This document shows, piece by piece, positions 1 through 64,000 of a stretch of DNA of 64,000 nt (positions within the stretch are counted from its first letter, which is position 1; each line of letters starts with the position of its first letter). The notes under the pieces were generated by a model. The model did not search any database, had not been told where the DNA came from, and saw only the letters and a list, made by a program, of their open reading frames with translations. The stretch lies in the NCBI GenBank assembly GCA_918026815.1, contig CAKJVC010000012.1:620001-684000 (forward strand), read 5' to 3'. The position numbers were made by a program, and so were the translations under genes. Source of the DNA: Chalara sp. BL73 (taxonomy: Eukaryota; Ascomycota; Leotiomycetes; Helotiales).

Positions 1-2031
1 TCTATTTAGCGAAACAATAGCATCTACCAATGCATATGGCAACATATCAACAAGGATTTCATATATATTAAATACTTCATTAGCTCTCGCGATACAGAAT
101 TTTGAAATCCACCACCAGCAGCTATATGTCGCATATTTGACCTTTGCGGCTATCGCAGATTACGAAGCGGTCCAGAAGTTTGGAAGGAGCCACCATGAAG
201 CAAAGGTTTTCATGAACAACCAATTGAAGGCTGACATTATTAGTCCCGATGCTCCTTTTCACAATCACCCAGTCAAATCATGCCACAACTATTCCTTTAA
301 CAACCGGCGCAGATATTACTCCACTGATACTATGGTCGGCATTCGGGACTGCAGCAAATCAGCTAAGATGGCGAAAGTCATACACCAGACTCTTACATAA
401 GGCTACCATAAAAATGCTTACGGATTAATTCCTAACACTCAACACACGTGCATACAGTTTTCTTGTTATCTCAACAATCATGGTCTAAATTTAATCGCGA
501 AATGATTTAGTCTTTGAGGTGCCCTGGTTTTCCTTATTCTCTATCTGAGGTCATCTATCTGAGATCAGCGCAAATGAAGCACCAGGCTGTTGGTGACTCA
601 CGCTCAGAATGGAAAGTAATACATAGCATAATGCTACTACTGACTAGTACAGTGGTTGACAAAACCCGCCTCCTTGGTTTCCATTTAACGCTGAGCTTAT
701 CGTGGTGAGCTTTGCGGCTTAAGCCACGAGGCATTCAGGGGCTTGCATGGCGTGAGGCTTGCCGCATCAACAGCGGCAACGTCTTGCCAAGCAGTATTTA
801 CAAATTTCATCAGAATAGAGGCTGTGAACCAAGTGACTGTGAATGAGCCCCTATTTAAGCGAGGGCTCAAGAACATGAGTTTAAAACAATGGAGACGTGG
901 AAGGATATAGAATGCTGCAAGAGAGCTATACTTTGTTCTGCGATCATGACTTCTATCCGTATCTTTTCAATTCACTTCCTCTTATTTGCGGTAACCATTT
1001 CATCAATTATTGTGCTAGCTAGCTGGGATTTGCCTTATTCTTCCCTGCCATCTGCAGCCCTATGTACATTTCTTCTCTTGTATCTTGAAGTTTCTTTTTG
1101 CATTGATTTAATCATGCTTAATCACACTCTGACATCAGCGGTTGATTGTTGTTCCGTATTTGTGTCTTAGTTGGTCTCGTGTAGTCCCTGCGCCTCTAGT
1201 GTTTTTTCTACCGATATTACCTCTTCCCAATCGCATAGTCGCTTCGTAAGAGGCACAATTAAGAGTTACACCAAGATTGAACTCACTTGTGCGGCGCAAA
1301 ATGTGCGGCTGAAATTAACGTACTACTGGCTATCCAGATTGTGTTGCTTATGGGCTTACTTCCAGCTTTGTTAATTGTGTGGATGACCACATCCTTGCCG
1401 ACGCCCATGTGGCCACACGTGGGCAAGGTCACATTTCAGCAATCCAGTTGCTTGTCTTCTGCATGATTCGCGAACAAAATTCCATAAAAATATGGGTTTG
1501 ATTCATGGGGGTTCATCTCCTAGCACTCATTGGCTGCCACCAAAGTCATCGGCCATCTATTTTTGTGTCTGTTCCTGAGATCGGCATAGAAGCGATATCA
1601 CTTCGGAACTCAGGATTATTTTGTGTGGGTAAGTTCTGCCACAATAATGAACCTACAATGTCATTTCGCATATTGCAAAAGGGCACAGATGGACAGACTT
1701 CCGTGTTTGAGTGTTTGGTGTCCAAATCCGGTAGTCATTAACCTTTTTTTTCTGTAATAAAGCCCCTTTCCAAGTTACAACTTACCTGGGCGTAAGAAAG
1801 AGACCACAGACTGATCAGCCCGCTTAAATTTGAGGCACTGCTTAGAATAAGCCATTAGGCATGGAACGAAGACACCACGCCTCCCGTGTTAACAGAATAA
1901 TATACCGAGCTTACACAAGATGTGGCAATTGCGAGCCTTTGGTCATCTTAAGATAATATATAAGAAGCAATGGATTCTTCAAACGATGCTCTATCGCCCA
2001 CGGTCTATTCCTCGAGTTCTCCACGTTCAGG
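1..2031. other. Upstream region without a supported gene
   Basis: About 2 kb with no open frame that resembles a protein family. The short frames are under 115 codons, lack recognisable motifs and have no consistent splice structure. An imperfect palindrome lies at 1393-1428. The last 75 nt before the oxidase start hold a TATA-like box, so the right end is promoter. Confidence 0.6.
1957..1964 (+). promoter_or_regulatory. TATA-like box of the multicopper oxidase gene
   Basis: TATATAAG lies about 75 nt upstream of the ATG at 2032, on the correct strand. The distance suits a fungal core promoter, but this is position and motif only. Confidence 0.45.
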
Positions 2032-3998
2032 ATGGGTTTTCTTACTGATTTCAAAATCGACTTCTTGACATTACTGTCTTTCTTCTCGTTATTTTCCCTT
2101 ATTAATGCGGTTCCAGCAGAACTTTCCCGTCCTCATCAAAATGTTCGGCGATACGACTTGACTGTCACATGGGAAACAGGAGCACCAGATGGATTTTCCA
2201 GGAAGCTTTTTAAGGTTAACGGAAAATTCCCAGCACCACTTCTGGAGTTTAACGAAGGGGACGACGTTATTGTCTTTGTAAATAATCAATCACCACACAA
2301 TATTTCTATCCACTATCATGGTATGCCATTGGATCCTATACCTGTATCAAAGTTTTTCTTTTCTTGTGGTTAATTTATTTTAGGAATTGAGATGTTGAAT
2401 ACCCCATGGTCGGATGGAGTTCCTGGTCTAACACAACGACCTATCCAGCCAGGGTGCGCATTCGCATATAAATGGAAGGCAACGCAGCATGGATCTTACT
2501 GGTACCACTCTCACTCTGCGAGTCAACTCAATGACGGCCTTTATGGTGCCTTGATAATTCATCCCAAAGCTGGCACAGCCAAGCCATATGGACTGGTTAC
2601 CACGAATACCCAATCTTTGGCACTAATCGAAAAGGCCGAGAGAAATCGCATACCACTTCTGTTGGGCGATTGGAGGCACACGGAGTCCAAAGTCGAGACG
2701 GAGATTTCGGAAAGGTCACATATAGAACACCTTGCGTTCGATTCACTTCTAATTAACGGCAAGGGGAAAGTAAACTGCCTCACCCCTCAGCAGCAACAGC
2801 CATTCATTACCCCTAGAATGGCTTTTCTCCTTTCACTCGCCCCAAATGCAACACTCACGGATAAGTCGTAAGTCATCCCCCACTCATATTTCCGATTTTG
2901 TCTAATTGTCGTAGATGTTTACCACCCGAGGTCTATTCAGCCATAGACCCGCCAGGAGGGCCACCAGTTGACCTTAGCGTCATTCCTCATAATCTGTTTT
3001 ATGAGTGCAGCCCTACAAGTACAACTCCCCATGTCACGACGATCAAGCGGCCCAGGACCGAAAATGAGACATGGGTCGTCTTTGATCTGATCGGAGCATC
3101 TGGGGTGCATTTAAGTCAAGCATCTATTGATGAGATAAATGGTTGGGTGGTAGCTCTAGACGGCAACTACATTGAACCAGTCCGGGCCAATGTCTTTTTC
3201 ATGGCCCATGGCCAGCGCTACACTATTCTTGCCAAGTTTACAGAAGCTAAGAAGTACACTCTTCGTCTCAGTTCTATAATTGACCCACAGATTCTTTTTG
3301 CGACAGCTATAATCGACTTCCAAATCATAGGCAAGCCTCAGTCGACTGCCCCGTCTGTGCCCTTCATCAACGAACGCGGCCAAAACGTGAGCGCAGCTGC
3401 GATCTTCTACGACGGCTCGGTCGCGAAGCCATACCCACCGGCGGCGATACCTGCTACCGTCGACGCAACGTACAAATTGACGATGCGAATAGGTACATCA
3501 ACCAATATATGGGCATTCAATACCACTGCCCGCGTCGAAGATGAAGCTGTCACACCACTCCTCTTCAGCCCACAACCCGGCCGGCAGGATAACCACACCA
3601 TCACCGTGCCCTCGGAGATGTCGTGGGTAGACTATATCATGCTGATTCCAAACGGGCAACCCGCGCATCCCATACACTTCCACGGGCGACACTTTCACGT
3701 CATCGGGTCGGGCAGTGGTGCCTTTCCCTGGTCCTCCGTTGCTGAAGCCTCCCAACACCTACCAGCCGGCACGTTCAATCTAGTAAACCCTCAACTGAGG
3801 GATACGTACTACACGCCTGGAGGGGAGGGGTGGCTCGCGGTGAGAAGGCCGAGTGATAATGAGGGTGTTTGGTTGGTGCATTGCCATGTCATGAGTCATT
3901 TGCAGGGCGGCATGAGCATGCTTATCCAGGATGGAACGGATAGTGGAATCTTCGTGCCGCCCGCATATAGGGATTACCAGTGTGCGCCTCAGACCTAA
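2032..3998 (+). CDS. Secreted multicopper oxidase (laccase-like)
   Basis: Exons 2032-2320, 2384-2867 and 2915-3998 give 618 residues. The start begins a clear signal peptide (hydrophobic LLSFFSLFSLINA). All four copper-binding signatures are present: HYHG (split by intron 1), WYHSHSASQLNDGLYG, HPIHFHGRHFHVIG and the C-terminal HCHVMSHLQGGM. In the last, HCH binds the type 1/type 3 coppers and the Met five residues after the following His fits the axial type 1 position. Such enzymes oxidise phenols, metals or pigment precursors while reducing oxygen to water, outside the cell or in the wall. The L2 and L4 segments differ from classic wood-decay laccases, so a broader ascomycete multicopper oxidase (pigment-type or ferroxidase-type) is a safer name. 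It converges with the HeLo gene. Confidence 0.93.
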
Positions 3999-4391
3999 TG
4001 GTGGGCTTTACTTGTAGAACGGCATCTTCAACAATTGATTTAGGCAGTTATTCAGAAGGAGTTACTGGGAGTCTAGGTACGGGACTTTATCACTGGAAAT
4101 AATGTAGACACAACAATGCTCAAGAAATAAATGAGTGGGATATCCATTTTTTGGTAGTGCTCCACTTATCTGAAAAGTATACTTGCTATAATGACGCCTG
4201 TTGATGCAACATCATCCCATTCATATAATTATATAAGCAAAAGTAACGCATGTCCATGCTAGCATTGACATATAAAAGGATCCGATGCTGGAGATGCTGC
4301 CACGGGAGACCAACTCAACGACCTCTTCGGGTCTCACTCCTTTAACGGTTTTAGCCCCATATCGCCCCCACTAATATGTAAATAGCTGAAG
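3999..4391. other. Convergent intergenic stretch
   Basis: About 390 nt between the convergent 3' ends of the oxidase and the HeLo gene. It is AT-rich and I see no gene; it should hold both 3' UTRs. Confidence 0.6.
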
Positions 4392-5342
4392 CTATTTATC
4401 GCCATAGAAATTGCCTTGGGAAAATCTCACGTTCTTCCCAAATTTGCTACGTAACACGCGAAGGCGCCGAATTCCTTCAGGCAAGATCTCGCCTTTGTAG
4501 TCGTTTGCGAGGCAGGTCCCTTGGTGAATCGAGGAGCCGTCATCGACGGTATTTTCAATCCACTCAATCTTTGAGATATGGTCCCCGCGGGTGCCGATAG
4601 CCTCCGCAACCTTCCTTTGAAGAATGCCATCTAGAAGACGGTCGCCCTCGTTATCCGCCTCGTCGTTATCCTGAACACAGCTCTCCGCGATAGGTTCTTT
4701 CAGAATTTGGTTTAGAAGCACCATGTTTTGATCGTCATTGATTTCTCGAATCTCTTCCTCACAAAGCCTTTGCTGCGCCATCTCTGCGGCAGGTACCAGG
4801 CTCACAAGAGAAGTGACGAAGCCAGTAAGGTCCACGAGCAAATCGGTAAAATCGTCCTTCCTGTATAGCGCCCACTTGACCTTCTGCGTCACAGTCGATT
4901 CCTTTTGCCTTCGGGTTGCAAGTTCTTTGATTTTCGTATGAAGTAATCTAAGATCGGAATGAGCCATATTTGAAATGGTCTCGTTCTCATCTACCGCAGC
5001 AGACTTTTTATTTCTCAGCTTCTGCCGCTGAGATAATTTCGTCGCGGTCTCGAATGAATCAAGTATCTGGCCAAGCGTTTTCTTGACGAGCTCTAATTGC
5101 GCATCAGAGACCTTCAGTTTATTCCGGAGTGTAGAAACAGCGACAGTATCGTCTCCTTCATTGATTCCGACCGATTCTCCCCATCGGGTAAAACGGAGAT
5201 GCGCGAGTTCTAGCTTGATGATGCATTTTTCGTAATCCTTGCCGAGATTTCGACCGACTCTAATGTAATTAAAGCAATCCACGCAAGCCTTGAAGGTCCC
5301 TACTAAACCGACTGTACCCTGAGTGAGGCTTATAGGCTCCAT
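4392..5342 (-). CDS. HET-S-like protein: HeLo domain plus two C-terminal amyloid repeats
   Basis: Single exon, 316 residues, close to the 289 residues of HET-s/HET-S. Residues 1 to about 225 form a HeLo domain: it starts with TQGTVGLVGTFKACVDCF, carries DYEKCIIKLELAHLRFTRWG, and has the late block KVKWALYRKDDFTDLLVDL. In this family HeLo is a membrane-permeabilising executor of fungal cell death. After an acidic linker the tail holds two pseudo-repeats with the shared cores GSSIHQGT (QG at residues 274-275) and NVRFSQGN (QG at 309-310). They are 35 residues apart, nearly the 36-residue offset of the two strands-sets in the HET-s prion fold. The divergent neighbour at 6192 is an NLR whose N-terminus carries the same core (SRFRQGH). 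Known HET-S is triggered by amyloid templating from such an NLR; that role here is inference from family and context. Confidence 0.9.
   Translation of the reverse strand: MEPISLTQGTVGLVGTFKACVDCFNYIRVGRNLGKDYEKCIIKLELAHLRFTRWGESVGINEGDDTVAVSTLRNKLKVSDAQLELVKKTLGQILDSFETATKLSQRQKLRNKKSAAVDENETISNMAHSDLRLLHTKIKELATRRQKESTVTQKVKWALYRKDDFTDLLVDLTGFVTSLVSLVPAAEMAQQRLCEEEIREINDDQNMVLLNQILKEPIAESCVQDNDEADNEGDRLLDGILQRKVAEAIGTRGDHISKIEWIENTVDDGSSIHQGTCLANDYKGEILPEGIRRLRVLRSKFGKNVRFSQGNFYGDK
4395..4472 (-). other. Amyloid pseudo-repeat R2 of the HeLo protein
   Basis: Codes for residues 291-316, the extreme C-terminus. The core is FGKNVRFSQGNFYG. It aligns without gaps to R1 and to the NLR motif through the pattern [VF]-[GD]-[DK]-x-x-[RS]-[FI]-x-Q-G-[NTH], and resembles the second HET-s repeat (Gly, then charged/polar residues, then GN-x-YGG). 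Confidence 0.75.
4491..4577 (-). other. Amyloid pseudo-repeat R1 of the HeLo protein
   Basis: Codes for residues 256-284. The core VDDGSSIHQGT aligns to R2 and to the NLR N-terminal motif. Hydrophobic positions alternate with polar ones, as expected for a beta-solenoid layer. Confidence 0.72.
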
Positions 5343-6191
5343 GTTGTTTGCTTGACGATCTGTTATTGATGATATATTGAAAAAGCAAGTGCATAGATGA
5401 GGTACCGTAATCTGTTGGAAACAAATTCAATTATTGGCATACAGAGGCAGAGGAGAGATATATATACCGTTAGTAATTCCAGGGTGCAAATCGCCGGCGT
5501 GGGTTGCGGAGGTTGTAAATATTAGGGTAAGGCTCTGAACAAGGCACTACAAACAACACCTGGCTAATAACACATAACATTCAACGGATATTACCCAATA
5601 GGCTAAAAGATTAGTGAAGGGCTATAGTAATATTGGTTGTATTTCAACCAAGGAACGAACTTCACGAGATACATGATATAACATGATGTATATGACTTGA
5701 TTGTTGAACACTGGGTTGACAATTCGGCCTCCTCAATACTATTCCTGAATAGGGAGAGAAGGGTAACAATACCATACCTACAGAGGCCTAGTGCATTTAC
5801 TAGCGGCTAAACATGCCTAAGTAGTCTCGATTGGGGCCTGCAGCGTTTCTTAGAAGGTCGTTCTGATCCAACCAACTATCTGTCTGGGCTAATTAGAAAC
5901 AGTCAACATTAGCTGCGGACTCAGTCATTGGACATGGCGGCTTCGTCCTCAAACATGACTCACCTAATGCTTAAACGACGATGCATCGTTGTGCTAGTAT
6001 GCGTGAGGCAGAGGCTAGACGAGTAGTGAAGCTTGAATCCACATTAAGTGGCTATGGTCCTATACGAAAACAATAAATGTGTTGTCTTGAAAATCATCTT
6101 ATTCAATGTGATTTTACAACTTGATTCCGTGGACTATCTTTAAAGTTCAACCTGCCTTATATGCTCTTGTGGAAATTAGTACGTGTTTATT
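5343..6191. promoter_or_regulatory. Divergent promoter region between HeLo and NLR genes
   Basis: About 850 nt separate the two divergent start codons. No gene is visible. TATATATA at 5459-5466 sits 117 nt upstream of the HeLo ATG and could serve it. The divergent layout would allow shared control of executor and sensor, which is inference. Confidence 0.55.
5459..5466 (-). promoter_or_regulatory. TATA-like box of the HeLo gene
   Basis: TATATATA, 117 nt upstream of the HeLo start codon. The motif is palindromic, so strand is assigned only from distance. Confidence 0.35.
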
Positions 6192-8688
6192 ATGGGTAGA
6201 ATCAGAACGCGTGATATCACGGCAAGCAAGGTCACAGTTGGCGATAGAAGCCGCTTTCGTCAAGGCCACAATATACACTACAATCACGGGATCTCGCCAG
6301 ATAGTCCGTGGGACCTTGTGTCAGATCCACAGAAGAGCTTCGATGCCGCTCTAGAAAAGCGCACGCCAGGCACCGGAATGTGGTTTTTGAAATCCAAAGA
6401 GTACATGGATTGGAGGGCTGGAGACGAGCAGGCAAGTTTCTTGGTTTTACATGGACGGTCGGGCTGTGGCAAGACAATTCTCAGGTAAGTATTTTTTATC
6501 AGCGTCCTGGCCATTATTTAAAGTTGATTTGCTGCAAGTTCCACCATTATCGAGGATTTACTAGAATTTGCACAGCAACAGCCGAAGTGCCCTACAAAAG
6601 ACCCCGCCTCTGCTATTGCGTTCTACTACTTTGATTCGAATCAATCCGATAGACAAAACACACGGGACTTTCTGCTCTCTCTCATCAGCTTCCTAACGGC
6701 ACATTCAACAGCCAACGACGTAAGGATAATTCGAGATCAGTGTAAAGTTGATTCTACAAGAAAAATCGCCGACTTTGTTTGCGAATTACTTGAAAAACGA
6801 TCGAGAACGCATCTCGTTATTGATGGGCTGGACGAATGTCGACGCGGCCAACAGATTCGAGATGAAATACTGAAGAAATTAAAACGGTTCGTGAAGCTGA
6901 AAAACTTGTCGGTCTTGATCACAACCCAAGGCGGTGAATCCCTTGAGAGCATAAAAAGAACTTTTACAGAAGATATAAAACCATTTGTTCTCTCTCTTCC
7001 TGTGCAGCAGATTCAGGGCGACATCAAGCTTTTTATCCACGAAAAATTACAAGATATCGGCTGGAAATTGGAAGAAACTGTCATGGGCGAGATTCGCAAG
7101 ACGCTATCGAGCTCAGCAGGTGGAATGTGAGGTTTCCCGCAACATCGTGTATTGCATTAATTTAGAATTTAATAGGTTCCGTTTGAGAGCTTGCCAAGTC
7201 GATGAGCTCAGTCGTCTCACGGACAACGATGAATCAATAACGGAGAGCATGGTCAGAGAAGTGCTGAGGACTCTTCCTCCACTTGTGACCTCTTACTACG
7301 ACAAAATACTTCAACGGGTACCTTCGAAAGAGAAAGATATCGTTATATCTTTGCTAAACTGGCTCGTGTGTATGAAAAGGCCGTTATTATTGGCCGAGGC
7401 TGAAGAGCTCGTTCACTTGCATTTCAGGCAAATGGGCGAAAAGCTGGCCGAAAAATGTCTAGCATATCTGCTAAAACGATTCTCAAGCTTGATTGATGTA
7501 GTCGAGATCAATATTTATCCACTGTCAGATCTCGAGTCAACGCCCAGAACATTCCATCCGAGACACCCATTTGCTAAGCATAAACTCATACGGTTATCTC
7601 ATGCCTCTGTCCGGGAATATTTGTGTGGAACATCTATCATAGCTGCGCAGTTGGCTGAGTTTTCTATTGAAAACAGGAAGGCTCATCGTGCTGTAGCTCA
7701 TGATTGCTTGCGGTTTCTCGAATTCTGTGATTCGGCTGATCCTCACCGCATTCCAAGTTGTCAACATTGTCCACTTCAGAGATCCTCTTTGATGAGTTAT
7801 GCAGTGGGTCACTGGTATTATCATGCTTTCCATCACCAGGAAGGTTATTATCCACCTTCCTACCTCGGGAGAGGATTTACTTTTGATATCCATAACCAAT
7901 CTCCTTCAAGATTCCAGCGCCTTTTTCAGAGCACATTTATTGCAAGTTCGTTTTCAGGCTGGATAAATCTTTCAAATAAGTTAATCGACGATATACCAGG
8001 TGGCCATTACTTCAATGCAGAAGCCGTTTTACCTGCGACAATAGGAGGATACTGGCACATTGTTCGGCTGATCTTAGCCCATAATGCCACAATAGAACAC
8101 TACGACTTCTCCGGCGGCATTGTGATGGCAGCAGTGTCAGGGGAGTTCTCCAAATTACTGACCCTTCTGCTTGAAGACTTAAGGGTAGATGAAGACGGTC
8201 TCAAAAACGTATTACTTGGTGTACTGTCACAGCAGACCTGGCTAGACACCTTCCGAGACAAAACATCATTATTAGGACGGCTTTACGATTTGAAGCTTCT
8301 ACAAAACGAAGAAACGTGTATCGAGTTCCTGAAGCTCCTATTCTCTCCAAATGACCAGAGGTGCCTAACACCGGAAATTGTTGATATAGCGGACATGCAT
8401 GGCTGCACGGCATTGCATGAGGCTATCCGCAGAGGGTATACGAAGGTGGTGGAAATGCTCATCAATGCAGGTGCTGATGTTAACAAACCCAGTTATTCAG
8501 ACGAATACCCTTTGGACTTGGCACTCCAGACGGAAAATCCTGAAATACTAGCCATGCTTCTTGAGGCCCAAGCCGTAGGGCAACCTGAGAATGTGGGAGA
8601 TGACCCTTCTTGGCAGGACGACATTTGCACATTTCAAGCTCATGTACCAAACCACTTCTCAGAGCACATCTCATACACTTGGAAGTAA
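6192..8688 (+). CDS. NLR: N-terminal HET-s-like amyloid motif, NACHT domain, ankyrin repeats
   Basis: Exons 6192-6484, 6539-7126 and 7176-8688 give 797 residues. An in-frame stop at 6177-6179 makes ATG 6192 the first available start. Residues 9-33 carry a short motif (VGDRSRFRQGH) matching both tail repeats of the divergent HeLo protein. NACHT follows: Walker A GRSGCGKT at about 88-95, FYYFDS, and Walker B HLVIDGLDEC at about 189-198. The third exon resumes with the MFRLRACQVDELSRL segment usual after NACHT. The C-terminus (about 699-775) has two ankyrin-type repeats (GCTALHEAIRRGYTKVVEML, then EYPLDLALQ). Such STAND proteins oligomerise on ligand binding; the N-terminal motif would then seed the HeLo protein. 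WD or TPR sensors are also known in this architecture; here the sensor is ankyrin-like and rather short. The ligand is unknown. Confidence 0.9.
6216..6290 (+). other. N-terminal amyloid motif R0 of the NLR
   Basis: Codes for residues 9-33. The core VGDRSRFRQGHNIHY aligns with R1 and R2 of the HeLo protein encoded about 1.6 kb away. In known HET-S systems the NLR carries a single such motif at its N-terminus, as here. Confidence 0.75.
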
Positions 8689-9572
8689 ATTTAACGTTCG
8701 AACCTCTGCGTGGAAGCCTAGTGCACTCCATTGACTTGTTTTATCTCTTTAATTCTAATTCAAGTAGCCACCAAAGCATGGTGGTTGGATCGGAGCTTTT
8801 ACCCTGGTTTTCTAACCAGAAAGGAGACGGAAGATAAACAGCGTGCGAAATTACACACAAGGCACGCTTTTAGTCGGTATCAATTAAACACCTACCCTTA
8901 AACTCGTTATTGGCCTCCTTGACATTAGTTGTTGAGCTGAAATAACATATAAGCCTCTCCAAGCTTTGTGTGACCCAGCAGTTTGATGCCCAGAGGCTTG
9001 ACCCGGCCATCGTTGGCCTGCCAGGCAAGCCATCGCTGGATTTTACCAAGGGATGGAAGCTATTAGGGGGAGATATAAAATGTTCTGTTTTGTGTCAGCC
9101 TCCACCAAGCCAACACTTAATGTATCACGAACTACAAGACAGAATTTTGATCCCAAGAGTGATGCATGTAGTACCAGAGCAATAAGATTCTACGACACGG
9201 CGCTAAGTGACTGAAGTGCTGAGAAGGTTCTTGCATTCCCAAGTTCAGAGTCCATATTCCAATATGTCTCTGGAGCTGCCAAGACATAAATCAATTTCAA
9301 TGCGGCAAAGAGCAGGTTTCACTAAACTTGCAGAAAAGACCAATACAATTCTCCTTATGAATTTAAATAGCAAGTCGCTTTTGATGTGTCCTCGCGAACC
9401 TAGCTCTAGCTATTAATTAAACAAACTGCGCCGGTCTCAAGTCCGCCGGATATATGTATGCAATGCCCGAAAACCCTCAACTCCCCACCCGGCTCCTCGC
9501 TCGCAGTCGTAATGTGTACAATTCCATCATAACATACAGTCGTAGAAAAGTCTTCCAATCATTATGAAGTCG
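8689..9572. other. Intergenic stretch
   Basis: About 880 nt between the NLR stop and the convergent Ras-like gene. Small frames at 8970-9185 and 9207-9416 (about 70 codons) show no family signature and no splice support. I see no gene. Confidence 0.55.
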
Positions 9573-10358
9573 TCATCGCCAGCACCGCAATCTTCTGAAG
9601 AATGCTTTGATCTTTGATGGTTTCTTCTCTACGTTCCTATCAGGGAAGCCCATCTCCTTCTCTGGACCTCCAGGCAACGGACTCAAAGGTGCTGTGACCG
9701 CTCTTCTTGTCCCAAGCGTCTGACTCGCTACAATCGTGTTCCTGCTGCTCAGTCTTTGCGCTGAATCATCCATACTCGCAATCCTCCTCGCCTCTACTAC
9801 CCTCCTCACAATCAACGCAAACGTCTCCTCGATATTGACTGTATTTCTCGCGCTGGTCTCCATGAACCCGCAGCCATGCTTCCTAGCCCATTCGAGGCCC
9901 ATCTGCGCGCTCACTTGTCTCTGTGCCTGTAAATCACATTTGTTCCCTGCAACAATCTTGATAGGTCGAACGAAACCTTGCCCGGGTTCACCTCTGCGAG
10001 CGGTCTCCTCCGCCCAGCCTTCTTCTCGTGTGTCGGTCTCCATGTCAATGAGGTCGTTGAAGTAGTTGAGCTGGTCTAGGCTGTTTAGGGACGTGATATC
10101 GTAGACTAGTAGGAAGGCATCCGAGCGCAGGTTTGAAGATGCCCACATCCCCCGGTATTCTTCTTGCCCTGCCGTATCTGTGATGGAGAGGTGGTAGGTT
10201 CGCCCGTCGATATTGCGCGTAAGCGTGTACGAGTCCTCTATCGTAGGGTCATATTCGTGTGTCCACTGAGAGCGTACCAAACGCAAGGTTATTGATGATT
10301 TGCCACATCCACCGTCACCGCAGATTGTGATCGTTATTCGAGGTGTAGAATCGTTCAT
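9573..10358 (-). CDS. Ras-family small GTPase without a standard CaaX box
   Basis: Single exon, 261 residues. The G motifs are complete: G1 GDGGCGKS, switch I YDPTIEDSY, G3 DTAGQEEY, G4 GNKCDL and G5 ETSAR. YDPTIEDSY is the Ras effector loop, which separates it from Rho, Rab and Arf families. It is longer than Ras (about 190 residues) because of a loop of about 25 residues after ETDTREEGWAEE, before the G4 strand, and a C-terminal extension. The tail ends in a basic patch and RRLRCWR: the last Cys is third from the end, so the protein lacks a CaaX prenylation signal. It may bind membranes through the basic patch, or a terminal intron may be missed. The upstream strand is pyrimidine-rich. Role presumably signalling; the exact Ras subgroup is not clear. 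Confidence 0.9.
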   Translation of the reverse strand: MNDSTPRITITICGDGGCGKSSITLRLVRSQWTHEYDPTIEDSYTLTRNIDGRTYHLSITDTAGQEEYRGMWASSNLRSDAFLLVYDITSLNSLDQLNYFNDLIDMETDTREEGWAEETARRGEPGQGFVRPIKIVAGNKCDLQAQRQVSAQMGLEWARKHGCGFMETSARNTVNIEETFALIVRRVVEARRIASMDDSAQRLSSRNTIVASQTLGTRRAVTAPLSPLPGGPEKEMGFPDRNVEKKPSKIKAFFRRLRCWR

Positions 10359-12204
10359 CTTGTATGTGTCTCGTAATTCTCGGTGGGCTGGGGGTAGCTG
10401 CGTGTAAGTAGATGGTGTAGTTGAACGAATGTGACGTGATGAAGGATCACACGGGGTCGAGCAGGAAATCTACGAAATCCAGCGCTACCAGTTTGTCCTT
10501 CACCAACCCTCGCCGTGCACTCTCTGGTGTTTCTTGCAGCACCCAAGGTTCTACCCCTCGTCTGAACCTCTGTGCGGGCCTTTCTTATTCCTCGCTCTCT
10601 CCCAATCGCGGTTGCCTGGTTAAAAAAAAAAGCAAACCTCGATTGAGCTGCAGTCACCCCTATCGCAATGCTTTGTCACAAAAGAAAGCCTTATCGTAAG
10701 GGGAAAAGATTTGTGGTCGAGGAAGTGGAGGGCTGGATATTGACTCGTCTCATAAGGCCGGGATTACGCTGATAGGGAATTTGGAGGTGGCGGGGAGAGG
10801 CTCGTGGGTTTACTAGGGTCTGAGATACGTTTCATGCGTGCTCCTCGAGTCTTGCGCAAGGCTGATCGTTCCCAATCCAGGTAAACCGAGTCAGAAGAGC
10901 GCAGAATTGTTGACGTTGTAAAGAGAGTTGCGGCTGCTGAAGGGAAATTATGATTTCGGTGGGAAAGAAAGGTCGGTGTAGTGTATGGAGTTTCATGTAT
11001 TGGATGTTGCTTTGGGCGTTTGTCGTTTGTCGATCGTGAGCGCCACCAATTTCTGACCCGGACATTTTAACCGGTAGCAATACTACTTAATTCGTCTGAT
11101 ATTGGGAGAGAAGACCCGAACTGGTGCTGCAAGCCATGTTTGTGCGAGAGCATTCGAATCAACGAGATGATCTGCTTTAGGGGTTTTACAGTAAAGTGGT
11201 GTCGGAGGGTTACCGTCGTGAGACGATACGACTGGCGAAGCTCACCTGCATTAGTTCAAGGCAAGCATTCCAGATGACAGCATGAACTCCTGGGGATTCA
11301 AACGCGGATTACGGATAGGTCAAGAGGGGGGGGTTCAAGCTTAGTTCAGGATATCACATCACTCTCCCTATTACTGTGACTTACCATATGGTGTTAAGGG
11401 GATTTTCAACGCCCCAAAAGGTCAAATAAGTAACTATCTTGGCACCGTTTTAACGGGAGGGGACCAAACGACCCGCCGAATGAGCTCTAGAAGGCCCGAA
11501 GATCCTCTTCCCCCAAGAGATCGACACTTCCCCGTTGTTTTTCCACGTTTTTTTACTAACGGGGAGAACGGCTTTAAACGGCCTGACCCTGAGGGGATTG
11601 CGGTTGATCTTGATGCCCATCAGGCCCAAATACGCAGACTCGGATAAATGGAAGGCTAGAATTGGATCTCCGATATCCAAATCAAGGGTTGGGTGGGTGA
11701 GAGCTGCTGTGTCGAGATCACCCTGGCAAAACAATATGTGTGTTGAGTGTAACCTTACGGAAGGACAATAGAAACAATACCTATTGGTTTCCAATTTGGA
11801 GAACGCGTTATGACCACCAAGGCCAAGATAATTGGATGCCATTTTTCTATGCGATGGTGACTACTGCGGAGAAGATGTTTGTGACACTCAGATATTCAAA
11901 TTGTACGGAGTGGGATGAGGGGATGGAGCCAAGCTCGTGGTGTCCGTAAATTATTACACACCGCTTGACAAATACCAGTCATCAACAAAGCCATTTCTTA
12001 CCGTTTAGACTCTCTTCTACCTACACCAAAACCCTCAATCTTAAGATTAAGTGCAAGCTTAGATCGAAAGTTGGTTTATTAAGCCACAAGGTTTCATTAT
12101 TGTGACTCTAACCTTAAGTGACAACTATAAAATGGGCCGAAACTGGGGTGAGCTAGTTCAGCAACATAACGCGAGACAAGTAATATTATCTTAGACATTA
12201 AATA
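10359..12204. other. Long intergenic region upstream of the GTPase gene
   Basis: The first few hundred bases are promoter and 5' leader of the GTPase gene. A minus-strand frame at 11450-11842 (130 codons) and its shadow at 11535-11771 have no recognisable domain; the former could be a lineage-specific gene but has no splice or composition support that I can see. No RNA gene is visible. Confidence 0.5.
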
Positions 12205-13684
12205 TTATGAACATAGAGCTAGCCAAGAAAACGCTGAGAGTATAAAAACCACCATCGATACCCGCACTTGATCGGATGCATTTCCCTTGTCATCTGTTGT
12301 CGTTGAGCTGGTTCCTGAGCCCGTGCTCGTCCCAGTCCCGGCATTAGATGTGGAGCTAGAATCACCATTTGCATCAAGTCCGCCTGCACACTGTCCTGTG
12401 ATAGAGGCGATAGCACCATCCTCCGTTCCAATCTCTACAACCTCGCCCCCACAATCCTCCTTCTTCGCCAGCCAAACGCTCTTGCTTTCCTGATCAAATA
12501 CCGTGTACGCCTTCCTCAAGAATGCGTGTCCCAGATACCAAATCCTGTCTCCCAGGTCACCTTCATCCCTCGGCAAAACACCTATGTAACACTCTGGTGT
12601 CTTGCGATCCGAAATGCCATCTTGTCGGATCACCAGCTCGCGATACGGGATGCTGATATTTAAGTTGCCGAACTGGAGGTCCAGTGATCCATTCACCCAA
12701 TTCCGCCACTCGCAGTTTATGACATACCAATCTGATCCGTACGAATCGTCCGAGATGTTATGGATAAGAAATGCAGATGCGACGGTTTGGACGATTTGGG
12801 TGGGTAGGTAGCTATGTGGGTCGATCGTTTGTGGCATCGCTGTGAAGCCGGGAACCGTAGTCGTGCTTCCTACGTCTGGATTATTTAGTGTTACATTGTC
12901 CACATTGAACCAGTATCTGGATCCAGGTCAGCCAAGAGTTTTGTCGGGTAAATAAATTTCGCATCTCACCGATATTCATCGAAACTCGATCTTTTATCTG
13001 GTGCGGGCTGAATGGGCCGTTTTTGTAAAGCACCACTAAACTTCTTAGTATCCACGCCTCCAAAAATCAGGGAGCCTTTCTCAATGTCGTTCTGGTCGAG
13101 TGTCAAGCTAAAAGCCTTTGTCTTCGCGATTCCCTGGCCTTGCAGCTCATCAATGATGTTAGAGCGATTACTGTTGATTCCCTTCCCGAAACCGAGACCC
13201 AGGCTTCCGTACCGTATGGACGTTGGAAAGTGGCTAACGCCAACAGTAACATTCTTCAGTACCGCTGCTATTCATCAGCCTGTCCTGTCCACAAAGGCGA
13301 ATGACACCTACCAGAACCACCAATGGCAAAATCATCAGCGTAGTACGTGAGCCGATGACTGTCCCCATCCTGCAAGTCCAACCAGCTCTCTTCATAATAG
13401 GTACTGCTTGTACTCAGACTCTCATTGTAAGTCCCATACTCGACACATTTGTCCTCGTTAAAGTAGAGGTTGGAACAGTTATCCACCAAGAAGGTGGCGT
13501 AGGAGCCGATATCAACTGCGAGCCTGGTGTTTTGTTTTGGATTTCCCACCGCAACATCGATTGTGTAGGTATTGTTGTCCCAACTACGAGAGAGCGGAAA
13601 GACAGTGGGCTCTGCTATGATGAGCTGGGCGACACCCAAGAGAAACACCAAACTCGTCGACCCGTGAAAATTGGAAAGCTCCAT
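12205..13684 (-). CDS. GPI-anchored pepsin-like aspartic protease homolog with altered active sites
   Basis: Exons 13684-13312, 13267-12970 and 12916-12205 give 460 residues. A signal peptide (LVFLLGVAQLIIA) leads into a pepsin-type fold: YTIDVAVGNPKQNTRLAVDIGS, then GSLGLGFGKG, SLTLDQNDIEKGSLIFGGVD and a late WYLGHAFLRKAYTVFDQE, which is the canonical 'LGdtFLRsaYvvfD' segment. The tail is Ser/Thr/Gly-rich and ends in a hydrophobic stretch, typical of a GPI signal. The first catalytic motif is D-I-G-S (Asp58) rather than DTGS. The second lies in AMPQTIDPHSYLP (Asp256), where DSGT or DTGT is expected, so the conserved Gly is missing. It may be inactive, or specialised. Intron 1 has a TAGCAG tandem acceptor, which would add or drop one residue. 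Wall-attached yapsin/OpsB-like proteins are the nearest known group. Confidence 0.88.
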
Positions 13685-14502
13685 TGTGCAACGCTTGAGC
13701 GATGACGCTTATTCCCTTCAAATCTCGTGACCACTAGAACTAGCAGCGCTTCCAGAAAATCTTTTCTCGCGTTTTGATAGAGCCACAGTTGCCACCAACT
13801 ATTAAAGTAACAATTGCTAAGTTAAAAACACCACACTAAATCGAAATGAAGAAAACGAGTGTATAGTGACAAACATCCTGCCGCCTGGCGCTGAAGGTCA
13901 TTTAAGGAAATTTTAACGCCAAGATAATACTGGGAAACGAGTCATCTCTAGGTGATGTGCGGCGCAGCATCAAATACGAGCAACAAAAGCCTGGACAAAG
14001 TTCCATCGCATCAGAAAAATGTGCTCTCTCTTAGCCTTTCTTGAATTCAAAGTCATATATACATAGTCATAGTCTATTGCCAGAAGGTTTGAACTCAACT
14101 TGAATTGTATTCAGTGGAATGGAGATGCTGGACGTGGGTAAGCGAAATAGATGCCGAGGCGCGTTCTCTTTTAGGAAGCTCGATAGATAAGCGAAGGGGT
14201 AAATCATGTGCGATTTGGCAAATTGCGATTTTTCTCTTATGAGGAAATTTATTACTGCGTTCTGACTCTACGTAGGTGCTCAGATGTTATTTCTCATATC
14301 GTAACTCGATATTGTCAATAGCATGCACAATATTTTCTCCGTTCCTTTTTTTTCCTTTTTGCATTGCCAAGAGCTATATACACCAACAACGGATAACTTC
14401 CAAGTTTATTATCTATTCTTCCATATTTATGTCCCTGTGGCTGTTTCGCCTGACTTAGCCGAGTAGCAAGACAGACGCAGTCTATCAAATTTTCTCCCCA
14501 GT
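13685..14502. other. Intergenic stretch
   Basis: About 820 nt between the protease-like gene promoter and the 3' end of the dehydrogenase gene, both on the minus strand. It is AT-rich with no supported frame. Confidence 0.6.
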
Positions 14503-15583
14503 CTACAATACCACATTTCTCAAATCTCCCTTTAACCATCCCTCAATATTCTCCTCCGTCACTCTTTCGAGCTTCTTGATACTGCTCTGCGCAAACCATG
14601 CCAAATGGGGGGTAAGTACCAGCCTTCCTCTGCTCCAATCCTCTCCCGCAGCCTTCACCAGCACATTATCCTTGTCCGCCGGCTCTACAGCAAAGACATC
14701 CGTGGCTACGCCTCCAAGTTTTCCTGCCTTCAGCGCTTCCACAAGAGCATCTTCATCTACAATGCCGCCTCTTGCTACGTTGATCAGAAGCGCATCTGGC
14801 CGCATCAGGTCCAGCTCAGGTGTGGAGATGAGATTGAGCGTCGATGGCGCAAGAGGCAACGTGAGCACCAACACTGTAGATATCTTGATTGCCTCCGTGA
14901 ATTCCGTCCGACCTTCCCGGACTTCAGATGCAGGAACACCTTTCCGCTCCGCAAAAATGACTTTCATGCCCAGGGCTCGTCCGATATTCGCGACCCGATT
15001 TCCTGTCACACATCAGCCTGCTATGTCCTCATCCGCTCCGGCCCGTCCAAACAAATAAAGGGGACGACAGACCTAGTTCTCCCGCTCCAAAAACACTCAG
15101 AACCTCCTCCCTCGCCGTCCCCGGAATCTTTCCCCCAAACTCCCCCGCCAGGCTCCCCCGCTCAACCCACTCCTTCCCAGCCCTCGTCAACTCATGCAGA
15201 TACACGATCCTCCTCCTCAGGCTGAAATACAACGAGATGGCATGCTCAGCCACGGCTTCGTTGCTCGCGGCGGGGATGTTACAAACCCTCACGCCTTTCT
15301 CTTTGCACGCCGCGAGATCTATATGATCGCTACCGATCGCCCAGACAGCGACGAGTTTCAGCGATGGGCAAGCAGCGAGGACTCCCGCGGTGATGGGGAC
15401 GCGCGTTGTGATCACGACATCCGCGGAGGCGGATTGTATGGCGGATATGACGGCAGGATCAGACTTGGGGGTGTCGGGGTGGGGGATGTAGGTATGTGGG
15501 AAGGTGAAGGTTGGGTTTCCGCCTCCGACTGCTGCGTCGAGACGGACGATGGAGATAGGTTTTTGATCCGCCATGGCTGTCAA
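14503..15583 (-). CDS. D-isomer-specific 2-hydroxyacid dehydrogenase
   Basis: Exons 15583-15073 and 15002-14503 give 336 residues. The intron falls inside the dinucleotide-binding loop, which reads GAGELG after splicing (GxGxxG). Catalytic residues are in place: the Arg in NVARGGIVDEDAL, the Glu in VFAVEP and the His in LTPHLAW. This is the common set for NAD(P)-dependent reduction of 2-keto acids such as glyoxylate, hydroxypyruvate or phenylpyruvate; the substrate cannot be read from sequence. A second in-frame ATG lies nine bases downstream at 15574 and may be the true start. No targeting signal is evident, so it is probably cytosolic. Confidence 0.93.
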
Positions 15584-16523
15584 AATTTGCAGGTTCGTCT
15601 ACGTATTTAATTAATAAGATTTTTAAGATAAAAACGAAGGAGACAAAATTGACTTGTCGAGATATAGCGTTGCGGTTTCCGCTTTCTTAGTAAGCATTGT
15701 CTTCTACAAGGCGTCGTCATGTGATCGATGTCATGTTGATCTCCATGTCTTAGGGTGACTCGTGGTAATAAGTTTGGCGCTCAGTACTGAAAGATCTCTG
15801 ATGGAATTTTTGTCAGCTTATTAACGCTGCATAAGTACAGAAACGAATACGGCCTAATTGTACACTGCTTCAGGGGCTTTAGCGAGGTGTTCGGAGGCGC
15901 AGTAACACCAACTCGATTACTGATCTAACAGTTCGTATTGAGGGATTAGGAGATATGTAGAATTTTTAATGGATCTGAGATGTAAGAAGGAAAGAATGTC
16001 TGAGCAGAGGGTATAGCTTTCGCTCAGCTTTTGCCAACAGTTATTTTCACATCTGGGCTGGAGGACGGGCGGTTAGGGGCAATGAAAACATAGGTCCCGG
16101 AGGGTTAAATTTATTGAGGCTGACTTGGCGCGTCGGGGTGGGTTAAATACTGTTGAGAATATAACGTAAATGATATACGACTTGCTTTCAATAGGGGACA
16201 TTTCAAGAATCTATTTCTCAACCCAATGCAGGCATTGACAGCTACCAATATGAATGTAGCTGATTAACTTCTATGTGGGGAAAGTGGCTTGAATCTGATG
16301 TAAGAATTGTTCAGAGTTCTCCTAGCCGATGCAACTATTCGCATTCGAAACTTGCCTATTTCGGCTTCAGCTGACGAGCTGGGTCACATGACCTTCTATG
16401 CTGGCTGACCTTGTGAATATATAAAGGTTCAAATGTGTCGTCGAGAGGAAAGAACTTTGATGTCTAGCTTTCAGCGAAGTTTCAAAAGGCTTTTTCCCAT
16501 CAAAGCGCATTAAACTCTACACC
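15584..16523. other. Divergent intergenic region
   Basis: About 940 nt between the dehydrogenase start and the secreted-protein relic. No frame is supported. A TATA box for the relic lies near its right end. Confidence 0.6.
16418..16425 (+). promoter_or_regulatory. TATA box upstream of the disrupted secreted-protein gene
   Basis: TATATAAA, 106 nt upstream of the ATG at 16524. It suggests the gene still has a core promoter even though the coding frame is broken. Confidence 0.5.
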
Positions 16524-17090
16524 ATGTGGAAACAACTGGCGCTCGTAGCAACGCTCCTCGCCCAACGGGCCCTCGCTATCCAGTAAGAACCTACGCAAAT
16601 CTAATCCTATAGACCCTAACTCGTTCTCTCTCTCTCTCTAGGGGTGTGCACCTTGTGAATTGTGGCTTCGGCGAGTCGGGAAATCGCGTGTCAAGCGAGA
16701 TCCACTACTACGCCGACGATGCCAACGCGCAGCCCGGCCGGGGCTACACCTACCGCTACAACATCGGTCATATCCAGCATTGGGAGGGCGTCGGCTTTGT
16801 CGAGGGCGATTTCAACAATAACGGTGGCCACTAGAGGGTTGCTCTTGCGGCGGACGCGCAGAGCCGCCCACTGTACACCGCCGTCGGCGATGGGTTTCGC
16901 GTGCTGAGCACCAGCACGGAACATTACAAGTGTTATCTTGATAACAAGGTAAGAGAGGACATAGATCCTTCGATGGAAAGCTAGGCAGATGAAAAAATTA
17001 ACGGTTGTATAGCATCAATCCTACAGAAATGTTGGGGAGGGCGGGATCGTCTTTAGCTGTGACAGCATTTATTACTGCCTCAGAAACTAA
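16524..17090 (+). pseudogene. Small secreted protein gene interrupted by an in-frame TAG
   Basis: Exons 16524-16582, 16642-16948 and 17013-17090 hold a frame of about 147 codons with one internal TAG at 16832-16834. The first exon encodes a signal peptide (LALVATLLAQRALA). After the stop the same frame continues with coding character through a well-formed intron 2 to a natural stop, adding two cysteines near the end. Without the stop it would be a secreted protein of roughly 145 residues with four cysteines after the signal. The stop sits after FNNNGGH; a CAG-to-TAG transition is the simplest cause but is inference. As it stands the product would be about 82 residues. I do not recognise the family. 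Alternatives are an assembly error or a strain-specific null allele. Confidence 0.65.
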
Positions 17091-17205
17091 AAGACGGCTG
17101 TGGATGAGCTTGATGCGTACCGTCAACGCGATATCAATAGTACTCAGGATACAAAAAAAAAAAAACAGGAAAAAAAAACGGTTCTAAGTAGCTCTCATTT
17201 AATGT

Positions 17206-19053
17206 CTAAACGCTTGCTGTAACCTCCTCGATTCCTTTAATCAGCCCATCAATCGTCCCCTTCCTCGTCTGTATGTTAACCACAACCCTGAACATGCCGC
17301 CCTTTTCCCCAGGCGCATAGTCCACCATAAATCCCCGCGGTATCAATGCCTTTACAACGCCGCTGGTAATTTTCTCGTTCTCTTCTTCGCTGCCTAGCTT
17401 TCCTCCCTTCGCATAATAGAAGCAGACCTGTAGGCATGGCGGAGGATTTTCTGACACCAGGACAAGATTATCATGATCCTCCACTCTTTGGGCAAAGTAG
17501 GATGCGAGATCAAATGCATGATCAATTTGGGACGCAAATCCTGAGGAGCCGTGGTATATCCAGCTGAGGGCTAACTTAAGTGAGTCGCCCCTCCGACCAC
17601 ACTGCAGCGTCAGATCCGCAAGATCCCATACTTCGCCATCACCACCCGATTCCTCATGAAACAAATACGCAGCCGGTAAGGTATTCGCTTTATGGAAAAC
17701 TCTCAAATCGGGGCCTAACAAGAAGCTGCATGTTAGAGGCGTGCCGAGCATCTTATGAGGATTTACGGCTAGCGAGTCAGCGAGATGAGAACCGTGTAAT
17801 TTATACCTATACTTCTCTGAGAAGGCCACAGGCCCTCCCCACGAGGCGTCGATATGCAGCCATAGGTTATGCTTCTTGCAAATTTCTGAAATGGACTCAA
17901 ACGGGTCGTAAGAGCCGAGGACTGTGGTGCCAGCTGTGGCGTTGACGTAGAAAGGCGTTTTCCCTTGCGCCTTGGCGGTTGTGATTAGACGATCAAGTTC
18001 CGACGGGATTAGGCGTCCGGGTTTATCAACCGGGACGGATATTACGTTGTCAGTGCCTAGACCACACATCTGCGCGGCTTTTTCTAATGAGTAGTGACCA
18101 TGTTCGGAAGTGAAAAGGACAAATTGGTGATTTCCATTACCCTTTATTTTTGAATCGGCTGTGGATGGTTAGTGATGAGTTAAAACGCAATTGAAAACCG
18201 ATTCACAAATGGAGTATGGAAATACTTGACTAAAAATGGCTCCGAATTAGAGCCTCTGAAATAACTGACTCATAGAAAATGGACGTACGAAAGAGAGTAT
18301 TCCGAGCAATTATTATGGATGTAGTGTTCGAAGCACTTCCACCTTGAGTGGAGATACCTCCTATATAAGGGCCATTGAAACCAAAGAGTTTTGCAAACTG
18401 CTTTGCGGTAGTCTTCTCAATTATCGAGAGCGCTGGCGAAACTTGGAAGACATGTAACTAGACGCTGCTTAACACCGGCTCTCTCAAACATGAATTCAGA
18501 ATCCCTTACATTCGTATTCAATACGGACAACAAAAGCTCAGAGACTACCCCTACCTGTTCTTTTTCAGCCCTCATATCATAGGATGCTCGGAAGTCCGCA
18601 TACGGCATTCGTACTCGCATATAGCTTATCCAAAAATCCCTGGTCCCAGGTATTTACACTATACTTGAGCACTTGCTCAACAGTCTGTAGTAATCCTTCC
18701 TTGCCTCTCCCGTCTCCAGGTAAAGAGAAATCTAGCAGTTGAAGGAGCTTTTCAGGACGGTGGTATTCCACCAAACTCGTTCGCGGAGTGCCGTCAGGGA
18801 TTGCCAAGCCACGGCCGGTATGCTTTGTCTCGGCATCTTCATCAGCAGATTTGATGAAAGGTATTATGAGGCCTTGTACGGCTTTGAGTAACTATAGAAG
18901 TCAACAATCTACTCTTGTGCTACTATGATAAAGCAGTGGGATATGGTACAATGGTTGGGGCTGACACCTGCCACTTACATCGTCAACCTCCTCTGCTCGG
19001 TTAAGAGATTTTTGCCCGTTTAGAACTGGGGTTTTGGTGCCATTAGAAGTCAT
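17206..19053 (-). CDS. Pyridoxal-phosphate-dependent decarboxylase, group II
   Basis: Exons 19053-18979, 18891-18604, 18554-18510, 18457-18289 and 18158-17206 give 509 residues; the 45-nt third exon is needed for the block NTWDQGFLDKLYAS...GVVSELLLSVLN. The family core is complete: HVFQVSPALSIIEK, GGISTQGGSASN, the cofactor-stacking His in FTSEHGHYSLEKAA, NATAGTTVLGSYDP, the Asp in HIDASWGGP, and the Schiff-base Lys in NPHKML. These enzymes decarboxylate glutamate, cysteine sulfinate, aspartate or aromatic amino acids. The overall pattern is nearest the glutamate/cysteine-sulfinate branch, but the substrate is not assured. An upstream in-frame ATG at 19095 is possible; 19053 gives the more usual N-terminus. 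No signal peptide; cytosolic. Confidence 0.93.
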
Positions 19054-19331
19054 GATATGAGTGCAAATATATACAGAAGCGAGAATTACATTCAAATACT
19101 AGCAAAGGCAAATAGTTTTTAGATAAGGCATTTGGAACCGAAAAAATGAAAAATGTGAGCTATAAATGACGTGCCTTGTAAATCACGTGTGCCGAGACGA
19201 TGCCGGAAAGCGGTGAACTTCCACAGCTTCCAATATCCGGCAGAATTAATATTTTTTTTGCGACAACCACAGTCCGCCCGCCAGCAACTAATCTCACAAG
19301 CAAGCACTCTCGACGTAGTGCAGTGCTCACA

Positions 19332-21744
19332 ATGCCTCGAGAAAATAAGAACCGCGGACGGCGAGAAGAGAAGAAGCTTAAACGAAAAGCCGAAGCAATA
19401 GAAAATGTGCACAGCAAACGTGAAATAGCCAGTGAGCTCCTTGAAGACCTTGATGTCGAGCAGCCTCGCAAGTCCAAGAAACAGAAGATCGCAGGTCTCG
19501 AAGATGCGTTCATGGAAGATCCAGGAGATGTTGTGAATGACAGACCATTTTATGGCATGCTTGAAGACGAAGAGCAAGAATACTTTCGTCGTGCAGACGA
19601 GCTGTTAGCGCTGAATGACTTCCCCTCAGACGAAGAACGCGGCTTATTTCTGGCAAATGTTTTCAAGGAGGCAGAAAACAAGGAGCTAAAAATTGCATGC
19701 TCGCAGAGTTGTTCGCGATTGATGGAGAGATTGATCTTGTTGAGCACAACGACGCAGAAGAAGAACTTGTTTGAGAAGTTTAAGGGAAATTTTGCACATC
19801 TAGTGCAACACCGCTTTGCGAGCCATTGCTGCGAGGCGCTATTCATACAGAGTGCAGGGGTAGTGACGCAAGAACTGACGGAAGTTGTGAAGAAGGTAGA
19901 GGAGGAAGATGGCGCGGAAACAATACCTTCTATGGAGGATTTGTTTCTGTTAACATTGGATGAATTAGATGGCAGTATAACGGCTCTTCTAACGGACAGA
20001 TTTGCGGTAAGTGCATCATTTACATCATACTTCGGCTGTTTGTGTGAAATATTTGGCATGGATGATTTACTCTCTTTGAGAATATGGCTAACTAGGGTCT
20101 CAGTCACACACACTCCGTGTCTTGTTGATTATCCTTTCCGGCCGGCCCTTGGAAAAATCCAGTACCAAATCTGTCCTACAATCAAAACGGAAAGAAAAGA
20201 TCCAGATCAACAACCTAGACGCCGAGTTCTCCCTCCCCAAACGTGCAGTGCCAGAGTCATTCGTCTTCGCTATTGATAAGATAATCTCTGATGTTGTAGC
20301 AAGCATGGATGAATCCTTCGTTAAGATCCTTGCAACACACGAATCCGGGAATCCAACCCTGCAACTTCTCTTAGAGCTCGACCTTGCATCCAAAACCAAG
20401 AAGGCAGAGGGGCAGAAAAGCATCATATCGGTTCTTCTCCCAGACGATATCACGAACGAGAATTCTCAGTCAGCTATTTTGATCAATGGGCTTATGTATG
20501 ATCCTGTGGGCTCGCGCCTCCTGGAGACTATCGTGACATTCGTTCCCGGAAAGACATTCAAACAGATCTACCGCACTATATTCAAAGACCGGATTGCCTC
20601 ACTCGCAAGGAACGAAATCGCCTCCTACGCCGCCATAAAAGTACTCACCCGCCTCTCAAAAGAAGATCTCGAAGAATGCGTAACAGCAATGCTCCCGCAA
20701 ATCAGCGGCCTCATTGAACGAAAACGCACTATACCAATTAAAACGCTTATCGAGCGATGCCACGCACGCAGCATCGACACTAATCCCTTGACCGAAGCCA
20801 TTGGCACAGCTTATGGTTCAGATCCCAGCACTCTCCTATTAAATATGGCATGCATAATTGACCTGCCCGCTCTCACAACGACTGTCCTACCTCGAACTAC
20901 CACTGATGATAATCAGCCCCCGCCAAACCCCACAACATCACCCGAACAACTTCACGGCTCGCTACTTGCACAATCACTGCTACACATTCCGGGGCCTCCC
21001 TCTGTCTTGATGCACAACGCGATCCTCGCCCTCCCTTCCTCCACCCTCCATACACTAGCGCTCTATACACCCACAGCACACATCCTACAAGCTGCACTCC
21101 ACCCGCTCTTAACACCGCTTCCCTCCCGCCGAAAACTGATCTCCGCCATCCTCTCCCCATCTGAATCCGTCCCGTCACCCGTCATAACGCTCTCATCCTC
21201 GAAAGTAGGAACGCACATCCTGGATTCCCTCCTCCTGAACGCACCGTCTCTCTTCCTCTTCGCAGAGCGCATCTCGGCCTCCCTCCTAGGCTACGAAGAG
21301 CAGCTGCGAAATTCGTGGACCGGACGGATCGTATGGCGGAACTGGAGCTGCGATCTATTAAAGAGGCGACGCTCGGAATGGGTCGGCTGGGCGAAGTCAC
21401 TGCAGCCCACGCCGCCGCCGCCCCTGAGCATCGCTGCCGCGCAACCTGGCAACGCACCGATCGGTACTCTGAGGAAAGGGGAGGCGGAGGCCGCAAAGGG
21501 AGGCAAGAAGGAGTTCTCCACGGCGCCGATCACGGCTGCGGAGGCGAGGAAGGCGAAGAAGGAGAAGAAGAAGCTGAAGAGCGCGCAGCAGGTGCAGCAG
21601 GAGAAGAGAGCAGAATTCACGACCCCGGCGACGAACGGGAAGACGGCGTTGCAGCTCGCGCGCGAAAGGTTCGCCGAGGAGAAGAAGAGGAAGGAGAGGA
21701 TGAAGGCGAGCAAAGGCACGGGTGCCAACGGGATCGTGACATAA
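19332..21744 (+). CDS. NOP9: Nucleolar protein NOP9 (Pumilio-repeat)
   Basis: Exons 19332-20006 and 20104-21744 give 771 residues. The N-terminus is basic (ENKNRGRREEKKLKRK) and followed by the acidic NDRPFYGMLEDEEQEYFR block typical of NOP9. Helical Pumilio-like repeats follow, with recognisable SRLMERLI, HRFASHCCEALF, and, across the intron, DRFASHTLRVLL. A central insertion with basic residues precedes GNPTLQLLLELD and DPVGSRLLETIV. NOP9 binds 20S pre-rRNA near the ITS1 cleavage site and is needed for small-subunit biogenesis in the nucleolus. The C-terminal tail is Lys/Glu-rich with a low-complexity Ala/Pro segment. The start was chosen at MPRENKN because upstream in-frame residues look like leader translation. 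Confidence 0.95.
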
Positions 21745-22741
21745 ATCCCGTGATAGATATAATACAGAAAAAAATCACCTTTCACCACACTTCCAGGTTT
21801 CTCATGCGAGTAGCCGTGATCGCATTCCCAAGAGTCCGTAAAGGATCCCCGACCGTGCCTCACTTATCTCGCTTCTTTTGATGTGCAAAAAGGGGTCTAC
21901 AAAGAAAAAAGCTAACTTGATTTTTCATTCCCTATAAAGTTTCCCACGGCTTGTTTAAGATGCCGTATCTCGAGATTCAGCACCAAAACTTCTTGTCGTG
22001 GCCAACTCCAGGTATAATTTCCAATCTCGAATATCTGTCTTCTTCGCACTCCGCGATTAGGAATGTTATGCATCATTAGCTGTTAGTGCTCCCCTGTATT
22101 GGTTATCCCATACCGTCATACTTGATCACATAGTAGTATCCAAAGCACTTCAAATTCAGTCCGTGACCTCTTTCTGTGCCGCTTACGTGCTCGTCTACAG
22201 ATTTCACAGCCAAAAACAGAAATTTTGGTGCACAAAGGCTTTTCTATTGAATTTTATAATACTATTTCCCCGAGGAAATTGATTGCTTATCTCCGCAAGA
22301 AAACGAGCAACCCGCTCCCTTCTATCCATATATCCACCTAGCCAGCAGATGCTAACAAATGCAAGGCAAAGTAATATCAGAAATAGAAGAGTAGCATTGC
22401 AGTAATTGCCTCCATAAGTCCACAGCTTTTTCTTCTCGTCGATAAAAATGCCCACCATGAATGAAAATGATATGATTCTCCCCAGACGTTGCCATATTAC
22501 CCGGATATTCGGCTTATAGATGAGGGACGTTGATCAGAGACCACCGTAGCTTATCAAGCAATGGTCGTAATAGGGTTGCCAAAGGAAGTAGGTGAAAAAT
22601 GATATGTTTTCTGGAGGCTCCAAGTTGCCCGGATATTCGACTTACAGATAGGTCATGATGATCAGGGATCGCCATAAGCTATCAGGCAATGGTCGCAACA
22701 AGATATCAAAAGAAAACAATCTAATAATAGGTATGGGAGGC
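21745..22741. other. Convergent intergenic region with a tandem duplication
   Basis: It separates the convergent ends of NOP9 and the Argonaute gene. A minus-strand frame at 22204-22458 (84 codons, one hydrophobic segment) has no further support. An imperfect tandem duplication occupies 22464-22716. Confidence 0.6.
22464..22716. repeat. Imperfect tandem repeat, two copies of about 125 bp
   Basis: Copy 1 spans about 22464-22588 and copy 2 about 22596-22716. Shared blocks in the same order include AAAATGATATG, CCCGGATATTCG, GATCAG, CTTATCAAGCAATGGTCG versus GCTATCAGGCAATGGTCG, and a purine-rich end. Differences are mostly single bases, many of them transitions. It lies just beyond the Argonaute stop codon. 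Confidence 0.7.
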
Positions 22742-25700
22742 TTAGATATACCCTGAGTACTGTCAGCTAAAGATCCGCAGAAATTGCTACAGAGAACTTA
22801 CACATTCCATTGCGGATGTGATCCAAGAGACCATCTGGATTAGCTGGGTTACCAATGGGAAGCAATGGTAGAGCCTCAGGTTGAACTGAGGAGCCAGTTT
22901 GAGAGGTACCACCAGTTGCGCTTTGCCTACCAGCCTGATCCTGGCGTTGCTCTTCGTACTTCTGACCACCACGAGGACCATCCGAAGTAGGACTGGACTC
23001 ATGTGCACGGGCACGGTTAGAAGCCAAGTGGGCATAGTAGATAGCAGGAACTGAACAACTATGAGCCACGAACACAGAAACGCCAGGGTAAACTTACAGA
23101 TAGAAACTGGGGTAGTAGAACGCGCGTATTGGTATGACATTTGATAAATCATACGCTGGAACTCGTTAACATCGCACTTGGCCTCGTCCATGAGGACATG
23201 GTAGTGAACGGGGCGAGCAGTGCCTTGAATAGCTGAGTGTGCGCAGAGGTAGAAGTCGTACTCGAATCTAGTCAGGTTAGTTCAGAACAAAATGGAAGTT
23301 AGGAGATGGGACTTACGGGTGAGTAACATCACGCTCAACCAAAGTGCCGGGAAGAGGGTTGGAATTACGATCAGCCGAGCCAGCATCACCATCTTTGGGG
23401 AAAAATCGGATGTGGTGTCTCTTGGTACATACAGTGACTGTCCACTTAGTATGAGCAAGCTGAGGATAATCCTTGCCTAAGATCTCCCGTAGGGCATTCT
23501 TCATGTGTGTAACCTCTTGGTTGAGAACTTGGCTGTACTGTCCCTCAGAGACTCCATCGCGGAAATAGTAAATATGTTGTGGAACTTGGCCGTTGCCAAC
23601 CTTGAGAATCCAGTGCTTGATCAAGGGAATTAGCATTGATCGAATGTTGGCATCGCTAATCATCTCAACTCGGTGCCCATTAGTCTGGACAGCCGCAGCA
23701 AAGCGAGCAGCCAAGGCGTCCATAGAGACGGTGATAGCAGCCATAGAGGCTTGAGGGCTACCTGGGGTAGCATGAGAGACATCGGCACCTATACGTGTTA
23801 GAAACCACGTCACAAATAGAGCATGTGTAGCATTCTTACCAATAATCAAGGTTGGTCGAGGAAAGAATGGCTTAGGTGGTTTCAAATCAGCGACCTTGCA
23901 AGTGGTTCCACCCAACTTAGCGTTCAACTTCATGCAGACGTTTGAGCAGTACTGAGGAGCTGCCTTTCGAACATGAGCAACATTCAACATCTGTGACATC
24001 ATAGCAAAGCGGCACTCATTGTTCTTTTTTAGGCGTTCATACATAAAAGAGTCGCGACCTGGAAGAACGAACAAGAGGATTTGGGGCAATTCCTGGGCTA
24101 AGAGGTTATGTTAGTAGACTCTATTTACAAAAGGAGCGTTGAGAACTCACCTTGATTGCCAGCTGCAGAGCGAATTGCGACAACAGCTTCAGCTAAATCC
24201 TGACCACGCTTCTGAATCATAATAGCTGGTTGCTTGTTCTGAACTTGACCACCATGACCTGTATAAGTTTGAATGAAGACCTGCAAGAAATTCCGAATAG
24301 TTGGCATATCAACACATTCATCAATAACACAGACTCCCCAGGACTTTAATGGCTTTGGATTAGCCATTAGGAATTTCTTGTTACGAAGGTCCCAACGGCC
24401 AGAGGTTCCTGGATTAGCCTTTGATCCATTATACTGGACGTCAGGTGGTTGGAGTAGGCGTGCCGCCGTCTAGACAAGTTAGTAGTGGACTTTAATATCA
24501 GATAGAGGAACTTACTTGGGTCATATTTGGATCAATCTTAACTCCGTAATGCTTGAGATAGGGGTCCTGAGCCCACTTCAGCATGTTAACACCGTGGCCA
24601 ATAGCCTCAATACGTTGCTTTGGGCGGGTAACAGCAAACTTGATCATGGCAGAAGTTTGCTCAGATGAAAGCTTGTACTGATATTTTTGATTGGGGACAA
24701 GGACGCAACATTCCATGGGGAAAAAGCCACCTCTAGTTGACTCAATTAAAGGAAGATACCAATAGTTGAGGGTAATGTTGTAACGAGTGTGGAAATAATT
24801 ATAAACCGAAGTCTCTTCTTCCTGACTGGTGGTATTATTCCGATATTTGAAGTAATGATTCTTTGAGTGAACACCCTCGGTAGAGAAGCCAACATTCTTG
24901 CTGAATGTGAATGCCTTAATGACATATTCCTTCGTATCTACAAAGGGTTAACACTATAAAATTTTGATTGGGTGAATGCTTACCATTCTCCTTGCCACGG
25001 TGCTTGACATAGAAGCGCAATTTTAACATCTTGCGAAGGTTCTTCATATCCTCTGACATGGTCCATTCACCAGGCTTCTTTCCCTTAATGGGCAAAAGTT
25101 GGTTGCGGAAAACCTTCCAGTCCAGCTGTCGATTGTGGTCTTTGCACAAGTTACGAGCAGCTTGGTGAACATCCTGAGAGGTCCAGAAAGTGCCATTGGC
25201 AACATCAACGTTCAATGCGAGTCCTGTTGAAATTCCTCCAATTGAAGGATTAGGGGAGCAAAGGCGGATGGAGGTGTATACCCCCTTTAGACCCTCAATG
25301 AGATTGTCAAGAGCCGTGACTCTGCGACTGTCGCTACGAGGGAAGAAAGCGCGCTTGATAGAGAGATATTGGTCTGATGGCCACATGCGCATAGCATGGT
25401 CAAGGAAGTCTGTAGCATGTTAGAGAATTCCACAGAACGGTAGTAGAAGAAACTTACTGATGGCTTCAAGAACTGAGTTGTCCCATGGCATCTGCTTTTT
25501 AAGATATGCCTCAATTACGGCCATGCGGATGGTCTTGGATGGTCTAATAATCACTTTTACGACATCTTTTAATATCTAGCTGTTAGACGTCTGAACTTCA
25601 AACGCTGGGTATAAAGAAGCCAAAACTTATTTACCTGGTTGTGGACGAGCAACATAGGGTTTACCAAGCATCTGTGACTTTTCTAAATCTAAGTCCACCA

Positions 25701-26140
25701 TGATCCGCAGCTCAGAGACTTGGTAGGAGGTCCTGTTACATATTAGCCCTGTTCCATTGCAAGATTTGAGCCACAGAATATACCAAGCAATCTTATTGCC
25801 GTCCCAAAGCCATGGCATATTTTGAGTGAGATTACGAATTTTGTTTTGGACAGCATTGCTCTTCCAAACAGCAAGGACTTTGCCACGCTTCTCAGCGCCA
25901 GTACCAATCAAAATCTGTGGCTTTGTTAGGACAATGTCGAGTAAAAGTGAAGTTTTTACTTACATCGTATTGATAAACGTCCATAGACGGCCATGCCGCG
26001 ACTTTGAATTGGTTAATACGAATGGTAATTTGCTTGCCTTGGCTGTTCAGTCCTGGGCGGTTTGGGAGATCTGAAGTGAACTGATATTTTGGCTCATCAG
26101 TATTAACATCGAAACCGATTTTGTAGTTTGCAGGCTCCAT
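22742..26140 (-). CDS. Argonaute (RNA-interference slicer)
   Basis: Twelve exons: 26140-25964, 25914-25784, 25732-25635, 25565-25458, 25409-24984, 24937-24516, 24469-24151, 24097-23840, 23788-23317, 23267-23098, 23050-22802 and 22752-22742. They sum to 946 codons. The N domain starts with GKQITIRINQFKVAAWP and DVYQYD; the linker, PAZ, MID and PIWI regions follow in order. PIWI catalytic residues are present: Asp in IIGADVSHATPG, Asp in YYFRDGVSEGQ, and His in AIYYAHLA. The DDH triad and the MID block predict an active slicer loaded with small RNA, as for QDE-2 in quelling or related silencing. The last exon is only 11 nt and gives a MWYI end, which fits the family better than reading through. 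No Gly/Arg-rich N-terminal extension is visible. Some splice choices were made by frame and family fit, so single junctions may differ. Confidence 0.93.
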
Positions 26141-27086
26141 TTTGGTGAATCAAAATGATAAATAAAATATAATGATGAATTAAAGTGAGCAATTCTTAGA
26201 AGGCAATAAAGATGAGGGTATTTGAGTTCTCGTTGAAGACGAATCAACTTCGAGGCTCTAAGGTTTGTGATTGCTACTTGCTAGAAAGCTTGCAGCGTTT
26301 GATGTTTGTGCTAAAATGATTACTGTGTCTACGTAAGGGGTATTGTATGATGTTAAGTAGTATGAAGCAGTATGAAGTAGATATGGCTAGGGAGTTGTGA
26401 GGCTGTTTGGTGGAGAGAGAAGAGGGTTGTGATGGATGAGAGGCGTTCTTTTATAGGCCTCGAGGAGGAGGAAGCGAGGCTTAGCGTCAAGTATCTATGG
26501 AAGGAGGTGAATTCAATTTTTGAGGAAGGAAGTACAGATAGTTTCTTGAATGACTCAGAAAGGGTAGGTATTTAAATCTGAGGACGCTGAAAAGCAGGTA
26601 AACTCAAGAGCTACAGGCGTAAAAAAACATGCCAACAGTATAAATCGTTGGAGGAGAAGTAGGCTAGCTTATTATTTGGCTTGTGAGCCTTTTCATTGAT
26701 CTCCCCAGAGGTATCATTGACGACTAGTCTAGATAATTGTGATCTTACTCTGCCCACTCCATCAGCCTCAACTATGGTCTATCCTACTGAACTTGCCATC
26801 CAGGTATCATTGCCAATCTGCCACTATTCTTCCAACCACATCCTGGCATTATTTTTCTAGTCCTCCACAACCCTCAGCTTGACTTCTAACCATATCTATT
26901 CCTCTTTCTGGGCGTGGATCTGTCTCACTTGAAAGAATCATCGCAGTTGTTTTGGAATAACTATACTCCATCTTTATAATTGTATCTTGCTAAGTGAATC
27001 GTAGTATTACAAACACCTTCGTTAGATGAAATCGCAGCCTACTTGGAAGGGAGAAGGAAGGAGATGAAGATAAGTACAGGGTGCAA
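26141..27086. other. Upstream region of the Argonaute gene
   Basis: About 950 nt with pyrimidine-rich stretches and no supported frame. It should contain the Argonaute promoter and 5' leader. Confidence 0.55.
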
Positions 27087-27435
27087 CTATGCCCCAACAG
27101 CCATCCGTGAACTCCGCTAATTGAAATACAACAAAATAAAAAACAGAAGGACTTACGCCAGCAGCAGCAGCATAGGCAGCAGAAGGAAGCTCAGCTCGGA
27201 TGTATGCAAACTTATTGGAAGGCATCGGAGAACTAGTCGACTTGGCCGGATCAAAACCGAGAGATGGTGGGAATGGATGTACACGAGCTCCACCAGGAGA
27301 TAAAGGGCCACCGGGTGATAATGGGTAACGAGGCGTGGATGCTCCACTACCTGGACCTTGAGAAGGTGGACCAGAGTGGCCTTGATAATGGGGAGGGCCA
27401 CCAGGCGGACCTTGACGACGCATCCCGCCGGGCAT
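27087..27435 (-). CDS. Possible small Gly/Pro-rich protein
   Basis: Exons 27435-27157 and 27116-27087 would give 102 residues. The first exon is Gly/Pro/Ser-rich (GPPGGPPHYQGHSGPP, then ASTPRYPLSPGGPLSPGG) and ends in SNKFAYIRAELPSAAY. The intron has a GTAAGT donor and TTAG acceptor. I do not recognise it. It could be the start of a longer gene with a different second exon, or a leader frame. The nearby Argonaute lacks a Gly-rich N-terminus, but this exon ends in its own stop and no splice joining the two is evident. Confidence 0.3.
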
Positions 27436-29152
27436 TTTGACCTGTGAGGGAGTCAGTATACTTCAAGCGGCGTTACTCAAGACATCTAATTTGGGAAGAA
27501 GGCAGGAGATCGGCGTGTATAGGGCTCTTACGGTTGAATACGACTCTATAGCGATGTGTTAGCAAGGTGTGGGCATTTGATAACGAAGAGAGATTATAGG
27601 CTAGAATGGAAACAGTGTAATGAGGGGTGTTGGGCTTTAAGATCGAGATCGAGCGATAAAATAACGCGCCTCTCTTCCCCAAGATGTTCTGCAAAATTAT
27701 AAAATACCTTTGACAAGATTTGTGACTATTCACAGTGTTGAGGGCGGGTGTAGGATTGGAGAGCAGAGAGGTTGATGAGGAGGGTATGAAGACGAGAAGA
27801 AGGTTGAGGCGTGAAGGAACTGGTGTTTTGAGGATCCTTGCGTGGTCATTGGCTGAGGGGACAGGCACGTGGCGGGTGTTCTCAGGTGGAATTGCTTTTG
27901 GAAGGCACGTAGGAGGAAGCCAGGTCCCGGTGCTGAAAGGCGGCCGGGTTGGAGAGGATGGAGGAATCTGCTGTGGAGGTAGGGAAGAATATAGAGTGCA
28001 GAAGAGCCTCATGGTTTAATAGAGACTTCAATCATCATATGCCATGATATCAACCAGCTTTAATCATTCTTCCCAACGATTAGGTCAATCTACATCTTCT
28101 GCAGCTTGGAGGGCAGCACAAGGACCTTGAACATAGGACCAGGGCCAGATAATATCAAATCCGAGTCGCATCTCCATAGCCAGCTAGAACCCCATCAATC
28201 AGATACAATCAAGAACTACAAGCTATCAGCATCGCATATTTGCTGGTTGTAATGAAGTCCATGGGTGCCTGGCATCCACAACAAGCCTCTACTGCACCCA
28301 CGAAGCTGCAAATATAACACGCGCGGCAAGGCACAGGATGCCCATAATCAAAGACAAGCAGCATTTCAAAGAGGGTAGCAAGCACAACAGGCCACTGTTT
28401 GCGACAAGGCAAACGCTTCCGTATCTCCCAATTCACGCAACTGATCAAAAAGGGGGACATGGAAAGCCCGCCGCCACACCATAGACTGGACTGCGCGCCT
28501 ACTCCTTGTTCACAGGTTCTATATGGAGCGTTCCGAGCCCCGTGACAGTCTGGGGACAGAAAAGGTCCCGAGATCGCTTCGTAGATAAAGGGGCGCAGGA
28601 AGAACGATATGCCGTGTCCCGGAAGCATAATCAGACATGATTTGGATATGAATGCATGAAGGGGCAGCCGATATGCTTGCGGAGGTCTGGATATACGAAC
28701 AACGGATGCTGTGAGAGACTGCATTGCGGATTTTGCAATCTTTAGCGGATCGAGAGCTAGACAGATGTGATATTAAGTTCAAGTTCGAGCTATGAAGAAG
28801 CAATGCCTAGCCTAGGCAGCAGTTCGGCTCCAAGGACAACATCGGCGGCATCTTTCCTTTCCTGGCATGTATGGCAGGAAGCAGTTTCCAAGGACAAGAA
28901 ATTTCTGCAACACGTAGCATATGTAGGAAAATAAAAAAGGGGCATGTTTACTTTTTGAATTCGCATGAGGCTCAGGCTAGGCGCCATAGTGGTACAAATA
29001 TACAAGATGAGCACTGCTTCCCGCCCAATTTTAGTGATTATTCATTCTCCACGTCTCAAGAAGAGGCCAACGCCCCAACGCCAAACCATGCTATCCAGGT
29101 CCCCGCCGTTACGTACTGTCACAGAGAGTAATATCAAATCTTTTTAGGGAAT
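27436..29152. other. Long region without a recognised gene
   Basis: Minus-strand frames at 27473-28012 (179 codons) and 28209-28724 (171 codons) are open but have no recognisable domain and poor protein-like composition. I do not support them as genes. The right end is downstream flank of RNA14. Confidence 0.45.
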
Positions 29153-32100
29153 TCATCGCTGCCAACTAGAGTTCCATGACTGCTGTTGCCCAAGAAACCC
29201 TTGCTCCTTGGCTGCCTTCCAATCTATGCAGCATGTCAGTCGGTGGTTCAGGAAGTGTCATTTTATGGATTGGAGAATCGGCACATACCATCGTAGTGAG
29301 GAATTTGAGTTTGGCTTAAAAGTTGCACCATTGCCTGAGGATTAAATTTAGTAGAATTGTACAAGTCCGCGCGAGGAATGATGCTCAGCAAGAAAGTGAT
29401 ATCCTAGATACATTATCAGCAAAATTGTTTGACCTTTTAAGGAACATGATGTACACACCCGTGGGACAACGAATGGAGGGGAAGCATTGCCAAGGAACTG
29501 GTTCTGGGGTTGCTGTTGTGCTCGCTTTTGTTGATCCAGTCGGCGACCAGCCGCACCTTTCAATGGCGACTCGCCACGTGCAATCTTGCGGGGGCGAGTT
29601 AAGTCATCTTGTAATTGTTCAAATGACTGTGGGAGGGGGCGCTTCGGCGAGTTGGTGGCAACCGGCTCCAGGTACTGTGGTCTCGGGCTTGGATTCTGCA
29701 CATAAGGATTGATGTATGGATTGCTGGGGCTGCTTTGTGCTGGCTCTATAGACTGCATGACAGTATTCTTTGGCAGCTTCTGAAATTTAGAGATGATGGG
29801 TCGGAAAGCGGTAGGGTCAAATCCTTCGCTTGTGAAGCGCTCAGAGAATCGTAGGAGCTTTGGATCATCGGGAAACAGTTCGGCCATGCGCTGCTCTAGC
29901 TTTCTGATCGCAATGAGCTCTCCATAATTCGATTCGTACTTATGGAAGTAGATGTAAAGGGGTTTGGCCTTTTCTACAAGATCGGGACTCGCTGTCAACT
30001 TGCTGACGGAGGTTTCGAATACGACACGAGCATCTGGATTTCATTAATATCTAGAGTTCCTCCAAGAGGTACTATGGACTTACTTGTAGTGTCACCAATC
30101 GATATTAGGTGCTTGAGATACTCTAGAATGAACTTTGAATCTTCAGGGAATAGTTTGGCACCTCGTTCGAAGATCTTAGTACCGGCAGGATCTTTGTAAA
30201 CATGGTGCTCAAGCAAAGCGCTGGCAACGTAGACCTCACTTAAGATCTTTCCTCGCTGGCGAGCGTCTGCAAATATTTGCCTCGATCCCCCGATCTCGCT
30301 CTTTACCGCACCTTTACCTTGAATACGGCGCATGGCTCTCATAAGCGCAATCCAAGCGGAGGAAATTACCCTGCGTACATCTAGGATTTCTGGGTCGAGA
30401 TTCGCAATAACTTCAGCCCTTCGTTGCTGTCGCTTAGCTTCTCTAGCTGCTGCGGCAACGGTATCGTCTTCATCATCGCCATCTGTAGCTTGGGCAATGA
30501 TCGCATCGATGGACGCATCGGCTGTTGCTGCTCTACGTTATGAAGTCAGTGTCAATCAAATGAGGAATGATATGGAAGATCTTACTCTTCCACTTTCTCC
30601 AACTCCTTGGCTTCGCGAGCCTTGACCTGCTTGTAGAGATCATACAAGTAATTGAGAAGTTGATCAAATGGCGCACGAACGACCTCGCCTCTCTCCTTTG
30701 GGGTTTTTGCTTGATCAACTGAGACTTCCTTCTCAAGGCGTTCTGCGTGCTTGAAAGTAAGTAAACAGCTTCCAGGATTTGCTGCAATTCCATTGGTAAG
30801 AAATTCTAAACCATCTGAATCAAGCTTGTTGGTAAAGGACCACTCTGCTGCCTCAACCCATATCTCTGGCCAGAATCGCAACGTCATAGTGGCTTGCTTG
30901 TAGACGTAAAGTACCCGTTTTTTGTACACATCAGGCTCATCGGACTTTAAGACTAAAGGATCTTCTTGCTCCCAGGCAATCCATTTCTTCCAAAGCTCAA
31001 CTTGGTTCATGTATTCCTGGTGACCTTCATATCCAGCTGCTGGGGGCAGTTTAGGAATCGTTGATCGATCAAGTCCACGAGTGACATTCTCAAGCGCAGT
31101 ATTTGCACTTCTTGCTGTCATATATTTGGGAGACTGCTCGGTGGTGTATTTGCGAGCGGTCATCTTATTCGCACCGGTTTCAAACTGATCATACTCCTTC
31201 CATAATGTAGAAACCGTAGACATTGGAACACCAATGGCACGCTGGTAAGCCTTTCGCATGATATCAAGCTTCTGCCCATCTTGCCACGAAGTGCCACCAA
31301 TTACACCTGGTATACCACGAAGAAACTCCATATACTCTTGCCAGATGATGCCTGAATCTCGATCAACGCCAATATTATTTAGAACGAAATCATAAGCCTG
31401 AGAAACTGTGGTACGATTGTTGCCTGTGGCATCATTGCGAAGGTCATTCATGCGGCGAATATAGTTGAGATATGCAGTCCATAAACTAACGTTGGGAACG
31501 GTCATCAACGATTTTCCAAAGATCGCCTCTGCAGCACCAAAATTATCACTTTCCATTTCCATTTCGAGGTATTGAACCCAGATCTCGGCCTACTAATTGT
31601 TAGATATATACTACCTGATGATTATTCCAGAATGAGAACTCACCGACTGGGGAAATATTTTGAAGAATCGCTCGAACACAGCCCTTGCTTCATCAAGCTT
31701 ATGTCGCCCTGTGTCACTAGATTAGCATTTGTATAACCACAGGAGACAGCCGTATCATAGCCTTATCTCAGCAGCCGAAGGAACATACCTCGTAGCTCTG
31801 TAATCAGACCGAGCCATGCTTCTAAATCTCCTTTCGGATCCTCGGCAATTCTATCTTCAAGAATACCAATCTTGTCATGTGGTAGACGCGCTTTTGGCAC
31901 GTTCACTGCACTCACTGAAGGAGCTGGCACAGTCACAGAAGACGCAGCAGGTTGTAATGCACCAGTGTTTGGATTACCTTGCTCGGTTGGAGCTGTAATA
32001 TCTTGTTGAGAGACAGAAGTCTGTAAGGGGGACGGAGATATTGTTCGATTTGTGGTACTAGAACCAGGCACTTGAAGAGCTGAGGGACTTGGTGTTGAAA

Positions 32101-32455
32101 CCTCTTCCTCATCAGAATCATCTGCTAGAAATCCTCCCACTACCTTCGGCTTTCGCAATGATGATCGAGAGCTAGATCGCGACAGCTCATCGGCAGCAAC
32201 GTTCACTGCTGGTACTTGAAGAGAAGTTATAGAAGAAGGGTCATAGCTCCCACCATCGGAAACAGCAGTAGTAGAGCCTGAAGGGGAAATGGAACGTAGA
32301 ACTTGAGCATCTTCAACTGTGGTTTTGTTTTCTTGATTGATAAATTCAGTATTGGAAGACTGGCCCTCAGCTTCACCTGCACCATCATTATCCCAAGCCA
32401 TGTTTTCTTGTCCTGACTGTAGCTGATGCAAGCGAGCTATCTCATTGTCCGCCAT
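29153..32455 (-). CDS. RNA14: Pre-mRNA 3'-end processing factor RNA14 (CstF-77 homolog)
   Basis: Exons 32455-31789, 31708-31644, 31589-30586, 30532-30084, 30033-29459, 29334-29289 and 29223-29153 give 958 residues. A long Ser/Pro-rich N-terminal region precedes HAT helices: WLGLITELRGRHKLDEARAV, FFKIFPQSAEIWVQYLEME and NVSLWTAYLNYIRRMN. Then come KLDIMRKAYQRAIGVPM, WKKWIAWEQEDPL, and the Suf block IFERGAKLFPEDSKFILEYL. The late segment PRPQYLEP and RPRKIARGES suits the Rna15-binding tail. RNA14 is the scaffold of cleavage factor IA with Rna15, Pcf11 and Clp1 in the nucleus. The last two short exons were placed by frame and may need revision. It shares a promoter region with the divergent ASF1 gene. 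Confidence 0.94.
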
Positions 32456-33218
32456 TTTTATTAAACTTGTGGAATTTTTCGTATATGTGAATTTATGCCG
32501 AGATATCGTCTCGGATCTGAAATTATAATTAGCCAAAACCTTTGATTTAGAAGGCACGCATGGATAGCAGGCTGCTTCAAGCATCTTCTGTTGCGCAAGA
32601 AAATGTACATACCGTTCTCCCTTGCGATAGTGCGGCGCGCCAAAACCAAACGAGGTCACAAAGATAATGAGACGGAACAATTGAAGAATCACAGCATGCG
32701 AAAAGAAAAATAAGGAAGACGCAGAGTTGTGATAGTGGTGGCTGGTGACTCTTGAGCAAGAAGAGCTTGTTGTGACACGGCTTTGACGGGCACAATATGC
32801 TATTCCTAATCCGGCTAGTGTAATCACGTGTTACACTGACAATTAGTTAAGAAAGTTTATGATTAGATTGAATATGTATAATATGATTGCCCTCATATTC
32901 TCCCGTATCTACCTTTTGATAAGGATTAGATGCTAGAAAACGCGAAAATATCATCAAAACCACACACTGCGTCAATGTGAATATTCCAACAAGGCTCCCT
33001 GTCTGCATTCCAGGTATATCCTGGCCAACCGTAATAGATTGGAACATTAGCTTTGCGCGGACGCGCCAAACGCGTCCTCCACTTTCTTCCATGCGCCATC
33101 CTCTTCTCTGAACTACAAAACTTTTGCTATTGAATAAACACATCTTTCACCAGCATTTCAATTCCCAACTCTCGACTTCGATCTCAACTATAGATATTTC
33201 ATCTGCAACTCCGCAAAG
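32456..33218. promoter_or_regulatory. Bidirectional promoter region of RNA14 and ASF1
   Basis: The two start codons diverge from about 760 nt of non-coding DNA. Close to ASF1 lies a GC-rich palindrome carrying an MluI-type box; near RNA14 I see no comparable motif. Confidence 0.6.
33059..33077 (+). promoter_or_regulatory. Palindromic MCB-like element upstream of ASF1
   Basis: GGACGCG and CGCGTCC form a perfect 7-bp inverted repeat around CCAAA. The right arm contains ACGCGT (33070-33075), the MluI cell-cycle box bound by MBF. TTTGCGCGG, an E2F-like word, lies immediately to the left and overlaps the palindrome by two bases. It is about 145 nt upstream of the ASF1 ATG. ASF1 acts in S phase, so G1/S control is a reasonable inference. 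Confidence 0.55.
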
Positions 33219-34199
33219 ATGTCTGTCGTCTCTCTCCTGGGCGTGAACGTCCTGAACAACCCAGCCAAATTCAGCGATCCCTATCAATTCGAGATCACCT
33301 TCGAGTGCTTGGAGGAGCTGCAGAAGGGTATGTTGCGCAGCAGATGCCGCGATTATTGTTACTAAAGCCATGCAGACCTCGAATGGAAGTTGACTTATGT
33401 CGGTTCTGCTACCTCGTTCGTAGCCCCTCTGCTGCTCACCGCTGTTTTCAATCTAACTCCTCAGTAGGGATGAACACGATCAAGAGCTCGATTCTCTCCT
33501 GGTTGGCCCCATCCCCGTCGGTGTCAACAAGTTTGTCTTCGAAGCTGATCCACCAAAAACCGCTCGCATACCTGATGCTGAGATCTTGGGCGTAACGGTC
33601 ATCCTCCTTACCTGCTCATACGATGGCAGAGAGTTTGTTCGTGTTGGTTATTATGTCAACAACGAGTATGATTCTGAAGAGCTGAACGCAGATCCCCCAG
33701 CAAAACCCATTGTTGAAAAGGTGAAGCGCAATGTTCTGTCAGAAAAGCCAAGAGTTACTCGTTTTGCTATCAAATGGTGAGGCCAAGACACGGTTTATGA
33801 TGAGGTCCCGCTAACAATGCTTGAAGGGACTCTGAGGCATCTGCCCCCGCTGAATTTCCTCCCGATCAGCCTGAAGCGGACTTGGTCGCCGATGGAGAAG
33901 AATACGGTGCCGAGGAACTGGCTGAGGAGGAGGCAGAGCTAGCCGAGGAGGCTACTGCTGTCGATCCAGATGCTATGGTAGAGGATTCTGAGATGACAGG
34001 AGCTGAAGTCGACCCTGCTGGAGACGATTCCGATGCTGGGAGCGAGGATCTCGAGGCTGAGAGCAGTGGTAGCGAGGATGAGCTCGAGGAGGAAGAGGGT
34101 GAAGGCGAACCTGAGGCGGACGGAGATGATGCAATGGAGATGGATGGTGCTGAGAAGCCTAACTTGGTACACCAAGCTGACGCTGTCATGGCGCACTGA
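33219..34199 (+). CDS. ASF1: Histone chaperone ASF1
   Basis: Exons 33219-33327, 33376-33415, 33468-33776 and 33827-34199 give 276 residues. The conserved immunoglobulin-like core spans about residues 1-155: [60 protein letters not shown], and [12 protein letters not shown]. The C-terminal about 120 residues are strongly acidic, as in fungal ASF1. ASF1 carries H3-H4 dimers to CAF-1 and HIRA in replication-coupled and replication-independent assembly. The 40-nt second exon is required to restore [10 protein letters not shown]. Confidence 0.97.
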
Positions 34200-34799
34200 T
34201 TACACATATACCCATGGAGAGCATCTCAATTGCGTTATTCGATTAGATTTGTTTCCAAGCACCATTTTCATAGCCTCTTGTTTATGATGCATGGGAAGCG
34301 CCAAGCAAGGGACAGGCCGTTACTTGCAGAAAGATAATACCATGATCTTAAGAGTATTATGTCCATGGAGCGACAATTTGATTAACAATCATGTGCTAGA
34401 ATCTCGTCTTGGCACAATTGCTAAAATCATGTTATGACACCAGAATTGAGACCCTTACATTCTGTTGACTTGTAAATACACAACAATTATGGGCCTCGTC
34501 CCTACATGTCACCCAAGTTATGGCTGAACGCTGATATAAAATTCCTAATCGCTAAATACCACCTTATGTAACTAAATCTAGGTTGCGACTATCTCCCTGC
34601 AATACCCCGGATATGCAAATGCCAAGCGGCGCTTGTTTCAAGCCAGCCTTTCATCATAACACAACCTAGAGACTCCCTATTGGATATTGAACATGTTAGA
34701 CGGGTGAGGTATGGCATTGAATTTCTCTGTCTCCTCTCTGTAACATTGTCTGAATATCCACGGTTAAGTAGTTCTAATCTGTGAGATTATAGATAAGAG
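34200..34799. other. Intergenic stretch
   Basis: 600 nt between ASF1 and the transporter gene. AT-rich; it holds the ASF1 3' UTR and the transporter promoter. No gene seen. Confidence 0.6.
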
Positions 34800-36664
34800 A
34801 TGGCTGGTAATCTAGGATCAGAAGAGGATGCGTTGGCAGACGCAGGAATGGAAGCTATATACACTGAGCTACAAAGCTTACTTCCCAAATCGTCCTCACA
34901 ACATTCTAATTCATGGCTGGCATGCGCTGTCGGCAAGGCTGAGGCTTTTATTGTTCGTGTTACTCGTCCTCAAGTCTCGAGTTCATCTACTGTAGTATCT
35001 ATCCTGCTGGTTTTGTGCTCATGTATCACCTCAACGGTATTTTATCCTTGTCCCCCTATACACGAACTTGCACTAATCATAGCAGACCTTTGGATACGAT
35101 GGCTCCATGATGTTTGTACCATATCACGCGCTGGGTCATTGTCACCAAGAGATCTAACACGTACCAGGAACGGTTTGAACATGCTACCTGGGTACAAGGA
35201 CTACTTCCGCCTTACGACGGCGACAATGTCTCTCGCAACAGCATCATTATGGATTGGAGGAGCGATTGCTGGATTGACCTATGGCAAAGTCACTGATGCT
35301 ATTGGTCGACGACAAGCTCTCTTCTGGGCGGCGATGCTTACGTTGATATCAGTGATGATACAAACTTCGGCACAGAGCATTACGATTTTCATTATTGGCC
35401 GGATTTTCGTGGGGTATGGCACGTCGGCTTCGACTCTAGCTGGGCCGACATTTGTCGCTGAAACATTGCCATATCATTGGCGAGCCTGGGGTTTAGGCTT
35501 GCTAAATGATTGCTATTATGTTGGTATGTTAAATGGACAAGAATTCCTGACCAGAACTCTAATTAAATTACAGGTGGTTTAATTGCAGCGGGGGTAACAT
35601 ACTACACATCGACCATTGGCAATGGGTATTCGACCTGGGCTTGGAGAGTTCCATCTGCAATTCAAGGAGCATTCAGTATTCTTTGCATACTCATTCTTCC
35701 ATTTGTACCTGAGTCACCTCGCTGGTTGATCCATCAGAATAGGAGCGAAGAAGCCCTTGAAGTTGTGGCTCAAACTCATGCTGATGGGGATATAACTGAA
35801 CCGCGCGTCCTCGCTCATTTCAAACAGATTAAAGACACGATTGATTTTGAGAAGACGGTGGGCGAGGCTTTGAGTTTGAAAGCAATCTTCAGCTCATCTG
35901 TTTCAAGAAAAAGAGTAAGTCTTGCAATTAGCACAGCTATCTTCAGCACAGTCTCAGGTGAGTGGCCGTCATTCTGTCGTGTGCAATACTCTGACTAACG
36001 CAAAATCTAGGAAATATCATTGCTGGTTACTATCTTGGAGGAATGTTAACAAATGCTGGCGTTAAGGACGTTAATACGCAGCTTCAAATCGTAACGCCAT
36101 TCTCACTCTGTACTAACTTTTCACTAACACGATTAGAACATATTCCTAAATGTCTGGTGTCTTTGCAGTGCCCTTGCTGGAACATACTATTGCGACCAAA
36201 TCGGACGTCGGCTTACGGGCGTAATCAGTACTGTTTCGCTGTCCGTTTTCATCTTTTTGATCGGCGTTTTAACAAATAAATTTGGCTCGTCCTCAAGTAC
36301 ATCTGGTATATACGGAACTGTAGCATCTGTCTTCCTCTTTCAAGGCGCCTATTCCTTCGGCTGGACACCGCTTCTCTATTTATATCCACCAGAGGTGCTC
36401 AATTATCCAATTCGTGCCATCGGTATGGGAGTCTTCACGTTTGTGCTAAATGGTGCAGCAATACTGTTCGTGTTCTCATTCCCGTTTGCAATGGAGAGCT
36501 TAGGCTGGATAACCTATTTACTGAATGGAAGCTGGGATGTGCTGGAGGTAATTTTTATTTGGTTTTTTTGGGTTGAAACCAAAGGCAAGACGTTGGAGGA
36601 GATTGGAGAGCTGTTTGATGGCAAAATGCATAGCAATGTACCAGATCAGAGCAATCTTGGCTGA
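34800..36664 (+). CDS. MFS sugar transporter
   Basis: Exons 34800-35036, 35086-35111, 35168-35523, 35574-35957, 36011-36090 and 36137-36664 give 536 residues. The 26-nt second exon restores the family block FGYDGSMM-NGLNMLPGYKDYF at the end of the first membrane helix. Other sugar-porter signatures follow: GKVTDAIGRRQA (loop 2-3), FIIGRIFVGYG, FVAETLPYHWRAWGLG, PESPRWLI, YYCDQIGRR and the cytoplasmic VETKGKTLEEIGELFDG after helix 12. These place it in the 12-helix fungal hexose/disaccharide permease group of the plasma membrane. The cargo is not readable from sequence. The N-terminal about 65 residues before the first helix are polar and less typical, so a start further in is possible. Confidence 0.92.
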
Positions 36665-37956
36665 AAGAATTCCTCAACTTTCGGATAGTTTTCTGGAATA
36701 ACACCAGAGATACATTGTTCAGACATTAGTTGTTTTCAACCACCATTAAGGAGACCTTAGCATGTTGTTGATTTTCGCGAACACGTGAGGGAGCTGTCCG
36801 CCAAGACATATCAAGAACCCCTGAAGTTCGGCTGAACCTGCAGGTCTAAAATAAGCTTCATCCTTCCGTCGGTACATCATCTCTCCATCTGATATATTTT
36901 CAACCTCAGCTGAAAACACCACCAATCCCAATATTCCGCCGGCAGTCGATATACTAGATCCAGATGAACACACGTGGAGGCGAAGTTTCTGAACCCTGGC
37001 TCCAAGCCCATAGGTTCACGACAGAGTGGCATGATTCGCATCCCAGAAGACCTGGATAACAAGCACTGTGCATTCATTACTGCAACATAGCACGGCAGGA
37101 AATTTTTCAGACTGATCTATCAGGATTTTGTCAGCTCTGGGGTAAAATTGGCTGAAGCGCGGACTACGGTTAAGATCTTAGGCAACTTAACTGCTCCTTG
37201 CAGCTTGCAGCATGCCTCATTCCCACTTGTGGAGGCTTAATATTGTCCATCGCATCAGAAGAGTTTACCCGATATCTAGAAGATCTCTCAGCACTTTATT
37301 TAGCGAACTTCCTCCGCAATAAGGAAGATCCCGCGGTTCCTCCAATTAATATTGAGCATGACAGCGACCATGAAGTTCATCCGAAGCGACGCCATGCCTT
37401 GTCAGACTCCAGTATGAACTTTGCAGTACGCCGTGCTCTGAATCCATTTGAGTCTATCTTTATCCTTAGAACGGGATAATCCATTTGGAATTTAGACAAA
37501 TCCATGTTCAATACCTTGTATATTGCTGTTCCTACCTGATATGCCTTGATGTAACTCCGAAGCGGGTATTCCCCAGATTTTCTCGTGATCCCAAGGGATG
37601 AGATGAGCCTCTTTGATAGAATGTGCTGTAACTCTCTTGCCATATACTAACTAAAGAGAATAGCGGAATGTGGAGATGCAAGGGAGCATTGATGAAGCTC
37701 CTGAAGGAATAGTGGATGTCTGTAGTCGGGCCAATTTCTGCAATTTGGTGATACATGATGGCTTCAGCGAAAGTATAAAGCAAGTCTGGTTTCTCATGTT
37801 ATTTCCTCTCATCATCAGCATCATCACAATCTTCTTTACTACACCAACACAACTACCACAACTTTCCAAATAAACTTCGCAGCAAGTCCAAGAATTTCAT
37901 TGTTCTTTTCACTTTCATAGTCTCAGAACTCTTCTTCCACAAACTAAGATCTCAAT
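36665..37956. other. Intergenic stretch
   Basis: About 1.3 kb. A plus frame at 37198-37479 (93 codons) has no domain or splice support. The last 100 nt are the leader of the NlpC/P60 gene. Confidence 0.5.
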
Positions 37957-38695
37957 ATGCAGTTCTCTACTACAGTTCTCGCAGCTCTCTTTGTGAGCTC
38001 CACCGTCTTCGCCAGCGCTCTTCCAGAGCTTCAGGACAGAGATGCCCTCGCAATGCCAGCAGGTACTGAGCCCGCCTCGGCTGGCGGTGATACCGGAATC
38101 GACGACAATGAAGGTGGTGTGGAGCCAAAGTTTGACCCACAGGAGTTGACCCAAGATGAGAGCACCGTCAAGGTTGAAGAGCGCTCCATCTACGAAGCAG
38201 CCGAAGATAATGAGGAGGGGCACATTGAGGCTCGCGCAGGTGCGGGCAGCAAGATTGTCTCCTGCGCTTACAGCTACAAAGGCACGAAATACCTCTATGG
38301 AGGATGCAAGGCCACGGCTCCATTTGGACCCGCGAAGGGAGGAATGGATTGCTCTTGCCTGTCCCGCACCTGTGTCAAGAAGGGCACTGGAACCACCATC
38401 CGTAAGTTTCGCTCCTTTCCTCCTTCACTTTTCTTACTAACATATTCCAGCACGTACAACCACCACCCAATACCCCACCAAGGCCGGAAAGTGCCGCAAG
38501 GTTGCTCGCAAGTCTGCCCTGCCTGGAGATCTGATCTTCTGGGGCTGCAGCGGAAGCTCAACCAGCGGTATCCACCACGTTGGTATCTATAGCAAGAAGG
38601 GCTATGTCACTCACGCTCCTCACACTGGATCCACTGTCCGCGAGGTCAAGATCTGGAACAAGGCGATCTGCCCAAGCGTTGTTCGCTGCTGGTAA
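37957..38695 (+). CDS. Secreted NlpC/P60-family protein
   Basis: Exons 37957-38401 and 38451-38695 give 229 residues. A signal peptide (TVLAALFVSSTVFASA) and an acidic pro-region to about residue 92 come first; the pro-region ends in HIEARAGAG, where EAR could be a processing site. The NlpC/P60 core follows: the nucleophile Cys in GGMDCSCLSR (about residue 132), IPRTTTTQYP, LPGDLIFWGC, the catalytic His in GIHHVGIY (about residue 190) and THAPHTGSTV. This order is the classic fold that cuts gamma-D-Glu-diaminopimelate or related peptide bonds in bacterial peptidoglycan. The usual DCSG is DCSC here. Fungi have no peptidoglycan, so the likely substrate is outside: competitor bacteria, or cell-wall peptides as signals. 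Transfer from bacteria in the past is plausible; the intron shows it is now a resident fungal gene. Confidence 0.9.
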
Positions 38696-39341
38696 ATCAC
38701 CAGTATTATTCATCTGAGTACGGCATTGAGAGGAGTTCGGGATAGATGGGGCATTGGCGAATTGGGGGGTTTGGGCATTGCTAGTGTGGGAGCATAGATG
38801 GTACACATAGATGAGTTGGTGTCTGGACCGGTCTTTACTGCATTTCTGCATGGGTCTGATTTCTGGGATTTCCTTTTAACACTCTCGTTAAGGCGTTTGG
38901 TTATCTGATTTAGGCAATAGACCTTACATGAAACTAAATTTCTGTGCATTTTATGAATCTTCCTGCCGATAACTGATATATGACCTCTGTTCCTGGTAAA
39001 TGTCCTATTCATACGATTCAAAGGTTGTATCCTTCTGAAGATTTTTTTATGTCTCCCACAAACATCTCAGCAAAACCTAAGCCGCCTCTGATAGCACTCT
39101 CTAGCCACGATATTTATCTCGACAGACAAACCTACAGACCCTTTTTGTATTCACTGCTTCATGCGGCAATTAGAGGTGGGGGGCTTTCCTGCCTCGTATA
39201 CACAGATCTCGCTTCCACCTTTTATTACCAGTATCATCTTATGCTAATTCAATTCGCCACACCAAAAGAACAACAAAAACTCTGTCTCAAGCACTGAAAG
39301 CCATACTAATCATACTCGAGCGCAAATTCAAACTGACCAAG
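38696..39341. other. Intergenic stretch
   Basis: About 650 nt between two secreted-protein genes on the same strand. No supported frame. Confidence 0.6.
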
Positions 39342-39912
39342 ATGTATTTCGTCTTCTCCCGGACCAGCCTCCTCGCCCTCTTCGCAATTTTGATCTGCGT
39401 CCTATCCTCGCCCCTCAACCTGCTTGCTCGCCAGGAATTCGGTCTCCCAACTGACCCGGTCGTTAACGGTTGCTTCTGTGCGTCTTCACCTCCGTCTCCA
39501 CTCGGCCCAGACTTTCTAACATGCATTTTTAGGGTCCGGCCACTGCAACGCCGCGCGCTTTCTCTGGATCGCCTGCGTAAACCACACCAATGGCCGCGAT
39601 CCCGTCATCGAATACCCATTCCGTCACTGTCTTTGCACTTCCACCATCTTGATCACTGCCAACCGCACCTACCCTGCCAACCTCGTCGAGTGTGCTAAGT
39701 GTATTGACAAGGAAGGGGCCAAAGTCGCTGACCCTTTGAAGAGCATTACAAAGGGATATTGTAGGGGAGAGAAGGGGTTGTATAACTTCACGCAAGAGGC
39801 GTGGGAGTTGGGGGAGAAGGTAGAGTTTCCAATTACTTTGCCGTTCGCGAGGTGGGCTGGTGGGGAGCTGAACGACTTGCCGTGGCCTCCTGGGTATGAG
39901 ATTCCTTCTTGA
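39342..39912 (+). CDS. Small cysteine-rich secreted protein
   Basis: Exons 39342-39477 and 39533-39912 give 171 residues. The signal peptide (LLALFAILICVLSSPLNLLA) is clear. The mature part has about eight cysteines (GC, GHC, IACVNH, HCLC, ECAKC, GYC), two possible N-glycosylation sites (NHT, NRT) and an aromatic, Pro-rich end. Intron 1 splits a Phe codon-level junction so that the exon joins as GCFWSGHC. I do not recognise the family. Size, cysteine content and secretion fit effector-like or wall-associated proteins, which is inference only. Confidence 0.75.
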
Positions 39913-41323
39913 GCGGATTGATCAGTAATGGAAAGATAAGACTATTACGCATTTATTGGGAAAGCACTGACAATGTAACCACCTGGAGATCATCTTCGGT
40001 ACTCTGGGACTCAAAGGCACATGCTTTTCTTGGAAGCTGGCCATCAAGTCTTTCTGCGTTTGGCTTGCCTTTGCAGTTTGCACTTATTTAATAAATCAGA
40101 TAGCTCTTAGAGCACTATGAATCAGCTTTCTTCTCGTATTTCATCTCAATTACACTTTCTCGGCCTGCAAACTCCGTCATTGAAAATAGTTGAGCCGCTT
40201 GACAGAATGCTTAGCGAAGTCCCTGGACGATGTAAGAAGTCCTCAGAACGGCATAAATGTGACGTTCTCTTGATGCCTTATGCCCTCAATGTCTTGAGTG
40301 ATAAAACATCAGGATGTACAAGGCATCAAGGCTCTGACGTCTTGGGATCTGTAAACCTTGGCCGATGCATGCTATCGGCTTATGCCGAGGCTAAGTTAAG
40401 CCACCACGAAGTCATGATATAAGCAGGACAATGCACTTTCAAATATCCATCTTTAACTCACAAATTTCCGGTCTACCGGTTCCGTGCAGCTGAGACATAG
40501 GAAAAAAAGTCGACTGTTACAAGTTTTGAATGCCCTTCTAAACGCCAATTAAAAAGAGGATTTGTTATCTTACGTCCATGGTTAGTAAGCAGCGCGTAAG
40601 CACCATATACTATCTCTCAGAAGGTAGTCTTTCCTTTGGACATGGAATCATCTAGTACTATTAACGATGTGCAGCAACCGTTTGGAATAGTGTTAGTAGG
40701 GTTTAGAGACTTTGAAAGCAATGTGAGGTAAGTGAATTTTCAAAAACGCAATATGCTTGAGATAAATAGTTAATTGTCATTTACCATTCATTGTTTTTGT
40801 GAAAGATGATGGTTTTCATGCTGAAAGCATGTATTCACTACAATACCACAGTCTTTAGCATATCGGGTGATGCGAACGATATCAACACCACTGAAGGGAT
40901 CGCCAATTCCAAGGGCTACTCGCTAAATGGCCTGTGCCGCAGGACTGAAACAAGCATTAAAACAACCTTAAAGCTTGTGCCGCTCAGGGCATGACACATG
41001 GACAAATTCTATTTCAACCTCAAAAACTTGGTTCAAACACTATCGTAACAGCGGACTCGCATCCAAATATCCTCTAAAGACAATCTTTTCATAGCAAAGC
41101 TTGCAAAAACCTCCTCCCAAACACGATACCGCGCCATAATTCATTTTGATCCCACGCGTAGCATACAAATTCAGTACAAATTGCGTCAAACAATCGACCA
41201 AATGCCATCCCCGGAACTTGCCAACTATAGAAATATATATATAATGGCAGGAATCTCAAGCTGAAATAAGCTTCAGATGCTTAAAGGCTCATCGACAAAT
41301 TTTCAACCTTCAGAACTGCCTAT
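39913..41323. other. Intergenic stretch
   Basis: About 1.4 kb. A plus frame at 40117-40422 (101 codons) has no known motif. Otherwise AT-rich sequence without gene signals. Confidence 0.5.
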
Positions 41324-42637
41324 TCATTCGCTGTGGGGTTTTTTGCTTGCGTCTCTTCTGAAGAATTTCCCCCAGCTCTTATCTTTGGAAGAATCATTCT
41401 TGTCCGTGGAATTCTGATTTGCACTTGGATTGTTGGATTCTTTGGAAGTATTGGCTTGCTGTTTTATGTCTTTTGGTTTATCGCCGTTGCTTTTGCTCTG
41501 CTTTGTCACAGCGTCGTAATCGTCCCTCTCCTTGATCGCTGCCTCTCGTTGTTTACTTAACTTCAGCAATTCATTATCAAGCTCGCCGATGCGTTTCAGA
41601 TCTTTGTTATGCTTCTCCCCATTAAGCATATCACGGGTATCGTTTTTCGATTCTATTTTATCATCAAGAGTCGAGATTGCTGAATTCAACTTAGCCAACT
41701 TTGGATCTGCTAGAAAATTAGTCCTAGCCGGTGCAACTTTATTCTACTTACGTACCGTTGTCTTTAGCCACGTCAGTTCTTCCCCCATTTAGGGTTAGAT
41801 TTGGAGGCGAGAGGAGGTCATGCTTTTGTATGGATCGAGCCCCGATGACAAGTTCACAGTGAGGATCAGGGAAAACAAGAAAGCGCATATCGCGAAACAT
41901 TCGTGTAGAGCCTTTGTGGTACCAAGTGACATTCACGGCACCGAGTGGCATGACATCATGACCACTTGCTGAAATTCCTCCTCTTCGCTCAGCACCTGTA
42001 AGTGGATCAAAGTCTGATTCCACAAAGCCGAGCTGTTCGATCACGAACTCTTTGGAGATAAAATTGCCCTGTAGATTACCAGTGTCGATGGTGCATCGGG
42101 CCTCCTTCTCCTCAAAATGTCCACCTGCTACCTTGTTGGAAGCCACATTCACAGTTATGATCCATGGATAATCTGGGTTCTCCTTTTCGATTTATCAGCC
42201 AAACCCGTCATCCCATATCTTTGGGTTATCTTACCCCATGACGAATGTCTACACGTCCCTTCAACTCCGCGGTTTTTGCAATCTGGTTCCGAATTCTTCC
42301 AGGCAGAAAGATTCCTTTCAAGAATGTTAATCTTGAAACTTTGATGTCCAGATCGATGGTCCCAGCGCGTTGCATTAACTTCTTTTGTTCCTTAGCAATC
42401 TGTGCATCGCTTTCAACAATGGTTATGCCGGATCTGTTTGAGTGTACCGACAGGGATGTCGAAGCGGATCGAGGTCTATTGGGATAATTCTCCGCCGAGG
42501 TGGGAGACAGCATTTCCTTGTCTTGTGCTTGCCCTCCTAACAGTTCACGGAAGTAAGTTAGCCTTGTTTAGCGGGCAGGGAAGTTTCCCCAGCCTTAGAT
42601 CCTTACCTTCACTGTCTACTAGCTTCTGTGAGTTCAT
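41324..42637 (-). CDS. Retropepsin-like (single DTG) protein with charged C-terminus
   Basis: Exons 42637-42607, 42536-42235, 42182-41756 and 41709-41324 give 381 residues. After a Ser-rich N-terminus and a Lys-rich helix comes a retroviral-type aspartyl protease fold: IITVNVASNKVAGGHF, then CTIDTGNLQGNFIS with the catalytic DTG, a flap-like GISASGHDVMPLGAVNV, and FPDPHCELVIGARSIQKHDLL, matching the late 'D-x-x-iLG-x-x-x-L' element. One DTG per chain means a dimer would be needed for activity. The C-terminal third is a probable coiled coil (AKLNSAISTLDDKIES, then KRIGELDNELLKLSKQR), followed by a Lys/Ser/Asn-rich tail. There is no gag, reverse transcriptase or integrase beside it and four introns-bearing exons are intact, so it looks like a domesticated or cellular gene rather than a live element. 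Confidence 0.82.
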
Positions 42638-44408
42638 AGCTTCTTTTTTCGGTCTATTTTAGAATGCTGCCTCTCCGTGTTAGTTTCTTCAATTAAAATT
42701 TTGATTTGAAGGCGCAGAGACGAGAGGTCTTTGGGCTTTTTGAACAGGATGAGGCTGCTTTGCTGGCGAACCACGGACAGGCAATTTTTTTTTTCTGACC
42801 GCTAATCATGCGAAGAGGCTGAGATGAAGGGGTTGATGCCCATTCAACCAATATCATAGACAGGAGCCTCAATGATTGTGGGTCATAGGACTCGGCGGCT
42901 CATAAAATATCCATCATTGTGCTCGCCTTGCTCTTTCACGAGACGATATTTTGTTAGGCGCAAAGAAGATGATTCCGTATCGGGCCGCCGAATGATTTGC
43001 CGCGTGAGACATCCCGTGCTGGGGGCGAGAACGAACAGTCAGCAGTCATCTATGGCAGACTTTCTGACACACAATTAACTGCGCCGCTAGGAATTTCCAA
43101 CTTAGTCGTGTTATTGCCTAAGGTTTAGCGAAGTAAAATCACGAAGCGCGGACATCCATTCAATCCACCTTCGCGAAAGGTCCCCTTGCTGGGCCGCTCG
43201 CCACCGACCAAGTGGTTCCGTGGCTTAGGATATTTCCCATGACATTTATTTGATGGGGCAGAAGTGTCCCAATGGACTGAAAATTCCGTGTTCAGAAATT
43301 CAATTGTTGTTGTCGGTTCCATTTGTTTGATATACTGCATGCTTGTGCTTTGCAGAAAACACATATGCCAGTCTCCATTCAAGAGGCAAGGCTTGCATTA
43401 ATAGTCTCAGTCGAAGAGTACCGAGTAGGAGGCTTTGTCATCGCAGATCAGGATGCGGCTGCCTTACTGTAGAAAATTGCAATAAGCTAAGGTGTGGTTA
43501 CACAGTTTGTGGTTACACAAACCACACCCGGGCGTCAACAGGGATTACTGCGTGCCGTAAATTAGATTCATCATACGTGTATCAGCAACCCTGCTACTTC
43601 TAATGGTTGAGGTAAGCAACCTTATGCGAATAGACGCATTCACTCCTCACAAAACAGAATAACAGGATATCACAATACAAGCCCCGCAATACGACGGCTG
43701 GTTGTATCCTATGAGTTGTGCTAGTGTGTATGGTTGGTGGCTGCTGCAATCGAACCAAACATTTGTCCCACCACACCATTTCGAATAGGAGCCTACTGAG
43801 GCAGCCTGGCGCAGTGGTAAACCACCATACCACTGCAGATTGCGTGCTCGCGCCACTGGCTAGCGGGAGAGTCTTAAGAAACAATTTTGAATTTGGGGAT
43901 TCGCAAAACTGGGGACATGTTAAAATGAAGTCGGGAGGTGATAACCCTGATACCATGGGCTTTGAAATGGATTCAGGGTGTAGGGATTATCAGCAGTTCT
44001 GGATGAGTTGTACCTATGTTTCCCCGAGTTCTTAGTATAGGTTCTTAAGAATGGTAAAGGTTGTCTGGGTGCATATGGCGTTGCTGCATGAGCTCAGCTT
44101 CTGCTTAGAAAAACAAAGTGGTTATACTACCAGACTCAGCCCCCCGCGATATATATGCAGATACAACTCATCAATACATAGGATTAGTTTGAGGTGATTA
44201 AGGCGGTGCAAGCCTAATAAGGCTTCTACTATGATAAGGTCGAGCAGCAGACATTCATCAGAGGGTCCAGTCATCCATAAGGGTACTATGTTCAGCCATC
44301 TGACTCAATGATGTTTACCCCGCATATCTTAAGGGCTTGATCTGAAAAGAAAGAAACTCGATCGTGTTGATCTGGATTCTGTATTTACGAGCTAAACATA
44401 AGTGCGCA
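42638..44408. other. Intergenic region with a hairpin-like repeat
   Basis: About 1.8 kb with no gene I can support. An inverted repeat lies at 43491-43528. A plus-strand stretch around 43870-44030 reads as a coding-like fragment (FEFGDSQNWGHVKMK) but lacks a start, partner exons or family match. Confidence 0.5.
43491..43528. repeat. Short inverted repeat with internal direct repeats
   Basis: GGTGTGGTT (43491-43499) pairs perfectly with AACCACACC (43520-43528). Inside, GTGGTTACACA occurs twice in direct order. It could fold as a hairpin or bind a protein; no transposon is recognised around it. Confidence 0.55.
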
Positions 44409-45733
44409 ATGAAGGCAAAAAGCCCACGCGCGAGTATAGAATCATCCCGAGGCTCTGCAACTTTGGCGAACCCAAGTTCGAAGGCATCGTCACCTATAAG
44501 CTCTGGCTTCTCAATAAAGCCAGCTTCGGATCCTATGGAAACAGAGGGAAAAAACGACGGAGAAGAATATAGAGCTGATGAGGACCTCAATGAACCTGTC
44601 CCTGGATGGCCAAGGCTAGCATTGTTATTAGCACAGACGCCCGACTTTGCAGCATTTTCTCGTTTCCGCGACCTGAATATCAAAAGTCTTCTCTACTACC
44701 AAGCCGAGCTTACTCTACTAAAGAAAAAACTGCATCGCGCGGAATGGAAAGATTATTGGCAAGGCGCACACGATGCACCAACATATTGGAAGTATGCATC
44801 GAGACTAGTAAAGTCACAAGAACAGGAAAGCGATGATCTCAAGGAACAATGGCTTTTAATAAAAAAGATTCGGGTTATTTTAAAGGAGTATAGTAGGTCA
44901 CGCATCCCACTAAAGTGTTTAATTGAAAACTGAACATGGTTTTCCCAGATGAGGCTCTATTGCTATATACTCAGCTCTGCGCAATTCCTGAGCCAGAACC
45001 CGGCAATATGAGGTCTTTTCGCAAGTGGCTGAGACACTCCAAAGCCGGCAAGTGTGAGATCAGCGGGCTCGGTGAACAGCTTACTTGGGGAGATTTCCAC
45101 AAAGACCAAGAAGAGGAGAGGTCTATCCTACAAATGGTTTGGGACATGTTCCGTGCTCCGATATGGCCTAAAAAGCGAGTAGACGAAGACCTCGATCTAA
45201 TAGCCACTCGGCAAACACAGAAGATCGATGGGTTCACCCGGTGGGTCGCGGACGAGTTTGTCCCCTTCCATAGTGAAGTCAGAAAGCGAAAGAGAAATAG
45301 GAGGAGGAAGAGCAACACTGATGACGAAGAGAGAGGCCCAGATGGGGCCCGGTGTACGAAACCAGGTCCCAGGCCGAAGAATTACCTCAAAAGACAAACA
45401 CTCACTACGTACACCGAGAATAACATGCTAAAATTTACCGGCTATGTTGCGACCGTTGTTGCATGCCTTTTGCCCACTGCTGCCATTGCTGTCCTGTCAA
45501 AGATCGATGGCCTGAACAAGCTTCTGGGGTGCCTTGCAGGATTTGCAACCGTGTTCTCTATTGTGTTAATGTTTTTGACGAACTCGACATCGAGGGTCGA
45601 AATTTTTATGGCTACCGCTGCGTATGTATCATCATCGTATGAGGGAATAGGGCATGCTGATTATACTAGATTCTCTGCTGTTCTCGTTGTCTTTATCCAA
45701 CAGCCTGTTGTGCGATTCGTAGATCGACCGTGA
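44409..45733 (+). CDS. DUF6594 membrane protein
   Basis: Exons 44409-44892 and 44949-45733 give 422 residues. The N-terminal signature GWPRLALLLAQTPDFAAFSRFRDLNIKSLLYYQAEL and, across the intron, KEYNEALLLYTQL are typical of the fungal DUF6594 family. The C-terminus has three hydrophobic helices (YVATVVACLLPTAAIAVL, LLGCLAGFATVFSIVLMFL, EIFMATAAYVSSSYEGIGHA), with the usual soluble helical region before them. A basic stretch (RKRKRNRRRKS) lies between. The biochemical role of this family is unknown. The Met at 44409 follows an upstream stretch that does not look coding. Confidence 0.88.
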
Positions 45734-46479
45734 TCTGTTTTTCGAAGCTTTCGAGCCTGGGCCATGAAAACACCTTTACCATTCTAGGGAGCATGCAATG
45801 TCCAACCAGGCTTCGGATGCTGGAGACTGCCGTCATTGCGGATCAAAATCAAGAAGATACCATTTCAACAATATTTTTAGGTATATACTAGTGTGCGCCG
45901 GCGGGCTTTCCTTCCTTTTTTTTTTTCTACGATCGACACTTATACGTTGTATTTCAGGTGATGACTGGATGAAAAATGATTAATGAGAAATGATATAGGT
46001 ACGAAATGACATGGAAGTATAAACAAAGAAGTCCAGATACGCCTCTTCTCTCTAGTTATGATTTGATAAATTCTTTCATGCAGAGGCAATTAGTATCTCT
46101 TCAAACCACTGACATTATCAAGCTACCTTGGCCCCTCTTCGAGATGTAGGGTTGTGGAAAGAGTAGTGCGTATATATATGCATTATAGGCTATATGATTT
46201 TTTTTAACCCATTTAAGACCACCGTAAAGGTTATCAATATGAGAGACTCCAATAAAACATCCCAGAGGACAAGTATGAACAAGTTAGAAAATGAATCATG
46301 TCAGGCTAGTGATTGAGTCTAAAATTCCGGGTCCACCTGACCTCACCTCACACAAACCACAAGGCTGAGGAGAAATCCCGTCAGCCGAGTCTTCTCCACT
46401 GTGCACATTTCGACCTCAACCCATCGTACCGGCTTCCCCTCGTCCAATCCCTCCCCCTCTCTCCATTAATTAGTACACA
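45734..46479. other. Intergenic stretch
   Basis: About 750 nt between DUF6594 and COX20. Pyrimidine-rich sequence precedes the COX20 start; no gene seen. Confidence 0.6.
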
Positions 46480-47096
46480 ATGTCAAGAGACTCCTCGAAA
46501 CCGGAAACCTTCCTCCCTTCCGCCCCGCCGCCATCCGTGCCGGAATCAGCGAACGCCCTTCCCCTCGGCTCAGGCTTAAATACTGCTGGCGCACATGGGG
46601 ACAAGGATTTAAGCTTGAAAGATGCGGTGAAAACGGTGCGATGGCAGGATTTTTTGCAGGTGCACATGTATCCATGCGTGAGGGAGAGCTTCTTAACCGG
46701 GATCGGCGGTGGATTCGGGATCGGTGCATTGAGGGCCGTTTTTGGCGGTTCGTCGTCCCTCTGCTCTAGACCACATTCCGCACCATTGATGTGGTTATTT
46801 CGTGTCTTTTAAAGGCAATCGGAGCTGGGCTGATATATTCTGTAGCACCGATACCTAAGGCAGCGAATTGGGCGGTGGGAACGTTTTTGATTGCAAGCTT
46901 GGCGAATTATGAGTATTGCTGCACGAAGCGGACGTTGGAGAAGGCGCAGATGAAGAAGGTGGTTGAGGTTTTGGATCTCAAGAAGGCTGAGAAGGAACGG
47001 GAGATGGAAAGGAAGAGGGAGGAGAGGCGGAGGAGGAGGGAGGAGCATGAGCTGGAAAAGGAGGGGAGGGCAAGGAGCTCTTGGAGGTTTTGGTGA
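46480..47096 (+). CDS. COX20: Cytochrome c oxidase assembly protein COX20
   Basis: Exons 46480-46747 and 46846-47096 give 172 residues. The conserved block TVRWQDFLQVHMYPCVRES is followed by a Gly-rich first membrane segment (FLTGIGGGFGIGALRAVFGG). After the intron comes PIPKAANWAVGTFLIASL with EYC, the second segment. The C-terminus is a highly charged Lys/Arg/Glu helix, as in fungal homologs. COX20 is an inner-membrane chaperone of Cox2 during mitochondrial complex IV assembly. Two acceptors keep the frame; the TTCTGTAG one (exon from 46846) fits the family better than an upstream GGAG that would insert AGLIYSV-type residues. Confidence 0.88.
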
Positions 47097-47503
47097 TGGC
47101 AAAAGATATAAAGGGGATGATAATAGGCGTTGTGATTGCATGGGAGTGTATCTATATGGATGGATCATGTACAAATGGGCCATATGAAAATGATCATAGA
47201 GACGTGATCAAGGTGTACTTTTAGGATCGGTCGGATCAGGAATTACAGAAAGGCCAGGAAATTCATCGCCTCAAAGCAAGCTTATTTCACTAACAAGTGA
47301 GGCAGTATGCGTAAATTAATGCGATAAATTCCGATTTTATTCTTTGGGTATCATGTGCCCCATACCAGTGGCAATTTCCCTTTATCAATCCTATAACACC
47401 GCGCTCTATAAACCCATCACTATGATCTAAACCCGAAGACTGGAACTTCAAGGTCCGCTTATTCAAAAATTCTCACCTAACGCACTCGCTCAGAGCCCCT
47501 TTC
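47097..47503. other. Convergent intergenic stretch
   Basis: About 400 nt between convergent COX20 and the next gene. No gene seen. Confidence 0.65.
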
Positions 47504-48499
47504 TTAATCCAAAGAGATCTCACTTCTAACCTCTACGTCCATGAATCGCACCCTTCTCGCCGTCTCCTCTTCCTCCAGACTCCGTTGAGGCGGTTCAGCC
47601 CCCCTCCTGCGCTCGCTTCGCTTGGCTCGAGCCTCTCTGGCTTCACGATTCTTGTATTCTTGCATCTGTGCTCTCCTTTTCTCCGCACGAGCATAAGCCA
47701 TCGCCGGAGTTGGTCTGAAGCCGATGCCATTCATTCCCTCTCCGTCATCGTCTGGGTCATCCGGATCATGCCCCGTGATCTCGTCGTCATGCCATGTGTT
47801 TGTCGCTCGCTCTTGGTCCACGACCCTTTGCTCGCCTGCATCGTGCATATCTAGACTGGCTTCTGCAGCCCCAAACAAAGGCGGCGTGCCCATCCGTTTC
47901 CTTGGTGCTCTGGATTTCGAGTCGGACAGACGGTTTATTGATGGATATGCTCGATTTAACGCGCCGGATTTTACCTTTCCTGCGGCGCCAGCCTTAAAAA
48001 TAATGGGATCGACTTGATTGTGCAGAATCACTCCTTGCGCTTTCTCGAGTATAGTTGGATCCACAACTCTCTCGGGTCCGATCGCAACCTTGAAGCTCCT
48101 TCTCGTATCAGGTGTCTCGGGAATCTCCTTCCTAGACGCCAGCTTCCCAAGTTCATCTCCATGTAAAACCCGTACTCGTTTCCGAACTGCATTTTCTTCT
48201 TGCATGGTCTCATCACGCGGCACTAGTTTTGGCGCATTCGATCTCCTCAAGTCCAGCGTTGACACTGCCCCGCCATCTTCAAGCTGCAGCCCTTGAAAGT
48301 TATACGCAACTTTAGTTCTCGGGCTGCCTGTATCGCCGACTATAGCCAATGCACCTGGTATGTTCGTATTGAGTCGCATATCGGGGGGAGAGCTATCTGG
48401 TGGAGTTGAAGGAAAAGTTTCCCGCTTCCGTTTGGGAGTAGGTTGAGATGAGGGAGGCGGTGAGTTTTCTGGAGAAGATGACTCGATTGAAGGCGCCAT
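47504..48499 (-). CDS. Conserved fungal charged protein of unknown function
   Basis: Single exon, 331 residues. The N-terminus is Ser/Pro-rich with a basic patch (TPKRKRETFPSTPP) that could be a nuclear signal. The middle holds blocks such as VAYNFQGLQLEDGG and GDELGKLASRKEIPETPDT. The C-terminus has an acidic run followed by GIGFRPTPAMAYARAEKRRAQ and a long Arg/Glu/Lys helix. The last pattern recurs in uncharacterised ascomycete proteins as far as I recall. No enzyme domain is visible. Composition suggests a nuclear, largely disordered protein. Confidence 0.8.
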   Translation of the reverse strand: MAPSIESSSPENSPPPSSQPTPKRKRETFPSTPPDSSPPDMRLNTNIPGALAIVGDTGSPRTKVAYNFQGLQLEDGGAVSTLDLRRSNAPKLVPRDETMQEENAVRKRVRVLHGDELGKLASRKEIPETPDTRRSFKVAIGPERVVDPTILEKAQGVILHNQVDPIIFKAGAAGKVKSGALNRAYPSINRLSDSKSRAPRKRMGTPPLFGAAEASLDMHDAGEQRVVDQERATNTWHDDEITGHDPDDPDDDGEGMNGIGFRPTPAMAYARAEKRRAQMQEYKNREAREARAKRSERRRGAEPPQRSLEEEETARRVRFMDVEVRSEISLD

Positions 48500-49119
48500 T
48501 GCGGGGAGGGTTCACGAGGCTCTGTAGCTTCGTAGGATTGACGAAGGTACCATTCGGTACCCGGACTGTGAAGTGTACCTGCGTAGGAGGCTGATTTCAT
48601 TCCTATGGGAGGAAAGTGGAGAAGGCTAGATGTACGTGCGGCTCAAATGATGTCAAGTGCCAACAGGGGTCCATCATAAACAGGCCAGAAACTATCGATA
48701 CACGGTGCATCATCGAGTGACGACCATAAAGAGAAATAATATGAAGGTATTGGGGCTGAACTCGGATCTGACAGGTTTACTTTCATATTTGTTCTTAAAG
48801 AGGTCTGATAGAATTGGTAGAAGCCTCATACTTATAATCACGTGGCTCATACATCGAGCAAAGCTGAAAATCGTTTTCTCACTACTACCCCTTCCACATC
48901 TTTTTACAACTTCTTATATCACAGCAAAAGGATTGTATATAGAGATCAAGAGACAGGTGCGTGTAGGGAGTTTGGGTAGCTAAATACCACAAAGAGCTAA
49001 TATCAACAACTACTCGGTGGCAGGCGCGATTTTAATCTACATACATTTGCAAGTTGGTTCTACTTGCCTTCCTTTGTTATTTATTTACATATTGATGAGG
49101 TGAGGAGCCATATTCAGGC
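48500..49119. other. Intergenic stretch
   Basis: About 620 nt without a supported frame. Confidence 0.6.
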
Positions 49120-50145
49120 ATGAACATGCCAAAGGAGATTTCGCTCTGCGAAATCTGTCGTAAGATGTTAGATAGTTGGGATGCCGATGTCACTCAGACA
49201 GCTTTTAGAAGCCATGAAGCCTGCTTCACAGCAAACTCTGCCTTAGAAGAAGTAAAGCTCAATGCGGCGGATGGTTGTTACTTTTGTATCTTAGCTTTTT
49301 ATGCTTTCGGAAACCCTTCAAGTCCGACTTTGCTAAGTTGGAGGCACAGCCTTTTGAAGCTCGTACAAGCGCACTTTCTCTCTGTAGTCAGAGAATATAA
49401 TAATCGTTGCCTAACCTACCCAGGTGACAGACTTATTGCAATTTTAGGTCTAGTAGAGAGAGTATCCCCGGCCCTTGCAAACAAATACCTCGCAGGATTG
49501 TGGGGGCAAAATCTCGAACAACAGCTTTTATGGAAAGCAATAATACCAGGGAAAGAGGTATCATCACTGAAGCAATACATCGCTTCCAGCTGGTCATGGG
49601 CATCAGTCAACACAAGGGTAGAAACCACCGATCGTTATTGTCACAATTCTCCAAACTCAATGTGGAGAATACATCATTTGCTGAAAGATATTGACGTTCA
49701 GATCGATCTGCTGACTGACAATGCTTTTGACTAAGTCACTGGAGGAAACCTGAATATTGGTGGAAGAATTATCATCGGTAGCCAGGTCTTGAGAGTGGCA
49801 AACTCCTGGGACTGCCTACTGATAAACTTCTAAAATGTGCACTGGGACTACAATCGTAATCCCGAAATTAAAGATAGAAGAAAATACTATCTCCTGCCAA
49901 CTTTCTGCATATAGTCCCGGTACTCTAGGCACGACGATATATTCGGTCTGGTTCTAGAACAGGCTGGAGAAGAAGGTGTATATCGAAGATGCGGGATGTT
50001 TGAACAAGGCTTACCATTGGGCAAACCACTACTTGAGCAATTACAAATAGCTTATAAGCCATTCGACAACTCAAATTACGCGCTTAGTATAACTAATACG
50101 AGCGATGAGAGTGGCAATAATCGATACACAATCACCATCATTTAG
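49120..50145 (+). pseudogene. Decayed HET-type gene lacking the HET domain core
   Basis: The first frame (49120-49734) begins like many HET proteins: SLCEICRKMLDS, a conserved His, and DGCYFCILAF. It then jumps directly to the region that normally lies after the HET domain: VREYNNRCLTYPGDRLIAILGL, KYLAGLWGQNLEQQLLW and SSWSWASVN. Roughly 250 residues of HET core are missing. After the TAA at 49732 the same frame continues with typical C-terminal text (GGNLNIGGRIIIGSQVL). Another frame then gives VHWDYNRN and RRKYYLLPTF, and later DIFGLVLEQAGEEGVYRRCGMF near 49936-50000. So the gene shows an internal deletion plus stops and frame changes. It is a relic; no function is expected, though a short transcript cannot be excluded. 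Confidence 0.8.
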
Positions 50146-52367
50146 CCAGCGTGCCCTATAAGCTTGCCAAGAGCCATTATTTCCCGTGCAATCCGAGTGG
50201 TATGATAATGTAAATCAATAACTAAAACAAAAACACAGTTGGAGTTGTGACACATCTCCTTTTAGTCGAACATAGGACGCGACAGCTGAGGAATCTTACA
50301 ATAACAGATATAGGAGGGTATGCCAGGACTTACCCATAGCAATTACTCTTCTCGGCACAAAAGATAGAGCGCGCGCCGAATCCCTCCATCGAGGTCACGC
50401 TTCTCCCCCAATTCTCCGTCTGCGAGCCATTGAGATGTTATTATACTCCCCCTCAAAATTGAACCCGTATGCTGTCTATGTGATCCAGTGCAACGAAGGA
50501 GAACTTTATGATATTGCCCTTTCCATCCAGAAAGAAGATGTCCTATAAATCAGACCTAAGTACCTCTTCACCCACGACGAGCAGAGAGCTTGGTCCAGAC
50601 TTGTACATACTCTGAGCCCAAAGTCTATTTGGTGGGTTAGTAAACCAGGCTAGGTCCGGAACCTTTCGTGTAAGACCTGTACCCGTCCGGCCCACCAATT
50701 CAGGCAGAAGATCGAACACTCCTCCTCATCGCCGAAATTAAATAAAGTCTGATCATTGAGGGCCCGCTACTATTGAATATCTGGGTCAAAGAAGCAATCG
50801 TTCTCTGCATCTGTTTCCATCTGCTGCTGGAACTTTGTGTTGCTATCATCACTATAGTGCGTGCAGAGGATTATGATAGCATCATCCCAAGGCTGGATCA
50901 GCACGATAGTGATCTTTTGAAGTTTTGAAGGCCGCCATGGCTCGAGGATCACAGATCTCGGTGGCGGCGGGAATACGCGAGATGCCTTGCTGCGATACCA
51001 ATCAAGTGGGATGCTATCCATGGAAAGAGCCTTCTGAGATAAGATTTCTGAGCATCAGGCCTGGAGAGTTATGTACAATTTACTGTTCGTAATCAATTTT
51101 TATTATATATTACAATATCTTTTAAGACTTTCTCAAGTTTTCTGAGTCATGCAAACCTGTATTAGACTGTCCGAACACTCGGCGGCACGTTAAGTGCAAA
51201 AAATAAACTGTTATTCAAGCACTTTGTAAACTCTGTACCATACAATAATTTATTAACTAGGATATTAAACAAAAAAAAGAACCATTTACACACACGAAAG
51301 TAGAGTATGTAAGTGTCAATTTGTCCCGTGATTGGGCGACCAGAGCTACAGGCTCCGAGCCTCCAGGAAGCCAAAACCTAATTTGTATAATATTACAATA
51401 TCTCCTAAGACCTTTCCAAGTTTTCCAGGTTATGTGACATAGGCCGTTCGAGCGTTCGGTGGCACATCGAGTGTGGGAAGAAAACCTAAAGTTGCGGCTT
51501 CCGAACATGCTTCAAAAGAAAAAGATTAAATCGAAAGTTCGATCAAGCTAAAGCTACGAGGCAAAACACCGAACCTTTCGTCCTTAACAGGAAGGCAGAA
51601 CCTCGTAATTAGATCGCTGTACGAAACTCAACGGAAATTGTCCAAGTCATAGATTATTAATCAAACCATCTACTTTGAGCGTAGCGATTTATGGAGACAG
51701 GCCCTATAGAAACTCTAAAGCAAGCTTTTGCACATGGATATTACTTATCGAGGCCTTTTGTTCTTGCTTGAATAACTAAGCAAAATTCCAAGCTTTACTT
51801 ATCTTTAGCATGTTAGTCTTATTTCAAGTCACGTGAATGGTACAGTACCTAGCTGGGAGGATGGCAGGGCTGGTGCAAGGAATAATTCCGTTTTTATAGA
51901 GCGAGTCAGTCACGTTATGTTTAAATTTGAGGGGGAAAAAAAAAGCTTATAAATTACCCATAATTTAGGCTCTCGAGACTTAGCTAAATTTAGGGTTCTC
52001 ATCCGTAAAAGCCGACATCATCGCAGAATAGGGGCTTCATTCCAGGATTGTACGGTCCTTCTCAACGCCTGTAGTCACCAATCGACTTCAACTATTCATC
52101 TTGCTGTAGAACATTATAGCATCAGTGGAGATTGGCTGCGATGATCATGCCCTATGAAATGAACACCCTCATGCACGTCGTACGGAAACTTCCGACACTC
52201 AAAAGGTTAAGGTAATTACACACATTCGTCGCTACTTAAAGAATTCGATTATTCCTCTATTGTCTATAAGCTACTACTGTACTTTAGTGTCATTTTCTAT
52301 TATTTATTTAATTGCTATTCTTGTCACTCTTTTGCTACACTTTTTGGCTCGTTAGGCTGGAGCAAGT
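50146..52367. other. Repeat-bearing region without a gene
   Basis: About 2.2 kb. A minus-strand frame at 50770-51021 (83 codons) is unrecognised. An imperfect direct repeat lies at 51109-51197 and 51392-51475. The rest is AT-rich, ending in the GH16 promoter. Confidence 0.5.
51109..51475. repeat. Imperfect direct repeat pair, about 85 bp, 283 bp apart
   Basis: Copy A (51109-51197) and copy B (51392-51475) share ATTACAATATC, CTAAGAC or TTAAGAC, CAAGTTTTC, then TTCG/CTCG and GGCAC blocks in order. Most mismatches are C/T or G/A, the pattern left by repeat-induced point mutation. They might be remnants of a small element or long terminal repeats; no coding part survives. Confidence 0.6.
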
Positions 52368-53336
52368 ATGAAGTCACTCTTTTTATCCCTCATCTTAGCG
52401 ACACCCACGCTGGCTGAGAGCCATTTGCAGTTTCGGCACCCCCACCAGCAATCCCACCATCGAAGGGCACTTTCTTTAGATATTTTGGAGAGCATCAAAG
52501 CCAAAGTAGGCTACAAGCCGACTTTTTTTGAATCCTTCCGCGGCGAACCTGGGTCGCTCCCATCAAGCTCCAACTGGATTTTTGATCTCGGAACACAGTA
52601 TCCTGGCGGCGCTGAACGATGGGGCAATAATGAGTACGAGACATATACGGATTCGACTTCTAACGTTCACATAACAAAAGCCAATACGTTAGCCATCACT
52701 CCCCGTAAAGACAGCAATGGGGCCTGGACATCAGCGCGCCTGGAGACCCAACGCTCCGATTTTGTGGCAGCCAAAGGCGGAAAGCTCTACATTGAAAGCC
52801 GTATCAAACTTGGAAATGCACCGAAGTCCCAGCAGCAAGGAATCTGGCCAGCTTTCTGGGCTCTTGGATCGGAATTCAGAGGCAACTACACCAACTGGCC
52901 TGGGGCGAGTGAGTGGGATTTCTTGGAGGTGGTTAGTGGTGATCCTAAGATATATTCCACGATTCATTGTGGAGTCGCGCCTGGCGGACCTTGCAATGAG
53001 TACAATGGTATTGGAAATGGTGGTGTTGACTTTACCTTTGGTGAATACCATACAATTGGCTTTGAGGTCGATAGGGGTGTTAGCGCTTTGACGGGCTATG
53101 GTACGTGGAGAGAAGAATCGCTGAATTGGTATATGGATGGCAAGAAGGTGCACAATGTCACAGGCGCAACGGTGGACGACGAAGAAGCATGGTCAAAACT
53201 TGCTCACAAGGGGCATTTCCTACTTCTGAATGTGGCAGTGGGTGGATACTGGCCGGGACCACCTAACAATATGACCACCGATGGCCCTAAGGTCGGGATG
53301 GAAGTTGACTACGTCGGAGTTTGGAATTCGCATTAG
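52368..53336 (+). CDS. Secreted GH16 family beta-glucanase
   Basis: Single exon, 322 residues. A signal peptide (LFLSLILATPTLA) is followed by a His-rich linker and a GH16 jelly-roll domain. The catalytic signature is ASEWDFLEVVS, with Glu182 as likely nucleophile, Asp184 assisting and Glu187 as acid/base (ExDxxE). Supporting blocks are RWGNNEYETYT, GKLYIESRIKLG, GIWPAFWALG, FGEYHTIGFEVDR, LNWYMDGKKVH and LLLNVAVGGYWPGPP. These fit endo-1,3(4)-beta-glucanases acting on fungal or plant wall glucans. It contains an insertion (SALTGYGTWREES) before LNWYMDG. No GPI signal, so it should be released. Confidence 0.95.
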   Translation: MKSLFLSLILATPTLAESHLQFRHPHQQSHHRRALSLDILESIKAKVGYKPTFFESFRGEPGSLPSSSNWIFDLGTQYPGGAERWGNNEYETYTDSTSNVHITKANTLAITPRKDSNGAWTSARLETQRSDFVAAKGGKLYIESRIKLGNAPKSQQQGIWPAFWALGSEFRGNYTNWPGASEWDFLEVVSGDPKIYSTIHCGVAPGGPCNEYNGIGNGGVDFTFGEYHTIGFEVDRGVSALTGYGTWREESLNWYMDGKKVHNVTGATVDDEEAWSKLAHKGHFLLLNVAVGGYWPGPPNNMTTDGPKVGMEVDYVGVWNSH

Positions 53337-53769
53337 AAGAGTTTCGTGATAATGTTAGCACTAGCTTCGCTGTTCACTATCAAAAGCAAGCGCTGATTTG
53401 AGCCATGGACCAGAACGCCAACAAACATGTATTTATGTTATAGCCAATGTTTGGCGCTAGTCATGAAGACATATATCCGCTCTCAAGCCCAGTGTTTCCG
53501 TGTCAAGTGTTCCGAGGGCCAGAATACAGGTAGGTAAGTTAGTAATTGTTGGCTGGGCACATGTCTCATGACTTGTAATGCAATCTTCATATTGAGTTAA
53601 AGTTTATTCAAACGCTATATCCGATCTGGTATATTCAGAAAATCTCTCGGGTGTGAACCGCAACCAGGAAAAATTGCGAGGACTCAGCTCTGGAATATAT
53701 GGCGTGATTAGCGCGGCTCATTTGCTTCCCAACGGCTATACATACTACCAAAGTTGTAAATCTTGATGA
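53337..53769. other. Intergenic stretch
   Basis: About 430 nt after the glucanase stop. No gene seen. Confidence 0.6.
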
Positions 53770-55454
53770 GTCTTGTGGAAATACCACGTGCACCAGTTCA
53801 ACTGAAGCACAGCTCATAACCACTAGTGTGGAGGTCTTGGAGGAAACTTCGCTCTTTCTTTCTAGCTTTGAACATGGTAAAGTCGAGAGCATTATTAAAT
53901 ATATCTCGCATGATTTCGCTGAGGGCTGCAGCTGCACCCTAGCCTAGACGTGGAGGATGGTGAAAAGCATCCTGAATGGAGTGATGCCTGGACATTAGAT
54001 GATAGCAAATACTATAAGGAGATGGTAGTAAACAATAAATCACAGCAAAATGCGACAGTGTCCGAGAAGTACAGAAGGGCGGCTCAGAGTTACATCAACG
54101 AGGCCATATTGATTTACTTAAGAGACACTCACTACATGGAATCTGCAAAAACAAGGACGCCACCCAAAGAAGTGGAACAACTTTACAGAGAGGCCATATG
54201 TGATCCAGGCGGTATTGCCTGCCTGTGGTCGAAAGCTGCAGAATGGAGCACTTCGAAGGGGCCGCTGGCTTTACGCGTACAGTTCTGTGGGAATCTAACA
54301 ACAGAATGTGGTGGTAAAATGGAGAGGCCAAGAGATCAAAGAGAAGATTTCCGTGAATGGTGGCAGCGCGCATCCTTTGCAATGGGCCATTCCGCTTGGT
54401 CGACTGAAGAGTTGAATGATATTCTTCTCCATCAGGAGACAAAATAAAAGCTTAGCCTTGCCTTATACTTGGGTGGTGAAGGTTTGGAAGATATACTAGA
54501 AGGCCAGGATCTGATTCGGCATTAATCAGCCCGTAGCAATGACTAGCGCATGCAACTGCCTCCGACGGTATATGATTATGGGAAGGACGCAGACATCCGG
54601 GAGACGAGAGAGATGTGGAAGACTGTATACGGTGACAATGGAGAAGAAGACGATTCATAAATGACATTGTACAACTCACTACATCTATATCAGAGTGAAA
54701 GGTCGTCGCAGGAAACAAGGCGGGAAACCTCGACTTTTATATACGGGTGCCTGGTAAGCAGTACCACTCTTTCCCCTCCCATTGTTCATTTTAAATACTT
54801 ACATATTCTAAGAGTCATAAAACTCGTAGCAGCAAAGCAACACAGCTTTGCAACTTCAGTAGGGGAAATTGCTAGTGGGTTTATCTGTCAACTAGCTGGG
54901 AATAGCTGCTTCAGTAGGATGGATGTTCCGCCTGCAATGCTCCTACAAATACGGAACACTTTGATCTACCTTGAGAGAATCATGAATGATATATTGTCGC
55001 CGCATTTGTGGGCTCAACTCAAGTTCCTCCCAAATAGCAAGCCGTTTGCCTTCATCTTCCCCGATCATCCGTCCGATTCCACCGTCTTTCGCTCTTGAAG
55101 ACGTCCGTGAGCGTGGCACAGTATGCAGAGTTAGATAACTCAGTAATGTTAAATGCGAAACTTCATAGGCTCGAAAAAGAGATTGAAACCGGTGGAGAAA
55201 TACCAGAGAAGGATATGGCCTTTGCTGAACTGTTCAGCGAGGCTCTTCTTTCTAGAAATATGAAAAAGCTGCCAACAGTAACGACGAGTCTTGCCGAGCA
55301 TCGACGACCGGATATTCCTCTTTCTGTACTCATGGAAATGTATCATCTTATTTGCCGGGATGGCTGTTCTTGCCAATCACGCAACACTCCTCCATTCAGG
55401 CGTGGAGGATGCAAATCCTGGGGTTTCATCTGTCGAGCATCTAGAACTTGGTGA
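53770..55454 (+). pseudogene. Unrecognised degenerate coding region
   Basis: Several stretches read as protein but do not join into one clean gene. 53770-53945 encodes ESCGNTTCTSS and FEHGKVESIIKYISHDF with four cysteines, then a stop. 53950-54447 encodes 165 residues (DPGGIACLWSKAAEWS, REDFREWWQRASFAMG). The same frame runs on past stops at 54445 and 54658 with coding-like text (VYDYGKDADIRETREMW; later GEIASGFICQLAGNSCF). 55095-55454 is another frame. I could not place introns that remove the stops. It may be a decayed multi-exon gene or a real gene with several small introns. No family recognised. Confidence 0.35.
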
Positions 55455-56787
55455 AAGCTCCAACGAGATGCAAACAGCCTGAGAGCCAGCCAGCGACTGA
55501 TCAGGAGAAAGAGTTCTGTGAGTTGTTTGGCAGTGCTCTTTAGGGGATTTGAGTGGGGTAATATTATCGGCATAAACAAATTGAAGAAACAGTTCAAGAC
55601 TGCGCTAATCAAATAGTTGCGATTCTGCACACAAGACTTGCCTGATTTCTGTTTAACCTTCAATAGTAGAGAATTAATATATTAGATTTGTGAAACACGG
55701 ACTTGTTGATCACGTGTGATTTATTTGGCCAAAAAGAGGTGAGTACAAAGTGAGTGTCCGCAGTCTAGACAATTATTTTCAGGCAGCTTTGCGATACATG
55801 ACAAGCCGGCCTTATCCTGAACAACTTGAACAAATCAGAGGGAGATCACCTTGATGCCTTAAACGCCACAAGCACAGAAATTGAAACAGCAGCAGCGAAT
55901 TTGAGCGCTTCTACTCGGTTGACGCAAATATCTCAGTGGGTCAGGGACCATCTTATCGAAGCAGGTCCACACACCTCAGCCTTAAATGCTACTTTCACAT
56001 ATTAATAGCAGTGGGTCCGTTGCCACTTAAATGCTTGGCGATGCTGCTCTAGGTCAAATTTGTCACGGCCATCACACTACTCTATCATACACGTGACTTC
56101 CGCCATTTCCTTAGTCGACGGTCTCTCGAGCTCAGCCTTCTTTCCTTAGTTTAGAATCCTTGTAACAGGGCCTTTCTATTAGCTACAACAAGTGCCAGAA
56201 TTGGATTCGTGACAGGTTGATTAAATTTCTTGAAGCGACAGAGAATGTGGATGCATGATAAGCGAATTTTTCCAACATCTCTTTGTCGCCCTCATCGAAA
56301 ACGGGGAAAGACTCTAAAACAAAAAATATGAAAAAAAAACTCGGGCATCTAGAACTTCTGCATCAGAATTGACCGGTACATTCCTTACAATCTTGAGAGC
56401 CTTGTCGGCAGACTGACAGCCACTTTAGCAGCAGCAGCGAATATCTGCTTTCCATGTCACTCAGCTGGGCGTTGTTGGCGTTCTTGGTACAAGACACCTG
56501 GAACAAGGTTGTCGATATGAACCACATGCATTTCAGGACTCAAGCCTTGCCAAGAATGAGAATTAAATCTTGAGCCTGGAGTGGTGATCTGCCTGAGACA
56601 ACCTGGAATATGAGATATCATAGGTTAATGCCTACTTAGTGTGAGGCTTGAAATCCAGCCGTAGTCCACCACATGTAAGTATGCGGACTTTGTGGACTGC
56701 TCAGCCTCACAACTCAAAGGACTTTAAGATGCTGGAAGACTCCCCGCACCATTCCAGGAAACTGGATATTCAAGTTGAAACTTCAAA
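55455..56787. other. Intergenic region with a coding-like fragment
   Basis: About 1.3 kb upstream of the vWA gene. Around 55820-56000 one frame reads LDALNATSTEIETAAANLSA and SQWVRDHLIEAGPHTSAL before a stop; it has no start or partner exon that I can find. Otherwise no gene. Confidence 0.45.
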
Positions 56788-58593
56788 ATGGAATTGCTGA
56801 ACGGAATAAAAGCCGTTTTGCTGCCCATACTGCTCTTAGTAGCACATGTTTCATCAGCTGCCATCGCTCGCCGCGCCATAGACTTGACATGCTCCGATCT
56901 TCGGGTTGAATCCAACGATGGTGACCGAAAAATTGCTATTGTCATTGATAGCTCCGGGTCAATGGAAGATAATGATCCATTCGACCTTCGTCTTGAGGCC
57001 GGAAGAGCCCTTAACGATTTCCTGGTCAGCAATAAAGACGCTTCTGGTAGCAAGAAAGCCGATCAAATTGCTGTTGTTGATTTCGATGATACGGCCACTT
57101 TGAAGTATAGCCTTGGTGATCCCGGAGCAGCCGCCAACAGCTCCTTCGGTGCTATAGACGCTAGCGGCGGAACATACATCGCTTCAGGTGTGCGGTTGGC
57201 GATTCAGGAAATTACTAAGAGCGGATCTGGAACAACGGCTGGCCGAAGTGGTATCGTCGTCTTTACTGATGGCGAGGATTCTTACACGACGGAACTCGTT
57301 GAGGCGATCAATCAAGCTGCAAGCGAGGGCATTCGTGTTTCTTTCGGCTTCCTAGACTCGACTGCAGGCTACCAGGACAAAGATATCGTTTTCGCTATTG
57401 GGAAGTCTGGCGGTGTCTACAGCACTATCACCAGCGAAGATAGCTCTAACAGCTTCATTAATTATGCCATCCTCAATGGCCTCACCACGAACGATAATCC
57501 CCAGGGAAACAACTCGACTCTTCTTGCCGGTCTTGCCACGGCACACTTCACAGGCGGATCGCAGACGCAATCCGTAACGTACAGTGCTCGTGCTCGCGAA
57601 CACATCGACTTCATGGTCCAGACCATCGACGCCGGACCGCTCACCGCTGAATTGCTCTTTGGTGGAAGCGTTAGGAACAGCACAAATTCTACGAGTAGCT
57701 ATGATTATGGGTACTTATCCTACACGGCGCCAAGCGCAGGCCAAATTGAGATCAAAGTGACAGCCAAGAATGCGCCTGAAGACTCTCTTTTTATCGTCGG
57801 TGCCACATCAGACATGCCAACTCAAAACTGCACTGTTGGTGTCGGGCCAAACAATAGTGGTCTCAATAAAGGGGCCAAGATTGGAATTGGAGTTGGTGTG
57901 CCTATCGCAGTCTGCCTTCTTGGGCTTGGTGGGTACTTTCTCTGGAAATTCCTACACCCTGCATCTCCGCCATTCAGTCACGCCGCTCCACCAAGCCATC
58001 CACCCGGCCCGGCCATGCAACAACCAGCCCCGTACGCTGGGGTTCCGCCAACTGTCCCTCCACCGAAGCCGGACCTGTTGGATCCTCATCAAAGTGTCCA
58101 CTCAATATCTGACGTCTCGGATCTCTCAGATATACCACCAGCCGTACCACCAGCCGTACCACCAGCCGTACCACCAACCCAGCCACCACAAGACAGCAAA
58201 AAACAACGAATGAGGATACAAAGGAAAGGTCTCAGCAAAAAATATCATCATCACCACCTTGACCCGTACCACCCTTGCCACGTCCCTACCTGTCAGTTGA
58301 TCAATCCTGAGCATATCTGTACCGAATCTCGGTGCCTTTGTGCAGACCCTGATCTGCCGATGCCGAACCATAATTGCGCAGATATCAAAACACCCTGTGC
58401 GTGTACTGACCAGAAATGTCCGCTCAATGACCCAGATCATGAGTGTCGTGACCCCAATTATCCTTGCAAATGTGAGGATGAGCATTGTCCTTTGACCGAG
58501 GAGCAGAGGAAAAGGACGCTTGCAGACAACGGCCTTGGTATTGGGACGAAAGTAGCGAACGTGGTTGGGAACCATTTGTTGCGTGGGCCATAG
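56788..58593 (+). CDS. Single-pass membrane vWA protein with cysteine-rich cytoplasmic tail
   Basis: Single exon, 601 residues. Signal peptide (VLLPILLLVAHVSSA), then a von Willebrand A domain with an intact metal-binding MIDAS: DSSGSM at residues 54-59, the Thr in SGGTYIASGV and the Asp in VFTDGEDSY. A beta-rich region with Asn-Ser/Thr glycosylation sites follows. One membrane helix lies at about 365-388 (IGIGVGVPIAVCLLGLGGYF), then WKFLHP and a Pro-rich tail with PPAVPPAVPPAVPP. The C-terminus (about 490-572) has three cysteine modules of the form C-x-L-x3-P-x-H-x-C-x5-6-C-x-C-x-D-x2-C. Topology is type I: ligand-binding domain outside, Pro-rich and metal-binding-like modules inside. That resembles a receptor or adhesin, but no known fungal family with this full order comes to mind. 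Confidence 0.9.
   Translation: MELLNGIKAVLLPILLLVAHVSSAAIARRAIDLTCSDLRVESNDGDRKIAIVIDSSGSMEDNDPFDLRLEAGRALNDFLVSNKDASGSKKADQIAVVDFDDTATLKYSLGDPGAAANSSFGAIDASGGTYIASGVRLAIQEITKSGSGTTAGRSGIVVFTDGEDSYTTELVEAINQAASEGIRVSFGFLDSTAGYQDKDIVFAIGKSGGVYSTITSEDSSNSFINYAILNGLTTNDNPQGNNSTLLAGLATAHFTGGSQTQSVTYSARAREHIDFMVQTIDAGPLTAELLFGGSVRNSTNSTSSYDYGYLSYTAPSAGQIEIKVTAKNAPEDSLFIVGATSDMPTQNCTVGVGPNNSGLNKGAKIGIGVGVPIAVCLLGLGGYFLWKFLHPASPPFSHAAPPSHPPGPAMQQPAPYAGVPPTVPPPKPDLLDPHQSVHSISDVSDLSDIPPAVPPAVPPAVPPTQPPQDSKKQRMRIQRKGLSKKYHHHHLDPYHPCHVPTCQLINPEHICTESRCLCADPDLPMPNHNCADIKTPCACTDQKCPLNDPDHECRDPNYPCKCEDEHCPLTEEQRKRTLADNGLGIGTKVANVVGNHLLRGP
58132..58177 (+). repeat. 12-bp tandem repeat inside the vWA gene
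   Basis: The unit GTACCACCAGCC is repeated about 3.5 times in frame and encodes the PPAV repeats of the cytoplasmic tail. Copy number may vary between strains because the units are identical. Confidence 0.8.
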
Positions 58594-59763
58594 AGTCCTC
58601 TACCGTCCAATTTATTCCTACTCTATTGTTTGGTCGTCGTCTCTTTTGATTATGGACCAACTCTTGTTTGCTGGAAAATCAAGGGGTCTAACGAATATGT
58701 TGTATATGTCGTCATGTGATTCTTCAGAGAGGCCCTATGCCACTTGAACTTCTTCATCTATTTAAACAAATAATGAATCAGAATACGTAAAACATTGTCG
58801 CCTTGGTTCTTTCTCTAAATAAATAAAGTGTTGTTAGCGCACAGGTTTCGCCTTAGACCCGTTTAAAATACAACCTTTTATTTGCAACTTTATTTCTTTC
58901 TACAACATGACATTTAAATTTGAGGTACAAGACTTATCCTCTTTTTAACACTGCAAGCTTAGAAAAAGTAGCAAAATTACATGTAATATTTAATATATTA
59001 AAAGCAAAAATGGAGCTATGGAGACGCCAAACGGCGCTTAGAAATAGCCTTAGCCTGTTAACGTAAATTAAAAGAAAAAAAGAAAAGACGACAAACGTAA
59101 CGAATCCGATCCCTGGCGTCGAGGTATCGGCTAATAGGAAGGTTCTATTACGAGGATACTAAGCGAAAGAGAGAAGTTTGAGGTCGAGGGAAGGATCGAA
59201 GGATTGGATACTTGTTAACCACGTAACTCGGTTAGGGGAGAGTACGTGACAAAGCTCCAGCCTTCCATCGGTAGAAATATAACATTATTTAAAACATGCC
59301 TATAAAACTGGGTTAAACTTTTAAACCTAGTTTATTCAACAGCACTGTTAATAAATCCAAGATAAATTTAAGTTACATCTATTTTTTAACTATTATCAAG
59401 CCGTAGCATTTGGAGCTGTTGGGGTGCACGATGAAAACTTTCAACATGAGCACTTGTTCTGTTTTTACCCCGGGAACGAATGGATGTGACTCTGACGAAA
59501 TATTAGATTCATAGTGATAAGAAGAATCGGGTCGACTGCTAAATCCATCATGCATTAGCCAGATGGACATGTTGGTCAAGGACCATCCCGCATATATCGA
59601 CGATCAAGATTTCAACCCAGACCAACCTCTAAAGAGGCAATCTAATCATCTTTGAGCCTTTCTAGCACGTAACAAAAATAGCACCGTGTATCGAAAAACC
59701 AGCTTTGAAGACGCATCAACATCAGGGCCCACAGTAGCGAGATGCTTTTGAAAAGACCTACTT
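58594..59763. other. AT-rich intergenic block
   Basis: About 1.2 kb, strongly AT-rich especially at 58750-59400, with few open codons. No coding remnant is recognisable. It looks like old repeat sequence worn down by mutation, which is inference. Confidence 0.5.
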
Positions 59764-61602
59764 CTAGATGATCTCGAACCCCTGCTCAAAAAGTGTTCCA
59801 TTCCGACATAAATTTTCAGCCTCACCATTCATAAAGCCATACAGCAGTGCCGGGCCAACCAACCGGAAATAACCGTTACATCTCCGCACGACCATGGGAT
59901 ATGCTGCGCCAAGGAAAACAACGCAGAGGTCACCCCCTTTCATGATTCGAGGACCTAAACCGATATACCCTTTGGTTGTTCGAAAAACCTTTCGGCACAT
60001 AGAGGTCCATGTCATGTCCTGAACGAATTGATGAGCAGAGCCTCTGGCAGCCATCGTCTGAACGAGGGCTTTGTCTTCAGGCGATAGACTAGCGAAAAAT
60101 CCGTCCAAATGATCATCTAGCCTTATTCGTTCATATTCAAGAATCAAGGCCGCACAGTCCGATTGCTGTTGTTCTTGTTTTTCTCCCAAGGTCGAATTGG
60201 AGTCGTTTAGAAAGCCACCAGTGAGAACAAGGCTGAGCGAGGCAAAAAGTTGTCCCGGAGATGCAAGCGGTATTTCAGGTTCCACCACAGTTTTGTTCCA
60301 GATGTGGTCAATTAGAAAGGGATTCTTCTTCTGCATTTCCTTCTCCAGGGTCGTAACAGTGAGTTCACTAGGCTCTATTATGTCTGACATCGCGCGCAAC
60401 GTATCGATGAGAATACCACGGCATTTCAATATTGATCCTTTCTCTGATTCAACAATTGAGATGGAATTGTCCGTCTCTACTGCAGCCTGTGTCGGGCAGC
60501 GGAGAGGAGCAACCAAATTCAACGCATGCCAGTCCGGTACCCAGGTTGGCAGAGTTAGAACGCTAGGCTCCTCATGGTGATCTACAAATGCCAAGATCTG
60601 GAGGTTATTCGTACGCTCTATCACATTCATTGCAAGTCCAGTGTATACCTGGGCGGGTGTGATAGTATAGTTTGGTTGAACGAGTAGACTCCCATTCACT
60701 GTAGCACTGGGATGGGAGAGCAGAGCATAGATATAATCGCGTGGATCAGTCGACCGGTGTACCCGCGCCCAATGAAGAACCTCGACAAAGCTGTGTATTG
60801 GCTTCCCGGAAGAGTCCCTAGCCCACACAAGGTTGATATGGTTTGCAACCCACGACTTCAACTGCAAATGGTTGATGATCGAGGCACCATAGGCATCCAT
60901 AAAGCTGCAAAACGTGGCTACCTCAGTCCAGTCTACCCACACGTCTTGGGTGCCCCAGAAGAGTCGGGCATGGCGCGCTAAGCCCACTTCCTGAATGATC
61001 CATGCACGATGGAAGTACTCAACATCAAACAGGTCCTTAATCGCAAGCCAAGAGTCGAGCAACGCTCCATCTGTGTCTTCCGTATCATCTCCAAAGTGCA
61101 AATGTTGATGGGCCGCCCGCAGGTGCTCGTGTGGTTTGTCGTTGAATCTCCGCAGGAAGCCGATAGCGAGATGTGCTCTAAACTCCCCACCCTCCTGATC
61201 ATTGAAAGGACCCAACCAGCACAGCACGTGCTCCGCTTTGCTGTAGACGGCACCCATCATGCGCACCTGGGATTGGCGCTCAGCAACATCCTTCTGGTTG
61301 ATGCAAATGGCGTCGACCCAGATACGGCGCATCTGGCCAGTGAGGCGGAACGTATTGAGCGCTTTAGCAAGGCTTGCCCCAACGCCCAGCGCTCCTTCAT
61401 TTGCCTCATCAATGCACTTAACGAATACGGCGGGTGTGGGGTCACCCCATACATATGAGAGTGCCTCATAGGGCTTGCCATCGATGTGCTGAATCACTAT
61501 ATCGCAAACAAGAGGTGCATCGGATGCATCGGGGTGAAGCTCCAAGACCCGGATGCATTGCGTGGACAGAGGTTTGTAGGGATAATATGGCAGACTAGCC
61601 AT
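59764..61602 (-). CDS. HET-domain protein (heterokaryon incompatibility)
   Basis: Single exon, 612 residues. The HET domain spans about residues 15-220 with its signature blocks intact: CIRVLELHP, YEALSYVWGDP, RRIWVDAICINQKDVAERQSQV, YSKAEHVLCWLG and YFHRAWIIQEVGLAR. HET domains are related to TIR folds and trigger cell death in incompatible fungal fusions. The remaining about 390 residues are the usual variable region, with DPRDYIYALLSH, LPTWVPDWHAL and GYIGLGPRIMKGGDLCVVFLGA. There is no NACHT or WD partner attached or adjacent, so the trigger is unknown. It lacks introns, like many of its family. Confidence 0.95.
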   Translation of the reverse strand: MASLPYYPYKPLSTQCIRVLELHPDASDAPLVCDIVIQHIDGKPYEALSYVWGDPTPAVFVKCIDEANEGALGVGASLAKALNTFRLTGQMRRIWVDAICINQKDVAERQSQVRMMGAVYSKAEHVLCWLGPFNDQEGGEFRAHLAIGFLRRFNDKPHEHLRAAHQHLHFGDDTEDTDGALLDSWLAIKDLFDVEYFHRAWIIQEVGLARHARLFWGTQDVWVDWTEVATFCSFMDAYGASIINHLQLKSWVANHINLVWARDSSGKPIHSFVEVLHWARVHRSTDPRDYIYALLSHPSATVNGSLLVQPNYTITPAQVYTGLAMNVIERTNNLQILAFVDHHEEPSVLTLPTWVPDWHALNLVAPLRCPTQAAVETDNSISIVESEKGSILKCRGILIDTLRAMSDIIEPSELTVTTLEKEMQKKNPFLIDHIWNKTVVEPEIPLASPGQLFASLSLVLTGGFLNDSNSTLGEKQEQQQSDCAALILEYERIRLDDHLDGFFASLSPEDKALVQTMAARGSAHQFVQDMTWTSMCRKVFRTTKGYIGLGPRIMKGGDLCVVFLGAAYPMVVRRCNGYFRLVGPALLYGFMNGEAENLCRNGTLFEQGFEII

Positions 61603-63317
61603 ATTTGAAGGTACTCGACGATAGTTTTCTTCGGGTACCTGTCTAACGGTGGTTTGACGAAGTCGAGATGATGAAAATAAGCTTTACTTGTCAATCAGGC
61701 TGTGGGCTAGCACTCTTGTATCTCGACCCATATCCTATGTGCACTAGCACTATTGCGGTTAGCTGTACCTTAGATCTGCAAAAGCTTATTTTCCCCTGTT
61801 CTGGGGTATTGCACCTGAAAAATGGACTGCTGCCTGAGGACTAGCGACATTTTGCTGGATATTGTCACGTACATACCTGTTGTACGTGTAAATAGCTGTT
61901 TCTCCTTGTTTGATCTTTTAGCCAATAGAGTGCTGTACTGCATTGGTTCTACGAAGATGCACGTGTGACATTAGTAGGGTATTTATGTATTAGAAATCTA
62001 AAAAGGATCGTTCTATATAAATAAGTCAACAAATTATCTTTTTACTCCTTTATATTCTCTTATAAATAGAAATTTTTCTGGCTCTTTAATTATTACATAA
62101 GAAAGCGCTCCACGATCACCAAGTGAGAGCGCGCTTGAGCTCACCGCTAAAAAGCATAAAGCTTTACAAGTTTAGTTATCGCATGTAGGAAGCTTTATAT
62201 TACATGTCGGTATCTTTTTCTATTTAGAACTAATACGACCACTTTGTATTAATTTGCAGCTGTACAAGCTCTAGCACGCTCTATTCTACACTTTATTAAA
62301 TCTACGTGCGCAACACAACACTAATTAAATAAGTATACCTTTAATTGCACAGTTTAATAAACTAATCTATTGATACTAAATTTATTCAATTGGTCCACTT
62401 AGGGAATAATTCAACCACATTGCAACCAAAAAAGTTTCCCCGCACGATGCGGAGTTATCAGCTTCTCTGGTTGTCTTACCCGTTACGCAAAAATTTGCTC
62501 TCTCATATTATGACGTTTCAGCCATGCTGTGTCACTAGCGTTATCCCATGTTAGGAAAGAGTCTCACCCCCAAACTCAATAAGTGGTATAAGGAGATACC
62601 CCGCATATCTTAATGTAACGGTCTTATGCGAAATCTAACTTTGTTGGTTCTTGGTTGCTATATTATACAATAAGCTCAACAGCTATGTACAGCTGCTGAG
62701 ACCAAGTCGTACAAGATAATTACTATAATGAAATTGCTTGATTTGAGGAAAATACGAATTATACTCGGCGGCGGTGTTTGTGCTGTTATGGAGCCCAGGA
62801 GTTACTTATTCTAAAGTGCTATTGGTCAAGTCGACTTCTGACAACGAAAACAATGAATCAGAAGATCCGATGGCTTCTCGTGCAACGTGTAATCTGAGCC
62901 CCAGCAGATCTCTATACACCTCATGTATACGTGGTTACTGTACAGTAACTCCGGTGCACATTGAGAGCACAGCTGAGTGGCACAATCCCATGACCTTGGT
63001 TCCATGAACTGATTATCGTCAAAACATATCCTCTGCATAAGACGGAGTATCCTATTGCCTTTCTTACACTCTGAATTCCAGTCTCTTCAAACCACGAGCT
63101 GTTCCGAGTATGCTTATTTATTGTCGTATGTGAGGGATGGCATGGATCCTGGGGAAGCGGCCAATGGGGGGCTTTCCCGGTATGTAGAATGCCAATGCAC
63201 TTACACTGTCTGAAAAACTATATAGGCGGCTGGCAAGTTCTTTAGTTTCGCGTTTAATACGATTCTTAAACACATCTACTTTTGGTCCTTGATACTAGAT
63301 ATCTCCCTGAATACGCC
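61603..63317. other. AT-rich intergenic region
   Basis: About 1.7 kb. 61980-62420 is especially AT-rich with many TTTAT and TATAA words and no open frame, again like decayed repeat DNA. A 77-codon frame at 62774-63007 is unsupported. Confidence 0.5.
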
Positions 63318-63727
63318 ATGATGCGTTCTATATATCTTCTTGCTCTCTTTCCATTTTCCGCTCTGGCCGCACTGGATGGCCACTGCAGTGGCACCGCGAC
63401 GGGCAGCTATTTAACACATGGCATCTGTATCCACACAGGTACTTGCACTTCCTACGGTGGCAAATACATTTCCGGTGGTTGCCCATTCGACGTTTCTGAC
63501 GTAAGGTGCTGCGTGATTGGGCGGGCGGATTCGATAAGCACGAACCCTTGTGGAATTCCGTCCTGGTGTACATGGACTACGAATTTCTGCCCCGGGGACT
63601 TCCATCCTCGTAAGTTGTTTTGTTGCTTAGCTACCATCCTGTTGATTATGAACATGTGGTTGACGTATTGCCACCTCTAGGATACTGCCCTGGAGGGACC
63701 GACTACCAGTGCTGCCTGAATAACTGA
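63318..63727 (+). CDS. Small secreted protein with two cysteine modules
   Basis: Exons 63318-63609 and 63681-63727 give 112 residues. The signal peptide is clear (IYLLALFPFSALAALDG). The mature part has two modules: GHCSG, GICIH, TCTSYGGKYISGGCP and VRCCV; then NPCGIPSWC, NFCPG, RYCPGG and YQCC. Each ends in CP followed some residues later by a CC pair, a layout seen in fungal extracellular proteins, some of them linked to wall- or bacteria-degrading domains. Here it stands alone. The second exon is short and restores the final CC. Function unknown; a wall-binding or antimicrobial role is speculation. An alternative start at 63321 differs by one Met. Confidence 0.85.
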
Positions 63728-64000
63728 TTAGTCAAGGGCTATCCTTGGGAACGTGTGAAACTGGAGAGGGGAGGGAGAGCCACAGGAGTGGTGATTGAAA
63801 GGCTTCATAAAAGTTAAAAGTATTTTGTTCGTCTCCTTCTGAGAAATTGTTTGAAGCCTACTTCAAAGCTTGAAATCAAATGGTGTATGGGAATATGATG
63901 TTCATTTCAGGCCATTGATGGACATGTGTATTGCACAGTCCTGCGCAAAACTACTTTTTTTTCTTTCTAATTTTATTTTTTTGAATCGCTCCCCTGTTGG

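Follow-up and report, generated by a model that had tools for sequence, protein, structure and literature searches.

A 64,000-nucleotide stretch of the Chalara sp. BL73 genome (hereafter, the window) carries two adjacent, divergent genes that very probably act as receptor and executor in the manner of HET-S/NWD2. The minus-strand gene encodes a HeLo protein ending in two copies of a 21-residue motif (r1 and r2), and the plus-strand gene encodes a NACHT NLR that starts with a single matching motif (r0). By analogy with the Podospora anserina system, we infer that the motifs would reach an amyloid state and that the NLR, under control of a ligand, would template the HeLo protein for membrane killing.

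The pair and its domains

The gene models agree with the original prediction of divergent neighbours, and their coordinates are exact (Table 1): the HeLo stop codon ends at position 4392, and the NLR stop codon ends at position 8688. The NLR gene requires two predicted introns (6485-6538 and 7127-7175), after which its frame is open; this splice model was derived from the DNA alone (GT..AG borders plus an open frame).

Table 1. Features of the HeLo/NLR pair (positions in the window)
Feature	Position	Strand	Basis
HeLo executor gene, single exon, 316 aa	4392..5342	-	open frame; PF14479 165.1 bits
HeLo domain (residues 6-206)	4725..5327	-	
Motif r2 (HeLo residues 292-312, G19 = G310)	4407..4469	-	30.5 bits; 0/20,000 shuffles; rank 1/664,274
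Motif r1 (HeLo residues 257-277, G19 = G275)	4512..4574	-	22.4 bits; 0/20,000 shuffles; rank 2/664,274
Region between the two divergent start codons, 849 bases	5343..6191	.	gene models; GC 0.408
NLR gene, exons 6192-6484, 6539-7126, 7176-8688, 797 aa	6192..8688	+	splice model, GT..AG introns, open frame
Motif r0 (NLR residues 7-27, G19 = G25)	6210..6272	+	20.0 bits; 0/20,000 shuffles; rank 3/664,274
NPHP3_N/NACHT nucleotide-binding domain (residues 60-243), across intron 1	6369..6974	+	Pfam
Recognisable ankyrin repeats (residues 677-758)	8323..8568	+	Pfam Ank, Ank_2, Ank_4

The executor had been proposed to be a HeLo protein, and it scored above the PF14479 cut-off of 23.2 bits in Pfam, while its predicted fold resembled the solved N-terminal domains of HET-S and HET-s upon structure comparison. 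The NACHT assignment of its partner held as well, with Pfam scores of 101.5 bits for NPHP3_N and 39.7 bits for NACHT, and with both Walker motifs (A, GRSGCGKT; B, LVIDGLDE) readable in the sequence. The proposed ankyrin sensor was right in kind, but the repeats that Pfam recognises are limited to approximately residues 677 to 758. A low-confidence structure model of exon 3 resembled ankyrin proteins, many of them DARPins, finer detail being absent.

NWD2 and HET-S of P. anserina are likewise adjacent and divergent, the frames lying 0.6 kb apart there and the start codons 849 bases apart here, and they likewise combine a HeLo effector with two C-terminal repeats and a NACHT NLR with one N-terminal repeat (PMC4344463, PMC3321046). 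Unlike that system, the window NLR has an ankyrin-like rather than a WD-repeat C terminus, and the window motif has a glutamine at position 18. Some NWD2 homologues with ankyrin repeats have already been published (PMC4344463), and by 2015 the literature already comprised five such motif subfamilies, 155 HeLo-related proteins bearing a double motif, and 98 adjacent NLRs (PMC4518210). The window pair thus adds to a known type, in which ankyrin members are included.

Three matching motifs

All three motifs of the original prediction, two at the HeLo C terminus and one at the NLR N terminus, were located and were the top scorers. We built a position matrix, excluding the window sequence, from five database relatives that together contributed nine r1/r2 motifs, and ranked all six-frame 21-mers of the window and 41 other stretches of the same genome. 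r2, r1, and r0 took the first three ranks, and the fourth-best 21-mer reached 13.6 bits. A comparison with shuffled sequence had been proposed beforehand, and with this purpose-built matrix in place of HRAM profiles the motifs beat every shuffle: none of 20,000 permutations of the NLR N terminus (56 residues) or of the HeLo C terminus (89 residues) matched the best NLR score or the best or second-best HeLo score.

The predicted cores were all found, VGDRSRFRQGH at NLR residues 16 to 26, and VDDGSSIHQGT and FGKNVRFSQGN around the position-19 glycines of r1 and r2, respectively. The general motif is mostly hydrophobic at positions 5, 8, 10, 16, and 18, with a glycine at position 19. Positions 10 and 16 are hydrophobic in all three window motifs, as is position 5 if the alanine of r0 (A5) is counted. 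Unlike the general motif, r1 and r2 harbor a polar residue (N or S) at position 8, where r0 has a valine. The r1-r2 linker is 14 residues long, the published range being 6 to 18 residues in 154 of 155 cases (PMC4518210), and r2 is directly followed by the last four residues of the protein, YGDK.

Gln18-Gly19 is common to r0, r1, and r2, and HRAM4 is likewise described as having these residues, with a double motif on the HeLo protein and a single one on the NLR (PMC4518210). The putative assignment of the window motifs to HRAM4 is based on this one published residue, Q18. Published HRAM4 r0 motifs group with their own r1 and r2 in 10 of 10 cases (Table 2 of PMC4518210). Unlike the tendency given there, in which r0 is closer to r2, the window r0 is 33% identical to r1 and 29% identical to r2.

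The canonical HET-s tail PF11558 (HET-s_218-289) was rejected, being absent from the Pfam matches of the HeLo protein at E values up to 10. A search of the genome with PF11558 gave no match either, but all 14 controls were silent too, so that this search is uninformative alone; the profile matches just 38 of the 155 published double-motif proteins (PMC4518210). The motif region of the predicted structure displayed a strand pattern only, at low pLDDT. No HET-s amyloid structure appeared for the HeLo tail among the best 50 of 67 Foldseek matches or with VIA-align, comparisons that barely test the tail model, and the motif profile run against the PDB returned ten matches, all of them unrelated proteins (best E value, 0.02) and none a HET-s amyloid chain.

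Charge patterns in the HeLo relatives

The comparison with relatives, also proposed beforehand, was made at the protein level: both motifs are kept in 24 of the 39 HeLo proteins found. Like the window HeLo protein, these 24 (P0002-P0006 and P0045-P0063, P0063 being from Agyrium rufum; 36 to 50% identity) harbor a Q18-G19 repeat pair, although r2 of P0002 is cut short, unlike that of the window. For the charge count, six relatives whose tail was missing or partial (P0064-P0069) and nine lacking the Q18 double motif (P0007-P0010 and P0070-P0074) were excluded; two of the 24 repeated another r1/r2 pair and were removed, leaving 22 distinct pairs. Motifs were extracted by the presence of QG and of a tryptophan 14 residues upstream of the glycine, and the cut r2 of P0002 was added manually. 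Because the extraction looked for QG, the frequency of Q18 (24/24 in r1 and 23/24 in r2, the remaining r2 ending earlier) partly reflects the selection rule; the tails were also viewed unselected.

The charges of r1 and r2 in the relatives pair in register, with 64 opposite and 1 like at shift 0. The window HeLo protein has 3 opposite pairs, at positions 4, 7, and 12, and 1 like pair, a count that is not significant alone (equalled by 6,314 of 20,000 shuffles). At position 7, relatives have K or R in r1 facing D or E in r2, and 20 of the 22 distinct pairs are positive in r1 and negative in r2, with none in the opposite order; the window protein is reversed, with E7 in r1 and R7 in r2. It is conceivable, though we hold it to be unlikely, that several insulated amyloid channels coexist in this genome and that the paired reversal at position 7 shows how insulation can arise, by keeping r1/r2 self-stacking favourable and making stacking with the repeats of the relatives unfavourable. 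If this were true, the pair would represent a natural orthogonal seeding code legible from sequence.

The r0 motif is itself charged (K7, D12, R13, R15, and R17 among others), and seven charged positions would face themselves in a homotypic stack, whereas published r0 motifs carry fewer charges (PMC4518210). Its pairing is unfavourable with r2 (2 opposite, 3 like), compared to 2 opposite and 1 like with r1. A convincing r0 was found in none of 34 NLR relatives; a loose Q18-G19 test rang in one, apparently at the edge of the nucleotide-binding domain.

Proposed mechanism and alternatives

By analogy with HET-S/NWD2, the NLR would be kept inactive until a ligand reaches its C-terminal region, the end of which is ankyrin-like. 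Nucleotide-driven oligomerisation could then cluster many r0 motifs, which would stack into a beta-solenoid amyloid seed and template the HeLo tail, in which r1 and r2 would until then be unfolded. Once folded, this tail would free the HeLo domain to reach the membrane, leading to permeabilisation and cell death. Several of the observations above speak against this reading: the polar position 8 of r1 and r2, A5 of r0, the many charges of r0 and its unfavourable pairing with r2, the non-significant r1/r2 charge pairing in the window protein alone, the low confidence of the modelled motif region, the lack of a convincing r0 in the 34 NLR relatives, and the absence of a HET-s amyloid chain from the PDB matches of the motif profile.

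The pair might instead be compatible in its motifs and yet not private, the NLR firing other effectors or other NLRs firing the HeLo protein in a many-to-one network. The genome offers room for this, with at least 152 NPHP3_N and 23 HeLo matches (some being fragments of one gene). r0-bearing NLRs lie beside truncated HeLo frames at two loci (C59 and C67), and among 20 further NLR loci sampled the loose pattern rang in four, one of which was judged r0-like (L038, of the L18 kind). We nevertheless consider such a network improbable, since the window motifs are the sole high scorers of the Q18 kind in the 42 stretches, which cover a minority of the genome's NLR N termini, and adjacency and divergent order fit the published paired arrangement. 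Two other pairs of the genome (C195 and C130; L009 and L011) are, like the window pair, divergent HeLo/NLR genes with motifs, recognised by eye, on both proteins. Unlike in the window pair, the residue preceding the glycine of their r0 and r2 is L rather than Q, and their HeLo domains are 36% identical to that of the window.

Still less probable is a decaying relic, in which the genes remain adjacent and one is silent or non-functional. Several HeLo copies of the genome are indeed truncated or frame-broken, and the window HeLo protein has D/N at the residues aligned to positions 23/33, where the solved proteins differ (D/P in 2wvn and A/H in 2wvo), so that HeLo toxicity is not deducible from these residues. 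Both window frames, however, are open end to end, neither gene stands out from the window in its RIP-type dinucleotide indices, and the motif residues and the three opposite charges are kept.

It is very improbable that the motif, instead of an amyloid, forms a parallel beta-helix that is soluble or mediates an ordinary homotypic contact of the HeLo protein with the NLR. The best PDB match of the motif profile was an acyltransferase, with two neighbouring stretches matching weakly, from a family of left-handed beta-helix proteins. This match is non-significant and at chance level, and the general class has an experimental amyloid precedent; Q18-G19 and the duplicated layout also fit the published description of HRAM4 (PMC4518210). 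Finally, coincidence, for which the shortness of the motif and the low identity of r0 to r1 and r2 could speak, was rejected at the level tested by the shuffles and the 21-mer ranking, with a matrix free of window sequence, and has next to negligible probability.

On the HET-S/NWD2-type reading, the window pair extends amyloid signalling by a well-formed receptor of the ankyrin type. Its motif class is discrete and shares a genome with two more divergent pairs, which makes cross-seeding between classes testable within one species, and the reversal at position 7 yields a specific prediction at the level of a residue.

Anatomy of the divergent HeLo/NLR pair

The original prediction had set the outer limits of the module at 4392 and 8688, and these proved to be the exact stop-codon ends of the HeLo gene (the putative executor) and of the NLR gene (the putative sensor), whose start codons lie 849 bases apart.

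Features of the window and of related loci in the same genome
Feature	Location	Strand	Description
HeLo gene	4392-5342	minus	single exon, 316 residues
NLR gene	6192-8688	plus	two introns, open frame of 797 residues
NLR introns	6485-6538 and 7127-7175	plus	GT..AG
r0	NLR residues 7-27	plus	Q18-G19
r1	HeLo residues 257-277	minus	Q18-G19
r2	HeLo residues 292-312	minus	Q18-G19
Multicopper oxidase (laccase-type) gene	1957-3998	plus	adjoins HeLo gene; open pieces fit introns
Ras-family GTPase gene	9573-10469	minus	downstream of NLR
Aspartyl protease gene	12205-13708	minus	at least two open pieces
Second divergent HeLo/NLR pair	L009 (C195) 2931-5490		double tail and N-terminal motif of L18-G19 kind
Third divergent HeLo/NLR pair	L011 (C130) 3500-5471		NLR-start motif ending LGN, like HeLo r2
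NLR beside truncated HeLo frame	L019 (C59) 3500-4996		NLR with N-terminal motif
NLR beside truncated HeLo frame	L027 (C67) 3602-5081		NLR with N-terminal motif

The HeLo protein matched PF14479 (HeLo) at 165.1 bits as well as three different sequences of solved N-terminal domains from HET-S/s (best E value, 5.7e-34). Its AlphaFold2 model (ten sequences; mean pLDDT, 71) gave 67 Foldseek matches at E values up to 10, and all four below 0.001 were HET-S/s chains; the Z score against 2wvo_A was 25.9.

The NLR matched NPHP3_N (101.5 bits) and NACHT (39.7 bits), with ankyrin matches at approximately residues 677 to 758. Exon 3, modeled separately (503 residues; mean pLDDT, 61), gave 866 structural matches at E values up to 10; the single match at 0.001 was a neurotensin-receptor entry, and the best 50 of the 866 were mostly DARPins or other ankyrin-repeat proteins (0.001 to 0.005). 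These matches hint that the C-terminal part could be an ankyrin sensor. Some NWD2 homologues are described with ankyrin repeats (PMC4344463), and a mix of WD, ANK, TPR, and HEAT repeats has been reported, along with adjacent pairs that are divergent in some cases and in the same direction in others (PMC3321046). Exon 3 also harbors a C-x-x-C stretch (SCQHCPLQRSS) ahead of a YAVGHW block; the C-x-x-C stretch is likewise present in P0011, the highest-scoring NLR relative.

Shared motifs and charge pairing

With the glycine placed at position 19, Q18-G19 is common to r0, r1, and r2 (3/3). Five database relatives supplied nine motifs for a scoring matrix, which excluded the window sequence and scored r2, r1, and r0 at 30.5, 22.4, and 20.0 bits. 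None of 20,000 shuffles of the last 89 HeLo residues reached the best or second-best HeLo score, and none of 20,000 shuffles of the first 56 NLR residues reached the best NLR score; the motifs proposed to be shared by the two proteins outscore shuffled sequence. In a six-frame scan of 334,741 bases (the window and 41 same-genome stretches, a few overlapping), r2, r1, and r0 ranked first to third among 664,274 21-mers, the fourth reaching 13.6 bits.

A profile search recovered 39 proteins, 24 of which retain the double motif, with Q18 in 24/24 r1 and 23/24 r2 motifs (P0002, a HeLo relative, stops short of position 18). The 22 distinct r1/r2 pairs showed 64 opposite-charge facings and 1 like facing in register, versus at most 27 opposite at the other shifts from -6 to +6, and 1 of 20,000 position shuffles equalled this pairing; the relatives are not mutually independent, and these counts are not probabilities. 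The window r1 and r2 are opposite at positions 4, 7, and 12 and like at position 2, a pairing that is not significant by itself (6,314 of 20,000 shuffles do equally well). Position 7, opposite in 20/22 relatives' pairs, is E/R in the window versus K, R, or N facing D, E, or G in the relatives. Crossed pairings clash: window r1 with relatives' r2 gave 17 opposite and 23 like facings, and relatives' r1 with window r2 gave 22 and 51. A charge reversal in one of two stacked repeats, compensated in the other, would produce a pattern of this kind. The charge fit of r0 is poorer (2 opposite and 1 like with r1; 2 opposite and 3 like with r2).

Related pairs in the same genome

Across its 199 contigs (58.7 Mb), the genome contains 23 HeLo matches, some being two pieces of one copy, and at least 152 NPHP3_N matches in a search that also matched 9 of 14 prokaryote controls. 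At C195 and C130, double-tailed HeLo frames are divergent to NLRs whose starts bear a comparable motif with LGD or LGN as its last residues. The motifs at these loci and at C59 and C67 were spotted by eye in translated frames; their inner spacing varies by about one residue, and the six C195/C130 motifs, scored ungapped in the G19 register, reached -13.2 to -2.0 bits by the window-class matrix (window r0, 20.0), setting the window pair apart, at the level of motif sequence, as a discrete class. The early-stopping HeLo frames at C59 and C67 suggest that receptors may outlive executors. At least 26 NPHP3_N matches start at profile position 10 to 16 and form an NLR frame family, 22 of the 26 being 511 to 582 residues long. 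Among 20 sampled loci (L030 to L049), a loose motif pattern occurred in 4, one of which (L038) looked r0-like.

Class and proposed signaling

Five HRAM subfamilies have been described, Q at position 18 being the mark of HRAM4; among 155 HeLo-related double-motif proteins, 98 have an adjacent NLR and 38 match PF11558, the canonical HET-s tail family (PMC4518210). The window pair probably belongs to HRAM4. NWD2 chimeras are reported to induce the prion fold ligand dependently, and HET-S to relocate to the membrane (PMC4344463); PMC5485727 and PMC9815663 agree with this general picture. Following the NWD2/HET-S precedent of Podospora anserina, ligand binding would lead to oligomerization, r0 motifs would stack and template r1-r2, and HeLo would then attack the membrane. 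Our own data show only the anatomy of the pair and an evolutionary signature, seen among the relatives, of stacking in register. The pair was correctly recognized from the outset: it is a new, well-supported fungal HRAM pair, ordinary in kind, whose specialist interest lies in the apparent charge reversal and in its coexistence with two other motif pairs.
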